Origin: Fimbriimonadaceae bacterium
Lineage (GTDB): Bacteria; Armatimonadota; Fimbriimonadia; Fimbriimonadales; Fimbriimonadaceae
Direction of reading: 5' to 3'
NCBI GenBank assembly: GCA_023957775.1
Contig: JAMLGR010000006.1
Span: 124,001 to 188,000, forward strand
DNA length: 64,000 nucleotides
Shown here: positions 1 to 64,000 of the stretch, one piece after another
Layout of the letters: the number at the start of each line of letters is the position of its first letter
How positions within the stretch are numbered: position 1 is the stretch's first letter
Notes under the pieces: generated by a model
What the model was told of the DNA's origin: nothing
Databases searched by the model: none
What the model saw: the letters and a program-made list of their open reading frames with translations, nothing else
Position numbers and translations under genes: made by a program

Positions 1-418
1 TGATGTCGAGGCTGATCGAGCCCTTGCCGCCCTCGAGCGCCAATCCCATCTGGGGCAACGCGGCCTTCGGCTGGATCTCGAAGCCGTTGAGGGCGAAGGT
101 TCGCCTTCCGGACCGCAATCCGAATCCGCCCGTGTTCGTCAGTCTGCCCGATTCGAACTGCCGGAACTGGTGGTTCTCGATTTCGAACAGGAGCGTCGAT
201 TCGCCGAGTGCGAAGCCCAAACCGTCGGGCATGTCCCACTTGGCCTTGGCCGTAGTGCGGGCTTGCACGACGTCCAGCCCGATCGCTTCCAGAATTCCGG
301 GAGCGAGTTCGAGCGTCGTGGTTCCTCCCGTCACACGCCACGTCTCCGTGGCTTGCGCGGTCGTCGCGCCCAGCAGGAGCGCAGTCGCGGCCAGGCCGCA
401 TGCAAAACGAAATTTCAT
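1..418 (-). CDS. Exported protein of unknown function, 3' end outside window
   Basis: This frame is open from the ATG at 418 to the window edge (139 codons, no stop seen). Residues 1-23 form a signal peptide: basic MKFR start, a hydrophobic Ala/Leu-rich core and a TAQA cleavage box. The visible mature part is beta-rich, with alternating hydrophobic residues and many Gly/Thr, as in secreted beta-sandwich proteins. I do not recognise a family. A well-spaced promoter lies upstream at 515-543. The missing C-terminus would show whether it carries a sorting signal such as PEP-CTERM. The gene is certain; its function is unknown. Confidence 0.75.
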   Translation of the reverse strand, partial: MKFRFACGLAATALLLGATTAQATETWRVTGGTTTLELAPGILEAIGLDVVQARTTAKAKWDMPDGLGFALGESTLLFEIENHQFRQFESGRLTNTGGFGLRSGRRTFALNGFEIQPKAALPQMGLALEGGKGSISLDI

Positions 419-514
419 ATGAGTAACAACCTGCCTTTCAAATGCCGAAAGAAGGACCCAGACCCGTGCGGAATCCCCCCGGCGCTCGCAGAGACCCCCC
501 TTTGCGACCCTGAT

Positions 515-543
515 AGTGTAACCCGGATCTTGCGATCTGCCAA
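515..543 (-). promoter_or_regulatory. Sigma-70-type promoter for the exported protein gene at 418
   Basis: On the minus strand, TTGGCA (538-543) and TACACT (515-520) are separated by 17 nt. This predicts a transcript start near 508 and a leader of about 90 nt before the ATG at 418. Confidence 0.5.
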
Positions 544-560
544 GGCGAATCGCCTTTGGC
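539..560 (-). terminator. Hairpin just after the polyferredoxin gene, possible terminator
   Basis: The segment after the polyferredoxin stop codon contains CCAAGGCG and CGCCTTTGG around a 3-nt loop, giving an 8-bp stem with one bulge. There is no T-run, so intrinsic termination is uncertain. It overlaps the -35 box of the next gene. Confidence 0.3.
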
Positions 561-2710
561 TAGGGAGCCGGCGCCCCTCCGCGACGGTTCTGGAGTCGGC
601 GCGCCAGGGCGTCGGCCGTTCGGACATCGCCCTTGATCCGGTACAGCGTTTCCGCGGCAGCCCATGCGCCGTCGTCGTCGGCCGAGGCGCGGACGAGGTC
701 CCGCAGTGTGGACTCTAAACGCCCGCTTTCGGAGACGGCGCGGCCCCAGGCGTCCAGCACTTCGGGCGCGAACGGATCGAGCTTTCGGGCCATGTTCGCT
801 TGCTCGAGGGCGTCCGCACCCTGGCCCGCGTCGAGCAGCAGACGGCTGAGCACCACGTGGCCCTCGACGAATTCGGGGGCCAGTCGAACGGCTTCGCGCT
901 CGGCTGCGATCGCCGCGTTGTGGTCGCCCGCCTCGGCCAGGATGATCGCGAGCGTGTGGCGGCCTTGCACCGATTGGGGATCGAGACGAACGGCCTCGCG
1001 GGCGGAGGTGGCGGCTGCGTTGAGTTTCCCCAAGGCGGCCAATGCGAGGGCGAAGTTGATGCGCAGGTTCGCGTCGTCCGGGTGCCTCGTGGCGAGGTAG
1101 TCCCACTGTTCTGCCGCCTGCCGGTGGTTTCCCAGACTGGTGGACAAGGCGGCAAGATCGCGACGCGCCGGTTCCCACGTCGGCTCGTCGGAGACGGCCT
1201 TGCGGAGCGCACGCTCGGCCTCCTCGAACCGCCCCAGCTCCCCGAGGGCCCTTGCCAGCGCGCGCTGGACCTCTGCGTTTCCTCGCATGAGTCGAGCCGC
1301 CGTTTGAAGGTGCGGAAGGGCCAAGCCGGGACGCCCGAGCCTGCGTTGGAGATTCCCGATCATCGCTTCGTTGCGGCCCATCGCGACCAGGCCGTAACGC
1401 GAAACCCACTCGAGATGGCCCAAGGCCGTTTCGGCGATCCTCATGGTCTTGGGGGCGACGTCCGACGGCCCCCCGGCGTCGAGGGAACCGACCGCCTGGG
1501 CATGCAGGGCCGCGCCTTCTCTCACGTGGTACTGGACCATCGCCGAGTGCACCAGAAACGCGATCGCGGCGAACCCCACCGCGCGCGTCCACCAGCCTGC
1601 GGGCCGCACGCCCGACGCATCCCGAAGCTGCCAACGTTGGAGGCGAACGCGCGGGGAGTAGAACGTGCGGGCGACCATCAGCAACCCGAAGGAAGCGAAT
1701 GCAGAGGCGCCAAGGGCGAGCAGGAACGGCACGAGGTCGTAGAGTCCGCGCAGCGCGTACAGGCAACCGAGGAAGAGCACGGCCAACCCGATCTCTTCCG
1801 GCCACGAGAAGTCATAGACCTTCACCGGTGCCCTGGGGACCTTGCCGCGGGCGACGGACGGCTTGCCGAACCCGAAGTAGAGCGCCTTGTTTGGACACAC
1901 GTCCACGCAGTCCATGCACTTCATGCACCCCGGATCGACGACCATGCCGTAAGCCCGAACCTCCTCGTGCACCCGCACGTTGGACGAGCACACGGCGGTG
2001 CAGTGGCCGCAGCCTTCGCAGGCGTCGGTCACGCGGATCTTGCCCGGCGCGAAGCGGTCCGCCTGGGAGAAGAACGCGCCGTACGGGCAACCGTAGGTGC
2101 AGAACCCCTTGTTGCCCACGAGCCACACGACGGCGAAGCCGCACACGAGGAATGTGAGGATCGATACGAACGGGCCCGGGAACGTTTGCCAGAAGCGGTC
2201 CGTGGTGAGGTGGAAGACCCAGGCCGGGGCGGGCCGCCCCTCCCAAATCCGGAGCACCTGCGGCCACGCGAACATGTAGAGAGCCGCAAACAGGGGAACG
2301 AAGGCCAGAAGGCGCGAGCGGAAGGGTTTGGGCCGAACGCCCACGCGCTTGAGCAGGGACCCGCACAGGTCCTGGTAGGCCACGAGGTGGCACGCCCACC
2401 CGCAGAAGAAGCGCCCGAGCACGAGCGTCGAGGCGATCATGAGGACGAAGAAGATGAAGCCTGCGTTGAGCAGCCCTTGTTCGAGCGTCTGCATCGATTC
2501 GCTCGGTTCCAAGGGAGTGAGCGAACGCCCCGTCTGCGCCCAGTGGGCGATGTGGATCGCGATCGCCGCGTGAACGAGGATCAGACTCAGCGCGCGCCAT
2601 TTGGCTCGACGCGACTTCGCCACCTCCGTCTTGGGGGGAGGTGGCGTGCCGTCGCGTGCCGTGGGGATCGGGATGAGGCTCATGGTCGCCGATGGGGTTC
2701 CAAACGCCAT
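560..2710 (-). CDS. Membrane polyferredoxin (NapH/CcoG-like) fused to TPR domain
   Basis: Membrane-bound 4Fe-4S electron carrier with a C-terminal tetratricopeptide domain, 716 aa. Transmembrane helices lie near residues 40-57, 80-99, 135-150, 180-198, 308-348 and 376-392. Residues 102-108 read FCGWACH and 204-208 CTYGC, as in NapH/YccM/CcoG proteins. Two classical clusters follow: C231-C234-C237-C241 and C262-C265-C268-C272. From about residue 430 to the end, 34-residue helical repeats are TPRs. The TPR half implies a protein partner. It is divergent from the DUF1592 gene, whose product carries CxxCH haem motifs, so it may pass electrons to or from that exported system (inference). A second ATG at 2683 is possible: a GATAAT box at 2709-2714 overlaps the first ATG. 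Confidence 0.8.
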   Translation of the reverse strand: MAFGTPSATMSLIPIPTARDGTPPPPKTEVAKSRRAKWRALSLILVHAAIAIHIAHWAQTGRSLTPLEPSESMQTLEQGLLNAGFIFFVLMIASTLVLGRFFCGWACHLVAYQDLCGSLLKRVGVRPKPFRSRLLAFVPLFAALYMFAWPQVLRIWEGRPAPAWVFHLTTDRFWQTFPGPFVSILTFLVCGFAVVWLVGNKGFCTYGCPYGAFFSQADRFAPGKIRVTDACEGCGHCTAVCSSNVRVHEEVRAYGMVVDPGCMKCMDCVDVCPNKALYFGFGKPSVARGKVPRAPVKVYDFSWPEEIGLAVLFLGCLYALRGLYDLVPFLLALGASAFASFGLLMVARTFYSPRVRLQRWQLRDASGVRPAGWWTRAVGFAAIAFLVHSAMVQYHVREGAALHAQAVGSLDAGGPSDVAPKTMRIAETALGHLEWVSRYGLVAMGRNEAMIGNLQRRLGRPGLALPHLQTAARLMRGNAEVQRALARALGELGRFEEAERALRKAVSDEPTWEPARRDLAALSTSLGNHRQAAEQWDYLATRHPDDANLRINFALALAALGKLNAAATSAREAVRLDPQSVQGRHTLAIILAEAGDHNAAIAAEREAVRLAPEFVEGHVVLSRLLLDAGQGADALEQANMARKLDPFAPEVLDAWGRAVSESGRLESTLRDLVRASADDDGAWAAAETLYRIKGDVRTADALARRLQNRRGGAPAP

Positions 2711-2746
2711 TATCGCCCGGCGTGTGGCGGGCCCCTCACGTACAAT
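2709..2746. promoter_or_regulatory. Divergent -10 boxes between polyferredoxin and DUF1592 genes
   Basis: On the plus strand TACAAT (2741-2746) lies 20 nt before the ATG at 2766, with a GGAGGAG ribosome site at 2751-2757. On the minus strand GATAAT occupies 2709-2714. No good -35 boxes are visible. Confidence 0.35.
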
Positions 2747-2765
2747 CAATGGAGGAGTCGATGAA

Positions 2766-5093
2766 ATGAGGCCGATCATGGGGGCTGGACGAGGCGGAGT
2801 TTCACGCTGGGCGTTGCCCTGCGCCGCGCTGGCCTGCCTGGCGCTGGGCGCCGGGTCGGACGTTGCGGACGCGCGCCAAAAGCAGACGCCTCCGCCGGCG
2901 CGCTTCGCGAAAGAGGCCGCACCGATGATCGCCAAGTACTGCTTCCCCTGCCACGCGGGATCGACGCCTGCGGGCGGAGCCAATCTCGCCGCGGCCAAGT
3001 CCGAGGAGGACCTTCGGGCCAATCCCGGCGTGTGGGCCCGTGCGGCCGAGAACCTGCGCTCGGGGAGGATGCCCCCGGTGGGCGCGGCCCAGCCCGATTC
3101 CAAACAACGCGAGGCGGCCGCCGATGCGATCGAAGCTGTGCTGACGGACTGCCTTCGACCCGACCCCGGGCGGGTGACGATCCGTCGTCTCAACCGGGCG
3201 GAGTACGACAACACGATCCGCGACCTGGTGGGCCTCGATCTGGGCTTGGCGGGCGACTTCCCGTCGGACGACGTGGGCGAGGGGTTCGACAACATCGGCG
3301 ACGTGCTCTCGCTCTCCCCCCTCCTGATGGAGAAGTACCTCGCGGCGGCCGAGACGATCGCCCAGAAGGCGATCGTGGTCCCCGAGAATCGCAGCACAGT
3401 GTTCGAGGGCGACGATCTGCGCTTCGACGCGGGCGTGAACCCGCTTCCCTCGGGCGAACGGGTGATGTTCACCAACGCCGAAGTCTATGGCGTGCGGGAG
3501 TTCCCCAAAGGCGGCGCGTACCGCATCCGCGTGCGCGCCTACGGACAGCAGGCGGGCCCCGACCCGGCGCGGATGGCGATCCTGCTCGATGGGCGCGAGT
3601 TGGCGCGGTTCGACGTGCTCGCCGTCCGCGCCAAACCCCAGTTCTACGAGGTGCCCGTGGAGTTGGCATCCGGGCGCCATCGGATCGGCGCCGCGTTTCT
3701 GAACGACTACTACAAGCCCGATGCCGCGAACCCGGCCGATCGCGACCGAAACCTCGCGGTGGACTCGATCGAGGTGGTGGGTCCGGCGGGGGCGGCGCCG
3801 CAACTGCCGCCGTCGCACGTGCGCATCGTCACCGCGGTTCCTTCAGGAGAACTTTCGCGCGAGGAGGCGACGCGGCGCGTGCTGCAGGCCTTCGCGTCCC
3901 GGGCGTTCCGCAGGCCGGCGACCGCCGACGAGGTGGACAAGCTTGTGCGCATCGCCCTTATGGCCCAGCGCGAAGGCGAGCCGTACGAGCGCGGCCTGCA
4001 ACTTGGCGTGGAGGCCGTGCTCGCGTCCCCGCAGTTCCTGTTCCGCGTCGAACTGGATGCAGACCGCGCGGGCGAGGTGAGGGAGCTGAACGCGTACGAA
4101 CTCGCCTCGCGCATGGCGTACTTCCTGTGGAGCTCGATGCCGGACGCCCGGTTGGAGGCGCTGGCCGCGAGCGGGGAACTGCTTCGCCCCGACGTGCGGC
4201 GACAGGAGCTTGGCCGGATGCTGAAGGACCCCAAATCCGAGGCTTTGGGACAGAACTTCGCCGAACAGTGGCTGCAGCTTCGCAAGCTGCAGATCGTCGC
4301 TCCCAACAAGGATCAGTTCCCGACCTTCGGGCCGGAGATGCGCGACGCCATGCGCCGGGAAACCCTGCTCTTCTTCCAGGAGATCCAGCGCCAGGACCGC
4401 AGCGTGCTGGAGTTTCTGGATGGCAAATTCACCTACGTCAACGGGCTGCTGGCCAAGCATTATGGGATCCCCGGCGTCCAGGGGCCCGCGTTCGTACGGG
4501 TGGCGCTCGACGGGAAGCGGCGCGCGGGGGTGTTGACCCAGGCAAGCGTGCTCACCGTCACGTCGAACCCGACGCGCACCTCGCCGGTGAAGCGCGGAAA
4601 GTGGATTCTCGAGCAGATCCTCGGGACGCCCCCTCCCCCACCGCCGCCGGGAGTCAGCGACCTCAAGGAGTCGGAGGCCGTGAAGGGCGCCACGATGCGC
4701 CAGTTGCTCGAGAAGCACCGCGAGAATCCCATGTGCGCGTCGTGCCACGCCCGGATGGACCCGCTGGGCTTCGGCCTCGAGAACTTCGACGCGGTGGGCC
4801 AGTGGCGTGACCGGGAGGGCCCCGCGCCCGTGGACGCGACGGGCGTGCTGCCCGATGGCACGAAGTTCAACGGACCCGCCCAACTCCGGAAGATCCTCCT
4901 GGCGCGCAAGGAGCAGTTCGTCAAGACGTTTGCCGAGAAGATGCTGGTCTACGCCCTCGGGCGCGGGTTGACCCTGACCGACCGCTGCCACGTCGACACC
5001 ATCGCGGAGCACGCCAAGAAGAGCGGCTACCGCTTCTCCTCGATCGTGGAGGCGGTGGTCGAAAGCGACCCGTTCCTGAAGCGTCGGGGATGA
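2766..5093 (+). CDS. DUF1592-family exported cytochrome-like protein (PSD domains)
   Basis: 775-aa member of the DUF1587/1592/1588/1585 (PSD-type) family typical of Planctomycetes, Verrucomicrobia, Acidobacteria and relatives. The start at 2766 has GGAGGAG 8 nt upstream and is followed by a signal peptide. Residues 59-63 (CFPCH) are a CxxCH haem site in an N-terminal PSCyt-like domain. A carbohydrate-binding-like beta domain spans roughly 230-345, then the DUF1592/1588 core. Residues 657-661 (CASCH) are a second CxxCH site, next to the family motif beginning MDPLGFG. The family's biochemical function is not established; a role in exported redox or polymer use is commonly guessed. It is paired with the DUF1552 gene 22 nt downstream, as in most genomes that have it. 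Confidence 0.9.
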   Translation: MRPIMGAGRGGVSRWALPCAALACLALGAGSDVADARQKQTPPPARFAKEAAPMIAKYCFPCHAGSTPAGGANLAAAKSEEDLRANPGVWARAAENLRSGRMPPVGAAQPDSKQREAAADAIEAVLTDCLRPDPGRVTIRRLNRAEYDNTIRDLVGLDLGLAGDFPSDDVGEGFDNIGDVLSLSPLLMEKYLAAAETIAQKAIVVPENRSTVFEGDDLRFDAGVNPLPSGERVMFTNAEVYGVREFPKGGAYRIRVRAYGQQAGPDPARMAILLDGRELARFDVLAVRAKPQFYEVPVELASGRHRIGAAFLNDYYKPDAANPADRDRNLAVDSIEVVGPAGAAPQLPPSHVRIVTAVPSGELSREEATRRVLQAFASRAFRRPATADEVDKLVRIALMAQREGEPYERGLQLGVEAVLASPQFLFRVELDADRAGEVRELNAYELASRMAYFLWSSMPDARLEALAASGELLRPDVRRQELGRMLKDPKSEALGQNFAEQWLQLRKLQIVAPNKDQFPTFGPEMRDAMRRETLLFFQEIQRQDRSVLEFLDGKFTYVNGLLAKHYGIPGVQGPAFVRVALDGKRRAGVLTQASVLTVTSNPTRTSPVKRGKWILEQILGTPPPPPPPGVSDLKESEAVKGATMRQLLEKHRENPMCASCHARMDPLGFGLENFDAVGQWRDREGPAPVDATGVLPDGTKFNGPAQLRKILLARKEQFVKTFAEKMLVYALGRGLTLTDRCHVDTIAEHAKKSGYRFSSIVEAVVESDPFLKRRG

Positions 5094-5101
5094 ACCCGTC
5101 G

Positions 5102-5107
5102 TACACT
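5102..5107 (+). promoter_or_regulatory. TACACT -10 box of the DUF1552 gene (leaderless type)
   Basis: TACACT ends 8 nt before the ATG at 5116, so the transcript would start at or next to the start codon. No ribosome-binding site is present. Confidence 0.45.
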
Positions 5108-5115
5108 ACAGCAAG

Positions 5116-6444
5116 ATGAAGATCACACGGCGCACGGCCTTGCGTGGATTGGGGACGGCGATCGCGTTGCCGGTCCTGGAGCGGATGCTGCCCTTGTCCG
5201 CACTGGCGCAGACCCCGGTGGTGCGCCCCAACCGGATGGCGTTCCTGTTCGTGCCGAACGGGGTGAACATGGGGCACTGGACGCCGGCGTCCGTGGGCTC
5301 GGGCTTCGAATTGCCATCGACGCTGGCCCCCCTCGCCCCGGTGCGGGACTCGATGTCCGTGCTGACGGGTCTGACGCAGAAGGGGGCGTTCGCGTTGGGG
5401 GACGGGCCGGGCGACCACGCGCGGTCGGCCGCGGCGTGGCTGACGGGCGTGCATCCGAAGAAGACCTCGGGCGCCGACATCCATGTAGGCATCTCGGCGG
5501 ACCAGCTTGCGGCGCAGCGCGTGGGGGACAAGACGCGTTTTCCCTCGCTGGAGCTGGGGTGCGAGCGAGGCGCCCTGGTGGGCGATTGCGACTCGGGTTA
5601 CAGCTGTGCGTACTCGTCGAGCATCGCGTGGCGCTCGGAATCGACCCCCGTCGCCAAGGAGACGAATCCGCGTCTGGTGTTCGAGCGGCTGTTCGGCGGC
5701 GGCAGCGCCGACGAGGCCGAGGAGGCGAAGCGACGCCGCGACCGGTACCGCCTGAGCGTGCTGGACTTCGTGCGCGACGAGGCCTCGAAGCTCAAAGGGC
5801 AGCTCGGCGCGCGCGACCAGCAGAAGATGGAGGAGTACTTCGAGAGCGTCCGCGAGATCGAGCGCCGGATTGCCCGCGCGGAAGGGGACCACGGTGTTCC
5901 CGCCGGAGCGGCGCGCCCGCAAGGCACCCCGCGCGATTACGGCGAGCACCTGCGGCTGATGGGCGATATGATGGTGCTCGCGTTCCAGGCGGACCTCACG
6001 CGCATCTGCACGTTCATGTTCGCCAACGAGGGCAGCAACCGAAGCTACGCGCTGATCGGGGTTCCCGAGGGCCACCACGACATCTCCCACCACGGGAAGA
6101 ACGAGGAGAAGCTCGAGAAGAAGCGGCAAATCGACCGATTCCACGTCGAGCAGCTCGCCTACGTGTTGAACCGGATGGCAAAGATCGAGGAGCCGGGTGG
6201 CACGATGCTCGACAACACGATGCTCGTGTACGGCGGAGGGATCAGCGACGGGGACCGGCACAACCACGACGATCTCCCGATTCTGCTGTTCGGCCGAGGC
6301 GGGGGGACGATCGCGCAGGGTCGCCACATCCGGTACCCGAACGGAACGCCGATGAACAACCTGTTCGTGTCGCTTCTGGACCGCATGGGAGTCCATGGCG
6401 AGACGCTAGGGGACGCGACGGGGAAGTTAAGCGAGTTGCTTTGA
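5116..6444 (+). CDS. DUF1552 family secreted protein, Tat signal
   Basis: 442-aa DUF1552 protein, the regular partner of DUF1592 proteins. Residues 5-11 (RRTALRG) form a twin-arginine motif followed by a hydrophobic stretch and an ALAQ cleavage site, so it is probably exported folded through Tat. The family is related to alkaline-phosphatase-like DUF1501 proteins, and the C-terminal half (LVYGGGISDGDRHNHDDLP region) matches that fold. Function is unknown; with the DUF1592 protein it probably forms an exported complex. A TACACT box 8 nt before the ATG suggests a separate, leaderless transcript. Confidence 0.9.
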   Translation: MKITRRTALRGLGTAIALPVLERMLPLSALAQTPVVRPNRMAFLFVPNGVNMGHWTPASVGSGFELPSTLAPLAPVRDSMSVLTGLTQKGAFALGDGPGDHARSAAAWLTGVHPKKTSGADIHVGISADQLAAQRVGDKTRFPSLELGCERGALVGDCDSGYSCAYSSSIAWRSESTPVAKETNPRLVFERLFGGGSADEAEEAKRRRDRYRLSVLDFVRDEASKLKGQLGARDQQKMEEYFESVREIERRIARAEGDHGVPAGAARPQGTPRDYGEHLRLMGDMMVLAFQADLTRICTFMFANEGSNRSYALIGVPEGHHDISHHGKNEEKLEKKRQIDRFHVEQLAYVLNRMAKIEEPGGTMLDNTMLVYGGGISDGDRHNHDDLPILLFGRGGGTIAQGRHIRYPNGTPMNNLFVSLLDRMGVHGETLGDATGKLSELL

Positions 6445-6454
6445 GCGCTGAGTC

Positions 6455-6510
6455 GAGTCCCGATTCCCGATTCCCGAGTCCCGATTCCCGAGTCCCGATT
6501 CCCGAGTCCC
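6455..6510 (+). repeat. Tandem heptamer array A (8 x GATTCCC/GAGTCCC)
   Basis: Eight perfect 7-bp units alternate between GATTCCC and GAGTCCC. The array begins 10 bp after the DUF1552 stop and ends 2 bp before the -10 box of thuA. The same unit forms arrays at 51880-51959 and 53402-53471. Confidence 0.95.
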
Positions 6511-6512
6511 GA

Positions 6513-6518
6513 TATACT
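6513..6518 (+). promoter_or_regulatory. TATACT -10 box of the ThuA gene, leaderless
   Basis: TATACT ends exactly 6 nt before the ATG at 6525. It directly follows heptamer array A, so the array occupies the -35 and upstream region. Confidence 0.55.
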
Positions 6519-6524
6519 AGACGC

Positions 6525-7238
6525 ATGGTCCTTCTCGCCGCACTGGTCTTCGCGACCACCCCCCAAGCGCAGCCCGCGCTGCCCAACCGCATCCTGATCA
6601 TGAGCCGGACCCTGGGGTACCGCCACGACTCGATTCCCACGGGGGTCGCCGAAGTGACGGCGCTGGCCAAAGCCCACGGCATCGAGGTCGAGGCCACCGA
6701 GGATTCCACCAAGTTCACGCATGAAAACTTGAAACGATTTGGCGCCGTGGTGTTCTTGAGCACGACGGGCGACATCCTCGATGAGGCGCAGCAACTGGCC
6801 TTGCGGCGGTTTGTGGGCATGGGCGGAGGGTACATGGGCATCCACGCCGCGGCGGACACCGAATACGACTGGCCATGGTACCGGGATCTGGTGGGCGCCT
6901 GGTTCCTGTCGCACCCCGCGATCCAGCAGGCGAAGATCGAGGTCGTGGACCACGAGCATCCGTCGACGAAGCACTTGCCCGCGGTGTGGACGCGCACCGA
7001 CGAGTGGTACGACTTCCGCGCCCTCCCTCCGGCGGACGCGCGCATCCTGCTCAAGCTCGACAACTCGAGCTACCAGGGCAGCAAGATGGGCGACAACCAC
7101 CCCACGGCCTGGTGCCGCGAAGTGGACGGCGGGCGTTCGTTCTACACGGGCGGCGGCCACACGAAGGAGTCGTACGCGGAGCCGGATTTCCAGAAGCACC
7201 TCGAGGGCGGCCTCCTCTGGGTCCTCCACAAAGCCTAA
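6525..7238 (+). CDS. ThuA-like domain protein (trehalose utilisation family)
   Basis: 237-aa ThuA-family protein with a glutamine-amidotransferase-like fold. The family motifs are visible: YRHDSIPTG near residue 32, YMGIHAAADTEYDWPWY near residues 104-120, and a C-terminal GGGHTKESY. ThuA proteins occur in sugar-use loci, often next to oxidoreductases, and the catalytic role is unsettled. The N-terminus is weakly hydrophobic and could be a signal peptide. The start is chosen because TATACT lies 6 nt upstream. Its stop overlaps the convergent methyltransferase stop by 4 nt. Confidence 0.85.
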   Translation: MVLLAALVFATTPQAQPALPNRILIMSRTLGYRHDSIPTGVAEVTALAKAHGIEVEATEDSTKFTHENLKRFGAVVFLSTTGDILDEAQQLALRRFVGMGGGYMGIHAAADTEYDWPWYRDLVGAWFLSHPAIQQAKIEVVDHEHPSTKHLPAVWTRTDEWYDFRALPPADARILLKLDNSSYQGSKMGDNHPTAWCREVDGGRSFYTGGGHTKESYAEPDFQKHLEGGLLWVLHKA

Positions 7239-7888
7239 CCCTTCGGCTTCGCCACCACCACGAACTGCCAGTACTTCGAGTCCTCGAAACGGTTGCCCGT
7301 GAGCAGGTTCAGCAGTTTGAGCTTGCGCCCGTAGTTGGCGTTCACCCCTTGCAGTGAAACGACCGAGAAGTCGGCCTCCTCGAACAGTCGCGGGATGCTC
7401 TTCTTCGTGAAGAACCGCAGGTGGGTGCGGTCGAAGATGCCCTCCTCGCGGTACCGGAAGTCGCCCTCCCAGACAATGTGGGCCAGCGCCTCCCAATAAC
7501 GGAGGTTGGGCAACGAGGCGACCACGCATCCTCCGGGCGCCAGAAGTCGCGCGGCGTCCCGTAAGGTCGCTGCAGGTTCGGCCAGGTGCTCCAAGACGTC
7601 GGCGAAGACGACGGCGTCGAACGAGGCGGCCTCAAGGGTAGGCATGAGGAGGCGGCAGTCGCCGATCAGCACTTTGTCGAGGCGCGCGGCTGCGTGAGGT
7701 TCCATGTCAGGGTTCATCTCGATGCCCCAGACTTCCGCCCCGCGCTCCAGGCGAAGGGTTTGGCCGAACACGCCCGCGCCACACCCCACATCCAGGATGC
7801 GCCCGGCGTCCCGGGGAACAAACGCCGCCACCTCGGGCCGCGGGCCCTTGTAGTAAAGCGGAACCCCGTCCAAAGACGTCGGCTGCAT
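7235..7888 (-). CDS. Class I SAM-dependent methyltransferase
   Basis: 217-aa Rossmann methyltransferase. Motif I is ILDVGCGAGVFG near residue 30, the acidic end of strand 2 follows (IEMNPD), and VVFADVLEHL is motif II/post-I. The C-terminal part (FDRTHLRFFTKKS) is typical of methyltransferases found with glycosyltransferases and cell-surface polysaccharide genes, but no such neighbours are present. The start at 7888 is supported by TAGACT 7 nt upstream; reading further upstream enters repetitive DNA. The substrate is unknown. Confidence 0.85.
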   Translation of the reverse strand: MQPTSLDGVPLYYKGPRPEVAAFVPRDAGRILDVGCGAGVFGQTLRLERGAEVWGIEMNPDMEPHAAARLDKVLIGDCRLLMPTLEAASFDAVVFADVLEHLAEPAATLRDAARLLAPGGCVVASLPNLRYWEALAHIVWEGDFRYREEGIFDRTHLRFFTKKSIPRLFEEADFSVVSLQGVNANYGRKLKLLNLLTGNRFEDSKYWQFVVVAKPKG

Positions 7889-7895
7889 GAGCGCC

Positions 7896-7901
7896 AGTCT
7901 A
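7896..7901 (-). promoter_or_regulatory. TAGACT -10 box of the methyltransferase gene, leaderless
   Basis: On the minus strand TAGACT ends 7 nt before the ATG at 7888, with no ribosome-binding site between. Confidence 0.45.
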
Positions 7902-7934
7902 TCCCTTCCCCCGCAGACCCCCATCGCGCACATA

Positions 7935-8028
7935 GCGTCCTTTGCCTGCAACTCCCCCCGCGCCTCGGCGCCTCTGCGTGAAACCCTAGCGCCCTTTGCG
8001 TCCTTTGCGTGCAACCCTCCCCCCGCGC
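7935..8028. repeat. Degenerate intergenic repeat, two CCTTTGCGTGC-type units
   Basis: Two near-identical segments of about 28-31 nt, 7935-7962 and 7998-8028, share GCGTCCTTTGC, then TGCAAC and a C-run. Between them lies GGCGCCTCTGCGTGAAA. Translated, such DNA gives spurious peptides (AKDAKG, SRRGAEA) that, from memory, recur in annotations of unrelated bacteria. Confidence 0.7.
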
Positions 8029-8030
8029 GC

Positions 8031-8036
8031 TACACT
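8031..8036 (+). promoter_or_regulatory. TACACT -10 box of the GH63-like gene
   Basis: TACACT ends 14 nt before the ATG at 8051, predicting a leader of about 7 nt. It abuts the degenerate repeat. Confidence 0.4.
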
Positions 8037-8050
8037 CGAAGCAACGCGCC

Positions 8051-10705
8051 ATGGCTCCCGACACCAACCCCAACCCCGAGGCCGCTCGGCTGGACGAGAA
8101 TCGGAGCCCCCACGCGCCCTGGCACCGGTGGGGCCCCTATTTGTCCGACCGGCAGTGGGGAACCGTGCGCGAGGATTACTCGGCGGACGGCTCTGCGTGG
8201 GACTACTTCCCGCACGACCACGCGCGCTCCCGCGCCTACCGCTGGGGCGAGGACGGGCTGTTCGGCTTCTGCGATCGCCACGGCCTGCTGTGCCTCTCCT
8301 TCGCGCTTTGGAACGGGAAGGACCCCATCCTCAAGGAGCGCCTCTTCGGGCTCACCAACGCGCAAGGCAACCACGGAGAGGATGTCAAGGAGTGCTACTT
8401 CCACGAGGACGGGCTGCCCTCCCACGCCTACATGCGCGCCCTCTACAAGTACCCGCAGGCGGCCTTCCCCTATGATGAGCTGGTCGAAGTCAACGGCAAG
8501 CGCCCGGTGGACGAACCCGAGTACGAGTTGGCGGACACCGGAGTGTTCGACGAGGAGCGCTACTTCGACGTCGAGGTCGAGTACGCGAAGCAGTCCCCGG
8601 ACGCCATCGCCATGCGCCTGACGGTCACCAACCGCGGTCCCGATACCGCGGAGCTGGTCGTGATGCCGCATCTGTGGTTCCGCAACACGTGGTCTTGGAG
8701 CGAGGACGCGCCCCGCCCCAAGCTGCGCCAAACCGAGCCGGGCACGGTGAAGGCGGAGCATCCGCGTTACGGAGCCATGACGTGGTGGTGCGAGGGGGAA
8801 CCGACGCTCCTGTTCACCGAGAACGAGAGCAATGCCGAGCGGCTGTTCGGCGAACCCAACGCGACCCCCTATGTGAAAGATGCCTTCCACGCGACGGTCG
8901 TGGACGGGGACGAGACCGCGGTCTGCCCTGACGGAGAAGGCACGAAGGTGGCGGCGCTCATCCGCGTGTCGCTGAAGCCGGGAGAGTCCCAGAGGGTTCG
9001 GGCGACTCTGGGTTTCGCCATGGAGCCCGCCCCGAAAGCGGACGACCTGGACGCGCTCTTCGCCACGAGGAAGAAAGAGGCGGACGCGTTCTACGCGGCC
9101 TTGGGTCCGCACGTGCCGGAGGATCCCGCGCGGGTTCAGCGGAGCGCGGTCGCGGGCTTGCTTTGGAGCAAGCAGCACTACCGTTTCGTCGTGCACCGCT
9201 GGCTCGACGGCGACCCCACGGCGCCTCCCCCTCCGGCCAGCCGTCTCAAGGGTCGAGATTCCGACTGGCGGCACCTGCACGCCGACGACGTGCTTTCGGT
9301 CCCCGACAAGTGGGAGTTCTCGTGGTTCGCGGCGTGGGATCTGGCGTTCCAGAGCGTCGCGTACGCGCTGGTGGATCCCGCGTTCGGCAAGTTCCAACTC
9401 ACCCGCCTGGTGGAGGAGGCATATCTCCACCCCAACGGGCAGATGCCCGCGTACGAGTGGGCATTCGGCGATGCGAATCCGCCGGTGCACGCGTGGGCGG
9501 CGTGGCGGGTCTACACGATCGACCGCCGCATCACGGGGGTGGGCGACCGCGAGTTCCTCGAGCGCATGTTCCTCAAGCTGCTGCTGAACTTCACGTGGTG
9601 GGTGAACCAGAAGGACCAGGGTGGCAACAACGTCTTCGAAGGTGGCTTTTTGGGGCTGGACAACATCGGGGTGTTCGACCGCAACGCGGCGCTTTCCGAC
9701 GGGAGCTTCGTCGAGCAGGCCGACGGCACGAGCTGGATGGCGATGTACTGCCTCGACATGTTCACGATCGCGGTCGAGCTTGCCGAGAGCGACGCGGCTT
9801 ACGAGGATTTGGCTGCGAAGTTCCTCGACCACTTCCTCTACATCGCCGAGGCGATGAACAAGTTGGGGTCCGGCACGGGCCTGTGGGACGAGGACGACGG
9901 TTTCTTCTACGACGTGCTGGCGCGACCTGACGGGGCTCACACCCAGCTCCGGATTCGATCGATCGTGGGGTTGATCCCGCTCTTCGCCTCGACCACTTTG
10001 GAGGCGGATCGGCTGGAGCGGCTTCCGGTGTGCAGCGAGCGGCTCGAGTGGTTTCAGAGGCACCTACCGGATCTGATGGGCAACGTGGCGTCCTTCGTCG
10101 TTCCGGGGCAGAACGACCGCCGGCTGCTGAGCGTGGTGGACGAGAAGAAGCTGCGCCGCATCCTGGCTCGAATGCTCGACGAGGACGAGTTCCTCTCGCC
10201 CTACGGCATCCGTTCGCTTTCGAAGGCGCACGCCGAGCACCCCTTCGAGTTACGTTTGGGTGGCGAGACGGCTTCGGTGGATTACGAACCCGGCGAGTCG
10301 CGCGTCGGCACGTTCGGCGGGAACTCGAACTGGCGGGGTCCGGTGTGGTTTCCGCTGAACTTCCTGATCATCGAGGCGCTGCAGCGGCTGCACTACTATC
10401 ACGGCGACGCTTTCCAGGTGGAGATGCCCACGGGGTCGGGCCATCTCGTGTCGCTCGACGAGGTCGCCAAGGAGTTGGAGCGGCGCCTGCTCGCCCTGTT
10501 CTTGGATTCGGACGGCCAGCGGCCTTACTGGGGCGGGGAAGCGGTGTACGCCCGTCCCGAGTGGCGCAACCACCTGTGGTTCAACGAGTACTTCCACGGA
10601 GACACGGGCAGGGGTCTCGGAGCCTCGCACCAGACTGGTTGGACCGCGCTGGTCGCGAAGCTCGTGGAGCAGTTCTACGTGACGGCGTATGGGGGAGGGG
10701 GTTGA
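8051..10705 (+). CDS. GH63-like glucosidase (MGH1-type, (alpha/alpha)6 fold)
   Basis: 884-aa cytoplasmic glycoside hydrolase with no signal peptide. An N-terminal beta domain (about 1-370) precedes an (alpha/alpha)6 barrel. Family features in the barrel include WFAAWDLAF near residue 430, AYEWAFGDANPPVHAW, and near the C-terminus WFNEYFHGDTGRGLGASHQ, which resembles the last conserved block of GH63 (YgjK and mannosyl-oligosaccharide glucosidase). Bacterial homologues of this length are annotated simply as glucosidase; the natural substrate is probably an alpha-glucoside or mannosylglycerate-like compound. It stands alone, with a TACACT promoter box upstream and a hairpin between it and convergent ahcY. 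Confidence 0.85.
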   Translation: MAPDTNPNPEAARLDENRSPHAPWHRWGPYLSDRQWGTVREDYSADGSAWDYFPHDHARSRAYRWGEDGLFGFCDRHGLLCLSFALWNGKDPILKERLFGLTNAQGNHGEDVKECYFHEDGLPSHAYMRALYKYPQAAFPYDELVEVNGKRPVDEPEYELADTGVFDEERYFDVEVEYAKQSPDAIAMRLTVTNRGPDTAELVVMPHLWFRNTWSWSEDAPRPKLRQTEPGTVKAEHPRYGAMTWWCEGEPTLLFTENESNAERLFGEPNATPYVKDAFHATVVDGDETAVCPDGEGTKVAALIRVSLKPGESQRVRATLGFAMEPAPKADDLDALFATRKKEADAFYAALGPHVPEDPARVQRSAVAGLLWSKQHYRFVVHRWLDGDPTAPPPPASRLKGRDSDWRHLHADDVLSVPDKWEFSWFAAWDLAFQSVAYALVDPAFGKFQLTRLVEEAYLHPNGQMPAYEWAFGDANPPVHAWAAWRVYTIDRRITGVGDREFLERMFLKLLLNFTWWVNQKDQGGNNVFEGGFLGLDNIGVFDRNAALSDGSFVEQADGTSWMAMYCLDMFTIAVELAESDAAYEDLAAKFLDHFLYIAEAMNKLGSGTGLWDEDDGFFYDVLARPDGAHTQLRIRSIVGLIPLFASTTLEADRLERLPVCSERLEWFQRHLPDLMGNVASFVVPGQNDRRLLSVVDEKKLRRILARMLDEDEFLSPYGIRSLSKAHAEHPFELRLGGETASVDYEPGESRVGTFGGNSNWRGPVWFPLNFLIIEALQRLHYYHGDAFQVEMPTGSGHLVSLDEVAKELERRLLALFLDSDGQRPYWGGEAVYARPEWRNHLWFNEYFHGDTGRGLGASHQTGWTALVAKLVEQFYVTAYGGGG

Positions 10706-10723
10706 GGGGAGCGTCCTCCCCTC
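10704..10723. terminator. Hairpin between convergent GH63-like and ahcY genes
   Basis: GAGGGGA and TCCCCTC arms enclose a 6-nt loop, starting in the GH63 stop codon. There is no T-run on either side, so it may be a weak bidirectional terminator. Confidence 0.35.
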
Positions 10724-10735
10724 GACACACAATCC

Positions 10736-12142
<1,407 letters not shown>

Positions 12143-12164
12143 GCTAGTGCCTCCTATGGGCAGT

Positions 12165-12240
12165 CGCGAGCGCCGTTGCCAGGCCACGGTAGGCCTCCCA
12201 CGGAGCCTGGTCGAGGACTGCAGCGCTCCTCCGTGGTTGG
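12165..12240 (-). ncRNA. SAH riboswitch (RF01057-like) upstream of ahcY
   Basis: Read on the minus strand, CCACGGAG (12229-12236) pairs with CTCCGTGG (12198-12205) as P1. The conserved GGAGCGCTGCA segment follows the 5' arm and CCAGGCTCC precedes the 3' arm. Downstream, AACGGCGCTCGCG (12164-12177) supplies GGCGCTC to form the H-type pseudoknot with GAGCGC. These are the hallmark positions of the SAH riboswitch, which turns on SAH recycling genes. It ends about 10 nt before the AGGAGG ribosome site of ahcY, so it could control either termination or ribosome access. Confidence 0.88.
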
Positions 12241-12244
12241 TGTT

Positions 12245-12250
12245 ATTATG
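12245..12250 (-). promoter_or_regulatory. CATAAT -10 box for the ahcY riboswitch transcript
   Basis: On the minus strand CATAAT ends 8-9 nt before the first base of riboswitch stem P1, so transcription would start right at the aptamer. No clear -35 box is visible. Confidence 0.45.
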
Positions 12251-12351
12251 GCATGCAGTTGCTGGCGCCCGTAGGGGAGCACAGCCCCTTGCATCTCTGG
12301 GCTGGGGTGAGGGGCGGATCCCAGGGTGTCAAGAAGCACGCGGGGTTCGTC

Positions 12352-12813
12352 ATGGTTGATCGAGAAGCGAGGGACAGACTGGCCGAGGGGTTGCGACGTT
12401 TGTTGTCCGGACGCATCGACAACCTAGAGTTCGACGACCTCGAGGATTGGGCAACGACCGATCGCGCCTTGGATGCGATCTTCTCTGCGGCTTGGCTGCA
12501 TTACGACGACTTCCGCTCGCACCCGTTGCGCCTGACCGGAGGGCAGAGACTCAATTTGATGCGCTGCATCGTGTTCCTGCATACGGACTTTGAGTACGAG
12601 TGGGCGCCGCCGGAGTGTTTCATGGCCGACCTTCTGAGACGTCTGCTCGATGGGTTGACGGGGCGTCGGTTCGGCCTTTGGCCCAAACCGGAGCGCAATG
12701 AATGGCTCGTCTGGCCTTTTGCTCGCCCTGAGCACTATGCGAAGGCGCTCAAGCATCCGCGCCTTCTATCGGGAAAGCCCTTTGGGGAGAGCTGCCGCGT
12801 CGCGGGTGTTTGA
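12352..12813 (+). CDS. Conserved-looking hypothetical protein, 153 aa
   Basis: Small acidic, mostly helical protein with a distinctive Trp/His-rich middle (WLHYDDFRSHPLRLT and FLHTDFEYEW). The N-terminal half resembles small unknown proteins that begin with RxLxxGRIxNxEFxD, but I cannot name a family. It has no signal peptide or membrane segment. The start is uncertain: the frame is open back to an ATG at 12253, but that would place the N-terminus in low-complexity leader DNA divergent from the ahcY riboswitch. The downstream FAD gene may be co-transcribed. Confidence 0.6.
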   Translation: MVDREARDRLAEGLRRLLSGRIDNLEFDDLEDWATTDRALDAIFSAAWLHYDDFRSHPLRLTGGQRLNLMRCIVFLHTDFEYEWAPPECFMADLLRRLLDGLTGRRFGLWPKPERNEWLVWPFARPEHYAKALKHPRLLSGKPFGESCRVAGV

Positions 12814-12897
12814 GTGCCCACCCGACCTTGGGGTTGGCCGGCCAAAGCCGAACCCCTGGGAACATCTGCCGGACGCCTGCAACGGCCCAACGCCTGG

Positions 12898-14337
12898 ATG
12901 CGTCCCTTCGAGGACATGCATCTTCTGAGCGGCTGGTTCGAAAGGACATTTCGCGGCGCCACGGTCAACGACATCCACTCGGCCCTGAACGCGACGAAAG
13001 TCGATCGGGTCGTCCAGCCGAAGAACGTCGAGGAGGCGGCCTCGCTCGTCCGCCGACTGGCCAGGGAAGGCAGGAGCCTATCGGTGGCCGGGGGAAGGCA
13101 CAGCATGGGGGGCCAGCAGTTCTCGACGGCCGACATCCTCCTCGACTCCCGTCGACTCAACCGCGTCCACAGCCTCAATCCCGAGACCGGGCTCTTGAGT
13201 GTCGAGGCGGGCACCCAGTGGCCCGAGCTGTTGGCCCATTTGAAGTCCATGCCGTCCAACACAAAGCCGGGCTGGACCTTCCGCCAGAAGCAGACGGGCG
13301 GCGACCGGATGAGCCTGGCGGGAAGCCTTTCCTCGAACATCCACAGCCGAGGATTGACGTTTCGACCCTTCGTCGACGACATTGAGAGCCTCACGTTGGT
13401 CGGCCCCGAGGGCGAGCCGAGCCGAATCGACCGTTCCAATCCGCTCTTCAACTATGCGGTGGGCGGCTATGGGCTCTTTGGCATCGTAACCCAGGTTGAA
13501 TTGAGGCTGGTCAAGCGGCACAAGCTTCGCCGCAACGTCGAGATTCGACCCTCCGAAGGGATCCTCGGCGCGTTCGACGAGAAGATCGCGAGCGGCTACG
13601 AGTACGGCGACTTTCAGTTCGCCATCGATCCTGCTTCCGAAGACTACTTGCGGAAGGGTGTTTTCTCGACCTACGAGCCGGTGGCCGAGGAAACCCCGAT
13701 TCCCGCCGCGCAGAAAGGCATCCCAAGCCGGGCGTTCCACCACTTGGTTCGACTGGCACACGAAGACCCGACCCAAGGCTTCGAGCTTTACGCGAGGTTT
13801 TATCGCGCCACGAACGACCAGATCTACTGGTCGGATGAGCACCAGATGGCACCGTATCTCGACGGCTACCACAAGAAACTGGATCGCGTGCTGGGAGCAG
13901 CGTGCAAGGGCAGCGAGATGATTTCTGAGCTGTACGTGCCCCGAAAGGACCTTGAGGCCTTTCTGGCTGTGGCCAGGACCGAACTCCGGCGCCTCAAGGC
14001 AAAGGTCATCTACGGAACGATCCGGCTAATCGAGGCGGAGAACGAGACTGTGCTCGCTTGGGCGACCCAGCCCTGGGCCTGCATCATCTTCAATCTCCAC
14101 CTCGATCACTCCCCGGAAGGTCTGGTGCTAGCCCGAGACCAGTTCAGGATGCTCATCGATGCCGCCCAGTCATTTGGCGGAAGCTACTACCTCACCTATC
14201 ACGGCTGGGCTTCCAAAGAGCAGGTGCTCACCTCCTATCCCCGACTGCCCGAGTTCCTGGCGGAGAAGAAGAGACGAGATCCGGCGGACCTGTTCACCTC
14301 GAACTGGTATCGACGAATTCATCGCTTGGTCGAATGA
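12898..14337 (+). CDS. FAD-binding oxidoreductase (PCMH / FAD_binding_4 type)
   Basis: 479-aa flavoprotein of the vanillyl-alcohol-oxidase superfamily. The N-terminal FAD domain shows VVQPKNVEEAASLVRRL and LSVAGGRHSMGGQQ (about residues 30-70), then SVEAGTQWPEL and the family's NIHSRG and GGYGLFGIVTQVEL blocks. The C-terminus ends with the usual KKRRDPADLF motif seen in sugar-1,4-lactone or DprE1-like oxidases. The substrate is unknown. The reading frame is open back to a GTG at 12814 overlapping the previous stop, but residues before MRPFEDMH do not look protein-like. It overlaps the convergent methyltransferase by 19 nt. Confidence 0.8.
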   Translation: MRPFEDMHLLSGWFERTFRGATVNDIHSALNATKVDRVVQPKNVEEAASLVRRLAREGRSLSVAGGRHSMGGQQFSTADILLDSRRLNRVHSLNPETGLLSVEAGTQWPELLAHLKSMPSNTKPGWTFRQKQTGGDRMSLAGSLSSNIHSRGLTFRPFVDDIESLTLVGPEGEPSRIDRSNPLFNYAVGGYGLFGIVTQVELRLVKRHKLRRNVEIRPSEGILGAFDEKIASGYEYGDFQFAIDPASEDYLRKGVFSTYEPVAEETPIPAAQKGIPSRAFHHLVRLAHEDPTQGFELYARFYRATNDQIYWSDEHQMAPYLDGYHKKLDRVLGAACKGSEMISELYVPRKDLEAFLAVARTELRRLKAKVIYGTIRLIEAENETVLAWATQPWACIIFNLHLDHSPEGLVLARDQFRMLIDAAQSFGGSYYLTYHGWASKEQVLTSYPRLPEFLAEKKRRDPADLFTSNWYRRIHRLVE

Positions 14338-15119
14338 GCGATCCACTCGCCGTGGATCATCCCATCGACTTCCGCGCAGCCCACGCCGGATACCGAGGCG
14401 AGGGCAAAGCCGTTCTTGTTAAGGAAAGCTTCGACCTGCTCCGGGCGGATTCCCCAGCGAAACGGCTCGTTCATTGCTTCCAACATCCGGTCGATCTTTG
14501 CCTGGTTTGCGCTCATCGAAGGATGCCCCTGGTCGTCGAGGCCGACAAACGTGAAGATCAGCGTGCTGCCGCTGGGTAGTTCCGCCAGGACCTGCTCGAC
14601 CTCCGACTCGGTGAGGTACATGAAGACACCCTCGGCAACGTAGGTCGTTGGTTTGTCGAAGCGCGGGAGATTGTCGCCCGCGGGCAAGTCCGCCGCGACG
14701 AACGTGATGGGCTTGGCGGGAAGTTGAGCGAGAAGGCTCCGCTTCCTCGACTGCAACTCCCCCCGGTCCAACTCTGCAACGGTTCGGCGCGAGGCCTGCA
14801 TATAGGCAAGGCCGTCCAGCCCGGCACCGAGGACCACCAAGACTGCAGGGTTGATCTCGTCGACCAGTTGCTGGATCCGCACCTTGCGTGCGCCGTAGTG
14901 GGCGCACACGCCGGGTATTCCCCGGTTCTCACCTCGGTGGACCATCCACCGAATGGCTCGATTCCTGAACAGCCATCGCGCCGGGTTGCGCATGGCGGCC
15001 AGCATCCTGTCGGTGTAGTCAACAAGGTCCGTTGGCAGCGGCTTGCCATCGCATGCGGTCAACCACAGCCCGAGGAGGACCGTCTCCGCCGTCGATTTTG
15101 GGAACACTTCTGAGAGCAT
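14319..15119 (-). CDS. LCMT/PPM2-like O-methyltransferase (COG3315 type)
   Basis: 266-aa SAM-dependent methyltransferase of the leucine carboxyl methyltransferase-like group. Diagnostic pieces are SKSTAETV-type N-terminus (PKSTAETVLL), VLVVLGAGLDGLAY as motif I, ELDR after strand 2, and YVAEGVFMYLTE. Such proteins are often annotated as polyketide O-methyltransferases, but here no polyketide genes are near and the target is unknown. It is convergent with the FAD oxidoreductase and overlaps it by 19 nt. Confidence 0.85.
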   Translation of the reverse strand: MLSEVFPKSTAETVLLGLWLTACDGKPLPTDLVDYTDRMLAAMRNPARWLFRNRAIRWMVHRGENRGIPGVCAHYGARKVRIQQLVDEINPAVLVVLGAGLDGLAYMQASRRTVAELDRGELQSRKRSLLAQLPAKPITFVAADLPAGDNLPRFDKPTTYVAEGVFMYLTESEVEQVLAELPSGSTLIFTFVGLDDQGHPSMSANQAKIDRMLEAMNEPFRWGIRPEQVEAFLNKNGFALASVSGVGCAEVDGMIHGEWIAHSTKR

Positions 15120-15160
15120 ACGGCTTTCGCCTACCGTCCTCGACGCTGTATCGAGGCAGG

Positions 15161-15267
15161 GTGACAGTAAACCCCTGTATCACCAGTCGCGTCACGCTGT
15201 GGACCGGCCGAAGAGGGTCGAGACGCGCCCCCGGCGAATCGAGTGGGCGGTGAATGGATTGGCACAT
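15161..15267 (+). pseudogene. Internally deleted copy of the DUF1905/YdeI gene at 16617
   Basis: Starting GTG at 15161, the DNA encodes VTVNPCITSRVTLW, matching residues 1-14 of the intact gene (VAANPCITVHVTLL). From 15208, in another frame, it encodes RVETRPRRIEWAVNGLAH, matching the intact C-terminus (RSETRALRIERAVKGLAD). About 110 codons between are missing and the frame has shifted. The 5' flank is also shared (GCTGTATCG before both starts), so a whole gene was duplicated and then decayed. Confidence 0.8.
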
Positions 15268-15301
15268 TTAGGGCGCCGATCCGCGGCGGAGGAAGACCAA
15301 C

Positions 15302-15802
15302 ATGATCCTATTCTCGTCACGCAAGCTCGAGTCCGTCCTGGCAAACGGGGAACTGGGACCCTGGGACAAAGCACGCTACGCCATCATCCCTTCCGTTCTG
15401 GGCGCGTTGGGCGGCCTCAGCTATCTGGTGCGACCCGCGTTTGGTCAGCACACGCCGGCCGAGGTTGCCTTGGTTGGATCGACCTGCCAGGTCCTTGCGG
15501 CGATCCTCGCCTACCACGGTTTCAAGCGGTGTTTCGAAACGAACCAATCTTTCGGGGGCGAGTCGTTTCTCGAGCGCTTCACGATCCTGTTGCTTCCACC
15601 CTTGCTGATCACAGGGATCATTGGGATCAGTTTAAGCTTGACCGTGATTGGCATTGCCGCTACGTTACGGCAGGGCGTGCCGGAGGCGGGCGTCTGGGCC
15701 GGCGGGACAGTCGCGGTGATGAATCCCTTGTTCGTTTGGGTGTTGTACCGGATGCTCGACTGCTCCTTTGAGCGGCTAGGAACTCGGCTTCGAGGGGACT
15801 GA
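15302..15802 (+). CDS. Small membrane protein of unknown function
   Basis: 166-aa hydrophobic protein with about four transmembrane segments (near residues 24-46, 54-70, 90-118 and 130-150). A GGAGGA site lies 8-13 nt before the ATG. No family recognised. It sits between the decayed YdeI copy and the DUF4272 gene in an accessory stretch. Confidence 0.65.
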   Translation: MILFSSRKLESVLANGELGPWDKARYAIIPSVLGALGGLSYLVRPAFGQHTPAEVALVGSTCQVLAAILAYHGFKRCFETNQSFGGESFLERFTILLLPPLLITGIIGISLSLTVIGIAATLRQGVPEAGVWAGGTVAVMNPLFVWVLYRMLDCSFERLGTRLRGD

Positions 15803-15908
15803 TTCGCTCGGTTGGAAGGGTCACGGCTGAGCCAAACTTGAGGCGAGATGCCGAATCAACCTCTCGAATCCGATTGGAAGTGCGACGGGCCTCGCACGAT
15901 CGATTAGC

Positions 15909-16565
15909 ATGAGCAGCCTCGACCCGTCGGAGAAGCGTAGGCTTCTGAGCGAGGCTCTGATGGCCGAAGAGGGGATCGCGTTTCGGTCCGCGTTGCCGGG
16001 CATCGAGTCGGAGGAGGAGACCTCGCTGCGGGCCGCCGAGGAGGTGGGGGCGCGCATCGTGTGCCTCTTCTGCGTTGCGGGTGCCGCCGAGGACGTCAGG
16101 AACACGTTCTGGCGCGAGTACCTTGAGGAGCACGAGCTCTGGGAGCACCTGACCCCGCAAGAGACCTCTCTCCTTGCAAGGGCCGAGCCGGACGAGCGCG
16201 CCAACATCGACGCCTCGTGGCGCAGCGAGGCGCTGTTCGTCTTGATGTGGGCCGCGGGACTCTTCGAGGAGCTTCCGATTCCCAGGGAGCAAGTGGACAG
16301 TGGCATCATCGTCGGTCGTTTTCCGCCACCCGACGCGTCGCCCTGGCCCTTCGTCCAGGGATTGACCCTCAGGTCCAAGACCGAAATCCTCGACGCCGCG
16401 GACCTGATCTACCGGCTGCACTGGGAGGTGCGCCATGCCGCAAGGCACGGTAAGAAACCGCCCGGAGGGTTGGATCCGGGAGTCGTCCAAGAGCGCCACC
16501 ACGCCCTCAACTGGCTGATCCGCTACGGCGAGCAGGAGTGGGACGTCGTGTCCACCGACACTTGA
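15909..16565 (+). CDS. DUF4272 domain protein
   Basis: 218-aa protein matching the DUF4272 pattern: RSEALFVLMWAAGLFEEL in the middle and ILDAADLIYRLHWEVRHA followed by GLDPGVVQERHHALNWLIRY at the C-terminus. It is cytoplasmic and its function is unknown. Such proteins are scattered singly in many phyla, consistent with an accessory location here. No clear ribosome site precedes the ATG. Confidence 0.8.
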   Translation: MSSLDPSEKRRLLSEALMAEEGIAFRSALPGIESEEETSLRAAEEVGARIVCLFCVAGAAEDVRNTFWREYLEEHELWEHLTPQETSLLARAEPDERANIDASWRSEALFVLMWAAGLFEELPIPREQVDSGIIVGRFPPPDASPWPFVQGLTLRSKTEILDAADLIYRLHWEVRHAARHGKKPPGGLDPGVVQERHHALNWLIRYGEQEWDVVSTDT

Positions 16566-16604
16566 GGAACGGGCGACAATCGGTTGTGGCTGCCGTCGAT
16601 GCTG

Positions 16605-16610
16605 TATCGT
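16605..16610 (+). promoter_or_regulatory. TATCGT -10 box of the DUF1905 gene, leaderless
   Basis: TATCGT ends 6 nt before the GTG start at 16617. The decayed copy at 15161 retains TATCGA in the same context. Confidence 0.4.
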
Positions 16611-16616
16611 GACTGA

Positions 16617-17072
16617 GTGGCCGCAAACCCGTGTATCACCGTCCATGTCACGCTCCTGTCCGATGGGGCGACGTGCGCGATTCCCGTCGGGTTCGACCCG
16701 AAGGAGCTCTTCGGCAAGGTGCGGGCGCCCGTGAAGGTGACCCTGAACGGCTTCACGTTCCGTAGCACGATCGCGTCGATGGGCGGCGAGACGTTCATCC
16801 CCCTGCGCCGGAGCAACCGGGAGGCCGCGGGCCTGGCAGGAGGCGAGAGCCTCGACGTCCGCATCGAACTCGACACCGAATCGCGAACGGTCGAGCCTCC
16901 GAGAGACCTTGCGGACGCGCTGAAAACGGCCCCCGGCGCGTGGACGCGCTGGAACGAACTCAGCTTCACCCATCAGCGCGAGACCGTCGAGGCGGTCGAA
17001 GGGGCGAAGCGATCCGAGACGCGCGCGCTTCGCATCGAGCGGGCAGTGAAGGGATTGGCGGACGAGGAGTAG
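16617..17072 (+). CDS. DUF1905 / YdeI-OmdA family protein
   Basis: 151-aa protein with an N-terminal DUF1905 beta-barrel (VTLNGFTFRSTIASMGGETFIPLRRSNREAAG, split here at about residues 41-72) and a C-terminal YdeI/OmdA helical segment. The central PP-RDLADALKTAPGA and FTHQRETVEAVEGAKR are typical of the bacteriocin-protection YdeI group. The start is a GTG with a TATCGT box 6 nt upstream. Function is not firmly known. A decayed duplicate lies 1.4 kb upstream. Confidence 0.85.
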   Translation: MAANPCITVHVTLLSDGATCAIPVGFDPKELFGKVRAPVKVTLNGFTFRSTIASMGGETFIPLRRSNREAAGLAGGESLDVRIELDTESRTVEPPRDLADALKTAPGAWTRWNELSFTHQRETVEAVEGAKRSETRALRIERAVKGLADEE

Positions 17073-17119
17073 GTCCCGAAGGCGCCGGTCCACACGGGCG
17101 CCCATCCGCCAGCAAGACA

Positions 17120-17464
17120 CTAGGAAAGACCCAGCGCCAGGCGCAACCCCTGCTCCACGGCGCCGAGTCGAGCCCTGCCCAAAGAGCCGGCCCGTTCGAC
17201 GAGCACGGCCTTGTCGATCGTAACGACCTGGGACACGTTGGCGACCGAATCGCGCGGCAAGCCCGTCGCCCGTTTGGGCAGGAGCACGTTGCCCGGCGCC
17301 GCGCTCAGGGCCAGATTCGAGGTCAGCACCACGGCGATCGTGGTTGCAATGCGGCTCGCGTTGAACGCATCGTCCTGCACGATCAAGACCGGGCGGCGAA
17401 ACCCCGGCCCGGACCCACGGGGCTCGCCGAGATCGGCCCACCAGATCTCTCCCCGCCGACTCAC
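17120..17464 (-). CDS. MazF/PemK-family mRNA interferase toxin
   Basis: 114-aa toxin of the type II MazF/PemK family, an endoribonuclease. Recognisable parts: RRGEIWWADLGEPRGSGPG with FRRPVLIVQDD (residues 4-33), and a helical C-terminus. The GTG start overlaps the antitoxin stop as GTGA, with AAGGGG 5 nt upstream, indicating translational coupling. It is chromosomal, with no transposon remnants around it. Confidence 0.87.
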   Translation of the reverse strand: MSRRGEIWWADLGEPRGSGPGFRRPVLIVQDDAFNASRIATTIAVVLTSNLALSAAPGNVLLPKRATGLPRDSVANVSQVVTIDKAVLVERAGSLGRARLGAVEQGLRLALGLS

Positions 17465-17694
17465 CAATCCCCTTCGACAGCCGTGCGCTGGGCGCGCGCG
17501 AGCCGAGGGTCGAGGGCGCCCGGTTGCGCGTCGTACACCGCGTTGAGGCGTTCCGTCACCCGGTCCGCGCGGTGCCGGGCGACGTACTCCTCGATCGCCT
17601 GCGCGTAGAGCGCACTGCGCGATTTTCCAAGCCGCTTGGCAAGCCGGTCCGCCGCGGCAAACAACTCGTCCGGCAGCGAGATCGCCGTTTTCAT
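17461..17694 (-). CDS. Ribbon-helix-helix antitoxin (MazE/CopG type)
   Basis: 77-aa RHH antitoxin. The N-terminal strand MKTAISLPDELF followed by two helices (RLAKRLGKSRSALYAQAIEEY) is the classic MetJ/Arc fold. The C-terminal half would bind the MazF-type toxin. A TATAAC box 6 nt before the ATG suggests a leaderless transcript. The palindrome at 17704-17715 overlapping this box is a likely autoregulation operator. Confidence 0.88.
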   Translation of the reverse strand: MKTAISLPDELFAAADRLAKRLGKSRSALYAQAIEEYVARHRADRVTERLNAVYDAQPGALDPRLARAQRTAVEGDW

Positions 17695-17700
17695 ACTCTA

Positions 17701-17715
17701 GTTATACCACGGTAT
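17701..17715 (-). promoter_or_regulatory. Promoter and operator of the RHH/MazF pair
   Basis: A perfect inverted repeat, ATACC-AC-GGTAT (17704-17715), overlaps a TATAAC -10 box (17701-17706 on the minus strand) 6 nt before the antitoxin ATG. Dimeric RHH antitoxins usually bind such sites. Confidence 0.5.
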
Positions 17716-17729
17716 GACTGGCGGATTGC

Positions 17730-20357
17730 CTACCCCTTCGGCTCGCGCGGATCCGGCACGACGCTCAGCTTCTGCGTCACCGACTTGCCGTCGACCGTGA
17801 GCGTCACCGTGTACTCGCCCGGCGCGACCGAAACCCCTCGTCCCCCGAAATCCCACACGATCCGGTGGGCGCCGGCTTCGGCGGAGAGCGGAAGCGTGGG
17901 CTTCACCCAGTAAGGCGCGATCGTGAGGGTGCTCGCGTTGGGCGGTCTCGGCTTGTCGGTGCTTGAGAACCTGCGGACCTCCTTGCCTGAGGAGTCGGTG
18001 ATCGTCAGCTCCACCACCCCCGCGGCTCGAGCAAGCGCGTAGTCGAGGATCGCACCGTTCGGCGGGTTCTCGCAACGCGGTTCCTCGATGGGAAGCGGCG
18101 TGCCGTCGTCGAACCCGGGACCCCGGACGAACAGCACGGCAGGCGAGGGTTGGAACAACACCACCGGCGTCGAGGCCGTTTGCGGAGACATCTGCCTCAG
18201 AGGGGACGCGTCGTCGAGGATCCAGACCGCGCGTCCGTGCGTTCCCACCACGATGTCTGCGCCCGCAAACACGAGGTCGCGCACCGAGGCCGGCGGCAGG
18301 TTGAGCTGCAAGGGCTGCCACGACCCGCCGTCGTCGAACGACGCGAACACGCCCCGCTCCGTGCCTGCGTAGAGGAGCCCCTTTCGGATCGGGTCCTCGC
18401 GCACCACGTTCACCCACTGGTCCGACGGAAGACCCTTCGTGGTGAGGGTCCACGTCTTCCCGCCGTCGTGCGTGCGATAAATGTAGGGCCGGTTGTCGTC
18501 CAGCCGGTGCCGATCGATGGCGGCGTACGCGGTCTGCGCGTCGAAGGGGGACGCGTCGATGATGCCTACCTTGCTCCATGGGGTGAGTTGGGGAGGGGTC
18601 ACGTTCTGCCAACTCTTGCCCTCGTCGCGGGTGATCCAGATCAGCCCGTCGTCGGTGCCGGCCCAGATCTGGCCCTTCGCGACGGGCGAAGGTGCGAGCC
18701 AGTACACGACCCCGCGCCGGGGCGAGCCGTCGTGATCCGCGGCGGTCGGGGCATCCAGGTTCGCTGGCACGGTGTTCGTCTCGCGCGTGAGGTCCGGGCT
18801 GATCGTCTGCCAGCTCCGGCCGCCGTCGCCGCTTCGAAACACGCGCTGGTGGCTGGTGTAGAACACCTTCGGGTCGAGCGGGGATGCGGCGATCGGGAGG
18901 GTCCACGTCTTGCGCCAAGGTCCGCCCTCTTTGCCGGCGGTCGGGTTCACGGTCATGTGCCAGCCGTCCGCGAGCCGTTCGATGGTGCCGCCATCGTCGA
19001 TCACCGTGCCGGGGTGGAGCCGATCCACTGCGATCGTGCCGCTTTCGCCCCCGGCGGCCATCGGACGCCAGTCGCGCATCGAGATGTTGTCGTGATTCGA
19101 GCGGCTGGGCAGGGCCATCGCACCGGAATCCTGCTGCGCGCCGTACACCCAGTAAGGGAACCGTGTGTCCGCGATCACGTGATAGAACTGGCCCGTGGGC
19201 TGGTTCAACCAGCTGCTCCACGTGTTCCCCCGGTCCACGCTCACGACCGTTCCCTGGTCGCTCGCAACGATCATCCGGTTCGGATCGTCCGGGTTGATCC
19301 AGAGGGACTGGTAGTCGTCGCCCCCCGGCGAGCCCTTGATGGGGAGGAAGTGCTTGCCGCCGTCGGTGGAGCGGTACATCCCCGTGTTCATCACGTACAC
19401 CATCTCGGGGTCCTTCGGGTCGGGCGTGATGCCTCCGAAGTACCAGCCGCGGCCCCACAACCGGGAGTCGGAGGTTGCCAGGGACCAGTTCAGCCCCTTA
19501 TCCTCGGACACGAAGATGCCGCCGCCCTCTTTGGCGTTCGTGTCCACGACGGCGTACACACGGTCGGGCTTCGCGGGCGAGAACGCGATGCCCATGTGCC
19601 CGAAGAACGCAGGCAGGCCATGGCCCTCGATCCGCGTCCAGGTCTTGCCGGCGTCGGTGGTGCGGTACAGGCCGCTGCCGGGCCCGCTGCTGGGCGGGTA
19701 GATGGACCACGGCGGCCTACGAGTTTGCCAGAGCGTTGCGAGGATGGTGTTCGGATCGCTCGGGTCCATCGCGAGGTCGATCGCGCCCGTGTCGGCGTCC
19801 TTGAACAGCACCTTGCGCCAGCTCTTTCCGCCGTCGGTGGACTTGAAGACGCCGCGCTGTTCGTTGGGGCCGTAAGGGTGGCCGAGGGCCGCGACGTAGA
19901 CGGTGTCGGCGTCCCGCGGGTCCACGAGGATCTTGCCGATCTGGCGGGTGTCCTCGAGGCCGATGCGCGTCCAACTGTCGCCGCCGTCCGTGGACTTGAG
20001 CATGCCGTCGCCCTGCTGGATGTCGCTCCGCATGTCCGCCTCGCCCGTACCCACGTAGATCACGTTGGGATCGCTGGGCGCAACCGCAAGGGCGCCGATC
20101 GAGGCGACCCCCATCTCGTCGCAGACCGGCCACCACGTGCGACCCGAATTGCGCGTCTCCCACACCCCGCCGCCGACCGCCCCGAAGTAGTAGCGCTCGG
20201 GTTGTCCGGGCACGCCGCAGCATGCAAGGCACCGGCCCGCCCTGAACGGCCCCACGAGCCGGTAGCTCAGACCGCCGAACAGCGAGGCGTCGTAGGTCTG
20301 AGCGGACCCGAGGGCTGCGGCGCCGAACGCAAGGAGGATGGCGAGGACCGATCTCAT
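17730..20357 (-). CDS. Exported sortilin/BNR-repeat beta-propeller protein
   Basis: 875-aa secreted protein. A signal peptide (residues 1-20, ending GSAQ) is followed by two seven-bladed propellers built of Asp-box/BNR repeats. The pattern S-T-D-G-G-K-S-W recurs many times (for example GVFKSTDGGKSW and MYRSTDGGKHF). From about residue 770 a beta-sandwich resembles an FlgD-like C-terminal domain. Homologues in Acidobacteria and Bacteroidetes are named VPS10 or glycosyl hydrolase, although hydrolase activity is not proven. The TAACAT box 6 nt before the ATG suggests a leaderless transcript. Confidence 0.85.
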   Translation of the reverse strand: MRSVLAILLAFGAAALGSAQTYDASLFGGLSYRLVGPFRAGRCLACCGVPGQPERYYFGAVGGGVWETRNSGRTWWPVCDEMGVASIGALAVAPSDPNVIYVGTGEADMRSDIQQGDGMLKSTDGGDSWTRIGLEDTRQIGKILVDPRDADTVYVAALGHPYGPNEQRGVFKSTDGGKSWRKVLFKDADTGAIDLAMDPSDPNTILATLWQTRRPPWSIYPPSSGPGSGLYRTTDAGKTWTRIEGHGLPAFFGHMGIAFSPAKPDRVYAVVDTNAKEGGGIFVSEDKGLNWSLATSDSRLWGRGWYFGGITPDPKDPEMVYVMNTGMYRSTDGGKHFLPIKGSPGGDDYQSLWINPDDPNRMIVASDQGTVVSVDRGNTWSSWLNQPTGQFYHVIADTRFPYWVYGAQQDSGAMALPSRSNHDNISMRDWRPMAAGGESGTIAVDRLHPGTVIDDGGTIERLADGWHMTVNPTAGKEGGPWRKTWTLPIAASPLDPKVFYTSHQRVFRSGDGGRSWQTISPDLTRETNTVPANLDAPTAADHDGSPRRGVVYWLAPSPVAKGQIWAGTDDGLIWITRDEGKSWQNVTPPQLTPWSKVGIIDASPFDAQTAYAAIDRHRLDDNRPYIYRTHDGGKTWTLTTKGLPSDQWVNVVREDPIRKGLLYAGTERGVFASFDDGGSWQPLQLNLPPASVRDLVFAGADIVVGTHGRAVWILDDASPLRQMSPQTASTPVVLFQPSPAVLFVRGPGFDDGTPLPIEEPRCENPPNGAILDYALARAAGVVELTITDSSGKEVRRFSSTDKPRPPNASTLTIAPYWVKPTLPLSAEAGAHRIVWDFGGRGVSVAPGEYTVTLTVDGKSVTQKLSVVPDPREPKG

Positions 20358-20363
20358 GGATCG

Positions 20364-20369
20364 ATGTTA
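20364..20369 (-). promoter_or_regulatory. TAACAT -10 box of the BNR-repeat gene, leaderless
   Basis: On the minus strand TAACAT ends exactly 6 nt before the ATG at 20357. Confidence 0.45.
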
Positions 20370-20428
20370 GTCCGCTTCGAGGCGGGAAGCAAGGGGGTGG
20401 GGTACCGTCGCCTCGGGGCCAAAGAACC

Positions 20429-21586
20429 GTGGCTGAGTTCCTCACACACAAGAACATGCGTTGGTACGGGCCGGGCGATTCGGTGTCGCTTCGGGACATC
20501 CGGCAGGCGGGGTGCCAAGGCGTGGTCACGGCGCTGCACCAGGTGCCGGTGGGCGAGGTGTGGAGCGTCGACGCCATCCTCGAGCGCCGGGCTTTGATCG
20601 AAGCCGCCGGACTGGAGTGGCGGGTCGTCGAGAGTCTGCCCGTGCACGACGCCATCAAGCGACGCGACGGCGAGCGCCCTCGGTACATCGACCGTTACCG
20701 CACGAGCCTGGAGAACCTTGCCAAGTGCGGAGTGAGCGTGGTCACGTACAACTTCATGCCCGTGTTCGATTGGCTGCGCACGGACGTGGAGAGCCCGCTC
20801 GCCGACGGCAGCAACACGCTGCGCTTCGACCGCTCCCACCTCGCCGCGTTCGATCTGTACGTGTTCGGGCGCCCTGGGGCGGAGGGGGATTACTCGCCCG
20901 AAGAGGTTGAGAAGGCAAACCGGCTGTCGCAACTCCAGCGGGACCGTTTGACCGCGACGGTCCTCATGGGTTTGCCGGGAAGCGACGAGCCGTTCACCCT
21001 CGACGGGGTGCGTCAGGCCATGGCCTCGTACGCGGACATCGATGCGGCCGCCCTTAGGGAGAATCTCGGGCTGTTTCTGCGAGACGTGGTGCCTACGGCG
21101 GAGGAGAACGGTGTGCGTCTGGCGATCCACCCCGACGATCCGCCGTTTCCCGTGTTCGGTCTGCCCCGCGTCGTGAGCACCGAAGCGGATCTGGCCTGGA
21201 TCTTGGATGCCGCGCCCTCGCCCAGCAATGGGCTGTGCTTCTGCACGGGGTCGCTTGGCGTTCGGCCCGACAACGACGTGCCGGCCATGCTGGGGCGCCT
21301 CGGCTCGCACGTCCACTTCCTTCACCTTCGCAACACGAGGCGCGACGGGGAGGGTGGTTTCTGCGAATCCGGCCATCTGGAGGGCGACACGGACATGGCT
21401 GCCGTGATGCGCGCGGTGTTGGAGATCATGCGCCGTCGGGGCGAGCCGTTGCCAATGCGGCCCGACCACGGCCTCCAGATGCTTGACGACCTCCACAAGC
21501 GCGCCACCCCCGGCTACTCCGCCATCGGCCGCCTCAAGGGTCTCGCCGAGCTAAGGGGCTTGGAAATGGGGCTGGCCAGCCGGTGA
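20429..21586 (+). CDS. uxuA: Mannonate dehydratase
   Basis: 385-aa UxuA, converting D-mannonate to 2-keto-3-deoxygluconate in glucuronate catabolism. The N-terminal MRWYGPGDSVSLRDIRQ and GVVTALHQVPVGEVW are close to UxuA of enterobacteria. Metal-site motifs are present in the TIM barrel: LAIHPDDPP, GLCFCTGSLG and FLHLRNT, then MRPDHG near the C-terminus. The start is given as GTG; ATG at 20456 is an alternative. Its stop overlaps the GTG of a following broken small gene. No other uronate genes are in the window. Confidence 0.93.
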   Translation: MAEFLTHKNMRWYGPGDSVSLRDIRQAGCQGVVTALHQVPVGEVWSVDAILERRALIEAAGLEWRVVESLPVHDAIKRRDGERPRYIDRYRTSLENLAKCGVSVVTYNFMPVFDWLRTDVESPLADGSNTLRFDRSHLAAFDLYVFGRPGAEGDYSPEEVEKANRLSQLQRDRLTATVLMGLPGSDEPFTLDGVRQAMASYADIDAAALRENLGLFLRDVVPTAEENGVRLAIHPDDPPFPVFGLPRVVSTEADLAWILDAAPSPSNGLCFCTGSLGVRPDNDVPAMLGRLGSHVHFLHLRNTRRDGEGGFCESGHLEGDTDMAAVMRAVLEIMRRRGEPLPMRPDHGLQMLDDLHKRATPGYSAIGRLKGLAELRGLEMGLASR

Positions 21587-21821
21587 AGCCGATCCCTCTC
21601 CTCGCCAAGACCAGCCTCGTCCTCAGCCTCTTGGCCACGCTCTGGTTGCGCGAGTCGGGGACGGGCTCTGTCTCTTGGCCCCAGATCACCACTGGAACCT
21701 CTGGGGGTTGGAGGGGCACGGCGGGGAGGTGGACCTGATCCGCGAGGGTGGGGAGTGGAAGATCGACTCGCACACACCCTACGTTGAGATGATGCGCCGA
21801 ATCTTGGGGGACTCCCCTTGA
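21583..21821 (+). pseudogene. Small gene split by a one-base frameshift
   Basis: A GTG at 21583 overlaps the uxuA stop (GTGA) and encodes VKPIPLLAKTSLVLSLLATL and WLRESG, then soon meets a stop at 21741. In the -1 frame the sequence carries on sensibly as APDHHWNLWGLEGHGGE, VDLIREGGEWKIDS and VEMMRRILGDSP to a TGA at 21821. Adding one G to the GGGG run at 21657-21660 joins both into a 79-aa protein. It is a real frameshift mutation, a sequencing error in a G run, or a -1 programmed slip. Confidence 0.6.
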
Positions 21822-21866
21822 CGGCTGGCGGTCAACGCGATGGGGTCTGCGACCGTACTCCCAACG

Positions 21867-22061
21867 ATGGAAAGCGAATACCGAGCCTCCTTTGGGCGTC
21901 GTAGTTCCGCGGGCGCAGGAATCTCCCTCGTGACGTCGGTCGGCGTCGCCGTGGCCGTGCAGGTCTCCTGGTCGATCAACCACTCGATCGGATGGGCGAT
22001 CTGGCATGGGTTGCTGAACTGGATCTACGTGATCTACCGGTGGATCGTGGGCGTCGGCTGA
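21867..22061 (+). CDS. Small single-domain membrane protein
   Basis: 64-aa hydrophobic protein with two predicted membrane segments (about residues 13-30 and 40-58). The stretch SINHSIGWAIWHGLLNW, followed by IYVIYR, resembles many tiny unnamed bacterial membrane proteins. ATG at 21840 is an alternative start. The next gene starts 8 nt after its stop. Confidence 0.55.
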   Translation: MESEYRASFGRRSSAGAGISLVTSVGVAVAVQVSWSINHSIGWAIWHGLLNWIYVIYRWIVGVG

Positions 22062-22069
22062 GCAGATCC

Positions 22070-22351
22070 ATGGCAGACCCGGTGGAAGACCTGGTGCTCG
22101 ACCTCCTCGAGTGGATCGGGCCGCACTCGAGGCCCTACGCCGAAACGGTCGAGGCGTGGCGAACGTCGTGCCCGCGCCTGCCGGTCTGGGAGGAGGCGCA
22201 CGATCGCGGCTTTCTCGAGCATTGCAACGAGCCCGGACGCGGCGCGAGGCTGTTGGTTTCGGCGAAGGGGCGGGAGCATCTCCGGGCGCATCGGGGCCTC
22301 GCGGCGTGGCGCGAGGAGAGTGGCGCCCCGGAGACAGCAAATGACGCCTGA
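22070..22351 (+). CDS. Small winged-helix-like hypothetical protein
   Basis: 93-aa protein of the type VLDLLEWI...RPYAETVEAWRTSCPRLPVWEEA followed by LLVSAKGREHLRAH, known to me from many Proteobacteria as an unnamed conserved protein. The pattern of helices then a beta wing suggests a winged helix. Function unknown. It overlaps the following gene by 11 nt. Confidence 0.7.
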   Translation: MADPVEDLVLDLLEWIGPHSRPYAETVEAWRTSCPRLPVWEEAHDRGFLEHCNEPGRGARLLVSAKGREHLRAHRGLAAWREESGAPETANDA

Positions 22352-23318
22352 GCCCGAAGCACGCAGCTTAAGCAAACCAAAGAAGCGAGGGAGTCTGCTG
22401 TGGACTCTCCTGCATGTCACGGGGGTGCTTGTGTGCGTTGCCACGTTGCTCGGCTATGCGGGGAAGTGGATGTGGGCCCTCGATCTCCTCTCGGCGTTCC
22501 GCATGCACTACCTTGCGATCTTGTTTGGAGCGCTCGTTGCAGTGCTTGGGACGCGACGGTTTCGCTGGGCGGCCCTCTACGGCCTTGGGTGCTTGCTGAA
22601 TCTTGTTGCGGTGATGCCCTACTATTGGCCAGTCAAACCCACGGGGAACGAGAAGGCCGAGACTCTTCGGATCGTGTCGCTCAATGTCAATACCGAGAAC
22701 GACCGGTACGACCTGGTCGAAGGGTTTCTTCGCGACCGCCATCCCGACTTCGTCCTGCTTATGGAGATCGACGTCGCGTGGGTGAGGGCGCTCGAGGGCC
22801 TCAAAGGGGACTACCCGTACCAACTCGTCGAGCCGCGGGGTGACAATTTCGGCATCGCACTCCTGAGTCGCCACCCATTCCTGAAGGGTGAAGTCGCGTT
22901 CGTCGGCGAGTCGGGGGTGCCTTCCGTGATCGCCTACAGTTCGGTGAACGGCCACGCGGTCACGCTCGTCGGCACGCATCCTCTCCCACCGCTTCATGCA
23001 GACACGGCGAGGTTGCGCAACGAGCAACTCGCAGCCATTGCTTCGAGGCTACGGGGCGAGACCGGCCCAACGCTCCTTGTGGGAGACCTGAACATGACGC
23101 CGTGGTCCTCGGCCTTCGACGAATTGGCGAAGAGCACCGGCCTGCGGGACAGCTCGCTGGGCAGGGGCGTCCACCCAACGTGGCCAGCCATGAGGATTTG
23201 GCTGGGTATCCCGATCGACTTCTGCCTCGTCTCCAAGGGGGTCGAGATTCGGGATGCCAATGTCGGCTCCGCAGTCGGTTCGGACCACCTGCCTCTGGTG
23301 GTCGACTTTCGGCTCTAG
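22341..23318 (+). CDS. Membrane-anchored endonuclease/exonuclease/phosphatase family protein
   Basis: 325-aa EEP-superfamily hydrolase (YafD-like). Three N-terminal transmembrane helices (about 20-36, 52-70, 76-92) anchor a C-terminal EEP domain. Catalytic landmarks are visible: SLNVNTEN (Asn), FVLLMEID (metal-binding Glu), THPLPP, LLVGDLNMTPWS (GDxN) and GSDHLPLVVDF (SDH). The substrate could be nucleic acid, sugar-phosphate or lipid. The ATG at 22341 has GGAGA 6 nt upstream. Confidence 0.85.
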   Translation: MTPEPEARSLSKPKKRGSLLWTLLHVTGVLVCVATLLGYAGKWMWALDLLSAFRMHYLAILFGALVAVLGTRRFRWAALYGLGCLLNLVAVMPYYWPVKPTGNEKAETLRIVSLNVNTENDRYDLVEGFLRDRHPDFVLLMEIDVAWVRALEGLKGDYPYQLVEPRGDNFGIALLSRHPFLKGEVAFVGESGVPSVIAYSSVNGHAVTLVGTHPLPPLHADTARLRNEQLAAIASRLRGETGPTLLVGDLNMTPWSSAFDELAKSTGLRDSSLGRGVHPTWPAMRIWLGIPIDFCLVSKGVEIRDANVGSAVGSDHLPLVVDFRL

Positions 23319-23359
23319 GCACCTCGGATCACACACGTCACAATGAGGGCGGGGGACTC

Positions 23360-23941
23360 ATGGAAAAGAACCGTCTCGAGGCGTTCAGCGACGGGGTGAT
23401 CGCCATCATCATCACGATCATGGTGCTCGAGTTGAAGGTGCCGCACGGCGTCGAACTCGAGGCACTGGCGCCGTTGCTGCCGGTGTTCCTCAGCTACCTG
23501 CTGAGTTTCGTGTACCTGGCGATCTACTGGAACAACCACCACCACATGCTTCAGACCACGCGCAAGGTCTCCGGACCGATGCTTTGGGCGAATTTGCACT
23601 TGCTGTTCTGGTTGTCCCTCGTGCCGTTCACCACGGGGTGGATGGGCGAGAACCACTTTTCCGCGGCGCCGGCCGGCGTGTACGGCATCGTCCTGTTTAT
23701 GGCCGCCATCGCGTACTTCCTCCTCCAACACCAGATCATCAAGGCGCAGGGTCCGGATTCGCTGTTGAAAGCGGCCGTGGGGAAGGACTGGAAGGGCAAG
23801 GTGTCGCCGATCCTGTACCTCGTGGCGATCGGGCTCGCGTGGGTCTGGCATTGGGGATCGATCGCGCTGTACGTGATCGTCGCCCTCATGTGGCTCGTCC
23901 CGGATCGGCGGATCGAGCGGGCCCTGACGGACGACGCCTGA
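23360..23941 (+). CDS. TMEM175-like potassium channel (DUF1211)
   Basis: 193-aa membrane protein with about six helices. The family signature is at the N-terminus: RLEAFSDGVIAIIITIMVLE (R-x3-FSDG). FSYL and NNHHHM follow in helices 3-4. Bacterial TMEM175 proteins form K+-selective channels. A GGGGG stretch lies 5 nt before the ATG. Confidence 0.88.
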   Translation: MEKNRLEAFSDGVIAIIITIMVLELKVPHGVELEALAPLLPVFLSYLLSFVYLAIYWNNHHHMLQTTRKVSGPMLWANLHLLFWLSLVPFTTGWMGENHFSAAPAGVYGIVLFMAAIAYFLLQHQIIKAQGPDSLLKAAVGKDWKGKVSPILYLVAIGLAWVWHWGSIALYVIVALMWLVPDRRIERALTDDA

Positions 23942-23961
23942 CCTTGAGGAATCCTGCTCGC

Positions 23962-24864
23962 GTGCACGGTCTGGACGATGCGTTTGTTGGCAGAATCGAG
24001 GCGACCTTCGGAGCGGAGGGTCGGCAGTGGCTGGAGACCTTCCCCTCGCTCCTGGAACGTGTGTGCGCACACTGGGGGCTGGTGCGAATTCGCGCGTTCC
24101 CAAACCTCTCCTACAACTACGTGGCGGGCGCCGAGCGCGGAGGCGAGCCGGTCGTGGTGAAGCTCGGGGTGCCCTGCAGGGAACTCAGAACCGAAGTGGG
24201 TGCTCTTCGGGTCTATGGCGGACACGGTGCGGTGCGTCTGTTGGATGCCGACGAGGGGCTCGGTGCGCTGCTCCTGGAGCGACTCGTGCCCGGCGCGTCC
24301 CTTACAACCCTCGACGACGCGGAGGCGACGGTAGCCGCCGCCCAGGTGATGCGGGATCTCCACCGTGCGCCGCCGTTGGGCGGTGCCTTTCCCACCATCG
24401 AGGATTGGTTTGGCGGGTTCGACCGTCTCCGCCGCCGATTCGAAGGAGGTACCGGTCCGTTTCCGACCGCTTTGGTGGAAGCGGCCGAAACCATGGGCAG
24501 GGAGCTTCTGGCAGAGCAGGCGCCCGCCCGTCTACTTCATGGCGACCTGCATCATGAGAACGTGCTTTCGGCGGGACGCGCCCCTTGGCTCGCCATCGAT
24601 CCCAAGGGCGTGGAGGGCGAGCCCGCCTACGAGCCGGGCGCGTGGCTTCGCAATCCTCCCGGCTTCGCGCAGCAGCCCGGCGCGAAAGAACGGACCCGGC
24701 GACGCATCGCGCAGTTCGCCGAGATCTTGGATCTCGACCCCGTTCGGATCGCCCGATGGGCGGCGTGCCAGGCCGTGCTCTCGGTCTGGTGGAGCTTCGA
24801 GGACGGTGACCGGGAGTGGCGTTCGGGTCTTGGCACCGCGGAACTCCTTTGCTCGATCCCGTAG
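23962..24864 (+). CDS. APH(6)/hydroxyurea-kinase-family phosphotransferase
   Basis: 300-aa kinase of the aminoglycoside 6-phosphotransferase / hydroxyurea phosphotransferase group (PF04655). Typical motifs: VVVKLGVPCRELRTEVGAL for nucleotide binding, LLHGDLHHENVL as the catalytic loop with Asp, and AIDPKGVEGEPAYEPGAWLR as the metal motif region with the fold-specific GEPAYE. Chromosomal members in soil bacteria are common and natural substrates are mostly unknown, so resistance should not be assumed. GTG at 23962 is chosen; a TTG at 23944 is possible. Confidence 0.82.
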   Translation: MHGLDDAFVGRIEATFGAEGRQWLETFPSLLERVCAHWGLVRIRAFPNLSYNYVAGAERGGEPVVVKLGVPCRELRTEVGALRVYGGHGAVRLLDADEGLGALLLERLVPGASLTTLDDAEATVAAAQVMRDLHRAPPLGGAFPTIEDWFGGFDRLRRRFEGGTGPFPTALVEAAETMGRELLAEQAPARLLHGDLHHENVLSAGRAPWLAIDPKGVEGEPAYEPGAWLRNPPGFAQQPGAKERTRRRIAQFAEILDLDPVRIARWAACQAVLSVWWSFEDGDREWRSGLGTAELLCSIP

Positions 24865-24867
24865 AAT
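24862..24867 (+). promoter_or_regulatory. TAGAAT -10 box of the glutamate-synthase-like gene
   Basis: TAGAAT lies in the stop region of the upstream kinase gene and ends 10 nt before the ATG at 24878, predicting a leader of only a few nucleotides. Confidence 0.4.
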
Positions 24868-24877
24868 TCAGCAAGGC

Positions 24878-26482
24878 ATGTCCCGTTACCTCGGATTGAT
24901 TGTGGCGATTGGCGGCACGGTCGTCACGGGCGGTTTGGCCCTCTGGGTGTCCTCGGCCTGGTTCACCGGCTTCGCCCCGTTCGCGCTCCTGACCCTTTTG
25001 GGCGTTCGGGATCTCTTTCAAACGCGCCACAGCCTCCAGCGGAACTACCCGATCGTGTCGCATCTCAGGTGGTTCTTCGAGGACATCCGGCCGGAGATGC
25101 AGCAGTACTTCGTCGAAAGCGACCTCGATGGACGCCCCTTCGATCGCGATGCGCGCGCCCTTGTCTACGAGCGGGCCAAGGACGTGAACGAGGAGAAAGC
25201 GTTCGGGACCGAACTCGACGTCTACGCCATCGGTTACGAGTGGTTCGCCCATTCGCTCGCTCCCGTTTCACCGCAAGAGGCGCCGCCGCGCGTCGAGGTG
25301 GGCGGGACGGAGTGCAAGCAGCCGTACTCGATGGCGTTGCTCAACGTCTCGGCGATGAGTTTTGGCGCCCTCAGCAGCAACGCGATCCTCGCGCTCAACA
25401 AGGGCGCAAGGCTTGGGGGGTTCGCGCACGACACGGGCGAGGGAGGATTGACGAAGTACCACCTCGAGCCTGGGGGAGACCTCGTCTGGGAGATCGGAAG
25501 CGGTTACTTCGGATGCCGCACGAACCAGGGGGAGTTCGACCTCGAGCGGTTCCGCGACAAAGCGGCCGCCCAGTCGGTGAAGTGCATCTCGATCAAGCTC
25601 TCGCAAGGCGCCAAGCCGGGTCTGGGAGGGGTGATGCCCGCGTCCAAGGTGACCCGCGAAATCGCCGAGATCCGCGGGGTGCCGGAAGGGGAGAAGTGCG
25701 TTTCGCCCCCGTACCACACTGCGTTCGACACCCCGCGCGGACTGATCGAGTTCGTGCGCACTTTGCGGGAAGCCAGCGGGGGTAAGCCGACCGGCTTCAA
25801 ACTTTGCGTTGGCGACGAGTCGGAGTTTCTCGGCATTTGCAAGGCGATGTTGGAGATGGAGTGCACCCCCGATTTCATCATCGTGGATGGTGGGGAGGGA
25901 GGAACCGGAGCCGCCCCCCTCGAGTTCGAGGACCATGTGGGGACCCCTCTGACGGAGGGCCTGCAATTCGTCCACAACGCGCTGGTCGGCGTGGGACTGC
26001 GAGACCAGATCCGGCTCGGCTGCAGCGGCAAGGTCTCCTCGGCGTTCGAGATGGCCAAGCGCCTCGCTCAGGGTGCCGACTACTGCAACGCCGCGAGGGC
26101 CATGATGTTCGCGCTTGGTTGCATTCAGGCCCAGCGGTGCCAAACCAACACGTGCCCCGTGGGAGTCACCACGCAGGATCCACGCCGCGTGAGAGGGCTG
26201 GTCGTCGAGGACAAGGCGCGGCGCGTCTGCAATTTCCAGCGCAACACGGTTGCAGACCTGATGCAATTGGTGGCAGCCATGGGCCTGGAAGGCCCTGCGC
26301 AGCTCGGGCCCGATCTGCTGATGCGGCGCATCGACGGCACCACGGTCCGCAGCTATGCGGAGCTCTTCCTTTCCCTCGCGCCCGGCGCGCTCTTGGAGGA
26401 AGGGCCCCCCGGGCGATGGGGTCCGCTGTGGCGCAGCGCCTCTTCCGAACGATTCCGAATCCCGGCGGCGGCCCGCCGCTGA
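24878..26482 (+). CDS. FMN-binding glutamate-synthase-family protein
   Basis: 534-aa stand-alone GltB central-domain protein (PF01645) with two N-terminal membrane helices (about 5-22 and 26-45). The FMN barrel shows LLNVSAMSFGALSSNA, GEGGLTKYH, SIKLSQGAKPGLGG and DGGEGGTGAAP. The cysteine group near residues 415-428 (CIQAQRCQTNTCP) is the 3Fe-4S site. Amidotransferase and GltD parts are absent. Proteins like this are of uncertain function and may use another nitrogen donor or a different substrate. A GNAT gene follows after 8 nt. Confidence 0.88.
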   Translation: MSRYLGLIVAIGGTVVTGGLALWVSSAWFTGFAPFALLTLLGVRDLFQTRHSLQRNYPIVSHLRWFFEDIRPEMQQYFVESDLDGRPFDRDARALVYERAKDVNEEKAFGTELDVYAIGYEWFAHSLAPVSPQEAPPRVEVGGTECKQPYSMALLNVSAMSFGALSSNAILALNKGARLGGFAHDTGEGGLTKYHLEPGGDLVWEIGSGYFGCRTNQGEFDLERFRDKAAAQSVKCISIKLSQGAKPGLGGVMPASKVTREIAEIRGVPEGEKCVSPPYHTAFDTPRGLIEFVRTLREASGGKPTGFKLCVGDESEFLGICKAMLEMECTPDFIIVDGGEGGTGAAPLEFEDHVGTPLTEGLQFVHNALVGVGLRDQIRLGCSGKVSSAFEMAKRLAQGADYCNAARAMMFALGCIQAQRCQTNTCPVGVTTQDPRRVRGLVVEDKARRVCNFQRNTVADLMQLVAAMGLEGPAQLGPDLLMRRIDGTTVRSYAELFLSLAPGALLEEGPPGRWGPLWRSASSERFRIPAAARR

Positions 26483-26490
26483 ACAGACCC

Positions 26491-26913
26491 ATGGGCATCT
26501 CCTACACCGACGAGCTTTCCTATTTGAGACCTTCGCAGTTGTCCGGCTTTTTTGCCGGATGGCCCAAGCACCCGGATCCGGCCGCGCATCTGGAGATCCT
26601 CCGCGGAAGCCACGCGGTCTGGCTGGCGATGGACGGCGATCGTTGCGTCGGCTTCGTGAACGCCCTCTCGGACGGTGGGTTCTATGCCCACATCCCCCTC
26701 TTGGAGGTGCTTCCCGAGTACAAGGGCCGCGGCATCGGCTCGGAGCTTCTACGGCGCATGACCCAGACCCTGGAGGGCCACTACGCCGTCGATGTCCTGT
26801 GCGACGAGGACGTGGCTGCTTTCTACGAGTCGAGGGGTTTCCGTCGATGCGTGGGGATGGCTTTGAGGAACTACGAGCACCAGGAAAGGGTCCTCCCCGG
26901 GAGCCCTGCGTAG
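26491..26913 (+). CDS. GNAT family N-acetyltransferase
   Basis: 140-aa acetyltransferase. Strand 4 and the acetyl-CoA loop are clear: HIPLLEVLPEYKGRGIGSEL (R/Q-x-x-G-x-G/A). The C-terminal VAAFYESRGFRRC is the usual last strand. It starts 8 nt after the glutamate-synthase-like gene, so it is likely in the same transcript. Substrate unknown. Confidence 0.82.
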   Translation: MGISYTDELSYLRPSQLSGFFAGWPKHPDPAAHLEILRGSHAVWLAMDGDRCVGFVNALSDGGFYAHIPLLEVLPEYKGRGIGSELLRRMTQTLEGHYAVDVLCDEDVAAFYESRGFRRCVGMALRNYEHQERVLPGSPA

Positions 26914-27062
26914 GAAGGTCCGGGCCCCTCACCGCGAAAGTGCCGGAGCACATGAACCGGATCGGCTGAAATCCTCGCGCCGAGTCACCGGTTCGTTCCC
27001 GGAACGACCGAGGCGTCCCACGTGCAACAGGCGATGGCGACCTACGGCTGCGGGCTTGGGCG

Positions 27063-27068
27063 TACACT
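27063..27068 (+). promoter_or_regulatory. TACACT -10 box of the MgtA gene
   Basis: TACACT ends 17 nt before the ATG at 27086. I looked for a magnesium M-box leader in 26914-27085 and found none. Confidence 0.35.
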
Positions 27069-27085
27069 GCGCCTTAACCCCGACG

Positions 27086-29614
27086 ATGAGCGCACCCTCC
27101 GGCCTCGAACGCTTCTGGAGCCTCTCGGAATCCGACCTCCTGGACCGACTCGCCAGTTCGCGGACGGGACTGACCGCGGCCGAGGCGGCGAATAGGCTCG
27201 AGGCGATCGGGCCGAACGTGCTTGGCGAGCGCCGGCGCTCGGACGTGCCCGCGCTGCTTCTGCGCCAGTTCACGAGCCCGATCGTCCTCATCCTCATCGT
27301 GGCGGCGGTCCTCTCGTTCAGCCTCAGAGACGTCGCCGATGGCGCGATCATCCTGGGCATCGTGCTCATCAGCGGTCTGTTGGGGTTCTGGCAAGAGCGA
27401 GGCGCGGCGACCGCGGTCGAAAAGCTCCTGGCCGAGGTTGCGCTGAAGGTCCGTGTCGTCCGCGACGGACTTGAAAAAGAGCTTCCGGTGGAGCAGATCG
27501 TGCCGGGCGATGTCGTGCTGCTGACCGCGGGATCGGGCATTCCCGCGGACTGCAGGCTGCTCGAGGAGCAGGACCTCTTCGTCAACGAGGCCGCGCTGAC
27601 GGGGGAGAGCTATCCGCAGGACAAGAGCCCGGGCGTCGTGCCGGCCGAAGCACCGCCGGCGGCGCGCGACTGCGCCCTCTTTCTGGGAACCCATGTGGTG
27701 AGCGGCAGCGGCCGGGCCGTGGTGGTCCTCACGGGTCGGTCCACCCAGTTCGGAGCGATCGCGGAGAGGCTCCGCGTGCGCCCGCAAGAGACGGAGTTTG
27801 AGACAGGAGTGCGGAAGTTCGGGTACCTGCTGATGCAGTTGACCCTGCTCATGGTGGTTGCGATCTTCGCGTTCAACGTGTACCTGCGGCGCCCCGTTCT
27901 CGAATCGTTTCTGTTCTCCCTCGCGCTGGCCGTCGGGCTCACCCCCCAACTGCTTCCTGCGATCATCAGCGTCAACCTCGCGCGGGGGGCGCGTCGGATG
28001 GCCGACCACCAGGTGATCGTCAAGCGGCTGGCCGCGATCGAGAACTTCGGGAGCATGAACGTGCTGTGCTCCGACAAGACCGGGACGCTGACCCAAGGGC
28101 GCGTTCGGGTCCATGCGGGTCTCGATGCCCAAGGGAACGACTCCGACACAGTCAAACTGCACGCCTTCGTGAACGCGTCCTTCGAGACCGCGTTCGCCAA
28201 TCCGATCGACGAGGCCATTCGGTCCGACCTGGCGCGTCCCCTGGACGGCTGGATGAAGCTCGACGAGGTTCCTTACGACTTCGAGCGCAAACGTCTGAGT
28301 GTCTTGGCCGACCATGGGGGAGAGGTCGTGTTGGTCACCAAGGGGGCCTTGGCGAACGTGCTCGACGTGTGCACGACGGCCCTCGGCTCTGATGGGAGCG
28401 TGCTTTCCATGGCGGTCGCCAGGCCCCAGGCCGAGTCGGCGTTCGCCTCCTTGAGCGCCAGCGGCTTCCGGACCCTCGGAGTCGCGATCAAGACGATGGC
28501 CACTTCAATCCCCATCGATCGTCACTCCGAATCCGAGATGACGTTTCTGGGGATGCTCGCGCTTGCCGACCCGCCCAAGGAGGGCATCGATTCGACGATT
28601 CGGGGGTTGGAATCGCTGGGGGTCGGGCTCAAGATGATCACGGGCGACAACGCGCTGGTGGCGGGCCACGTCGCGTCCCAGGTGGGATTGAGGGAGCCCC
28701 GGGTGTTGACCGGCGCCGAACTGCAGCGATTGAGCGACGACGCCCTTCCTGCACGCGCCCAGGCCACCGATGTATTCGCCGAGATCGAGCCCAACCAGAA
28801 GGAGCGCATCATCCGCGCCCTTCGCAAGGCGGGCAACGTGGTGGGCTACATGGGGGACGGGATCAACGATGCGCCGGCACTGCATGCGGCCGACGTCGGC
28901 ATCTCCGTTCAGGAAGCGGTGGACGTCGCGAAGGACGCCGCGGACATCGTGCTGCTGGAGCGCGACATGGCCGTCCTCATGGAGGGGGTGCGGGAAGGAC
29001 GGGCGACGTTCGCCAACACGCTGAAGTACGTCTTCATGGCCACGAGTGCGAATTTTGGCAACATGTTCAGCATGGCGGGCGCCTCGCTGCTGCTGCCATT
29101 CCTTCCGCTTCTGCCCAAGCAGGTGTTGTTGACCAACCTGCTCACGGACGCTCCCGAACTCACGATTGCGACGGACCGCGTGGACTCCGATTGGTTGGAG
29201 CGTCCGCACCGCTGGAACATTGCCTTCATCCGGCGCTTCATGCTCACCTTCGGGTTTGTCAGCTCCGTGTTCGACTACCTCACTTTTGGCGTGCTGATCG
29301 GGTTGCTCCACGCGGGTCCGAGCGAGTTTCGCACGGGTTGGTTCGTGGAGTCCGTGGTCTCGGCGACGCTGATCGTCCTCGTGGTGAGAACGCGCGGGCC
29401 GATGGTCGCCAGCCGTCCATCCCGCCCCCTGCTGGCCGCGACGGTGTGCGTGGCCCTTGGTACGGCCGCGCTGCCCTTCACTCCCCTCGGAAGCCTCTTC
29501 GGCCTCGTCCCGCTTTCTTGGGATTTCCTTCTCCTGATGGGAGGGATCGTGGTGGGCTACGTGGCGAGTGCCGAGTTGGCCAAGCGCTGGTTCTATCGGC
29601 GCTCGGGCCGTTGA
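27086..29614 (+). CDS. mgtA: Magnesium-translocating P-type ATPase
   Basis: 842-aa P-type ATPase of the IIIB (MgtA/MgtB) group. The phosphorylation motif SDKTGTLTQ has its Asp at residue 330. Also present: LTGES in the actuator domain, KGALANVL and KMITGDN in the nucleotide/P domains, GDGINDAPAL hinge, and about ten membrane helices including the M4 segment LALAVGLTPQLLPAI. Among P-type ATPases the short cytoplasmic insertions and VGLTPQLLP signature favour Mg2+ import. There is no visible Mg-sensing leader. Confidence 0.92.
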   Translation: MSAPSGLERFWSLSESDLLDRLASSRTGLTAAEAANRLEAIGPNVLGERRRSDVPALLLRQFTSPIVLILIVAAVLSFSLRDVADGAIILGIVLISGLLGFWQERGAATAVEKLLAEVALKVRVVRDGLEKELPVEQIVPGDVVLLTAGSGIPADCRLLEEQDLFVNEAALTGESYPQDKSPGVVPAEAPPAARDCALFLGTHVVSGSGRAVVVLTGRSTQFGAIAERLRVRPQETEFETGVRKFGYLLMQLTLLMVVAIFAFNVYLRRPVLESFLFSLALAVGLTPQLLPAIISVNLARGARRMADHQVIVKRLAAIENFGSMNVLCSDKTGTLTQGRVRVHAGLDAQGNDSDTVKLHAFVNASFETAFANPIDEAIRSDLARPLDGWMKLDEVPYDFERKRLSVLADHGGEVVLVTKGALANVLDVCTTALGSDGSVLSMAVARPQAESAFASLSASGFRTLGVAIKTMATSIPIDRHSESEMTFLGMLALADPPKEGIDSTIRGLESLGVGLKMITGDNALVAGHVASQVGLREPRVLTGAELQRLSDDALPARAQATDVFAEIEPNQKERIIRALRKAGNVVGYMGDGINDAPALHAADVGISVQEAVDVAKDAADIVLLERDMAVLMEGVREGRATFANTLKYVFMATSANFGNMFSMAGASLLLPFLPLLPKQVLLTNLLTDAPELTIATDRVDSDWLERPHRWNIAFIRRFMLTFGFVSSVFDYLTFGVLIGLLHAGPSEFRTGWFVESVVSATLIVLVVRTRGPMVASRPSRPLLAATVCVALGTAALPFTPLGSLFGLVPLSWDFLLLMGGIVVGYVASAELAKRWFYRRSGR

Positions 29615-29721
29615 AGGAGACGGGCCCTATCGGCGTTGGAAGGTGGGTTCCTGGTTCGTCTCGGGGAGCATGCGCACCTTCGAACGGCGCGACGACGCGG
29701 TCGATTGGCTACTGAACGAGG

Positions 29722-29746
29722 AACGCCGCCGAACGTCACGCGGCGT
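29722..29746. terminator. Inverted repeat spanning the HD-GYP stop codon
   Basis: AACGCCGC (29722-29729) and GCGGCGTT (29739-29746) flank the TGA of the HD-GYP gene. It could be a bidirectional terminator for the convergent mgtA and HD-GYP genes, although no T-run follows. Confidence 0.35.
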
Positions 29747-30848
29747 TGCAGAGGTCGTTCAGGTCGTTGAGGACCCCATCGGCGTAGAGGCGCTTCAACG
29801 CCTTGACAGCCGACATGTCGAGGCGTCCCAAGAGCGCCTCGTCGACCAGGATGGAGAACGCGTCCTCTGGCGACATCGCGGGCCGGTAGCCGCGGGTGGA
29901 CGTCATCGCGTCGTAGCAGTCACACACGGAAAACGCCTTGACGTAGTCCGGGATCGCGTGGCTCTTGAGGCCGTCGGGGTAGCCCGAGCCGTCCAAGCGC
30001 TCGTGGTGGCTGCGCACGATGCGCAGCACTTCCTCTTGGATGTAAACGGGTTTGAGGATGTCGAAACCGATCACGGGATGGGTCTTCACCACCTCGTACT
30101 CGGGCTCCGTCAGGGGGCCGCGTTTCCACAGAATGGTGTCGGGGATGCCGACCTTGCCGATGTCGTGGAGCGTCGCTCCGATGCGGATGGCGTCGCGCGA
30201 GTAGCGGGTGAAGAGGTCGAGTTTGGCTCCGACGAGGTCCATCATCAACGCGGTCCGAGCGCCGTGTCCCGCCGTGTAGGTGTCCCTTGCCTCCACCGCG
30301 GCGTTCAGCGCGTTGGCGGTGCAGCCGAGTTGGCGGTTGGTCTGGGTCACGAGCGACTCGATGGTTGATTTGGCCTGGTCGATTTTCCCGAGGGCGTTGG
30401 CGAGGTTGGCCTCGGTCTTGGCCATCTTCACCCTGAGCTCCATCTCGGTATTCGCGCTCTGGTGCAGGGCGACGAAGCAGGCCTTGCCGGAGGGCAACAC
30501 TCCCGAGAGGATGGTCTCGCGATCGAGGAAAAGCGAGCCGTCCTTGTGACGGTTCAGCAGGGCGCCCTTCCAGGTGTGCCCCGTCCGGATGGTGTTCCAG
30601 AGGTTCTGGTAGACCGTTTCGGAGGTGTGTCCGCTTTTGAAGGTGCGGGGCGAAGCGCCGATCAGCTCCTTGCCGAGATAGCCCGTCAACTCCAGGGTCT
30701 TCTCGCTGACCGAGAGGATGGATCCATCGAGATCGGTGACGACGATACCGAGTTCGCAGTGGTCGAGGGCCCGTTCCAGGAACTCGGCCGTAAGAAGGTG
30801 TTTCATTTGAACGTCGTCTTGCTCGGTTGGCGCCGAGTCCAAAGTCAT
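29736..30848 (-). CDS. PAS - HD-GYP cyclic-di-GMP phosphodiesterase
   Basis: 370-aa signalling protein. A PAS domain (about residues 23-140) precedes a coiled-coil linker (135-175) and an HD-GYP domain. Catalytic residues are intact: H228-D229 in LHDIGKVGIPD and the HHERLDGSGYP motif at 281-291. The first metal His lies in AGHGARTA (residue 195). It should hydrolyse c-di-GMP in response to a signal at the PAS domain. It is divergent from a PEP-CTERM gene across a 268-bp region full of inverted repeats. Confidence 0.9.
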   Translation of the reverse strand: MTLDSAPTEQDDVQMKHLLTAEFLERALDHCELGIVVTDLDGSILSVSEKTLELTGYLGKELIGASPRTFKSGHTSETVYQNLWNTIRTGHTWKGALLNRHKDGSLFLDRETILSGVLPSGKACFVALHQSANTEMELRVKMAKTEANLANALGKIDQAKSTIESLVTQTNRQLGCTANALNAAVEARDTYTAGHGARTALMMDLVGAKLDLFTRYSRDAIRIGATLHDIGKVGIPDTILWKRGPLTEPEYEVVKTHPVIGFDILKPVYIQEEVLRIVRSHHERLDGSGYPDGLKSHAIPDYVKAFSVCDCYDAMTSTRGYRPAMSPEDAFSILVDEALLGRLDMSAVKALKRLYADGVLNDLNDLCNAA

Positions 30849-31116
30849 TATCGGTAGGGAGGGTCCAGATACCGAGGGAGAGCCGCGGACTCGCCACCCC
30901 GCTCCGCGACAAGAAGGGCGTTTGGCACGTGGATCGGGACATCGTTCTTGGAAAGAACATTCCCGGATATCCCGGGAACTAACCCGTCACCCTGGCAAAT
31001 TTACTGGCTTTTGAGCCGGGTGCCCAGCGGGACGGCATCCGCCATAACGCCCCCTTAGCAATGGTGCTGGGTATGTTTCAATCCAGCGGGCATCCCGCGC
31101 AAAAAGGAGGAGAAGC
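30849..31116. promoter_or_regulatory. Structured regulatory region between HD-GYP and PEP-CTERM genes
   Basis: Three inverted repeats are stacked here: GTTCTT/AAGAAC (30944-30958), TTCCCGG/CCGGGAA (30960-30978) and a longer imperfect stem, CCGTC/GACGG, closing a second stem around CTGGCT/AGCCGG (30984-31035). The last lies on the transcript side of the PEP-CTERM gene. The PEP-CTERM ATG has AAGGAGG at 31104-31110. Confidence 0.5.
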
Positions 31117-31818
31117 ATGAAGACCATCTGGATTCCACTACTTGCCATCGCGGCTTGCGCCGCTCAGGCCCAGTACTCGGCCGAGGCTTTCGACAACGCC
31201 ACGGTCCAACCCGCGGGGCCACGCGGCGGATCAAGCGGGAAGGCCTTCCTCAACATCGAAGGCAACAACAACGGGACGTTTGCGAGCTTCGGCGTCTTGG
31301 ACTTCAACGCCAACGATCTGGGCATCGGCGGTTCGGTGTCCGACGTGACGGCTTTGAGCCTGGACCTCTACGATGCCCCCGCCGGATTCTCGGCCGCCGG
31401 GAACGTGAATTTCTGGCTCACCGAAGCGACCGGCGTGGACATCCAGCCCGGGTCGAGCCCGCTGATCTTTGACGCGGGATCGCTGCCCGACGGCGTCGGC
31501 AATCAGCTCAACCCGCTCCACGCGTTGGGAAGCGGGACCTACACGCCCGGGACGTTGGGAGACCTGCTGTCCTACTCGTTGACGCTGGACGCGTCATCGA
31601 AGGCGTACCTCGTCTCGCAGATCAATGGTGGAGGGACGATCCGCCTCCTGGTGACCCCAGGCGAGGATGGGGTGGCCGCCACGTACACGGGGTACACGAA
31701 CACAGGCGCCCCGCACCCGACGCTCAACGTCGATGCGACGCCCGTTCCCGAGCCTGCCAGCATGCTCGCCCTCGGCCTCGGCCTCGCTGCGATCGGCGCC
31801 CGTCGCCGCCGCAAGTAA
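31117..31818 (+). CDS. PEP-CTERM sorted exported protein
   Basis: 233-aa exported protein with a short signal peptide (residues 1-18, ending AQA) and a beta-rich body. The C-terminus has the full PEP-CTERM signal: PVPEPASML, a hydrophobic helix and a final RRRRK cluster. Such proteins are processed by an exosortase (EpsH/XrtA type) and usually belong to the extracellular matrix or surface. No exosortase gene is in the window. A strong AAGGAGG site precedes the ATG and a clear intrinsic terminator follows at 31838. Confidence 0.92.
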   Translation: MKTIWIPLLAIAACAAQAQYSAEAFDNATVQPAGPRGGSSGKAFLNIEGNNNGTFASFGVLDFNANDLGIGGSVSDVTALSLDLYDAPAGFSAAGNVNFWLTEATGVDIQPGSSPLIFDAGSLPDGVGNQLNPLHALGSGTYTPGTLGDLLSYSLTLDASSKAYLVSQINGGGTIRLLVTPGEDGVAATYTGYTNTGAPHPTLNVDATPVPEPASMLALGLGLAAIGARRRRK

Positions 31819-31837
31819 GGTCGACCTCGCGCCTGTC

Positions 31838-31876
31838 GGGCCGTCCCCCTTTTGGGGGGCGGCCCATTTGGTTTTT
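31838..31876 (+). terminator. Intrinsic terminator after the PEP-CTERM gene
   Basis: A 12-bp GC-rich stem (31838-31849 with 31854-31865, one G-U pair) with a TTTT loop is followed by ATTTGGTTTTT. It is the best rho-independent terminator in the window. Confidence 0.85.
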
Positions 31877-31908
31877 GGGTGGTCGTGCTCGTCCAGAATG
31901 GGGGTGCC

Positions 31909-32292
31909 ATGTACTACATCGTCGATTCGGAGAAGTCGTTCGAGCAAGCGGCCGCCGATCTGGATGCCGCCGTGAAGCGCCACGGGTTCGGGGTGCTCCA
32001 CGTCCATGACCTCGGGAACACCTTGCGGGGCAAGGGCGTGGAGTTCGCCGAAGAGTGCCGGGTCTTCGAGGTGTGCAACCCGGTGCAGGCGTCGAAGGTG
32101 TTGGCGGCGGACATGCGGATCAACATGGCCCTGCCGTGCCGAATTTCGGTGTTTTCCGAGGGGGGACGGACCAAGATCGGGCTGATCAAGCCGGTGGCCA
32201 TGCTCGCCGCGTTGTCCGACGATCCCGCGTTGGCGACGGTCGCACGCGAAGTTGAGGAGCAGACGATTCAGATGGTGGACGAGGCCAAATAG
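31909..32292 (+). CDS. DUF302 domain protein
   Basis: 127-aa DUF302 protein: VKRHGFGVLHVHDLGNTL, a central CNPVQASKVL, then MALPCRISVFSEGGRTKIGL, which is the family core. It has no signal peptide and its function is unknown; the family is sometimes linked to redox or metal stress. It contains two Cys in the usual positions (V-C-N-P and L-P-C). A GGGGG site is 4-5 nt before the ATG. A second, exported DUF302 gene lies at 48340. Confidence 0.85.
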   Translation: MYYIVDSEKSFEQAAADLDAAVKRHGFGVLHVHDLGNTLRGKGVEFAEECRVFEVCNPVQASKVLAADMRINMALPCRISVFSEGGRTKIGLIKPVAMLAALSDDPALATVAREVEEQTIQMVDEAK

Positions 32293-32327
32293 GGGAAGAA
32301 CCTATCATTTTTGCCAGGTCCCAGCCC

Positions 32328-32356
32328 TTTACAGGGCGGTGCAGTTCATTTAGAAT
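32328..32356 (+). promoter_or_regulatory. Promoter of the second PEP-CTERM gene
   Basis: TTTACA (32328-32333) and TAGAAT (32351-32356) are 17 nt apart, close to the sigma-70 consensus. The predicted start near 32363 lies downstream of the GGAGGAG at 32358, which argues against the TTG at 32368 as the start codon. Confidence 0.55.
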
Positions 32357-32409
32357 TGGAGGAGACTTTGGTTGGTCGGCGAATGGCGACCGTTTGGAGC
32401 TTGAAAGAA

Positions 32410-33072
32410 ATGGGAACTGAACGTTGTCGAGTTGGGAGGGTTTTGGTTTGCGCAAGCATGGTCTTGGCTTGTGCGGTGCCGGCTTCGGCGGCCCTGAGCC
32501 TCTACAGCAACAAGACGGACTTCCTCAACGACACCGGTGCGTCGGCCGCGACGACGATTCCTTCGTCGACGCTGACTTCAGCGGGCTTCTCGAGTGGATC
32601 GCTGAGCTTTGCCTTGGCCGGTGGCGCCTCCAACTTCATCGTCGACGAGTGGACGACCCGTCTTGCCGACCACGAGTTGGCCATCAGCGGCACCGAGGAG
32701 TTCAACGTCACGGTCAACTCCGGCCTGGTCTACTCCTTCGGCTTCGATTTCGTCGAGCCCGAGAACGATCCCAACGTCAACGCGACCTTTGTGGAGTCGA
32801 CCTTTACGGTGACCCTTTTGAACGGGGCCTCGACTGTCGACTCTTTTCAGTTTGCCCGGCCGAACGACTCGGCTGAGTTTGTTGGAGTTTGGGCCGACGC
32901 GGCGTTCGACCGTGTCCAGGTCCGCGAGACGATCGGTGGAATCGACAATGAGTTTTTCGGCCAGTTTTACACGGGCACTTCGGCACCGGTACCCGAGCCG
33001 TGCACCCTTGCCTTCGCGGCGTTGGTGATCCCGGTGATGCGGCGACGCATCGCCCGCCGTCGGTCGGCTTAG
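32410..33072 (+). CDS. PEP-CTERM sorted exported protein (second)
   Basis: 220-aa exported protein. The signal peptide is residues 1-27 (RVLVCASMVLACAVPASA). The body is a beta-sandwich with FLNDTGASAATTIPSSTL and SFGFDFVEPENDP as in other bacterial PEP-CTERM sorting substrates. The C-terminus VPEPCTLAFAAL, then a hydrophobic stretch and ARRRSA, is a variant sorting tail with Cys after PEP. ATG at 32383 or TTG at 32368 are alternative starts. Its stop overlaps the convergent exonuclease stop by 4 nt. Confidence 0.85.
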   Translation: MGTERCRVGRVLVCASMVLACAVPASAALSLYSNKTDFLNDTGASAATTIPSSTLTSAGFSSGSLSFALAGGASNFIVDEWTTRLADHELAISGTEEFNVTVNSGLVYSFGFDFVEPENDPNVNATFVESTFTVTLLNGASTVDSFQFARPNDSAEFVGVWADAAFDRVQVRETIGGIDNEFFGQFYTGTSAPVPEPCTLAFAALVIPVMRRRIARRRSA

Positions 33073-33899
33073 TCTTCCAAGGCCTCCACTCGGTCCGCGA
33101 TTCGGTCGGCTCCGAGAGCCCGCAGCGCTTGCGCGCCCGAGCGCCAGTCGGGCCCCTTGTTTGGAAGGGACACGGCGACTTCGGAGCGCATCCTGACGAC
33201 CTCGCGGAAAAGCAGCGCGCGTTCGGCATCTTCGGGTCGGGACCAGTTCGCGATCACCCCTTCCAGCGTTCCGTGCTGAAGGAGGAGAGACGCCGCGCCT
33301 TTTGGTCCTATGCCGCGGATGCCGGGGATCTTGTCCGAGGGGTCGCCGCAGAGCGCCTTGAAGTCGGGCACCTGCTCAGGCAAGACGCCGAAGCGCCGGA
33401 CGACTCCGGCGGGATCGATACGGTCCAACACGGGGGTGCCGCGTTTCGGAGCGAGCACCGTCACCTGGTCGGTGACCAGTTGGTAGGCGTCCTTGTCCAT
33501 CGTGAAGACGAGGCACGACCCGCCGGCGTCCACCTCGGCGGCTGCGGCCGCGGCGATCAGATCGTCCGCCTCATATCCCGCCGCTTTGCCGACTCCGAAC
33601 CCAAAGGCGCGGCACAGATCGGGAAGTTGCCCGAGTTGATGGACGATGGACGGTTCGAACTCGCGCCCGGTTTGGTAGGGGGGCCACAGCGCGCTGCGGT
33701 AGGTGTCTACTCCCAGCGTGTCCCAGGCTACGAACACTCCGCGCGGTCGCTCTTCGCTCCAAACGCGCTGCAGCATGCTGACCCACCCGACGATCGCGTT
33801 GAGGGGTTCGCCGTCCTTGCCCGCCACCGATTTGGGTGTGGAGTGGTAGGCGCGGTGGGCCAGGTTGTCGCCATCGACGATGAGCAGGGGTGGGGACAT
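33069..33899 (-). CDS. 5'-3' exonuclease / flap endonuclease (Pol I N-domain type)
   Basis: 276-aa stand-alone FEN-family nuclease. Acidic metal residues are in place: LLIVDGDNLAHRAYHS at the start, VFVAWD, YEADDLIAAAA, and VFTMDKDAYQLV. The helix-hairpin-helix DNA-binding segment KIPGIRGIGPKGAASLLL follows. The family acts on flaps and RNA primers. A palindrome TCCCAT-T-ATGGGA (33901-33913) lies between it and the start signal, and CATAAT ends 5 nt before the ATG. Confidence 0.88.
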   Translation of the reverse strand: MSPPLLIVDGDNLAHRAYHSTPKSVAGKDGEPLNAIVGWVSMLQRVWSEERPRGVFVAWDTLGVDTYRSALWPPYQTGREFEPSIVHQLGQLPDLCRAFGFGVGKAAGYEADDLIAAAAAAEVDAGGSCLVFTMDKDAYQLVTDQVTVLAPKRGTPVLDRIDPAGVVRRFGVLPEQVPDFKALCGDPSDKIPGIRGIGPKGAASLLLQHGTLEGVIANWSRPEDAERALLFREVVRMRSEVAVSLPNKGPDWRSGAQALRALGADRIADRVEALED

Positions 33900-33900
33900 T

Positions 33901-33913
33901 TCCCATTATGGGA
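33901..33913 (-). promoter_or_regulatory. CATAAT -10 box inside a 13-bp palindrome before the exonuclease gene
   Basis: The sequence TCCCATTATGGGA is a perfect odd palindrome. On the minus strand it contains CATAAT, 5 nt before the ATG at 33899, so a repressor bound there would block the promoter. Confidence 0.35.
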
Positions 33914-33960
33914 TCGGAGCATATTTCCTGGCCCCCATTGATTTACCGGGGTCGACCTCC

Positions 33961-33966
33961 TACACT
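33961..33966 (+). promoter_or_regulatory. TACACT -10 box of the BBE-type oxidase gene
   Basis: TACACT ends 30 nt before the ATG at 33997. This leader has a real ribosome site, GGAGGAG at 33984-33990. Confidence 0.4.
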
Positions 33967-33996
33967 GCCATCAGACTCTGATTGGAGGAGATCCCC

Positions 33997-35379
33997 ATGC
34001 TATTGGAAGGAAATGACATTCGTTCGTTGAAAGGCGAGATCGCCGGAGAGGTGATTCAACCGGGCGATTCAACCTACGACGAAGCGCGAACGATTTGGAA
34101 CGCCATGATCGACAAACGGCCCGCGGTCATCGTGCGGTGCAGCGGCACGGCCGACGTCGTTCAAGCGGTTGATTTCGCACGCCGACACGGGTTGGCGCTG
34201 GCGGTCCGCGGAGGCGGGCACAACATCGCGGGAAGCGCGCTTTGCGACGAGGGGCTCGTCGTCGACCTCAGCAAAATGCGCGGGGTCCATGTCGATCCAA
34301 CGCTCCGGCGAGCCGAAGTCGAGGGGGGCGCGACGCTGGGCAACCTTGATGCCGCGACCTTGGCGCATGGCTTGGCCACGCCGGTAGGCATCAATTCGAC
34401 GACGGGCGTCGCAGGGCTCACCCTCGGCGGAGGCTTCGGTTGGCTGAGCCGAAAACACGGGATGACCGTCGACAACCTTGTCGCGGCAGAGGTCGTGACC
34501 GCCGACGGAAGGGTGGTGCGGGCGAGCGCCGAGGCCCATCCGGACCTCTTCTGGGCCTTGCGCGGCGGAGGTGGCAACTTTGGCGTGGTCACGCGGTTCG
34601 AGTTCGAGTTGCACCCAGTCGGGCCGGACATCCTCACGGGATTGATCGTCTATCCGATCGCGCAGGCGAAGTCCGTGCTCCAGCAGTACAGGGATTTCGT
34701 CGCGGGCGCGCCGAACGAACTTTCTGTTTGGACCGTGTTGCGGCAGGCCCCTCCGTTGCCGTTCCTTCCCGAGGAGGTGCACGGCACGGAAGTGATCGTG
34801 CTCGCCTTCGCTTACATGGGAGACCCCGAGGAGGGGGAGCGCCTGATCGCCCCGCTCCACAGTTTCGGGACGTCGGTTGGCGCGTTCGTGGGAGTGCAAC
34901 CGTACGTGAACTGGCAGCAGGCCTTCGACCCGTTGCTCACGCCCGGCGCCCGCAACTACTGGAAGTCGCACAACTTCGCGACGCTCGCCGATGGCTTGTT
35001 CGACGAGGTCGTGGACGCCATCTTGAACCTGCCTTCGCCCCAGTGCGAGATCTTCTTCGGAGGCATCGGAGGAGCGACGGCAACCCCCGCCGTGGATGCG
35101 ACCGCCTACCCGCACCGCAACGCACAGTACGTGATGAACGTGCACGGACGGTGGGATGCGGCGGCAGACGACGAGCGGTGCATCGCGTGGGCCCGAGGGT
35201 TCTTCAGGGCCGCCGAACCCTATGCGGACGGCGGAGTGTACGTCAACTTCCTGACCGAGGAAGAGACGGACCGGGTGAAGGCGGCCTACGGCGCGAACTA
35301 CGATCGCCTCGCCAGGGTGAAGCGCGAGTACGACCCGGAGAACCTGTTCCGAACGAACCAGAACATCCAACCGGCGTAA
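33997..35379 (+). CDS. Berberine-bridge-type FAD-linked oxidase
   Basis: 460-aa flavoprotein of the BBE-like group. The FAD domain has VRGGGHNIAGSA, whose His is the usual covalent FAD site, then GVAGLTLGGGFGWLSRKHG. The substrate domain follows, ending with the BBE motif YDPENLFRTNQNIQP. There is no second FAD-linking Cys after GGGFGWL, so attachment is probably single. Substrates of bacterial members are mostly sugars, oligosaccharides or small alcohols. The start is fixed by GGAGGAG 6 nt before the ATG. Confidence 0.9.
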   Translation: MLLEGNDIRSLKGEIAGEVIQPGDSTYDEARTIWNAMIDKRPAVIVRCSGTADVVQAVDFARRHGLALAVRGGGHNIAGSALCDEGLVVDLSKMRGVHVDPTLRRAEVEGGATLGNLDAATLAHGLATPVGINSTTGVAGLTLGGGFGWLSRKHGMTVDNLVAAEVVTADGRVVRASAEAHPDLFWALRGGGGNFGVVTRFEFELHPVGPDILTGLIVYPIAQAKSVLQQYRDFVAGAPNELSVWTVLRQAPPLPFLPEEVHGTEVIVLAFAYMGDPEEGERLIAPLHSFGTSVGAFVGVQPYVNWQQAFDPLLTPGARNYWKSHNFATLADGLFDEVVDAILNLPSPQCEIFFGGIGGATATPAVDATAYPHRNAQYVMNVHGRWDAAADDERCIAWARGFFRAAEPYADGGVYVNFLTEEETDRVKAAYGANYDRLARVKREYDPENLFRTNQNIQPA

Positions 35380-35386
35380 CACGCGA

Positions 35387-35414
35387 GCCCCTCGCCCCGC
35401 CGGGGGTGAGGGGC
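35387..35414 (+). terminator. GC-rich hairpin after the BBE-type oxidase gene
   Basis: GCCCCTCGCCCC and GGGGGTGAGGGGC form a stem of 11-12 bp with a 3-nt loop, 8 nt after the stop. There is no T-run. Confidence 0.4.
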
Positions 35415-35433
35415 CTCGCCGGAAGGTGCAGTG

Positions 35434-35946
35434 ATGGCCAAGGCGAAACGAACGAAGGGCCGGGGTGGATATGTGTTCTTCAAAGAACTCGGGGGGGCGG
35501 CTCGGCGCTCAGATCTTAGCAAGACCGCCCGTGTGCTCCTTGAACAGGGTTTCGTGCGCGGGCGGGTACTGGACTACGGGTGCGGTCACGGGTTCGACGC
35601 GGACGCTCACGGTTGGGGCGCGTTCGACCCGTACTACCGCCCAACGCCGCCTACCGGCCCCTACGATACGATCGTGGTGAACCACGTCGCGAACGTGCTC
35701 ACACGATTTGCGCGCCAGAAACTCTTTGCGGATGTCGATGCGCTCCTCGCGGACGGTGGTGTCGCGTACCTATCGGTGGCCCGCAACATCCCGCTGGGAG
35801 GGAAGATGGGTGCGCGCCGTCGGATCCAGAACCATGTGGTACTCACACTGACCTCCGTCTTTTGCGATCAAGAGGAGGAGATCTATGCGATGCCCAAAGG
35901 GGTGGTCTTTCAGGACCTTACGCGGGAGTTTGAAGAGAGGCTGTAG
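35434..35946 (+). CDS. Small class I methyltransferase-like protein
   Basis: 170-aa protein with a methyltransferase motif I (VLDYGCGHGFDADA), then FDPYYRP and YDTIVVNHVANVL. The SAM-binding half is present but the domain is short; the strand-4 block is DALLADGGVAYLSVARNI. Similar short proteins occur near nucleic-acid or phage-related genes, which are not seen here. The ATG at 35434 has GGAAGG 7 nt upstream. It could form a unit with the next gene, which has its own TACACT box. Confidence 0.65.
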   Translation: MAKAKRTKGRGGYVFFKELGGAARRSDLSKTARVLLEQGFVRGRVLDYGCGHGFDADAHGWGAFDPYYRPTPPTGPYDTIVVNHVANVLTRFARQKLFADVDALLADGGVAYLSVARNIPLGGKMGARRRIQNHVVLTLTSVFCDQEEEIYAMPKGVVFQDLTREFEERL

Positions 35947-35955
35947 GGTCCAAAG

Positions 35956-35961
35956 TACACT
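35956..35961 (+). promoter_or_regulatory. TACACT -10 box of the HExxH protein gene
   Basis: TACACT ends 11 nt before the ATG at 35973. No ribosome-binding site is present. Confidence 0.35.
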
Positions 35962-35972
35962 CGCATTCAGCA

Positions 35973-36938
35973 ATGGGTGTGATTCGCTCGCTCCACGCCA
36001 GGTTTCAGAGGTGGCTCGTCGAGGGCGGGGTGGCAGTGGAATATCGCGGGATCAAACTGTGCCAGCTGATCGCCGGCGGCGGTTGTCCTGACGAGTTTGT
36101 CTTTTGGACGAAGCTCGCGCTTGATCTCGTCGAATCAGCGGACCCGCGGAGAATGGCGCGCATCCAAAGGGAACTCGACTACATCGTCGATACCGAACTG
36201 TCTAGTCTGGCGAGTTACACTGCCGGGAGGATCTGCAATGTCGACTTCACGAAGTTCGAGGTTGCGCGGCAACCTGAATGGCTCTTGCCGATGTATGCCT
36301 CTTCGATCATTCACGAGGCGACGCATGGGACTCTCTATGCAAGAGGGTTGCCCTACACGAAAAGGAACCGACTCCGAATCGAGCGCATCTGTCGAGCCGA
36401 GGAAAATCGGTTCCTATCCCAGGTTAGCACGCGTTGGGGCGAGAACCTTCGGAGGCCCTTTGATCCTGGAGACTGGAAGCGGAAGTCGCGAGTCGCGCGC
36501 GCAAGGAGTTTGTGGAGGAGCATCCAGGCCAATAGAACCAAGGCGAGTCGATCGTGGGGCGCGCGAGCGAGACTTGAAATCCTGGGCGCTGAGGCGTCCA
36601 ATGGAGTGTTCCTTGCCACCGTGCGGGCACTTTTCGACGAGCAACCCAAGCTGTATCGATTTCGACTTGGAGTCGAAGGTTACGAGGCTCTAGGCCGCCT
36701 CTTAGATGTGTCTGTGAGCCGCCCGGTCGGTTCTGGCCCGGATCGTTTCCTCTTCATCGGGGCGTTGCCGAATCCCCTGAATGCTGGGAACCAAAAGGCA
36801 GCGGTGCGGGTCGTGCGAGGCGACACTTCCCACCTCGTAGCCGTTCGAATGCCCTTAGATCTGATCGAGCACCTGTCGTGGTTTGCAGAGCTTAGAGATC
36901 CTGGCCTGGCGGCAGAGTGGGAGGTGGACAATGCGTGA
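35973..36938 (+). CDS. Putative HExxH zinc-metalloprotein, unknown family
   Basis: 321-aa cytoplasmic protein with a consensus HExxH site in SSIIHEATHGTLYARG (His at about residues 115 and 119). An acidic pair follows about 30 residues later (CRAEENRFL), possibly the third ligand. It is rich in Arg and Trp. I cannot assign a peptidase family. Base composition is visibly lower in GC than neighbours and codon use is more relaxed, suggesting recent acquisition. Confidence in the gene is good; in the metalloprotease role, moderate. Confidence 0.6.
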   Translation: MGVIRSLHARFQRWLVEGGVAVEYRGIKLCQLIAGGGCPDEFVFWTKLALDLVESADPRRMARIQRELDYIVDTELSSLASYTAGRICNVDFTKFEVARQPEWLLPMYASSIIHEATHGTLYARGLPYTKRNRLRIERICRAEENRFLSQVSTRWGENLRRPFDPGDWKRKSRVARARSLWRSIQANRTKASRSWGARARLEILGAEASNGVFLATVRALFDEQPKLYRFRLGVEGYEALGRLLDVSVSRPVGSGPDRFLFIGALPNPLNAGNQKAAVRVVRGDTSHLVAVRMPLDLIEHLSWFAELRDPGLAAEWEVDNA

Positions 36939-37002
36939 AACGAGGACGACGACTCTGCAGGCCCGTTGAGCGGGAGCCCTTCATCCCCCGCTTGGCCCCG
37001 GG

Positions 37003-37008
37003 TATAAG
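37003..37008 (+). promoter_or_regulatory. TATAAG box before the cupin remnant
   Basis: TATAAG ends 7 nt before the ATG at 37016, the same layout as at the DUF1801 gene. Confidence 0.3.
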
Positions 37009-37015
37009 GGCGGAA

Positions 37016-37195
37016 ATGGCCAACACCGATATCGGAGCGCCCACCGACGCCAATGGACTCGTCCACGTTCAACCGGGCGCGGTCGTCAGCAACACGCTCG
37101 CCAAAGGCACATTGGGGTGGTCCATTCGGAGACACCGTTCAAGACGGATGCTTGTGATGGTTCGGGAGCCAAGGGGGTCGGGCGATGGCCGATGA
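37016..37195 (+). pseudogene. N-terminal fragment of a cupin-like protein
   Basis: The 59-codon frame begins MANTDIGAPTDANGLVHVQP and continues GAVVSNTLAKGTLG. This resembles the first strands of small cupins of the VxPGxVVSxTLxK type. The expected continuation with the metal-binding cupin motifs is missing; the rest is Arg-rich and stops at 37195, inside the next gene. It is probably a truncated gene whose end was lost when the VOC gene was joined to it. Confidence 0.45.
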
Positions 37196-37571
37196 GACGA
37201 TCCTCCGCACGGTGACCGTGATGCCCGTCACGGACGTGGTGGAAGCGGCCGGCTGGTACAAGAGCGCCCTCGGCTTTGAGCTGCGATGGCTCAAGGAGGG
37301 TGGCGAGCTGCCGCCCAACTACGCGGTTTTGGAGCGCGACGGCGTGCAGGTCCACCTCATCCTGGACGAAGACCCGAGGCCGCAACCGGAGTGGCTGCGG
37401 GCGGGGCGGGGCTACCTCTATCTGCAGGTTCGCGACGTGGAGAGCCTCTACTCCGGCGCAAGAAGCTCTGGAGTGGTGCGCGGGATCGAGACCGAACCGT
37501 GGGGGGCTCGGGCCTTCTTGTTGGAAGACCCCAGCGGCAACTCGGTGCGGGTCGAAGAACCCGCCCAGTGA
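37185..37571 (+). CDS. VOC (glyoxalase/bleomycin-resistance-like) protein
   Basis: 128-aa VOC protein of two babab modules: VTVMPVTDVVEAAGWYKSAL at the start and YLYLQVRDVESLY in the middle, ending with FLLEDPSGNSVRV (Asp-Pro-x-Gly-N). The metal-site His/Glu set is incomplete (VHLIL has one His, GNSVRVEE one Glu), so it may bind rather than turn over a ligand. Its stop overlaps the next gene's GTG (GTGA). Confidence 0.82.
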   Translation: MADETILRTVTVMPVTDVVEAAGWYKSALGFELRWLKEGGELPPNYAVLERDGVQVHLILDEDPRPQPEWLRAGRGYLYLQVRDVESLYSGARSSGVVRGIETEPWGARAFLLEDPSGNSVRVEEPAQ

Positions 37572-38635
37572 CGGGGATGCTGGAACCGGTTCTTCGGGCT
37601 GCAGAAGACGCCGACGTCCGGCCGTTGGCGGACCTTGCCCGGGCGACCTATGCCCAGGCGTTTGGACACAGTTTCGAAGGCGCCGATCTGCAGGCGCACC
37701 TCGATGCGCACCTGTCGGATGCGTGTGTGGCGCGGTGGCTCGCAGAGACCGTGGTTTGGGTTGCCCAATCGCGAGGGGGACTGGTTGGTTACGTGCAGTG
37801 CGGCGCGTCCTCGCGCGACGGTCGGGAGTGGGTGCTCCACCGGCTCTACGTCCGACAGGAACACCAGCGCCAGGGCTTGGGCACGAGGTTGCTCGAAGCA
37901 GCCCTCGCCCATCCCGGGATGCGCGAAGCCGGGCGAATCACGCTGGAGGTCTGGGAGCACAATCCCGGCGCCCGCAAGCTCTACGAGCGCTACGGGTTCC
38001 GAGTGGTCGGGCGCCGCGAGTTTCCCGTCGCCTCAGGCTTGGAGACGAGCGACGAGCTGGTGATGGAGCGCTTGCGAAGGGCTTTCTACCCTCCCGACCA
38101 GTCCGTGCCAGGCGAGACGCGGACAGGGCGCCTCGCGCTTCGGCCGCTTTTGGCGTCGGACGTCGTGCGGGACTATGAGGCGGTGATGGCCAGCGCGCCC
38201 ATGCTGCGCGAGTGGAGCCGCAGCCCGTGGCCGGCCGACGACTTCACGATCGGCGAGAACCTCGAGGACTTGGAGCGGCACGAGCGGGAGCACGTTTCGC
38301 GCGAAGCGTTCACTTTCACGGTGGTTGCCCCAGAAGGGGAGACCTGCCTCGGGTGCGTGTATCTCCAGCCCCTGCCTCCGCCCCTTTGGCCGCTGGCGGC
38401 TGGAGCGGAGCGGCCGGTGCAAGTGGGGTTCTGGATTCGGAGCGACGCCCAAGCCAACGGGCTGGAATCCCATCTGCTCGAGGTCTTGGAGACGTGGCTC
38501 GAATCCGAGTGGGCGTTCGACCGACCTCTGTTTCCCGCAACCGATCGGCAGGCGGCCATCCTCGAATCCGCGGGAATGAAGCAGCTCGGTGCCGTGGGCC
38601 CCAAGCCAGGTTGGCGCGTGTTCGCACGGGTATAA
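37568..38635 (+). CDS. Tandem GNAT-GNAT acetyltransferase
   Basis: 355-aa fusion of two GNAT domains. The first (about residues 8-165) is RimI-like with RLYVRQEHQRQGLGTRLLE and NPGARKLYERYGFRVVG. The second (about 175-355) is RimJ-like with RTGRLALRPLLASDVVRDYE and a degenerate acetyl-CoA loop (SDAQANGLESHLLE instead of RGxGxG), so it may be inactive or structural. The GTG start overlaps the VOC stop (GTGA); ATG at 37577 is an alternative. Confidence 0.78.
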   Translation: MTGMLEPVLRAAEDADVRPLADLARATYAQAFGHSFEGADLQAHLDAHLSDACVARWLAETVVWVAQSRGGLVGYVQCGASSRDGREWVLHRLYVRQEHQRQGLGTRLLEAALAHPGMREAGRITLEVWEHNPGARKLYERYGFRVVGRREFPVASGLETSDELVMERLRRAFYPPDQSVPGETRTGRLALRPLLASDVVRDYEAVMASAPMLREWSRSPWPADDFTIGENLEDLERHEREHVSREAFTFTVVAPEGETCLGCVYLQPLPPPLWPLAAGAERPVQVGFWIRSDAQANGLESHLLEVLETWLESEWAFDRPLFPATDRQAAILESAGMKQLGAVGPKPGWRVFARV

Positions 38636-38636
38636 G
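38631..38636 (+). promoter_or_regulatory. TATAAG -10 box of the DUF1801 gene, leaderless
   Basis: TATAAG ends 6 nt before the ATG at 38643, overlapping the stop codon of the GNAT gene. Confidence 0.4.
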
Positions 38637-38642
38637 TCCCGC

Positions 38643-39059
38643 ATGGCCGAACTGAAGACCCAGCCGAATGAAGCCAGCGTCGGAGCGTTTCTCGATTCGA
38701 TCGAGGACGAGAGGCGTCGTGCGGATTGTCGAGATCTCGTCGAGCTGATGGGCGCCATCACGGGGGAAAAGCCCAAGATGTGGGGCACGAGCATCGTGGG
38801 GTTCGGCAGCTACCACTACAAGTACGCGAGCGGGCGCGAGGGCGACTGGTTCGTGACCGGATTCGCGCCGCGCAAGAACGACCTCACGCTTTACATCATG
38901 AGCGGCTTCGAGCCTCACGGGGAGCTGATGGCGAAGCTCGGCAAGCACAAGACGGGCAAGGGTTGCCTCTATGTGAAGTCGCTTGAGGCTGTCGATCGCA
39001 AGGTCCTGGAGCGCCTGATCAGGGCCTCGATCACCCACGTCCGATCCCTTTACGGTTAG
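38643..39059 (+). CDS. DUF1801 (YdhG-like) protein
   Basis: 138-aa DUF1801 protein: VGAFLDSIEDERRRADCRDLV, GEKPKMWGTSIVGFGSYHYK, RKNDLTLYIM, and the C-terminal GKGCLYVKSLEAVD followed by LERLI. The family is small, soluble and of unknown function. Its TAG stop is part of the next gene's -10 box. Confidence 0.85.
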   Translation: MAELKTQPNEASVGAFLDSIEDERRRADCRDLVELMGAITGEKPKMWGTSIVGFGSYHYKYASGREGDWFVTGFAPRKNDLTLYIMSGFEPHGELMAKLGKHKTGKGCLYVKSLEAVDRKVLERLIRASITHVRSLYG

Positions 39060-39062
39060 GCT
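39057..39062 (+). promoter_or_regulatory. TAGGCT -10 box of the second VOC gene, leaderless
   Basis: TAGGCT ends 6 nt before the ATG at 39069; its first three bases are the stop codon of the DUF1801 gene. Confidence 0.4.
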
Positions 39063-39068
39063 GGACTT

Positions 39069-39443
39069 ATGGCGGCGATTCTTCAGAACCACTACGTGCT
39101 GGCGGTCCACGACGTCAAGCGGTCGGCAGCGTTCTACGTCGATAAGTTGGGCTTCGAGGTGCATTTGGAGCCGCCGGGCTGGATCTTCGTGAAGCTTGAC
39201 TCGGTGATGATCATGTTGGGCGAGTGCCCCGACGATATGCCGGCCCATGAGTTGGGGTGCCACAGCTACTTCGCGTACTTGCAGGTCGACGACGCGGACG
39301 CTTGGTTCGAAGCGCTGAGCGCGAAAGGTGTGGAGTTCACGCAACGCATTGCGGACAAGCCATGGGACATGCGCGAGTTCGGGATTCGAACCCCAGACGG
39401 ACATCGGATCATGATCGGCCACTCGTTGGAGGGTCGTTCCTGA
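39069..39443 (+). CDS. VOC superfamily protein
   Basis: 124-aa VOC protein with N-terminal NHYVLAVHDVKRSAAFYVDK, a middle SYFAYLQVDDADAWFEAL, and FGIRTPDGHRIMIGH at the end. Metal-like residues His and Glu are only partly conserved (NHYVL has His, but the second His/Glu pair is unclear). Function unknown; the fold is secure. Confidence 0.8.
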   Translation: MAAILQNHYVLAVHDVKRSAAFYVDKLGFEVHLEPPGWIFVKLDSVMIMLGECPDDMPAHELGCHSYFAYLQVDDADAWFEALSAKGVEFTQRIADKPWDMREFGIRTPDGHRIMIGHSLEGRS

Positions 39444-39444
39444 C

Positions 39445-39987
39445 GTGGGTCCCGGACTGCCGTTCGAAACCGACCGTCTGGTGCTACGGGCGCCGTCGCC
39501 AGATCACGCCCCGGCTCTTCAGGAGGCGATCGAGGAGTCCTTCGAAGCGCTCCACCCGTGGATGCCCTGGGCGGTGAAACTCCAGACCTTTGAGGAGACG
39601 CTGGACTTCCTGGCCCGGTCCGAGCGGCAGTTCGAAGCGGACGAGAACTACATCGTCCTCGGCTTCCTCCGCGAGAGCGGCCGGTTTGTGCTCGGAACCG
39701 GCCTGCACCCAAGGGACCGCGACGTGCCCTCGTACGAGATCGGCTACTGGTGCCGATCCTCGCTCCAAGGAAACGGCTACGTTGTGGAAGCGGTGAACGC
39801 CCTGGCGGCTCTCGGATTGGGGCTGATGGGCGCCCGACGCCTCGAGATTCGTTGCGATGCGAACAATGTCGCCAGCGCGCGGGTGGCGACAAGGGCAGGG
39901 TTCGAACACGAGGCGACGCTCCGACGCGAGCGGGTGGCCAACGACGGAACGCTCTCGGACACCCTGATCTTCGCGAAACTGGCGTAG
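39445..39987 (+). CDS. RimJ/RimL-type GNAT acetyltransferase
   Basis: 180-aa GNAT: FETDRLVLRAPSPDHAPALQ at the start, YEIGYWCRSSLQGNGYVVEA with the acetyl-CoA loop, and EIRCDANNVASARVATRAGF as the C-terminal signature of the RimJ group. GTG start 2 nt after the previous stop. Probably modifies a protein N-terminus or small amine. Confidence 0.85.
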   Translation: MGPGLPFETDRLVLRAPSPDHAPALQEAIEESFEALHPWMPWAVKLQTFEETLDFLARSERQFEADENYIVLGFLRESGRFVLGTGLHPRDRDVPSYEIGYWCRSSLQGNGYVVEAVNALAALGLGLMGARRLEIRCDANNVASARVATRAGFEHEATLRRERVANDGTLSDTLIFAKLA

Positions 39988-40006
39988 TTCCGGAGCATGA
40001 TAGGAC

Positions 40007-40546
40007 ATGAGGTACGCGGCGTTCCTTCGAGCCATCAACGTGGGGGGGCGCAACGTGCCCATGGCTCGGCTGAAGGCGATCTTGGAGTCGCTCGGACTGC
40101 GGGATGTGCGCACGGTCATCGCGAGCGGCAACGTCGTGTTCGAGACCGACGACTCGAACGTCAAACGAATCGAGGTGAGGATCGAGAGGGCCCTTCACGA
40201 CGCCGTGGGTTGGGTGGCGGACACCTTTGTGCGAACGCCCGAGGAGTTGAGGGGCGCCATCGCAGCGTGCCCGTTCTCGGCGTCCGAGATCGAAGGCTCG
40301 GGCGCTTACGTGATCGCGTTCTTGCACGAGGAGCCCGAGCCCGAGGTGCAAGCGCGACTCGAGGGGCTTGAGTCCGATGCCGATCGCTTGGTCGTCCGAG
40401 GGCGAGAGCTTTACTGGTTGTGCGCGACTCGGCAAAGCGATTCCAAGTTCTCCAACGCGGTGCTCGAGAGGGTTCTTGGGAACCGGGCGACGATGCGGGG
40501 GCTTCCGACCCTCGAGAGAGTGTTGGCGATGTTAGGTGGCGATTAG
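40007..40546 (+). CDS. DUF1697 protein
   Basis: 179-aa DUF1697 protein. Family blocks are clear: YAAFLRAINVGGRNVPMARL, RTVIASGNVVFET, and near the C-terminus SNAVLERVLGNRATMRGLPT. Biochemical function is unknown. The next gene (2H phosphoesterase) starts 2 nt after its stop. Confidence 0.88.
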   Translation: MRYAAFLRAINVGGRNVPMARLKAILESLGLRDVRTVIASGNVVFETDDSNVKRIEVRIERALHDAVGWVADTFVRTPEELRGAIAACPFSASEIEGSGAYVIAFLHEEPEPEVQARLEGLESDADRLVVRGRELYWLCATRQSDSKFSNAVLERVLGNRATMRGLPTLERVLAMLGGD

Positions 40547-40548
40547 CC

Positions 40549-41130
40549 ATGGCCGTCGCCTCCGGATGCCATCGGCTGTTCGTGGGGTGCCCCCTCCCAT
40601 CGGGCATCGCCGCCGAGGTGCATCGATGGGCAGTCGGCGCCGGGCTGGGGCCGGAGGCGCGGCTCGTCCCCGCCGAGCGGCTGCACGTGACGCTTCTGTT
40701 CTATCCGAGCGTGTCGGATGCCGATCTCCCCTTTCTGTCCGGCCTGGTTCGCGAGACCGTTTGGGCGCCCATCGGGGTGGCCTCAGGCCCGGTCGAGCGC
40801 TTCTCGATGTCCGCTCTGGCACTGGTGCTGAAGCCCGATGAGGAGGTCGAGCGGGCGCTGCTGGATCGAATGGGCGGGCGCGTGTCTCCCGACGATCCCT
40901 TGTGCCAACTCGTTTGCCGGCTCGGAGATGCGGAGATGGAGCGCTTTCGCCGGACACTGCGGCGAGGTATGCGTTGGCACGTGACGATCGCCAGGCTGGC
41001 CCCCGGGGGCTCGGTCACGAGCCCGCCTCAGCCCCCCAAATGGTCGTTCGCGTTGGATCGACTCGTGCTCTTTGAGAGCCGACTCGGCGCGGGCGGGTCG
41101 CGGTACACCCCCCTTGCCGAATCGGGTTGA
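40549..41130 (+). CDS. thpR: 2H phosphoesterase, RNA 2',3'-cyclic phosphodiesterase type
   Basis: 193-aa 2H-superfamily protein (ThpR, formerly 2'-5' RNA ligase). Both catalytic histidine motifs are present: LHVTLLFYP (HxTL) near residue 45 and WHVTIARL (HxTI) near residue 144. The gene runs 2 nt behind the DUF1697 gene, so the two are probably co-expressed. Confidence 0.85.
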   Translation: MAVASGCHRLFVGCPLPSGIAAEVHRWAVGAGLGPEARLVPAERLHVTLLFYPSVSDADLPFLSGLVRETVWAPIGVASGPVERFSMSALALVLKPDEEVERALLDRMGGRVSPDDPLCQLVCRLGDAEMERFRRTLRRGMRWHVTIARLAPGGSVTSPPQPPKWSFALDRLVLFESRLGAGGSRYTPLAESG

Positions 41131-41137
41131 GCCCGTG

Positions 41138-42592
41138 TCAGCCCCGGTAGAACTTGCGCACGTCCTCTTGCAGCCGTTCGAGGGAGGGTTCGTGGATGTA
41201 CATCATGTGCCCCGCCTCGTACTCGCCTGTCGAGATGTTGTCCCGAAGCGAGGGGTCGAGGCCCATGTGCGCCAGGGTGTACTGCGTTGCGAAGTAGGGC
41301 GTGGCGAGGTCGTAGAAACCTGACGCGATGAACACGCGCATGTAGGGGTTCTTGCTGAAGGCCGCCCGAAGCGCCTCGCTCGTGTCCGGGTGGCCGTCGC
41401 CCGCCTTGCCCCAGTCCCAGACCTCCCACAGCTTCCGCTCGCCACCCAGGATGTGATAGGGCGCGTCGGTCTTGTAGCCGAGGTCGCGCCGCACGTGGTC
41501 GTTGAACATCGCCGTGTATGGCGGACGGATCGCGCTCATCGCCGGATCGTGTTGGGGCGATTCGCCGGAGGCGTCTGAATCGATGCCCTTGAAGCGGCTG
41601 TCGAGGCGCCCGACGGTGCGGCGCTCGTGGCGCATGAGCTCCTTGCAGAACTTGTGGATGTTGATCCGCAGGTCGGTGGACAGACAGTAATCCACGCTGA
41701 GGCCCGTGTAGCGGGCGAGCTTCTTCGCGATGGAGGTTCGCTCGCGATCGGTCAGCGTGTCGCCCTTGGCCAGAGCCAGGGTGTACTCGCCTGCCGCCCA
41801 CGCCTCGACCTCTTTCAGAGTCGCCGCGAGGTCCGTTTGGAGATCCTGCGTCAGCCGGCCGTGGTACCAGGCGGTGGCGGTGTAGGTGGGCAAGAAGAGG
41901 ATGTACGGCAGGTCGTTGCCCTTGTTGAATCGGGCTGTTTGGAAATTCAGAATCGACGAGACCAGCACGATGCCGTTGAACGCCACGCCGAGATCGATCA
42001 GGTGGCCCGCCAGTCCGGCGGCGCGGGTCGTGCCGTAGCTCTCGCCCACGAGATACAGCGGAGAAGCCCACCGCTCGTAGCGCGACAGAAAGAGACGGAT
42101 GAACTCGCCGACGGACTCGACATCCCCCTTCAGGCCCCAGAACTTCTCGCCCAACTCCTTGTTCGCGGGCCGGCTGTAGCCGGTGCCCACCGGGTCGATG
42201 AACACGAGGTCGGTGTGCTGAAGCCACGTGTGCGGATTGTCCACGAGTTCGTAGGGAGGAGGAGGGAGGCCGCCGTCCTCCAACATCTTCACGCGCTTGG
42301 GACCGACGGCCCCCAGATGCAGCCACACGGACGAGGAGCCCGGACCGCCGTTGAACGAGAACGTGAGGGGCCTGGAGGACCGCCCGCCCTTCTTGCGGTA
42401 CGCCACGAAGAACACCCCCGCTTCGACCTCGCCGGTGTCGCTCTTGAGCGGCAACATGCCTGTGGTCGCCGTGTACTCGAACGGCTTGCCGTCGATCTCG
42501 ATCTTGTGGTGGGTGACGATCGGTTCGGATTCGGTATCGAGGGGGTAGGTTTCGGGCTTCTTCTCGTCGGGGGCCTTCGGGTTCTCTGCCAT
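41138..42592 (-). CDS. Serine carboxypeptidase (peptidase S10)
   Basis: 484-aa S10-like hydrolase. The oxyanion motif NGGPGSSS is at residues 81-88, the nucleophile in GESYG at S185, and the C-terminal Asp/His regions are FIASGFYDLATPY and YEAGHMMYI. It has no signal peptide, as is usual in the bacterial subgroup of about 490 aa. CATACT 8 nt before the ATG at 42592 supports this start; an upstream ATG at 42667 overlaps the preceding gene. It lies just downstream of the phosphoesterase gene, probably in one transcript or nearly so. Confidence 0.88.
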   Translation of the reverse strand: MAENPKAPDEKKPETYPLDTESEPIVTHHKIEIDGKPFEYTATTGMLPLKSDTGEVEAGVFFVAYRKKGGRSSRPLTFSFNGGPGSSSVWLHLGAVGPKRVKMLEDGGLPPPPYELVDNPHTWLQHTDLVFIDPVGTGYSRPANKELGEKFWGLKGDVESVGEFIRLFLSRYERWASPLYLVGESYGTTRAAGLAGHLIDLGVAFNGIVLVSSILNFQTARFNKGNDLPYILFLPTYTATAWYHGRLTQDLQTDLAATLKEVEAWAAGEYTLALAKGDTLTDRERTSIAKKLARYTGLSVDYCLSTDLRINIHKFCKELMRHERRTVGRLDSRFKGIDSDASGESPQHDPAMSAIRPPYTAMFNDHVRRDLGYKTDAPYHILGGERKLWEVWDWGKAGDGHPDTSEALRAAFSKNPYMRVFIASGFYDLATPYFATQYTLAHMGLDPSLRDNISTGEYEAGHMMYIHEPSLERLQEDVRKFYRG

Positions 42593-42614
42593 GGTGTCCC
42601 AGTATGGCCTCCGA

Positions 42615-45143
42615 TCAGCCTCCGTCTTCCACGACTTTGAGCCCCCGTTTCGCCAATCCTCGTCCATGTGCGCCCGCCCATTCGGCGGGATAGGGCGTGT
42701 CGTATCCGCGCATGGCGTGCCACATCATGCGGTTGAGGTTGTCCATATCCTCCAGGGTCTTGGTGCCGGTGCGGTTCAGAGGGATCTTCGCGAGAATCCG
42801 CTCCCAGTAGCGCTCCTGGGCGGACATTGTGGACGGGTTTTTGAACTCATCGAGCGGGACCTGGTTGGGGCGCGCGGTGTAGGGGCGAAAATCCGGCGTG
42901 TCGGTGAAGCACGTGGTCATCAGGGGAGCCGAGGCGTCCTGCTGGTTCATGGGCGGTAGTCCAAAGATCTGCAGGATCGTGTGTAGCACCGCGGTCTGGT
43001 TGTAGAACTCGCTGACCACGGAGCCTCGCTTCGTGTACGGGCTGGCCACCAGGCAGATCGAGCGATGCCCGTCCACGTGGTCGTAGCCGTTCTGAGGATC
43101 GTCCTCGTTGATGAAGATCACCGTGTCCTTCCAGAAACGGCTCTTGCTGACCGCTTCGACCAGCCGGCCGACGGCCAGGTCGTTGTCGGCCATGTTCGAA
43201 CGCGCGGTGGCCGCGCCGCCCAGATGGTCCTGCGGGAGGTAGACGAGGAGGAGGTTGGGCAGTTTGCCGTCCTTCTCAAATTCGCGAAACTCCTCGAGGA
43301 ACCGGTCCACGCGCAGCTGGTCGGGGATGTTCATGTTCCACCCGGGGTAGTCCCGGCACGAGTAGCGGCGCAGGTGCTCGATGCCCATGTTCTGGGAGAA
43401 GACCGTGCGTTTGCCCGCCACGTACTCCTCCCACACCTGCTTTCCGGTCATTCCTTGGGGCGGTTCGGCGTAGTCCATTTCGCCGTAGTTCCGGAACGAG
43501 AGCCCGCCCGCCAGCACGTGGTTCCAAAGGAATCCGGTGGACGAGTAGGTGAGCGGATCGTCGCCGAACGTGTAGGAGCGCGAAAACCCGCCGAACGCGC
43601 GTTCGAGATAGGGGGTTACGTTGCCCTCGGTGGCCCAGGAGTGGCCGTCCGCCGAGAGCACGCCGTTGCAGTAGTAGTTGTCCAGCAGCACGAACTCGTT
43701 GGCGAGCGCGCGGTGGTTCGGTGCGTTCTCCTCCTTGAACGTGCAGAGCGCGGCCATGCCATCGCCCTTGGGCATGTCGCCGAACATCTGGTCGTACGTG
43801 CGGTTCTCCTTGATCACATAGATCACGTGGTTGAAGACCGACGGGTCGCCCAGGCGCTGAGGGACGGGGCTAGCTGCGATTCCGGCCGCGGATCGTCGCT
43901 CGTAGGAGGCGAGGATCTGCGGCACGTGCAGGTCCGCCTTGACCGTTTGAGTCCAGGTTCGGAGGTCTCCCGCGAGATCGATGCGTTGGACCGTGCCGCT
44001 GTGGTCGTGGGAGTTCCACCCCTCCTCGGGGTTGCGCCGAACCGTTCGTGAACCGACTCCTTTCGCGCTTGCCACGAGCAGTGTTTGCTGGTCGACGGCG
44101 AGCGCCGTCGGGTACCAGCCCGCAGGGACGAACCCTCGGATTTGGGGTCGGCGAGCGTTGGACAGGTCGACGACGGCGACGGCGTTGTTGCCCGCGTTCG
44201 CCACATAGAGGGTTCGATGGTCGCTCGAGAGCGCCAGCGCGTTGGGCATGGATCCGAACGGCAGCTTGGAGTCGGGCTTGGTGATCAGCCGCGAAAGCTC
44301 CTTGCGCGTCCGCACATCGACCCAGCTCACGGAGTCGTCGTTCGCGTTGGCCACGAGGACCAGTCCTTCCTCGGGAAGGGCCACCAGCCCCGCGGGTTGC
44401 AGGCCCACCGGCACGGTGGCGACTTCGCGTCGAGCTTCGAGATCGACGATGGAGAGGGAGCCTCCCTTGGCGATGCCGCGCTCGTCCACCTCGGTCTCGG
44501 TCCCCGCACTGGGCGCTGTCGGTGCACCCGCCTTCGGCTTGTCGCCGCCCTGGTTGGTCACGTAGGCGACGTTGCCGTCCAAGGCAACCTCGTAGGGCGC
44601 GACGCCGACGGGAATCTGCGCGAGCCACTCGCCGTCGCGCAGGCGGAGTACGCCGAGGGTGTTGTTGCGCGAAAGGCACACGTAGGCGAGGGTCTCGTCC
44701 GGCGAGAGGGCGATTCCGCACGGAAAGGAGGCCCCTTCTCCTTTCGGGCCGGCTGCCTGAAAGCTGCGCAGCAGTCGGTAGGTCGTGCCGTCGATCGTCG
44801 CGTACTCGTGCACGGCGTTTCCGGACGAGGAGAGCAGTACGCGCCGTCCTGAGCGCGAGACGGCGAGGCCGGTGAGCGAGGTGCCTTCTGGGGATGTCAG
44901 GGCTTGCCGTTCGGTCCAGCCCTTCGCGTCGAGGATGCGCAAGCCGGTGTTGTCCTTGACGAAGACGGTCGAGCCGTCGGGCGACAGGGCGAGGTCCACC
45001 GGTCGGCCGGGTACCTCCAGAACCGAACCGGCGGGATGGATGATCCGGCCCGTGGGAAGCGCCGGGGAATCGCCTTGAGGTCCGACCTGGGGCGCGAGAG
45101 TGGCGAGGGCGAGGAGGGAAGCGGTGAGCATCGATCCCATCAT
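42615..45143 (-). CDS. Exported YncE-type propeller / phosphoesterase fusion
   Basis: 842-aa exported protein. After a signal peptide, an N-terminal seven-bladed YVTN beta-propeller (about 60-400, repeats such as DLALSPDGSTVFVKD and TLYVANAGNNAVAVVD) is joined to a phospholipase C/acid phosphatase-like phosphoesterase domain (PF04185). That domain begins VIYVIKENRTYDQMFGD near residue 445. It has GVLSADGHSWATEGN and FINEDDPQNGYDHVDGHRS for metal binding. Members are annotated bifunctional YncE/alkaline phosphatase. The start codon is the first of two adjacent ATGs, without an obvious ribosome site. Confidence 0.87.
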   Translation of the reverse strand: MMGSMLTASLLALATLAPQVGPQGDSPALPTGRIIHPAGSVLEVPGRPVDLALSPDGSTVFVKDNTGLRILDAKGWTERQALTSPEGTSLTGLAVSRSGRRVLLSSSGNAVHEYATIDGTTYRLLRSFQAAGPKGEGASFPCGIALSPDETLAYVCLSRNNTLGVLRLRDGEWLAQIPVGVAPYEVALDGNVAYVTNQGGDKPKAGAPTAPSAGTETEVDERGIAKGGSLSIVDLEARREVATVPVGLQPAGLVALPEEGLVLVANANDDSVSWVDVRTRKELSRLITKPDSKLPFGSMPNALALSSDHRTLYVANAGNNAVAVVDLSNARRPQIRGFVPAGWYPTALAVDQQTLLVASAKGVGSRTVRRNPEEGWNSHDHSGTVQRIDLAGDLRTWTQTVKADLHVPQILASYERRSAAGIAASPVPQRLGDPSVFNHVIYVIKENRTYDQMFGDMPKGDGMAALCTFKEENAPNHRALANEFVLLDNYYCNGVLSADGHSWATEGNVTPYLERAFGGFSRSYTFGDDPLTYSSTGFLWNHVLAGGLSFRNYGEMDYAEPPQGMTGKQVWEEYVAGKRTVFSQNMGIEHLRRYSCRDYPGWNMNIPDQLRVDRFLEEFREFEKDGKLPNLLLVYLPQDHLGGAATARSNMADNDLAVGRLVEAVSKSRFWKDTVIFINEDDPQNGYDHVDGHRSICLVASPYTKRGSVVSEFYNQTAVLHTILQIFGLPPMNQQDASAPLMTTCFTDTPDFRPYTARPNQVPLDEFKNPSTMSAQERYWERILAKIPLNRTGTKTLEDMDNLNRMMWHAMRGYDTPYPAEWAGAHGRGLAKRGLKVVEDGG

Positions 45144-45221
45144 AGCGCGGAGCTGTTGATCGGGGAAACCCCCGGACCAAGTCTTAACTTGCCGCCGCGG
45201 AAAGGGGGCCGGCACACCGGT

Positions 45222-45395
45222 TTGACATCGTCAACTATTCGATTGACAGGTAACAGTAATGGGATAGTTTGGTCCCATTGAGAGGGGCGGCACTCCTAGG
45301 ATCGCCAGGTTTGATTGAACCTGTGCTTCCCAACAGGGCCATTGAGGATCAGGCTCTCATATCATGAACCATTCGAGATCCTGACGTTTCATTGA
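45222..45395 (+). promoter_or_regulatory. AT-rich leader of the VKOR-like/Cys-rich peptide unit
   Basis: This stretch is markedly less GC-rich than its surroundings. It has an inverted repeat TTGAC-ATC-GTCAA (45222-45234), a second TTGACA (45243-45248) that could be a -35 box, and three CATTGAG copies at about 45278, 45341 and 45390. No clear -10 box was found. Confidence 0.3.
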
Positions 45396-45401
45396 GTGGG
45401 C

Positions 45402-46700
45402 ATGGCTAGTTGTTCTAGGTTTGACAATCGATATCTTGTGAATTTACGAGTGGTATTCGTACTACTCTGTCTCGTTGTGGCGTGTGGCGTGGCGCTCTTT
45501 CGGACTGTAGGCCGCGTGGAAGCGGCGGTCTCGGTCCGCCAGGATCCCACTCAGTACTTGATCGCTTCGTGGCGGCCGGTCCGCGAGGATTTGGCCCTTG
45601 CCACACGGTTGGACGGAGTCACGGCCGTCCGGTACACGCGCGGCGAAACGGAGTTTGTGAGAACCTTGCTCGGGGGCGTGGGTCTGTCCGAGGCCGAGGC
45701 AAAGGCGCGGGGGATCGTGGTGTTCGAGGGGACGAACTGCCTGATCAACCGCCTGGGTTCGGGGAAAGATCCGCTTGGAGCCGCACTGGTTCGGGCGGAC
45801 CGGGAGCGCCGATCGTCGGAGCCCAGCAAGATCCCCATGGCGGTATTGGGAGGCGTTTTGTTGGGGGTGTGGCTTCGCTTTGGCACGGCCATGCTGCGGT
45901 TTGGCGCTTTGGCGGCGATGGGGCTTGCGGCGTACCAGTGGATGACGGCCTGCCCCACGTGTCCTTCGCTGCGGCTGGCCGGCGTGCCGGTTTCCATTCT
46001 TGGGGCATGTCTGTACGGAGCGCTCGGCATCGCCTTGGCCTCTCGCCGGTGGGACGCGGGCGCGGCTTGGGTCGCCGCTCCGCTGGCGGCCGGGGTGCTG
46101 GCCTGGCAGTCGATCGCCGCTCTGGTCACGGGGACCGATTGCGGTCCGTGCGCCGGGATCGCGTGCCTGAACGCGGCGCTTTCGGTTTCTGCGCTGGCGC
46201 ACGGTCTGCGGCGGGTCGCCCCGAGCCGGGCGTGGGGTGTCCGACGCACGGCGGTTGGATTGGCGTTGGCGTTGGCGGCGTCCATCGGGGCGTCCCAGTT
46301 CGCTTCGCAGGGCCGTGCGGCGACCCCCCACGCGCCGCCCCCGCCCAGTCTCGCGGGCTACCGCATCCAGGACCTGGGTTTGCAGCCCAACGGCCACGCC
46401 CGGCTGATCTTCGTCGCGATGTCCGAGTGCCGGTTGTGCCACGGGGTGTTGGAGTATTTGGGGCGCCACCCCGAGGTCGACATCGAAGTGTATTTCACGG
46501 ACCGCGTGCCGCCGGCCTACCAGTCGTTCGCCAGCCTGATTCCCGATCCGCACTGGATCGCGACGACGCCGGCGTTCCTGGTGGCCGACAAGTCGGGGAC
46601 GATCGCGGTGGAGGAGAAGGGCTGGACGTTCGGCGACGAGTGGCAGAAGAAGTTCTTGGACAAGCTTGAGGCGTCAAGAGTGCGCCTGGAAAAGGAGTAG
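45402..46700 (+). CDS. VKOR-like membrane oxidase with thioredoxin-fold C-domain
   Basis: 432-aa membrane protein. An N-terminal anchor (about 15-33) and an exported domain (35-140) precede four membrane helices (about 147-163, 167-180, 195-214, 225-262). Residues C184 and C187 come just before a GVPVSILGACLYG helix, and C247-G-P-C250 begins the last helix, as in vitamin-K-epoxide-reductase-like proteins. The C-terminus (about 325-432) has C343-R-L-C346 and a TTPAFLV strand typical of a thioredoxin cis-Pro loop. The likely role is oxidation of extracytoplasmic thiols. The following gene encodes a Cys-rich exported peptide that could be its substrate. The start is uncertain (GTG at 45396 or 45438). 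Confidence 0.7.
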   Translation: MASCSRFDNRYLVNLRVVFVLLCLVVACGVALFRTVGRVEAAVSVRQDPTQYLIASWRPVREDLALATRLDGVTAVRYTRGETEFVRTLLGGVGLSEAEAKARGIVVFEGTNCLINRLGSGKDPLGAALVRADRERRSSEPSKIPMAVLGGVLLGVWLRFGTAMLRFGALAAMGLAAYQWMTACPTCPSLRLAGVPVSILGACLYGALGIALASRRWDAGAAWVAAPLAAGVLAWQSIAALVTGTDCGPCAGIACLNAALSVSALAHGLRRVAPSRAWGVRRTAVGLALALAASIGASQFASQGRAATPHAPPPPSLAGYRIQDLGLQPNGHARLIFVAMSECRLCHGVLEYLGRHPEVDIEVYFTDRVPPAYQSFASLIPDPHWIATTPAFLVADKSGTIAVEEKGWTFGDEWQKKFLDKLEASRVRLEKE

Positions 46701-46702
46701 TG

Positions 46703-47035
46703 ATGACAACGTATTTGAAACTGATCGCCACGGGCGCCTGTCTGGCCTCCGTGTCGGCCCTGGTGGTGGCGGGCCTTCCGATGAAGCCGCTATGCCTCGG
46801 GTCCTATTCGGAGATGTCCGTGCATGTGGAAGTGTGTTACGACGGGAACTGCAGCGGATTGCCCGGCAGACCTCACTTATATAAGGGAGTGTGCGAGTCC
46901 TGGTGCTGCCCGGAGAGTTGGCAACAGGGACGCCAGTTGGACATGACGACCTGCCAACTGTTCCCTACGGCCGACTGCTGCCCCCGAAGCGGCCCTAAAC
47001 CTATCGAAGGGTGCCCCTCCCCGCCCGAGAAGTAG
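46703..47035 (+). CDS. Cys-rich exported peptide
   Basis: 110-aa precursor. Residues 1-25 form a signal sequence. The mature part of about 85 residues has 10 cysteines (31, 45, 50, 64, 68, 69, 84, 92, 93, 104), including two CC pairs, and many Pro/Gly. No known toxin, bacteriocin or metallothionein pattern fits. AAAGGAG lies 5 nt before the ATG and the gene begins 2 nt after the stop of the VKOR-like gene, so the two are translated from one message. Ten cysteines suggest five disulfides. Confidence 0.72.
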   Translation: MTTYLKLIATGACLASVSALVVAGLPMKPLCLGSYSEMSVHVEVCYDGNCSGLPGRPHLYKGVCESWCCPESWQQGRQLDMTTCQLFPTADCCPRSGPKPIEGCPSPPEK

Positions 47036-47185
47036 AGGTGCGAACCCTGCGACACGCGGACGAATGCTCAAGCCGTGGCCCGAAGGGGGCGACGGGCCGC
47101 GCATCAACGCCTCTCGTGCTTCCACCCGGCAAAATCCGAGTTACAATAGCTTCGGGTTTCCTCGCAGGAATCCCGGGGGGTTGGA

Positions 47186-48298
47186 TTGGGTTTGACCGAC
47201 GGACAGGGCCTCGCCGCACGACGCAAGATCGTGTCGGTCGTCTTGCGCATCCCAGTATCGATTCTATTACTTCATTTCGTTGCCACGGTGGTGCAGACGG
47301 TCTTCGCCGATTTGCTGCTGCGCAAACCAGAGTCCTTTGAAAGGTTGCGGACTCTCGCAAACCCGCGCATTCTCTATTCCGATCCCGCAGCTGACATCAG
47401 CCCGTTTTATCACCTCTACTGGGTTCCCTTCGTGGCGTTTGCGATTCTCACGTTTGTGGCGCCATCCAGGAGAGTGCCTGCTTATCTTGGAGCTATTGCC
47501 GGATATCTGTTCGGATGGGCCACCTTTGCACCGACGACCGTGCTGCACGATTTCGCATTCTGGCCCTGGGTCATTCGGGTCGTGGCCATCGCCGCCGCAG
47601 CCGGCCTGACCTTCACCCTGTTCGAGCCGGCCCTCGAGGTCGTGGAAGTCTGGCTTTCGCGGCCCCGACGCTTCGTCATGGCCGCCCTCGCCGCGGGCGC
47701 GGTGGGCGCCGTGTTTGCCTATCCGGTCGCCGCCGACTATGTCGACGGGAGGGTGGCGTTCCGCGTCGATCGCCAGCACCTCGCGTCCACGTACCGCGCG
47801 ATCGTCCTCTACGAGGCCGATCACGACGGGGAGGCACCGAAGAGCCTGCCCAACCTCGTCCCGGGCTACCTCGACGAGCGCCAACTCCAATCCCCGAAAG
47901 ACAGCCGTCCGCGCCGCAACCCCGACGGCTACCCGGCCGATCTCTACGTCTTCCGAAAGCGCGAGTACGCGCACTACGCCCCGTTCCGGGTGAGCTATGC
48001 GTACGCCCGCTCGTTCGAGCGCACCTTGGTCTCAGAAAGAAGTTGGGAAGAGATCCGCGCCGACCCCGATTTCGGCCTGCTGGCCAACGAGCAACACTGC
48101 TACCTTCGAGATCCGTCCCAGCACTCGATGCCGGGGGCGCTCACCCCAATCAGCCCATCGACATTGGAAGACCACGGGGATCCCACCGATGCCGGACCGG
48201 TGATGCGCGTCATGATGGACGGCTCGCTCCGCGTGTTGCAGAAGGACGCCTATGGCGTGGGGGACATCCCCGAGCGGTTGTTCTACTCCTGGTACTGA
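47186..48298 (+). CDS. Membrane protein with pseudopilin-like C-terminal domain
   Basis: 370-aa protein. Five or six hydrophobic helices (about 15-38, 78-92, 98-115, 125-150, 165-185) are followed by an exported domain from about 190. That domain begins with a helix (VDRQHLASTYRAIVLYEADH) and short strands with KSLPNLVPGYLD, resembling the globular part of H-X9-DG pseudopilins, though no type IV prepilin cleavage site precedes it. The C-terminus carries VMRVMMDGSLRVLQKD, similar to the H-X9-DG end. It starts at TTG (GGGGGG upstream); the start is uncertain. Confidence 0.55.
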   Translation: MGLTDGQGLAARRKIVSVVLRIPVSILLLHFVATVVQTVFADLLLRKPESFERLRTLANPRILYSDPAADISPFYHLYWVPFVAFAILTFVAPSRRVPAYLGAIAGYLFGWATFAPTTVLHDFAFWPWVIRVVAIAAAAGLTFTLFEPALEVVEVWLSRPRRFVMAALAAGAVGAVFAYPVAADYVDGRVAFRVDRQHLASTYRAIVLYEADHDGEAPKSLPNLVPGYLDERQLQSPKDSRPRRNPDGYPADLYVFRKREYAHYAPFRVSYAYARSFERTLVSERSWEEIRADPDFGLLANEQHCYLRDPSQHSMPGALTPISPSTLEDHGDPTDAGPVMRVMMDGSLRVLQKDAYGVGDIPERLFYSWY

Positions 48299-48327
48299 GG
48301 CGCCCGCAGCCCTGTCCGCCGGTTTGG

Positions 48328-48333
48328 TAGCCT
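48328..48333 (+). promoter_or_regulatory. TAGCCT -10 box of the exported DUF302 gene, leaderless
   Basis: TAGCCT ends 6 nt before the ATG at 48340. The same GGTAGCCT word stands before the sulfatase gene, and GGGTAGCCT before the GH2 gene. Confidence 0.5.
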
Positions 48334-48339
48334 AGGTCG

Positions 48340-48807
48340 ATGAATCGATCGCTGCTCTTGCCGTTTCTCATTCTCGCCGCCCCGTCGTTCGGCTGGGCCC
48401 CACAGGCCTCCTTGCGACCCGAACTTCACGTGCGCTCGCCGCACAGCTTCGAGAAGACGGTTCAGCGCCTGAAGGACGCGTCCGCGGAGGCGAAGTTCAG
48501 CGTCGTCTTCGAACTCGACGTCACGGCGCGCGCCAAGGAGAAGGACATCGTGATTCCTCCGACTACGATCCTCGGGGTCTGCAGCGCCAAGTACGCGTCG
48601 GCCGTCCTCGCCGCCGATCTTCGCGCGGTCCCGAACCTCCCCTGCCGGATCGCGGTCACCGAGCGCGACGGAAGGGTCGACGTCTGGACGATGGACGTGC
48701 TCCAAATCGCCGAGCACTACTCGGGGGAGACCATGGGCCAAACCGCACGGGAGATCGATACGACGGTCCGGAAGATCCTGGCGGCCGGCACGGCGCTCAC
48801 CCCTTGA
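48340..48807 (+). CDS. Exported DUF302 protein
   Basis: 155-aa DUF302 protein with a signal peptide (about residues 1-19, ending FGWA). The family core follows: FEKTVQRLKDASAEAKFSVV, GVCSAKYASAVLAADLRAVP and LPCRIAVTERDGRVDVW. It is the exported relative of the cytoplasmic DUF302 protein at 31909. The last 11 nt overlap the convergent permease gene. Confidence 0.82.
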   Translation: MNRSLLLPFLILAAPSFGWAPQASLRPELHVRSPHSFEKTVQRLKDASAEAKFSVVFELDVTARAKEKDIVIPPTTILGVCSAKYASAVLAADLRAVPNLPCRIAVTERDGRVDVWTMDVLQIAEHYSGETMGQTAREIDTTVRKILAAGTALTP

Positions 48808-49639
48808 CCGCGCCGGCGAGCATCGCCTCCTGGATCTTCTCTTTGAGCAACCAGTACACCAGCAGCACCGGGCCCATCGTGATCACGATCGCGGCGAACA
48901 TCGCCCCCCAGTCGCTGGTGTACTGGGCCGTGTTGCTCAGCTTCGCGAGCGCCAGCGGCAAAGTGAACCGCTCCTCGGAGTTCACGAGCACGAGCGCGAG
49001 GTTGTACTCGTTCCACAGACCGATGAGGTTGAAGATCGTCACCACCACCAGCCCGGGCCGCGCCAGGGGCAGCATCACCCGCCAAAATGTCTTGGCGTGT
49101 CCGCATCCGTCCAGCATCGCGGCCTCGCCCAGCTCGTCCGGGAGGTTGTGGAAGAACCCGGTCAGGACGAAGACGGTGAAGGGAAGCGAGAACGCGATGT
49201 ACACGAGGATCAGACCGGGCAGCGTGTCCGCCAAACTCAGATCGACCATCGTGAGATAGAGCGGGACGATCACCAGGAACTGGGGGAACATCATGCCCGC
49301 GAGGAACGAGGCGTATATGGCCTTCGAACCGGGAAATGCGTATTTGGCGAGCACGTAGGCGGCCATCGCGCTGATCGGAATCAGCACGACCATGGTGGCC
49401 AGCGCCACGAACAAACTGTTGAAGAACGCGCGCCCAAGGTTGGTGCTGGCCCCGTTCCACGCGTTCGCATAGTTATCCCACTGGAGCGTCGTGGGCAATG
49501 CCCAAGGGTCGGTCGCAATCTGCGTCGCACTCTTCAGGCTGCTCGCCAGGACCCAGGCCAGGGGCCCCGTGACGCCCAAGAGGAACGCGAGGACGAACAG
49601 CACCGTCACACCCCTCCACCCAAAGCGAAGCGCCTTCAC
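48797..49639 (-). CDS. ABC sugar permease, MalG type
   Basis: 280-aa inner-membrane permease with six helices. The EAA loop is at EAAMLDGCGHAKTFWRVMLP (with Gly at position 9 region), which contacts the ATPase. GTG start overlaps the stop of the MalF-type permease (GTGA), with translational coupling. The trio binding protein - MalF - MalG has no ATPase gene here; a shared MsmX/UgpC-type ATPase elsewhere is the usual arrangement. Confidence 0.9.
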   Translation of the reverse strand: MKALRFGWRGVTVLFVLAFLLGVTGPLAWVLASSLKSATQIATDPWALPTTLQWDNYANAWNGASTNLGRAFFNSLFVALATMVVLIPISAMAAYVLAKYAFPGSKAIYASFLAGMMFPQFLVIVPLYLTMVDLSLADTLPGLILVYIAFSLPFTVFVLTGFFHNLPDELGEAAMLDGCGHAKTFWRVMLPLARPGLVVVTIFNLIGLWNEYNLALVLVNSEERFTLPLALAKLSNTAQYTSDWGAMFAAIVITMGPVLLVYWLLKEKIQEAMLAGAVKG

Positions 49640-50523
49640 CGGCGCACCGCCTGAGGATCCCGGCGGAATGCCGCGAGGATGACCGACGAAACGCCCATTA
49701 CGAGGAGGAAGTTCAGAACCGCGATCGCCGTGGCGTAGCCGTAGAAGGAGTTCGGCTGGAACCCTTGCTCGTACAGGTAGGTGAGGGTCACTTCGCTGGC
49801 GCGGAACGGCCCACCGTTCGTCATCAAGCGCACCAGCGCGAAGGTGTTCAGGGTCGCGATGGCCGCGTGCACGACCACGACGCGGCGGATGGACCAGATC
49901 AGGGGCCACGTGATCGTCCAGAACCGGTGCAACCCGCGCGTGCCATCCAACTCGGCCGCCTCGAACACGTCCCCGGGCACACCCTTCAGCGCCGCGGAGA
50001 ACAGCATGATGTAGAACCCGATGCCGTACCACACGAAGGCGACCGCCACCGAGAGGAGGGACGTCGAGGGATCGCCGAGCCACGTGGGCTGGTCCTTCCA
50101 CCCCAGGCGGTCGAACGTGGCGGTCACGATGCCGATCGAAGGGTGCAGCAGGAACTGCCAGAGGATGCCGACCACGACGATCGAAATCACGTGCGGAAAG
50201 AGATAGACGGAGCGCAGCACCTTCGCGACGGGGCCCTTGCCCTCCGTGACATGGGCGAGCAGCAACCCGAGAACGGTGACGGCGACCACCACGACCACGA
50301 GCAGCTTGAGGTTGTTCGTCACCGCGGTGCGGAAGATCTCGTCCTTGGCGAGGTCGGTGTAGTTCTGGAGACCGACGAACTCCTTCTTGGTGGACAGTCC
50401 CCGCGTGTGATAGAGCGACAGGGCGAACGCGCGCAACAGCGGCCACAGGACCAGCCCCGCGTAGAGCAACACCGCCGGAGCGATGAACGCCAGGGCGAAC
50501 GCGATCCGCCCCCGACGCCTCAT
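49636..50523 (-). CDS. ABC sugar permease, MalF type
   Basis: 295-aa permease with about six helices and the EAA loop FEAAELDGTRGLHRFWTITW. It is translationally coupled on both sides: its ATG overlaps the stop of the binding protein gene (ATGA), and its stop overlaps the MalG gene. It is of the CUT1 family, for oligosaccharides or glycosides. Confidence 0.9.
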   Translation of the reverse strand: MRRRGRIAFALAFIAPAVLLYAGLVLWPLLRAFALSLYHTRGLSTKKEFVGLQNYTDLAKDEIFRTAVTNNLKLLVVVVVAVTVLGLLLAHVTEGKGPVAKVLRSVYLFPHVISIVVVGILWQFLLHPSIGIVTATFDRLGWKDQPTWLGDPSTSLLSVAVAFVWYGIGFYIMLFSAALKGVPGDVFEAAELDGTRGLHRFWTITWPLIWSIRRVVVVHAAIATLNTFALVRLMTNGGPFRASEVTLTYLYEQGFQPNSFYGYATAIAVLNFLLVMGVSSVILAAFRRDPQAVRR

Positions 50524-51827
50524 TCGACCTTGTGCTTGACCACCTGGGGGTCGTTGCGGGTCGCGTCCGCCGCCTTCTCAAGCGCGTCCGCGAACTGCTG
50601 CGGGGCCATCTTGCCGTCGATCAGCGCAGCCATCGCATCTTCGGCGGCCTTGCTGAACCGCGGGTACCAGGAGCGGAACTCCGCCTGCCATTTGTAGGTG
50701 GAGTTCTCGAAGATCTGTGCGGGCCGCACGAGATGTGGCGGGTACTTCACCCCGTCGGCCACCTTGATGGCCATCAGCGTGCCCTTGGCCTCGACGAACT
50801 CCTTGGCCTTCTCGGGGGTGGTCATGTACTTGTAGAGATCGATTCCGTCCTGCGGGTGCTTCGCCTTCGCCGGAACCATCCAAGGCTCGATCGAGACCAT
50901 GACCGCGCTCGGGTCGCCGGCGCCACCCGCGACGAACGGGGGCAGCATGAACTCGATCTCGGTGCCCTCGGGCATCACGTTCTCCATCTCGGAGTACAGC
51001 CAGGTGCCGCACGGGATCATCGCCGCGTTGCCTTTGAGAAACTCGAGCTGGCTCGTGGTGTGATCCAGGCCCAGCGAGCCCTTCAGGAAGTCGCCCCGGT
51101 CCCGCAGGGTCGCCACCATCTGGGCGGCCTTCACGATGTGCGGGTTGTTCCACGCACCGGGTTCGAGATTGACGCACGCCTTCCACATGTCGTTGCCACC
51201 GTCGGCGATGGCCCACGAGTAAACGAAGCCGTAGAGCATGTAGTAGGGGTACTGCCCTTGGAACGTGAGCGGCGCAATGCCCTTGGCCTTGATCTGATCG
51301 TTGAGCGCGAGCAACTCGTCGAAGGTCGTCGGGACCTTCCAACCGTTCTGGTCGAAGAGCTTCTTGTTGTACCACCAGCCGTTGATGTTCACGTGGTAAG
51401 GGAGCATGTACTGCTTGCCCTCGTATTGGCCGAGCGCCAGAAGCTGGGGGTCGAACGAATCGCGCCACTTGCCCTCGGTCGCGCCGTAGGGCGGACTGTC
51501 GAGAGCCGGGTTGAGATCGAGGAGTTGGCCGTCGTAGATCAGTCCCCAGGTGTCCATGCCCCATCCGGGCCAAGTGAGATCGGGCACGTCGCCCTTTACG
51601 AAGCGCGGCTTGAGCTGCTCCCAAACGCGAGGGTTTCCGGTAATCGCGACCGTCTTCCCCGTCTTCTCAGACCACTCTTTTGCGGACTGCTCGAACTGGT
51701 CGATGCCATAGCCCCCTTGGAAGGAGACCACTTCGACGTCCGGGGCCGAAGCACCCTTCGATCCGCCGCCGCACCCGACCAGGGCGAGGGCAAGGGTCGA
51801 AACAACTGCAACATACCAACGGTTCAT
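50520..51827 (-). CDS. ABC sugar-binding lipoprotein (CUT1 type)
   Basis: 435-aa extracytoplasmic solute-binding protein. The lipobox LVGC places the lipid Cys at residue 19. A family 1 sugar-binding fold follows, with HVNINGWWYNKKLFDQNGWK and GNAAMIPCGTWLYSEM. The ligand is probably an oligosaccharide; the adjacent sulfatase, fucosidase and galactosidase genes suggest sulfated fucose/galactose glycans (inference). AAGGAG sits 6 nt before the ATG. It is divergent from the sulfatase gene across heptamer array B. Confidence 0.92.
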   Translation of the reverse strand: MNRWYVAVVSTLALALVGCGGGSKGASAPDVEVVSFQGGYGIDQFEQSAKEWSEKTGKTVAITGNPRVWEQLKPRFVKGDVPDLTWPGWGMDTWGLIYDGQLLDLNPALDSPPYGATEGKWRDSFDPQLLALGQYEGKQYMLPYHVNINGWWYNKKLFDQNGWKVPTTFDELLALNDQIKAKGIAPLTFQGQYPYYMLYGFVYSWAIADGGNDMWKACVNLEPGAWNNPHIVKAAQMVATLRDRGDFLKGSLGLDHTTSQLEFLKGNAAMIPCGTWLYSEMENVMPEGTEIEFMLPPFVAGGAGDPSAVMVSIEPWMVPAKAKHPQDGIDLYKYMTTPEKAKEFVEAKGTLMAIKVADGVKYPPHLVRPAQIFENSTYKWQAEFRSWYPRFSKAAEDAMAALIDGKMAPQQFADALEKAADATRNDPQVVKHKVE

Positions 51828-51879
51828 AGCGTGCTCCTTCGTGCCGCGCAGGCTTGCGTGAGGATACTCGCTTTTGGGG

Positions 51880-51959
51880 ACGGGAATCGGGAACCGGGAA
51901 CCGGGAATCGGGGGGACGGGAATCCGGGGGACGGGAATCGGGAATCGGGAATCGGGGGG
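51880..51959 (-). repeat. Tandem heptamer array B (GATTCCC type)
   Basis: Read on the minus strand, this is about 11 units of GATTCCC, GGTTCCC and GTCCCCC. It lies between the divergent binding-protein and sulfatase genes and ends at the sulfatase -10 box. Its orientation is opposite to arrays A and C. Confidence 0.95.
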
Positions 51960-51965
51960 TAGCCT
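51960..51965 (+). promoter_or_regulatory. TAGCCT -10 box of the sulfatase gene, leaderless
   Basis: TAGCCT ends 6 nt before the ATG at 51972 and is directly preceded by heptamer array B. Confidence 0.5.
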
Positions 51966-51971
51966 TGCCCA

Positions 51972-53390
51972 ATGGTCGCGTCCCTCCTCCTTGCCGCTAG
52001 CTGGGTGCCCGCTCGGCCGCCGAACATCGTGTTGCTGTTCGTCGACGACATGGGGTGGATGGACCTGGCGTGCCAGGGAAGCGACTTCTACGAAACGCCT
52101 AACATCGACCGCCTTGCACGCCAAGGGGTGCGTTTCACCAACGCCTACGCGGCCGCGCCGGTGTGCTCCCCCACGAGGGCGGCGATGCTCACCGGCAAGA
52201 CGCCCGCGCGGGTCGGCATCACCGATTGGATCCCTGGCGCGCGCTACCCGCACGCCAAACTCGCGCCGCCCGAGTTCAACCAAGAGCTGCCTGCGGGCGA
52301 GACCACGATCGCCGAGGCGCTGAAAGGGCGCGGCTACCGGACGATCCACATCGGCAAATGGCACCTCGGTGGGCGAGGGGCCTGGCCGACCGACCACGGC
52401 TTCGACGTGAACATCGGCGGAGGGGTCAACGGCCAGCCCGCGTCCTACACGTACCCCTTCGGGTGGGACGATCCGAAGAACTACTGGCGCGTGCGGTTTC
52501 TGCCCGACCCCGGCAAGCCCGGCCAGTACCTGACCGACCTGCTCACGGACCAGGCCGTGAGTCAGATCGAAGAGAATCGGGACCGACCGTTCTTTCTCTA
52601 CTTCCCCTACTACAACGTGCACGCCCCCTACCAGGCCAAGCCGCATGTGGCCAAACGCTTTGCCGCCAAGGCGCCCGGCCGGCTCCAGAAGAACCCGACC
52701 TACGCCGCGATGGTGAGCGCGGTGGACGACAGCGTTGGAAGGATCCTCCGCACCTTGGATCGCCTGCACCTGGAGAACGACACGCTGGTTGTGTTCACGT
52801 CGGACAACGGCGGGGTGCACAACGTCTCGCCGCAGAATCCCCTGCGGCTCGGCAAGGGATTTCTCTACGAGGGAGGCATCCGCGAACCGCTCATCGTGCG
52901 GTGGCCCGGCGTCACTCCCGAAGGCCAGGTGGCGAACCAGATGGTGACGACCGTGGACTTCTACCCCACGTTCCTCCAGGCCGCCGGCGTCCCGATCCCG
53001 GGGCGATTGGACGGCACGAGCCTGCTCGGCACCCTTCGCCACCCGCTTCCCAACACGCCCGAGCGCACTTTGACGTGGCACTATCCGCATTACCATACGG
53101 CCGGGCGCCTGCCCGTGAGCGCGATTCGACAGGGCCGGTGGAAGCTGCTCTGGTTCCACGAAGACCAGCGGGTGGAGCTGTACGACCTGGCGACCGACCT
53201 GGGTGAAACAAAGGACCTGGCCAAGACGATGCCGGAGCGGGCCGAGGCGCTCCTCAAGACACTCAAGACCTCGCTCGCCCAGCAGGGCGCGAAGTTCCCG
53301 ACGCCCAACCCCGATTACGATCCAGAGAAACCCTGGCGCGACGGCTTCTCCCCGAACGTCGACGACGGGGGAACAAGAATCCGCGACTAG
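51972..53390 (+). CDS. Type I sulfatase (S1 family)
   Basis: 472-aa formylglycine-dependent sulfatase. The motif C65-S-P-T-R-A-A-M-L-T-G-K marks the Cys to be converted to formylglycine; metal residues lie in NIVLLFVDDMGW and VVFTSDNGGVH. GYRTIHIGKWHLGG is also typical. The hydrophobic N-terminus suggests export. The maturation enzyme is not in the window. It is placed next to glycosidases, so it probably desulfates a polysaccharide. Confidence 0.92.
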   Translation: MVASLLLAASWVPARPPNIVLLFVDDMGWMDLACQGSDFYETPNIDRLARQGVRFTNAYAAAPVCSPTRAAMLTGKTPARVGITDWIPGARYPHAKLAPPEFNQELPAGETTIAEALKGRGYRTIHIGKWHLGGRGAWPTDHGFDVNIGGGVNGQPASYTYPFGWDDPKNYWRVRFLPDPGKPGQYLTDLLTDQAVSQIEENRDRPFFLYFPYYNVHAPYQAKPHVAKRFAAKAPGRLQKNPTYAAMVSAVDDSVGRILRTLDRLHLENDTLVVFTSDNGGVHNVSPQNPLRLGKGFLYEGGIREPLIVRWPGVTPEGQVANQMVTTVDFYPTFLQAAGVPIPGRLDGTSLLGTLRHPLPNTPERTLTWHYPHYHTAGRLPVSAIRQGRWKLLWFHEDQRVELYDLATDLGETKDLAKTMPERAEALLKTLKTSLAQQGAKFPTPNPDYDPEKPWRDGFSPNVDDGGTRIRD

Positions 53391-53401
53391 CCCCCCCCCC
53401 C
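53391..53401. repeat. C11 homopolymer immediately after the sulfatase stop
   Basis: Eleven consecutive C residues directly follow the TAG stop and abut array C. Such a run is prone to length change. Confidence 0.7.
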
Positions 53402-53471
53402 GACTCCCGTTTCCCGATTCCCGATTCCCGTTCCCCGATTCCCGATTCCCGTTTCCCGATTCCCGTCCCCC
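53402..53471 (+). repeat. Tandem heptamer array C (10 units, GATTCCC type)
   Basis: Ten contiguous 7-bp units: GACTCCC, GTTTCCC, GATTCCC twice, GTTCCCC, GATTCCC twice, GTTTCCC, GATTCCC and GTCCCCC. It ends 9 bp before the -10 box of the fucosidase gene. Confidence 0.95.
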
Positions 53472-53480
53472 GCATAAAGG

Positions 53481-53486
53481 TAACGT
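53481..53486 (+). promoter_or_regulatory. TAACGT -10 box of the fucosidase gene, leaderless
   Basis: TAACGT ends 6 nt before the ATG at 53493. The upstream side is heptamer array C. Confidence 0.45.
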
Positions 53487-53492
53487 TTCATC

Positions 53493-55508
53493 ATGCTCGC
53501 CACGCTCGCCCTCCTCGCCACTTTGGCCACCACGGTTCCCGCGGGCCAGACGCTGAAGCAAGATCCGCGCATGGACTGGTGGCGCGAGGCGCGCTTCGGG
53601 ATGTTCATCCACTGGGGCCTGTACTCGATCCCCGCGGGGAAGTGGGGCGACTCGACCAACCACGCGGAGTGGATCCTCACGACGGCCCAGATCCCCGTTC
53701 GCCAGTACGAGAAGTTCAAGGACCAGTTCAACCCGGTCAAGTTTGACGCGGACGAGATTTGCCGCATCGCCAAGGACGCGGGGATGAAGTACATCGTCAT
53801 CACCACGAAACACCACGACGGCTTCGCGCTGTTCGACTCGAAGGTGAGCGACTACGACGTCATGGCGACGCCGTTCAAGCGCGACATCATGAAGGAGCTG
53901 GCCGAGGCGTGCCGCCGCCACGGGCTGAAGATGTGTTGGTACCACTCGATCATGGATTGGCACCATCCGGACTACCTGCCGCGCCGAGCGTGGGAGGACC
54001 GCACCGCCGAAGGAGCCGACTTCAAGCGCTACTTCGAGTACCTGAAAGCGCAGGTCACCGAGCTGCTGACCAACTACGGCGACATCGGCATCATGTGGTT
54101 CGACGGCGAGTGGGAGAGCACGTGGACCCACGAGTACGGCAAGGAGCTATACGAACTGTGCCGCAAGCTGCAACCGAAGGTGATCGTCAACAACCGCGTG
54201 GACGTGTGGCGCGACGGCATGGCCGGACTGAGCAAGGACGATCACGCCTACGGCGACTACGGGACGCCCGAGCAAGAGGTCCCCGCCACCGGTTTGCCCG
54301 GCGTGGACTGGGAAACGTGCATGACGATGAACGGCCACTGGGGCTACAATGCCGCCGACCACAACTTCAAGACCACCAAGCAGCTCATCCAATTGCTCAG
54401 CGACATTGCCTCGAAGGGTGGCAACTTCCTTCTGAACGTCGGCCCGACGGCCGAAGGGCTCATTCCCCCGACCAGCGTCGAGCGACTCAAGGAGATGGGC
54501 GCGTGGATGCGGGACAATGGCGAGGCGATCTATGGGACGTCCGCGAGTCCGTTCAAGTCGCTGCCGTGGGGCCGGGCCACGATGAAGAATCGGGGCGCCG
54601 ACACGACGCTCTACCTCCACGTGTTCGATTGGCCGACGGACGGCCGGCTGAAGGTCTCGGGCTTGGGGAACCAGGTGCGCGGGGCGCGTTTGCTGGGCAC
54701 GTTCGCGCGGTTGGCGGCGACGCAGAAGGAGGGTCAGGTGGAGATCGAGATCCCGACCCGCGCTCCGGATCCCAACGTGTCGGTCATCGCCCTCGATCTC
54801 GTCGGGAAGCCGGTCATCTACGCGGAGCCGATCATCGACGCGGGCGCGGCGTTCTTCGTGCGCTCTCTCCCCGTGAGCGTGAGCGCCGGCGAGGGGTTGG
54901 AGGTTCGCGTGACCGTGGACGGGTCGACCCCCACCGCCTCTTCGCCGCTCGCCAAAGCGCCTTTGACGATCGACCGGACGACCACGGTCAGGGCCAGGGC
55001 GTTCCACAACGGGAAGCCCGTGACCGGCGTCGTCGAGCGGCGCTTCGAGAAGGTCACGCCCAAGCCTGCAGCACCCGTTACGGGTCTGATGCCCGGTTTG
55101 ACGGTCGAGACCTTCGCGGGCGATTGGGACAAGGTGCCCGACTTCGGCGCGCTCAAGCCGGAGGGCACGTCGGTCGAACCGGTCGTCGGCTTGGATCCGT
55201 TGAAGACGCGCGAACACTACGGGCGGCGGATTCGCGGCTACGTGGTGGTTCCGGCGGACGACGTCTACACGTTCTTCCTCGCAAGCGACGACGGTTCGCG
55301 CCTGCTGGTGGACGGCAAGTTGGTCGTGGACAACGACGGGTTGCATTCGATGCAGGAGAATTCTGGCGCCGTCGCGCTGGCCGCCGGCCCGCACGCGATC
55401 GAGATCGGCTACTTCAACAAGACGGGCGGAGCCGAGTTGAAGCTGGCGTTGGCCCCGTTGGGTCAGAAGCCAGTGCCGGTAGCGGCAGGCGCGCTGAAGC
55501 ACAAGTAA
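53493..55508 (+). CDS. Alpha-L-fucosidase (GH29) with PA14-like C-terminal domain
   Basis: 671-aa exported enzyme; residues 1-18 are a signal peptide. The GH29 catalytic barrel (about 25-390) has FGMFIHWGLYSIP, KHHDGFALFDSKVSDYDVMA and the nucleophile D204 in IGIMWFDGEWE. A linker with chitobiase-like beta segments follows (about 440-520). The C-terminus (about 535-660) looks like a PA14 domain (YTFFLASDDGSRLLVDGKLV). It should remove terminal alpha-L-fucose from glycans. Confidence 0.93.
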   Translation: MLATLALLATLATTVPAGQTLKQDPRMDWWREARFGMFIHWGLYSIPAGKWGDSTNHAEWILTTAQIPVRQYEKFKDQFNPVKFDADEICRIAKDAGMKYIVITTKHHDGFALFDSKVSDYDVMATPFKRDIMKELAEACRRHGLKMCWYHSIMDWHHPDYLPRRAWEDRTAEGADFKRYFEYLKAQVTELLTNYGDIGIMWFDGEWESTWTHEYGKELYELCRKLQPKVIVNNRVDVWRDGMAGLSKDDHAYGDYGTPEQEVPATGLPGVDWETCMTMNGHWGYNAADHNFKTTKQLIQLLSDIASKGGNFLLNVGPTAEGLIPPTSVERLKEMGAWMRDNGEAIYGTSASPFKSLPWGRATMKNRGADTTLYLHVFDWPTDGRLKVSGLGNQVRGARLLGTFARLAATQKEGQVEIEIPTRAPDPNVSVIALDLVGKPVIYAEPIIDAGAAFFVRSLPVSVSAGEGLEVRVTVDGSTPTASSPLAKAPLTIDRTTTVRARAFHNGKPVTGVVERRFEKVTPKPAAPVTGLMPGLTVETFAGDWDKVPDFGALKPEGTSVEPVVGLDPLKTREHYGRRIRGYVVVPADDVYTFFLASDDGSRLLVDGKLVVDNDGLHSMQENSGAVALAAGPHAIEIGYFNKTGGAELKLALAPLGQKPVPVAAGALKHK

Positions 55509-55514
55509 CCCAAA

Positions 55515-58664
<3,150 letters not shown>

Positions 58665-58697
58665 GTGAGGACGGGTGGAGTGCCGGGACCCAATAGG

Positions 58698-58703
58698 TAC
58701 TCT
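58698..58703 (+). promoter_or_regulatory. TACTCT -10 box of the GNAT gene, leaderless
   Basis: TACTCT ends 6 nt before the ATG at 58710. Confidence 0.4.
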
Positions 58704-58709
58704 CCACTG

Positions 58710-59435
58710 ATGCGGATCGAGGAGGCGGTGGAGGCGTTCGTGCGCGGTTTCGCGTTCACCCGATCGCTTGCGCACCCCTACGTCGTCGAGCGCATCGAGG
58801 ATGTCTGGGTGATGCGGGACGGACCGGGGAAGAAGGGAGACCCGCGCAACGAGGAGTGGGTTGCGCTTGGGCTCGCTCCAGAGCGGGTCGACGACGTTGC
58901 GGGAAGGCATGCGCGGGGCCGATTCGCCGTCGCCTGGGTGTGCCCTCTCGGCGAGTCGGACCTCGAGGAGCGCGCCGGGTTCAAAGCCCTTGGGTATCGG
59001 CTTGGCGCCACCGAACCCCTCTTCGTTCACGATTTGCAGGCAGTGCCTGTGGCCGAGAGTCCGGCGATCGTGAGTCGGGTTGAAGATCCCGAACGGGCCG
59101 CGCGGCTTGGTCGACTTCTCCGGCGCAAACCGCTCCGAGACGAGTTCCTTGCGGAAGATTCCGCCTGGCGGCAGTATGTCGCCGAGATCGACGGCGAGAT
59201 CGTGGGTTGGGTGGCCAGCATCGACGCCGGAACGGCGCGCTGGTGTGCGAACCTCCAGGTCGTGCGGGAGCATCGGCGCAAGGGAATCGCCAAGGCGCTG
59301 ATGGGCCGCATGCTGGAGGACGATCGGCGCCTGGGGGACCGAGCATCGGTCTTGCTTTCCAGCCACACCGGCGCCCACCTGTATCCGACCGTGGGATACC
59401 GGCAGCTCGGCACCCTGCTGCTCTATACCCTGTAA
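58710..59435 (+). CDS. GNAT family acetyltransferase with extended N-domain
   Basis: 241-aa protein. The C-terminal GNAT half (about 130-241) has CANLQVVREHRRKGIAKALM with the acetyl-CoA loop and VLLSSHTGAHLYPTVGYRQL as the last strand. The N-terminal 125 residues form a second, divergent GNAT-like domain with no clear CoA loop. Substrate unknown. It lies between two REP-like palindromes. Confidence 0.8.
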   Translation: MRIEEAVEAFVRGFAFTRSLAHPYVVERIEDVWVMRDGPGKKGDPRNEEWVALGLAPERVDDVAGRHARGRFAVAWVCPLGESDLEERAGFKALGYRLGATEPLFVHDLQAVPVAESPAIVSRVEDPERAARLGRLLRRKPLRDEFLAEDSAWRQYVAEIDGEIVGWVASIDAGTARWCANLQVVREHRRKGIAKALMGRMLEDDRRLGDRASVLLSSHTGAHLYPTVGYRQLGTLLLYTL

Positions 59436-59455
59436 CCCCCCTCCCTCCCCTCCCC

Positions 59456-59483
59456 GGGTGCCACGCCCGCTCGACGGGCGTGC
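59456..59483. repeat. REP-like palindrome copy 2
   Basis: CACGCCCG (59462-59469), loop CTCGA, CGGGCGTG (59475-59482), preceded by GGGTGC. Same orientation as copy 1. Confidence 0.85.
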
Positions 59484-59545
59484 GCCCACGTCGAAGCCAC
59501 CTCCTTGGGAACGAGGTGTAGAATCACCGCGGAAGGAGGGACGAG

Positions 59546-60013
59546 ATGAGCGTGCCCGAGTTTTGGAAAGCGATGATCGGCTCCTGGACGGGAGAGAACA
59601 AGCTCTGGCTGATGCCAGGGGATCCGTCGTCGGATTCGAAGGCGACCGCACGTGTGGAACCGCTAGCGAACGGCAAATTTCTCGGGGTCCACTACACCTG
59701 GGAGGAGAGCGGCGAGACGCAAGAGGGCTTCGCCCTGGTTGGGGCTTCGAAGGACGGGACCTCGGCCCAAGCCACCTGGGTGGATTCCTGGCACATGGGG
59801 GATAGCCCGATGGCGTTGCGTGAAGTGCCCTCAGCTCCGGGCGTGGTGGCACTGCTCGGCTCCTACCCCGCGCCGGAAGGACCGGATTGGGGTTGGCGCG
59901 TGGAGTTCGAGCCCGGTGGGCAGGATCATTGGACGATGCGGATGTTCAACATCACCCCGGATGGCCAGGAGGCGCCCGCCGTCCTTGCCGAATTCGTCCG
60001 CGCCCCCTCGTAG
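59546..60013 (+). CDS. DUF1579-like protein
   Basis: 155-aa small beta-barrel-type protein: FWKAMIGSWTGENKLWL at the start, FLGVHYTWEESGETQEGF, VDSWHMGD in the middle and the MRMFNITPDGQEAPAVLAEF end. This fits DUF1579 and related lipocalin-like proteins. Cytoplasmic, function unknown. AAGGAGG lies 6 nt before the ATG. Confidence 0.8.
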   Translation: MSVPEFWKAMIGSWTGENKLWLMPGDPSSDSKATARVEPLANGKFLGVHYTWEESGETQEGFALVGASKDGTSAQATWVDSWHMGDSPMALREVPSAPGVVALLGSYPAPEGPDWGWRVEFEPGGQDHWTMRMFNITPDGQEAPAVLAEFVRAPS

Positions 60014-60035
60014 AGGCTGTCGCAAACCCCGGGGG

Positions 60036-60062
60036 GGGGCACGCCCGCTCGACGGGCGTGCA
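60036..60062. repeat. REP-like palindrome copy 3
   Basis: CACGCCCG (60040-60047), loop CTCGA, CGGGCGTG (60053-60060). A G9 run precedes it instead of GGGTGC. Confidence 0.85.
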
Positions 60063-60213
60063 TTGAACTCACGACCGTCCAACGGGCATCGCCCCCGCGA
60101 CTCTTCCCACCCGTCCGGCAGCGGTTTCTGACTCGCCTCACTCCTGCGAGTGGCGGGCGGTACTCTTCGGGTTCGGGTGGAACCGGCCGACGCTTCCGTC
60201 CGAAGAGGCGCTT

Positions 60214-61515
60214 ATGAAGTGGACCCTTATTGCGACCGTTGTCCTGATTCTCTGCGGCTGTTCCAAGGGAGTTGCGCCCGCGCCGGAAGCGGCGAAGGCC
60301 GAGCCTCTGAAGAACGGCCTCGAGGTCGTGCTGAGGCCCATCGAAGGCGCCAAGTCGGTGGCTCTGGTCGTCCAGTACTCGATCGGGGACCGGAACGACC
60401 CGGAAGGCGCCTCTGGCATGGCGCACCTTATCGAGCACCTGTTGGCGACCTGTGCGACGCCGGGCCACCCCGCTAGGGACGTCGACACCCTGGTCGACAC
60501 CTATCCCGATGGCTTCAACGCCCAAACGGGGGATGACTACACCCTGGTTTCGACGGTGTTCCCCAAGGAGCGGCTTGAGGCGGAGCTTGCCGACGCGGCG
60601 GCTCGGATGACCGATCTTCGGATCGAACCCGAGGACGTCCAGCGAGAGCTTGGCAGGCTCGAGGTCGAGCTGGCGAATATGTACAAGTCTGTACCTAGTT
60701 TGGCTTCACAAAACTATGCCGCGCAAGCCGTGGCTCCACCCCTGGTCGGGGCGCGCCGCGGCGGGGTCCTCGAGCAGATGCGGGCGATCCCCCTCGACAC
60801 GCTCCGCGCGCGCGTCGCCGCCTACTACCAGCCGCGCAACGCGATGCTCGTCCTGGCCGGGGACCTTGCCCCCGCTCAGGCTCAAGCCATGGTGGAGAAG
60901 GCCTTCGGAAAGATCTCAGGCGGCGAGGCTCTTCCGGAGGTCGCGCTTGCCCGCGCGCCGGTCACGACCGGCACGACCGAGTTGCCCGCGTCGGGCCTGC
61001 TGGGTGGGGGCTACGCCGCAGTCGCCTACCCGGCACCGAGTCCCAAGGATCCGGAGTACGCGGGTTTCTTGATGCTCGCGTCGATCCTGCAGACACGGGC
61101 CATCGACTTCGGGGCGCCCAAGGGTGTGGCTCCCGTGCAGTTCGCGCCGTTGGATCGGCCCGAAGTGCTGATCGTTTCGGCGCCTCCGCTCGCCGGGGAG
61201 GATGCGGCCAAAGCCGCCACACGCATCGAAGCGATCGTCCGGCGTGAACTGGAAGCGGCCCAGGTGGACACGCGGCTCTTAACGCGCACCTTCGGGTTTC
61301 TGCTGGGTCTCGAGGGAACCCCGGAGACCGAGATGGCCCTCAACCCCTACGGCGTCGCGTTCGGAATCGCCCGGAGGCGGCAACTGGGGATCGACCCGGC
61401 AGCCCTGGCTTCGAGGATCAACACGTTGTCCGACGCCGAGTTGGCCAGGGCCCGCACTGTGATGCTGGAGCATGTGGGCAAAGCCGTGGTCCGCAGTTCC
61501 GCCGCGAACCGGTGA
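60214..61515 (+). CDS. M16-family zinc peptidase lipoprotein
   Basis: 433-aa processing-peptidase-type protein. A lipobox LCGC puts the lipid Cys at residue 16. The zinc site is complete: H71-L-I-E74-H75 and E152, exactly 76 residues after the second His, as in the inverted HxxEH family. A second, inactive M16 domain makes up the C-terminal half. A single-chain partner subunit is not visible nearby. GAAGAGG lies 5 nt before the ATG. Confidence 0.9.
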   Translation: MKWTLIATVVLILCGCSKGVAPAPEAAKAEPLKNGLEVVLRPIEGAKSVALVVQYSIGDRNDPEGASGMAHLIEHLLATCATPGHPARDVDTLVDTYPDGFNAQTGDDYTLVSTVFPKERLEAELADAAARMTDLRIEPEDVQRELGRLEVELANMYKSVPSLASQNYAAQAVAPPLVGARRGGVLEQMRAIPLDTLRARVAAYYQPRNAMLVLAGDLAPAQAQAMVEKAFGKISGGEALPEVALARAPVTTGTTELPASGLLGGGYAAVAYPAPSPKDPEYAGFLMLASILQTRAIDFGAPKGVAPVQFAPLDRPEVLIVSAPPLAGEDAAKAATRIEAIVRRELEAAQVDTRLLTRTFGFLLGLEGTPETEMALNPYGVAFGIARRRQLGIDPAALASRINTLSDAELARARTVMLEHVGKAVVRSSAANR

Positions 61516-61518
61516 TGG

Positions 61519-61603
61519 TGGCGGCACGCCCGTCGAGCGGGGCGTGGCACCCGCGCCCTGCTGGATGCGGCACTCGGCACGCCCGACGAGCGGGCGTGGC
61601 ACC
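61519..61603. repeat. REP-like palindrome copies 4 and 5, inverted relative to copies 1-3
   Basis: Copy 4 is at 61525-61546 (CACGCCCG, TCGAG, CGGGGCGTG, one extra G). Copy 5 is at 61578-61598 (CACGCCCG, ACGAG, CGGGCGTG). Both are followed by GCACCC, the reverse complement of the GGGTGC before copy 2. Confidence 0.8.
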
Positions 61604-61634
61604 CGTGACGGCACCCCGATGGCACCTCGCGCGG

Positions 61635-61640
61635 GTAAAG
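61635..61640 (+). promoter_or_regulatory. TAAAGT -10 box of the galactokinase gene
   Basis: TAAAGT ends 12 nt before the ATG at 61653, giving a leader of about 5 nt. Confidence 0.3.
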
Positions 61641-61652
61641 TGCGCGCGTTCG

Positions 61653-62927
61653 ATGGTTGAGCCTTTAACCGCCTGGATGTCGGTGGACCGCGCCGAGCGA
61701 GCGTTGCGAGCGGGTGGCCTCTCGGACGGCGCCTCGGCCCTCGCGGCGCCCCTCGTGTCCCGGGCCGCGCAGGCCTTGGTGGAGTCGGGAGTCAGCGGCA
61801 ACCTGGCCTCATCGGCTTGGTGGGTCCCGGGCCGGGTCGAAATCCTTGGCAAGCACACGGACTATGCGGGCGGGCGCAGCCTCACTTGCGCGGCCGAACG
61901 GGGGTTCGCCCTCGTGTTCGTCACGTGCCAGGAGCGGACGCTCACGGTCCATGCGACCGACGAGAACGAGACCGCCCGCTTCGCTCTCTTTGAGGAAGGG
62001 GCGCCCCAAGCCGGGTGGAGGCTCTACGCGAGTACGTTGGCCAACCGCTTCGCCCAGGACGCCTCGAATCTCCAATGGGGCGTGGAGTGCGCGTTGGCCA
62101 GCAACCTCCCGCGCGATGCCGGCCTCTCGAGTTCCAGCGCGCTCCTGATCGCCCTGTTTCAGGCGGTGGCTTCGGCCAACGGCCGATTCGAAGGGACACC
62201 GCTGGGAGAGGCCACGGCGACGCCAGAGGGGCAAGCCGCCTACTTGGCGAGCGTGGAAGCCGGGCGCCCGTTCGCCGGGCTTGGAGGCGCCGCCCCGACG
62301 GGCGTGGGAACCCGTGGCGGCAGCGAGGACCATGTGGCGATCCTCTGCTCGCGCGTCGATGCAATCGGCCTCTACCGGTATCGCCCGATCGAGCGGCTGG
62401 GATCGTACCCGCTGCCAGGGGAGTGGCTGATCGCGGTTGGCGGGTCGGGCGTCTCCGCCCACAAGGCCGGCGCCGCTCGGGAAGCGTACAACCGCGCATC
62501 CGACCTGATGGCCCGGCTCCAAGCCGGCGAGCCTCCGGTGGACGACGCGCTCAAGCATCGGCAGGCGCACTTCGACTTCGAAGACGGGCACGCGGTGCCA
62601 TCCGCCGCCGAGGCGCTCCGCAGCGGAGACCTCGAGACCTTTGCCGACTGGGTGAACCGGTCCCAATCGATGGGAGCGGGGCTGCTTGGGAACCAGATTC
62701 CTGAAACCATCGCCTTGGCGGCCTCGGCGCGCGCCGTGGGTTCTCCTTGTGCCACCGCCTTCGGTGCAGGGTTTGGAGGAAGCGTGTGGGCGCTGATTCG
62801 AAGGGAAGACCCGGAGGGCTTCCTCGAGAGGTGGCGCGCTCGATACGCAACGGAGTTCGAATACTCTGCGGGGAACGGCCGGTTCTTTACTATGCGCCCC
62901 GGCCCCCCCGCATTTCGTTTGGGCTAG
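61653..62927 (+). CDS. galK: Galactokinase (GHMP kinase)
   Basis: 424-aa GHMP-family kinase. The galactokinase signature is GRVEILGKHTDYAGG (residues 60-74), with Lys-His in place of the usual Glu-His. The ATP loop is GLSSSSALLIAL (about 157-168) and motif 3 is CATAFGAGFGGSVW near the C-terminus. It would phosphorylate galactose released by the beta-galactosidase. The Lys substitution makes a related sugar possible. Its stop overlaps the convergent gene's stop. Confidence 0.82.
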   Translation: MVEPLTAWMSVDRAERALRAGGLSDGASALAAPLVSRAAQALVESGVSGNLASSAWWVPGRVEILGKHTDYAGGRSLTCAAERGFALVFVTCQERTLTVHATDENETARFALFEEGAPQAGWRLYASTLANRFAQDASNLQWGVECALASNLPRDAGLSSSSALLIALFQAVASANGRFEGTPLGEATATPEGQAAYLASVEAGRPFAGLGGAAPTGVGTRGGSEDHVAILCSRVDAIGLYRYRPIERLGSYPLPGEWLIAVGGSGVSAHKAGAAREAYNRASDLMARLQAGEPPVDDALKHRQAHFDFEDGHAVPSAAEALRSGDLETFADWVNRSQSMGAGLLGNQIPETIALAASARAVGSPCATAFGAGFGGSVWALIRREDPEGFLERWRARYATEFEYSAGNGRFFTMRPGPPAFRLG

Positions 62928-64000
62928 TAGGTCACCTCGACCTCCCAGATCCACCCGGAGGCGAAGCGCCCATCCATGTAGGAGATCGCCTGGCCGGCCC
63001 CCGACTCGGGCCCCCACACCCCCGAGATTCCCTGCCACCACACGCTGCCCTGGTCGGCACCCCAGTCGTGGTGGAATGGCGACGAGAAGTTGATGGAGTA
63101 GTGGTAGTAGTAGGGATCGTTGCCTCCATAAGCGCGCAACTGATAGTGCGTTGCCCCTTCGGCCTTCGGGATGATCACCGTCGCAAGCGTGGCGTGGCGC
63201 CCATTCTCGATCCGCTGCATCGTCTGGTACGACCCGAAGATGATCGAGTGGCGCGTTTCCACCCGGATCTCGCCCTCATCGCGCGCGAGGGTCACGAGTT
63301 GGCCGTCGATGTTCTCCGCGACTTCGACCGAGATCGAGTCGACGCCGTCCGTACTCCGAGCGGTGTAGGTGAGTCGGCCGTCCCGGGTCCACTCTCCCAG
63401 CGGTTCGTTGAACTCGCCGTAGTTCGTGGTTCCGTTGAACCGGTACCAGACGGTTCCCGAAGCGGCATCCGGGGGGAGGAGCGTGACGGAGATGTTCTGG
63501 CTCTCCCCGTGCAGCAGAGAACTTCTGCGCGGATTGAGGACCGCGCGTGTGTTGGAGACCTCGATCCGAGCCTGATCGACGCCGACGCGCACGTGGTTCG
63601 CGCCCTCCATATAGAAGACCTCGACGCTGAGCGACGTATCGCCTCGGAACCCGACATCCGGTGAGAACACCGCGAACTCCGAATCGGTCTCGATGTCCAT
63701 CGCGAACTGGCCGCCGGACGAGACCCTTCCGTTGCCACCGGACTTCCAGTGGTAACGATAGGCGATGTTCGGATCGCGGTTCTGAACGATCGCCTCGAAT
63801 GTCGTGAGCGGAGACGTCGGGAAGATCGTGAGTTCGTCCGGGGTCAAAGTGACCTTGGCGCCCGTGGTGTCGATTTCGAACACGTCGGCACTGCGGGACG
63901 CGGCGATCGAGACGACCTGGACGACGCTGTCCGCGACCGTCAGGAACTTGTCGAGGCCGCCCATCCCGTCGAAGAGCGCGTACACCTTCGTCATGAACTG
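62924..64000 (-). CDS. Large protein of unknown function, 5' end outside window
   Basis: At least 357 residues, open through the window edge; an ATG at 63994 could be internal. The sequence has Ig-like or cadherin-like beta repeats (ITGAKVTLTPDELTIFPTS type, then NISVTLLPPDAASGTVWYRF) and an aromatic C-terminus (YYYHYSINFSSPFHHDWG, SGWIWEVEVTY). It looks like an exported adhesin- or lipoprotein-type domain array. No family recognised. Confidence 0.7.
   Translation of the reverse strand, partial: QFMTKVYALFDGMGGLDKFLTVADSVVQVVSIAASRSADVFEIDTTGAKVTLTPDELTIFPTSPLTTFEAIVQNRDPNIAYRYHWKSGGNGRVSSGGQFAMDIETDSEFAVFSPDVGFRGDTSLSVEVFYMEGANHVRVGVDQARIEVSNTRAVLNPRRSSLLHGESQNISVTLLPPDAASGTVWYRFNGTTNYGEFNEPLGEWTRDGRLTYTARSTDGVDSISVEVAENIDGQLVTLARDEGEIRVETRHSIIFGSYQTMQRIENGRHATLATVIIPKAEGATHYQLRAYGGNDPYYYHYSINFSSPFHHDWGADQGSVWWQGISGVWGPESGAGQAISYMDGRFASGWIWEVEVTY

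Follow-up and report, generated by a model that had tools for sequence, protein, structure and literature searches.

A conserved three-part operon in Fimbriimonadia that looks built for making a tightly cross-linked exported protein

We analysed a window of 64,000 nucleotides from a Fimbriimonadaceae bacterium (contig JAMLGR010000006.1, positions 124,001 to 188,000), in which three adjacent genes encode a predicted membrane oxidase, a cysteine-rich exported protein and a membrane protein of prepilin ancestry (Table 1). An earlier sequence-only reading of the window had described a 432-aa protein with three CxxC motifs and a TTPAFLV segment, followed after 2 nt by a 110-aa precursor, and both ORFs read exactly so. 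The oxidase gene contains AAGGAG in its final codons, likely the ribosome-binding site for the peptide. A search of the operon region for a sigma70-like promoter found none. Searches of Pfam and NCBIfam at E 1 matched none of the three proteins, whether oxidase, peptide or third-gene product; the weak Pfam names that fragments gave (Ligase_CoA, DUF4729 and others) were rejected as chance matches.

Table 1. Features of the operon; gene coordinates are window positions, domain and motif coordinates are residues of the oxidase
Feature	Position	Strand	Remarks
Membrane disulfide oxidase, predicted	45402..46700	+	432 aa; homologue alignment, hhalign, fold matches
Oxidase TM1, then periplasmic Trx-like domain without CxxC	~52-138		predicted model
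Oxidase VKOR-like helix bundle	CPTC 184-187 and CGPC 247-250
Oxidase C-terminal Trx domain	CRLC 343-346, cis-Pro P390
Exported Cys-rich protein precursor	46703..47035	+	110 aa, ATG start, hydrophobic N-terminus
Third gene, TM protein and prepilin-derived C-terminal domain, fused	47186..48298	+	370 aa; GF/TxxE processing motif lost

The oxidase is predicted to have an N-terminal transmembrane (TM) segment and further ones. Its structure model, of middling confidence (mean pLDDT 63), comprises TM1, an N-terminal domain, a helix bundle and a thioredoxin (Trx) domain. The N-terminal domain is modelled as beta-alpha-beta-alpha-beta-beta-alpha, a thioredoxin order, without a CxxC in the window copy; the matching region of locus L189 has a CPGC. 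Among 11 oxidase homologues, the membrane pairs C184/C187 and C247/C250 are invariant, the Trx CxxC is invariant or nearly so, and the cis-Pro is conserved. With its CxxC and cis-Pro, the C-terminal domain has the marks of a thioredoxin fold, and it matched CcmG, ResA and Trx in Foldseek and VIA-align comparisons.

The sequence-only reading had called the oxidase VKOR-like, and this is supported. Compared by hhalign with the canonical VKOR-Trx proteins of this class (14 sequences), the oxidase family gave probabilities of 89-91 (E 1e-6 to 2.5e-6), with an alignment placing GVPVSILG on GIPVALLG, CGPC on the TM4 CxxC of VKOR and CRLC on the CxxC of its Trx domain. Like VKOR, the oxidase has two redox cysteine pairs, one of them a CxxC at the start of TM4. 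Its fold matches included Synechococcus VKOR (3kp9/4nv5/4nv6) alongside unrelated helix bundles. Foldseek aligned this VKOR over the bundle and Trx domain of the model at E 7e-3, and the bundle scored Z 10-11 to it versus 12 to a four-helix copper-storage protein.

The oxidase falls outside the VKOR family PF07884, whose profile matched neither the window oxidase nor its homologues. Position +3 after the CxxC is of I/V/L/A type in the oxidase family, whereas an invariant Ser (S125) occupies it in the VKORs of the class; a conserved Ser or Thr near the VKOR active site is a likely functional residue (PMC4555120). Because the PF07884 match and the Ser/Thr are both missing, we describe the oxidase as VKOR-like and not as a member of that family. 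It shares with the Synechococcus VKOR-Trx fusion a helix bundle with two cysteine pairs, TM5, a C-terminal Trx CxxC and the order of these motifs. In addition to the two absences above, it differs in its outer cysteine pair (CxxC, against C-x7-C in canonical VKOR), in an extra N-terminal Trx-like domain and in being tied to one neighbour gene. Together, profile comparison and model indicate that the oxidase is a distant VKOR-type enzyme, by working and probably by descent. Of the 113 genomes of the class, 107 encode a canonical VKOR elsewhere, among them the window genome and the first six oxidase carriers, and the operon oxidase is therefore an additional enzyme. MauE/DoxX, the competing family named in the earlier reading, was rejected: the oxidase has no PF07291 match, and hhalign to MauE proteins of the class gave a probability of 0.2%.

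The mature peptide has the 10 cysteines reported before (31, 45, 50, 64, 68, 69, 84, 92, 93 and 104, with CC at 68-69 and 92-93), and we add that an eleventh cysteine of the precursor (13) falls in the signal region. These cysteines form the frame C..C..C..C..WCC..C..CC..C, in which eight are invariant or nearly so at 18-27% identity. The peptide had no match among PDB sequences. The structure model of the peptide (pLDDT 43) was unusable.

The 'unusual membrane protein' previously noted downstream does follow the pair as part of the same unit, and can be described more exactly as the fusion of a TM protein with a degenerate prepilin. True prepilins align with its C-terminal half. Five of six third-gene orthologues match TIGR02532, the window copy does not, and the type IV prepilin processing motif GFxxxE is absent from the window protein. 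In genomes G006, G027, G067 and G011 the third gene simply encodes a type IV prepilin. A separate TM gene accompanies the prepilin in G027, G067 and G066 (preceding it in the first two), and the TM part is fused to the prepilin part in G024, G069 and the window. Judged by its sequence, the window protein is a membrane-anchored, degenerate pseudopilin. The loss of its processing motif weakens any claim that pilus polymerisation is needed. A DUF302 protein lies 41 nt past the third gene (48340-48807) and was not seen in related operons.

We searched 61 genomes with single sequences, 113 genomes of the class with an oxidase profile and 291 genomes of the phylum with a peptide profile. The single-sequence search found oxidase relatives at 23-33% identity in three genomes (G006, G024 and G027) and a peptide relative in G024, whose frame (L023:4473-4820) has no ATG, GTG or TTG ahead of the signal region, leaving its start unclear or lost. 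The peptide profile added G006, G027, G067 and G011, and none further among the 291 genomes. In all five genomes the oxidase gene lies directly before the peptide gene and a prepilin gene comes after. Eight more loci emerged with the oxidase profile (G066, G069, G078, G068, G079, a second in G006 and two in G038), every one adjoining an exported protein with 10-12 cysteines, nearly all in the CC..C..CC frame. This brings the total to 14 clear oxidase loci in 12 genomes, the window included. A prepilin or prepilin-derived gene follows at all 14, and the oxidase and peptide genes are -4 to +4 nt apart where measured. The sequence-only reading had allowed that the pairing might be missing in relatives. 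It is kept at every clear oxidase locus, and the coupling of a VKOR/Trx-like oxidase to a cysteine-rich exported peptide is thus borne out by comparison, with disulfide formation as the predicted activity.

A weaker oxidase-profile match (L191) had no cysteine-rich exported neighbour, and neither did the weakest ones (L163-L166). The same scan found an exported cysteine-rich ORF at none of 30 canonical VKOR loci (98 kb), and there was one such ORF in 94.5 kb around the prepilin genes of the window genome. Comparing oxidase loci with housekeeping VKOR loci gave a Fisher P of ~1e-10, or ~1e-7 with only the loci found after the idea had formed; these values serve as guides, given the relatedness of the loci. 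Weak single-sequence matches in G000:C2, G048, G009 and G014 were dismissed as chance hits at unrelated loci. A conserved-block search of genome contigs with the oxidase alignment found no relative, and a plasmid search gave no match.

A similar pairing was found with true MauE proteins of the class (PF07291, CxCFG type). At 16 of 18 such loci an unrelated exported protein follows, mostly with 8 cysteines; these clusters sometimes include a prepilin and mostly lack one. Considering the VKOR-type and MauE-type clusters together, a private oxidase beside a cysteine-rich exported protein is therefore a habit involving two oxidase families. The MauE-type loci (L140-L148, L192-L200) often also encode an exported protein of 300-370 aa that has a TM segment at its C-terminus. 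Beside one MauE/Cys-rich cluster, in G017, lies a C39-like peptidase (L145:6520-7050; E 2e-4, narrowly missing the Pfam cut-off). The window genome itself has an exported protein with 7 cysteines past its signal region amid prepilin genes (L071:9582-9896, G000:C6), with no oxidase recognised nearby.

Some described systems resemble this arrangement. MauE/MauD, like the oxidase, combine a membrane redox protein and a Trx-like partner for one cysteine-rich exported protein, the small subunit of methylamine dehydrogenase. However, the window oxidase is not a MauE, the peptide is unrelated to that subunit, and the partner here is prepilin-derived. In Streptomyces, decRiPPter found three MauE-bearing candidate RiPP families, in which a candidate small precursor lies beside a MauE-type protein (PMC7794033). 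These come from another phylum and involve another oxidase family, whereas window-type loci have a constant prepilin-derived gene.

In relatives from two genera the oxidase ORF goes out of frame at a poly-G tract, G10 in G067 (L031:5213-5222) and G14 in G011 (L032:5088-5101), at the same point of the gene after the N-terminal domain. Each looks like a contingency tract, which suggests phase variation. The G067 locus is public record JANYCU010000047.1, an Armatimonadetes MAG. Genome-wide there are two tracts of G10 or longer in G067 (4.1 Mb) and about eight in G011 (3.5 Mb), which puts the chance of one tract inside the oxidase gene at ~6e-4 and ~3e-3, respectively. The window operon has no poly-G tract. 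The oxidase is broken away from any homopolymer in G006, G027 and G038, and decay or assembly error may explain the breaks as well as switching would. We consider it moderately likely that poly-G slippage switches the oxidase gene on and off, in relatives only.

Poly-G/C tracts of 10-16 also occur in L069 (G011:C7), L065 and L070 (G011:C8), and L063 and L064 (G027:C2 and C6), either in promoters, as in TTGACA-polyC-TATAAT, or within the genes of other Cys-rich exported protein/prepilin operons. At L067 (G000:C16) of the window genome, a promoter of the form TTGACATA-C10..12-..-TATCCT occurs three times, twice ahead of large RHS-like repeat proteins and once ahead of a different exported protein; these are likely phase-variable surface genes. 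Poly-G tracts of the window genome and G024 are mostly in other contexts. A search of mainly open-access literature found nothing on phase variation in Armatimonadota.

Disulfide making in most genomes is the work of one general machine. Here we propose, with a probability of roughly 0.7, that the operon is dedicated to the oxidative folding of an exported cysteine-rich protein, with a pseudopilin-like partner. The gene order, the coupling, the CxxC sets, the Cys frame, the prepilin ancestry and the frame-breaking G tracts can be read directly from the sequences. The cysteine-rich protein would be exported unfolded, as a precursor, via Sec. Oxidising equivalents would pass from the intramembrane CxxC (247/250) to the outer CxxC (184/187) and on to the Trx CxxC (343/346), a direction of electron flow that we infer. 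The Trx CxxC would then form the disulfides of the cysteine-rich protein, which is probably the substrate of the oxidase. The pilin-derived protein and its membrane partner may subsequently help to hold the folded product, display it or secrete it, a role to which we give even odds, and poly-G slippage may switch the oxidase gene in some relatives. We found nothing on the combination of oxidase, cysteine-rich protein and prepilin in the mainly open-access literature searched.

The sequence alone does not decide between an oxidase, an isomerase and a reductase, and the protein could instead be a Trx-linked reductase or isomerase whose cysteine-rich neighbour uses free thiols for metal binding or electron transfer. 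The fold matches of the Trx domain to the reducing CcmG and ResA point this way, as does the likeness of the helix bundle to a copper storage protein. However, two membrane CxxC motifs, of which the inner lies in VKOR register, together with a Trx domain after TM5 amount to a VKOR oxidase layout, and the even 10-Cys frame suits disulfides; we regard this alternative as improbable.

Other readings differ over what the folded protein is for and are compatible with dedicated folding. The cysteine-rich protein may be a secreted antibacterial in a bacteriocin- or RiPP-like cluster, matured by the oxidase, with the downstream proteins serving export or immunity. A small exported protein that varies greatly between genera and keeps its cysteines would fit this purpose, as would the patchy distribution of the cassette, the G tracts that break the oxidase frame, the C39-like peptidase adjoining the cysteine-rich gene in G017 and the MauE-bearing Streptomyces families. 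This reading is nonetheless rather unlikely: the N-terminus of the peptide is of Sec type and not a double-Gly leader, the ORFs read near the window operon included none recognised as an ABC exporter or immunity gene, and the cassette has a constant prepilin-derived gene. Bacteriocin clusters are not known to have such a gene. BdbB/sublancin-type clusters have a DsbB-family oxidase, a glycosylated peptide and an ABC exporter, none of which was seen at the window operon. They are alike in that the cluster brings its own thiol oxidase for an exported peptide with disulfide bonds (PMC4336743).

Alternatively, the cysteine-rich protein could be a pilus- or pseudopilus-associated surface protein, such as a tip or adhesin, and the cassette an interchangeable pilus module that is phase-variable in some species. 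A prepilin-derived gene comes directly after the pair at all 14 loci, and the further poly-G tracts of G011 and G027 lie at promoters or in genes of Cys-rich/prepilin operons. By analogy only, VKOR-driven folding through VKOR/MdbA is needed for the pili of Actinomyces oris (PMC5478893); that system is a general one for sortase pili, without a dedicated operon. Against a pilus module, the prepilin processing motif is lost in the window copy and prepilins are mostly absent from MauE-type clusters. We hold it only tentatively, and consider antibacterial and surface roles about equally likely.

The three genes look like a conserved, apparently undescribed operon whose product would be an exported protein with tight cross-links. 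They might, more speculatively, be one example of many switchable cassettes for cell contact or competition, a large class that would also be undescribed. Each cassette would combine a private VKOR- or MauE-type oxidase with a fast-evolving cysteine-rich exported protein, and, in the VKOR type, with a pseudopilin-like carrier, with poly-G switching in genes and promoters; this wider view is possible but doubtful. The bacterial class repeatedly couples a private oxidase to a single cysteine-rich exported protein, and the VKOR type adds a pilin-derived partner. This points to unstudied cross-linked exported proteins outside all family databases. With the same pairing in two unrelated oxidase families, the specificity of an oxidase for its substrate becomes directly testable.
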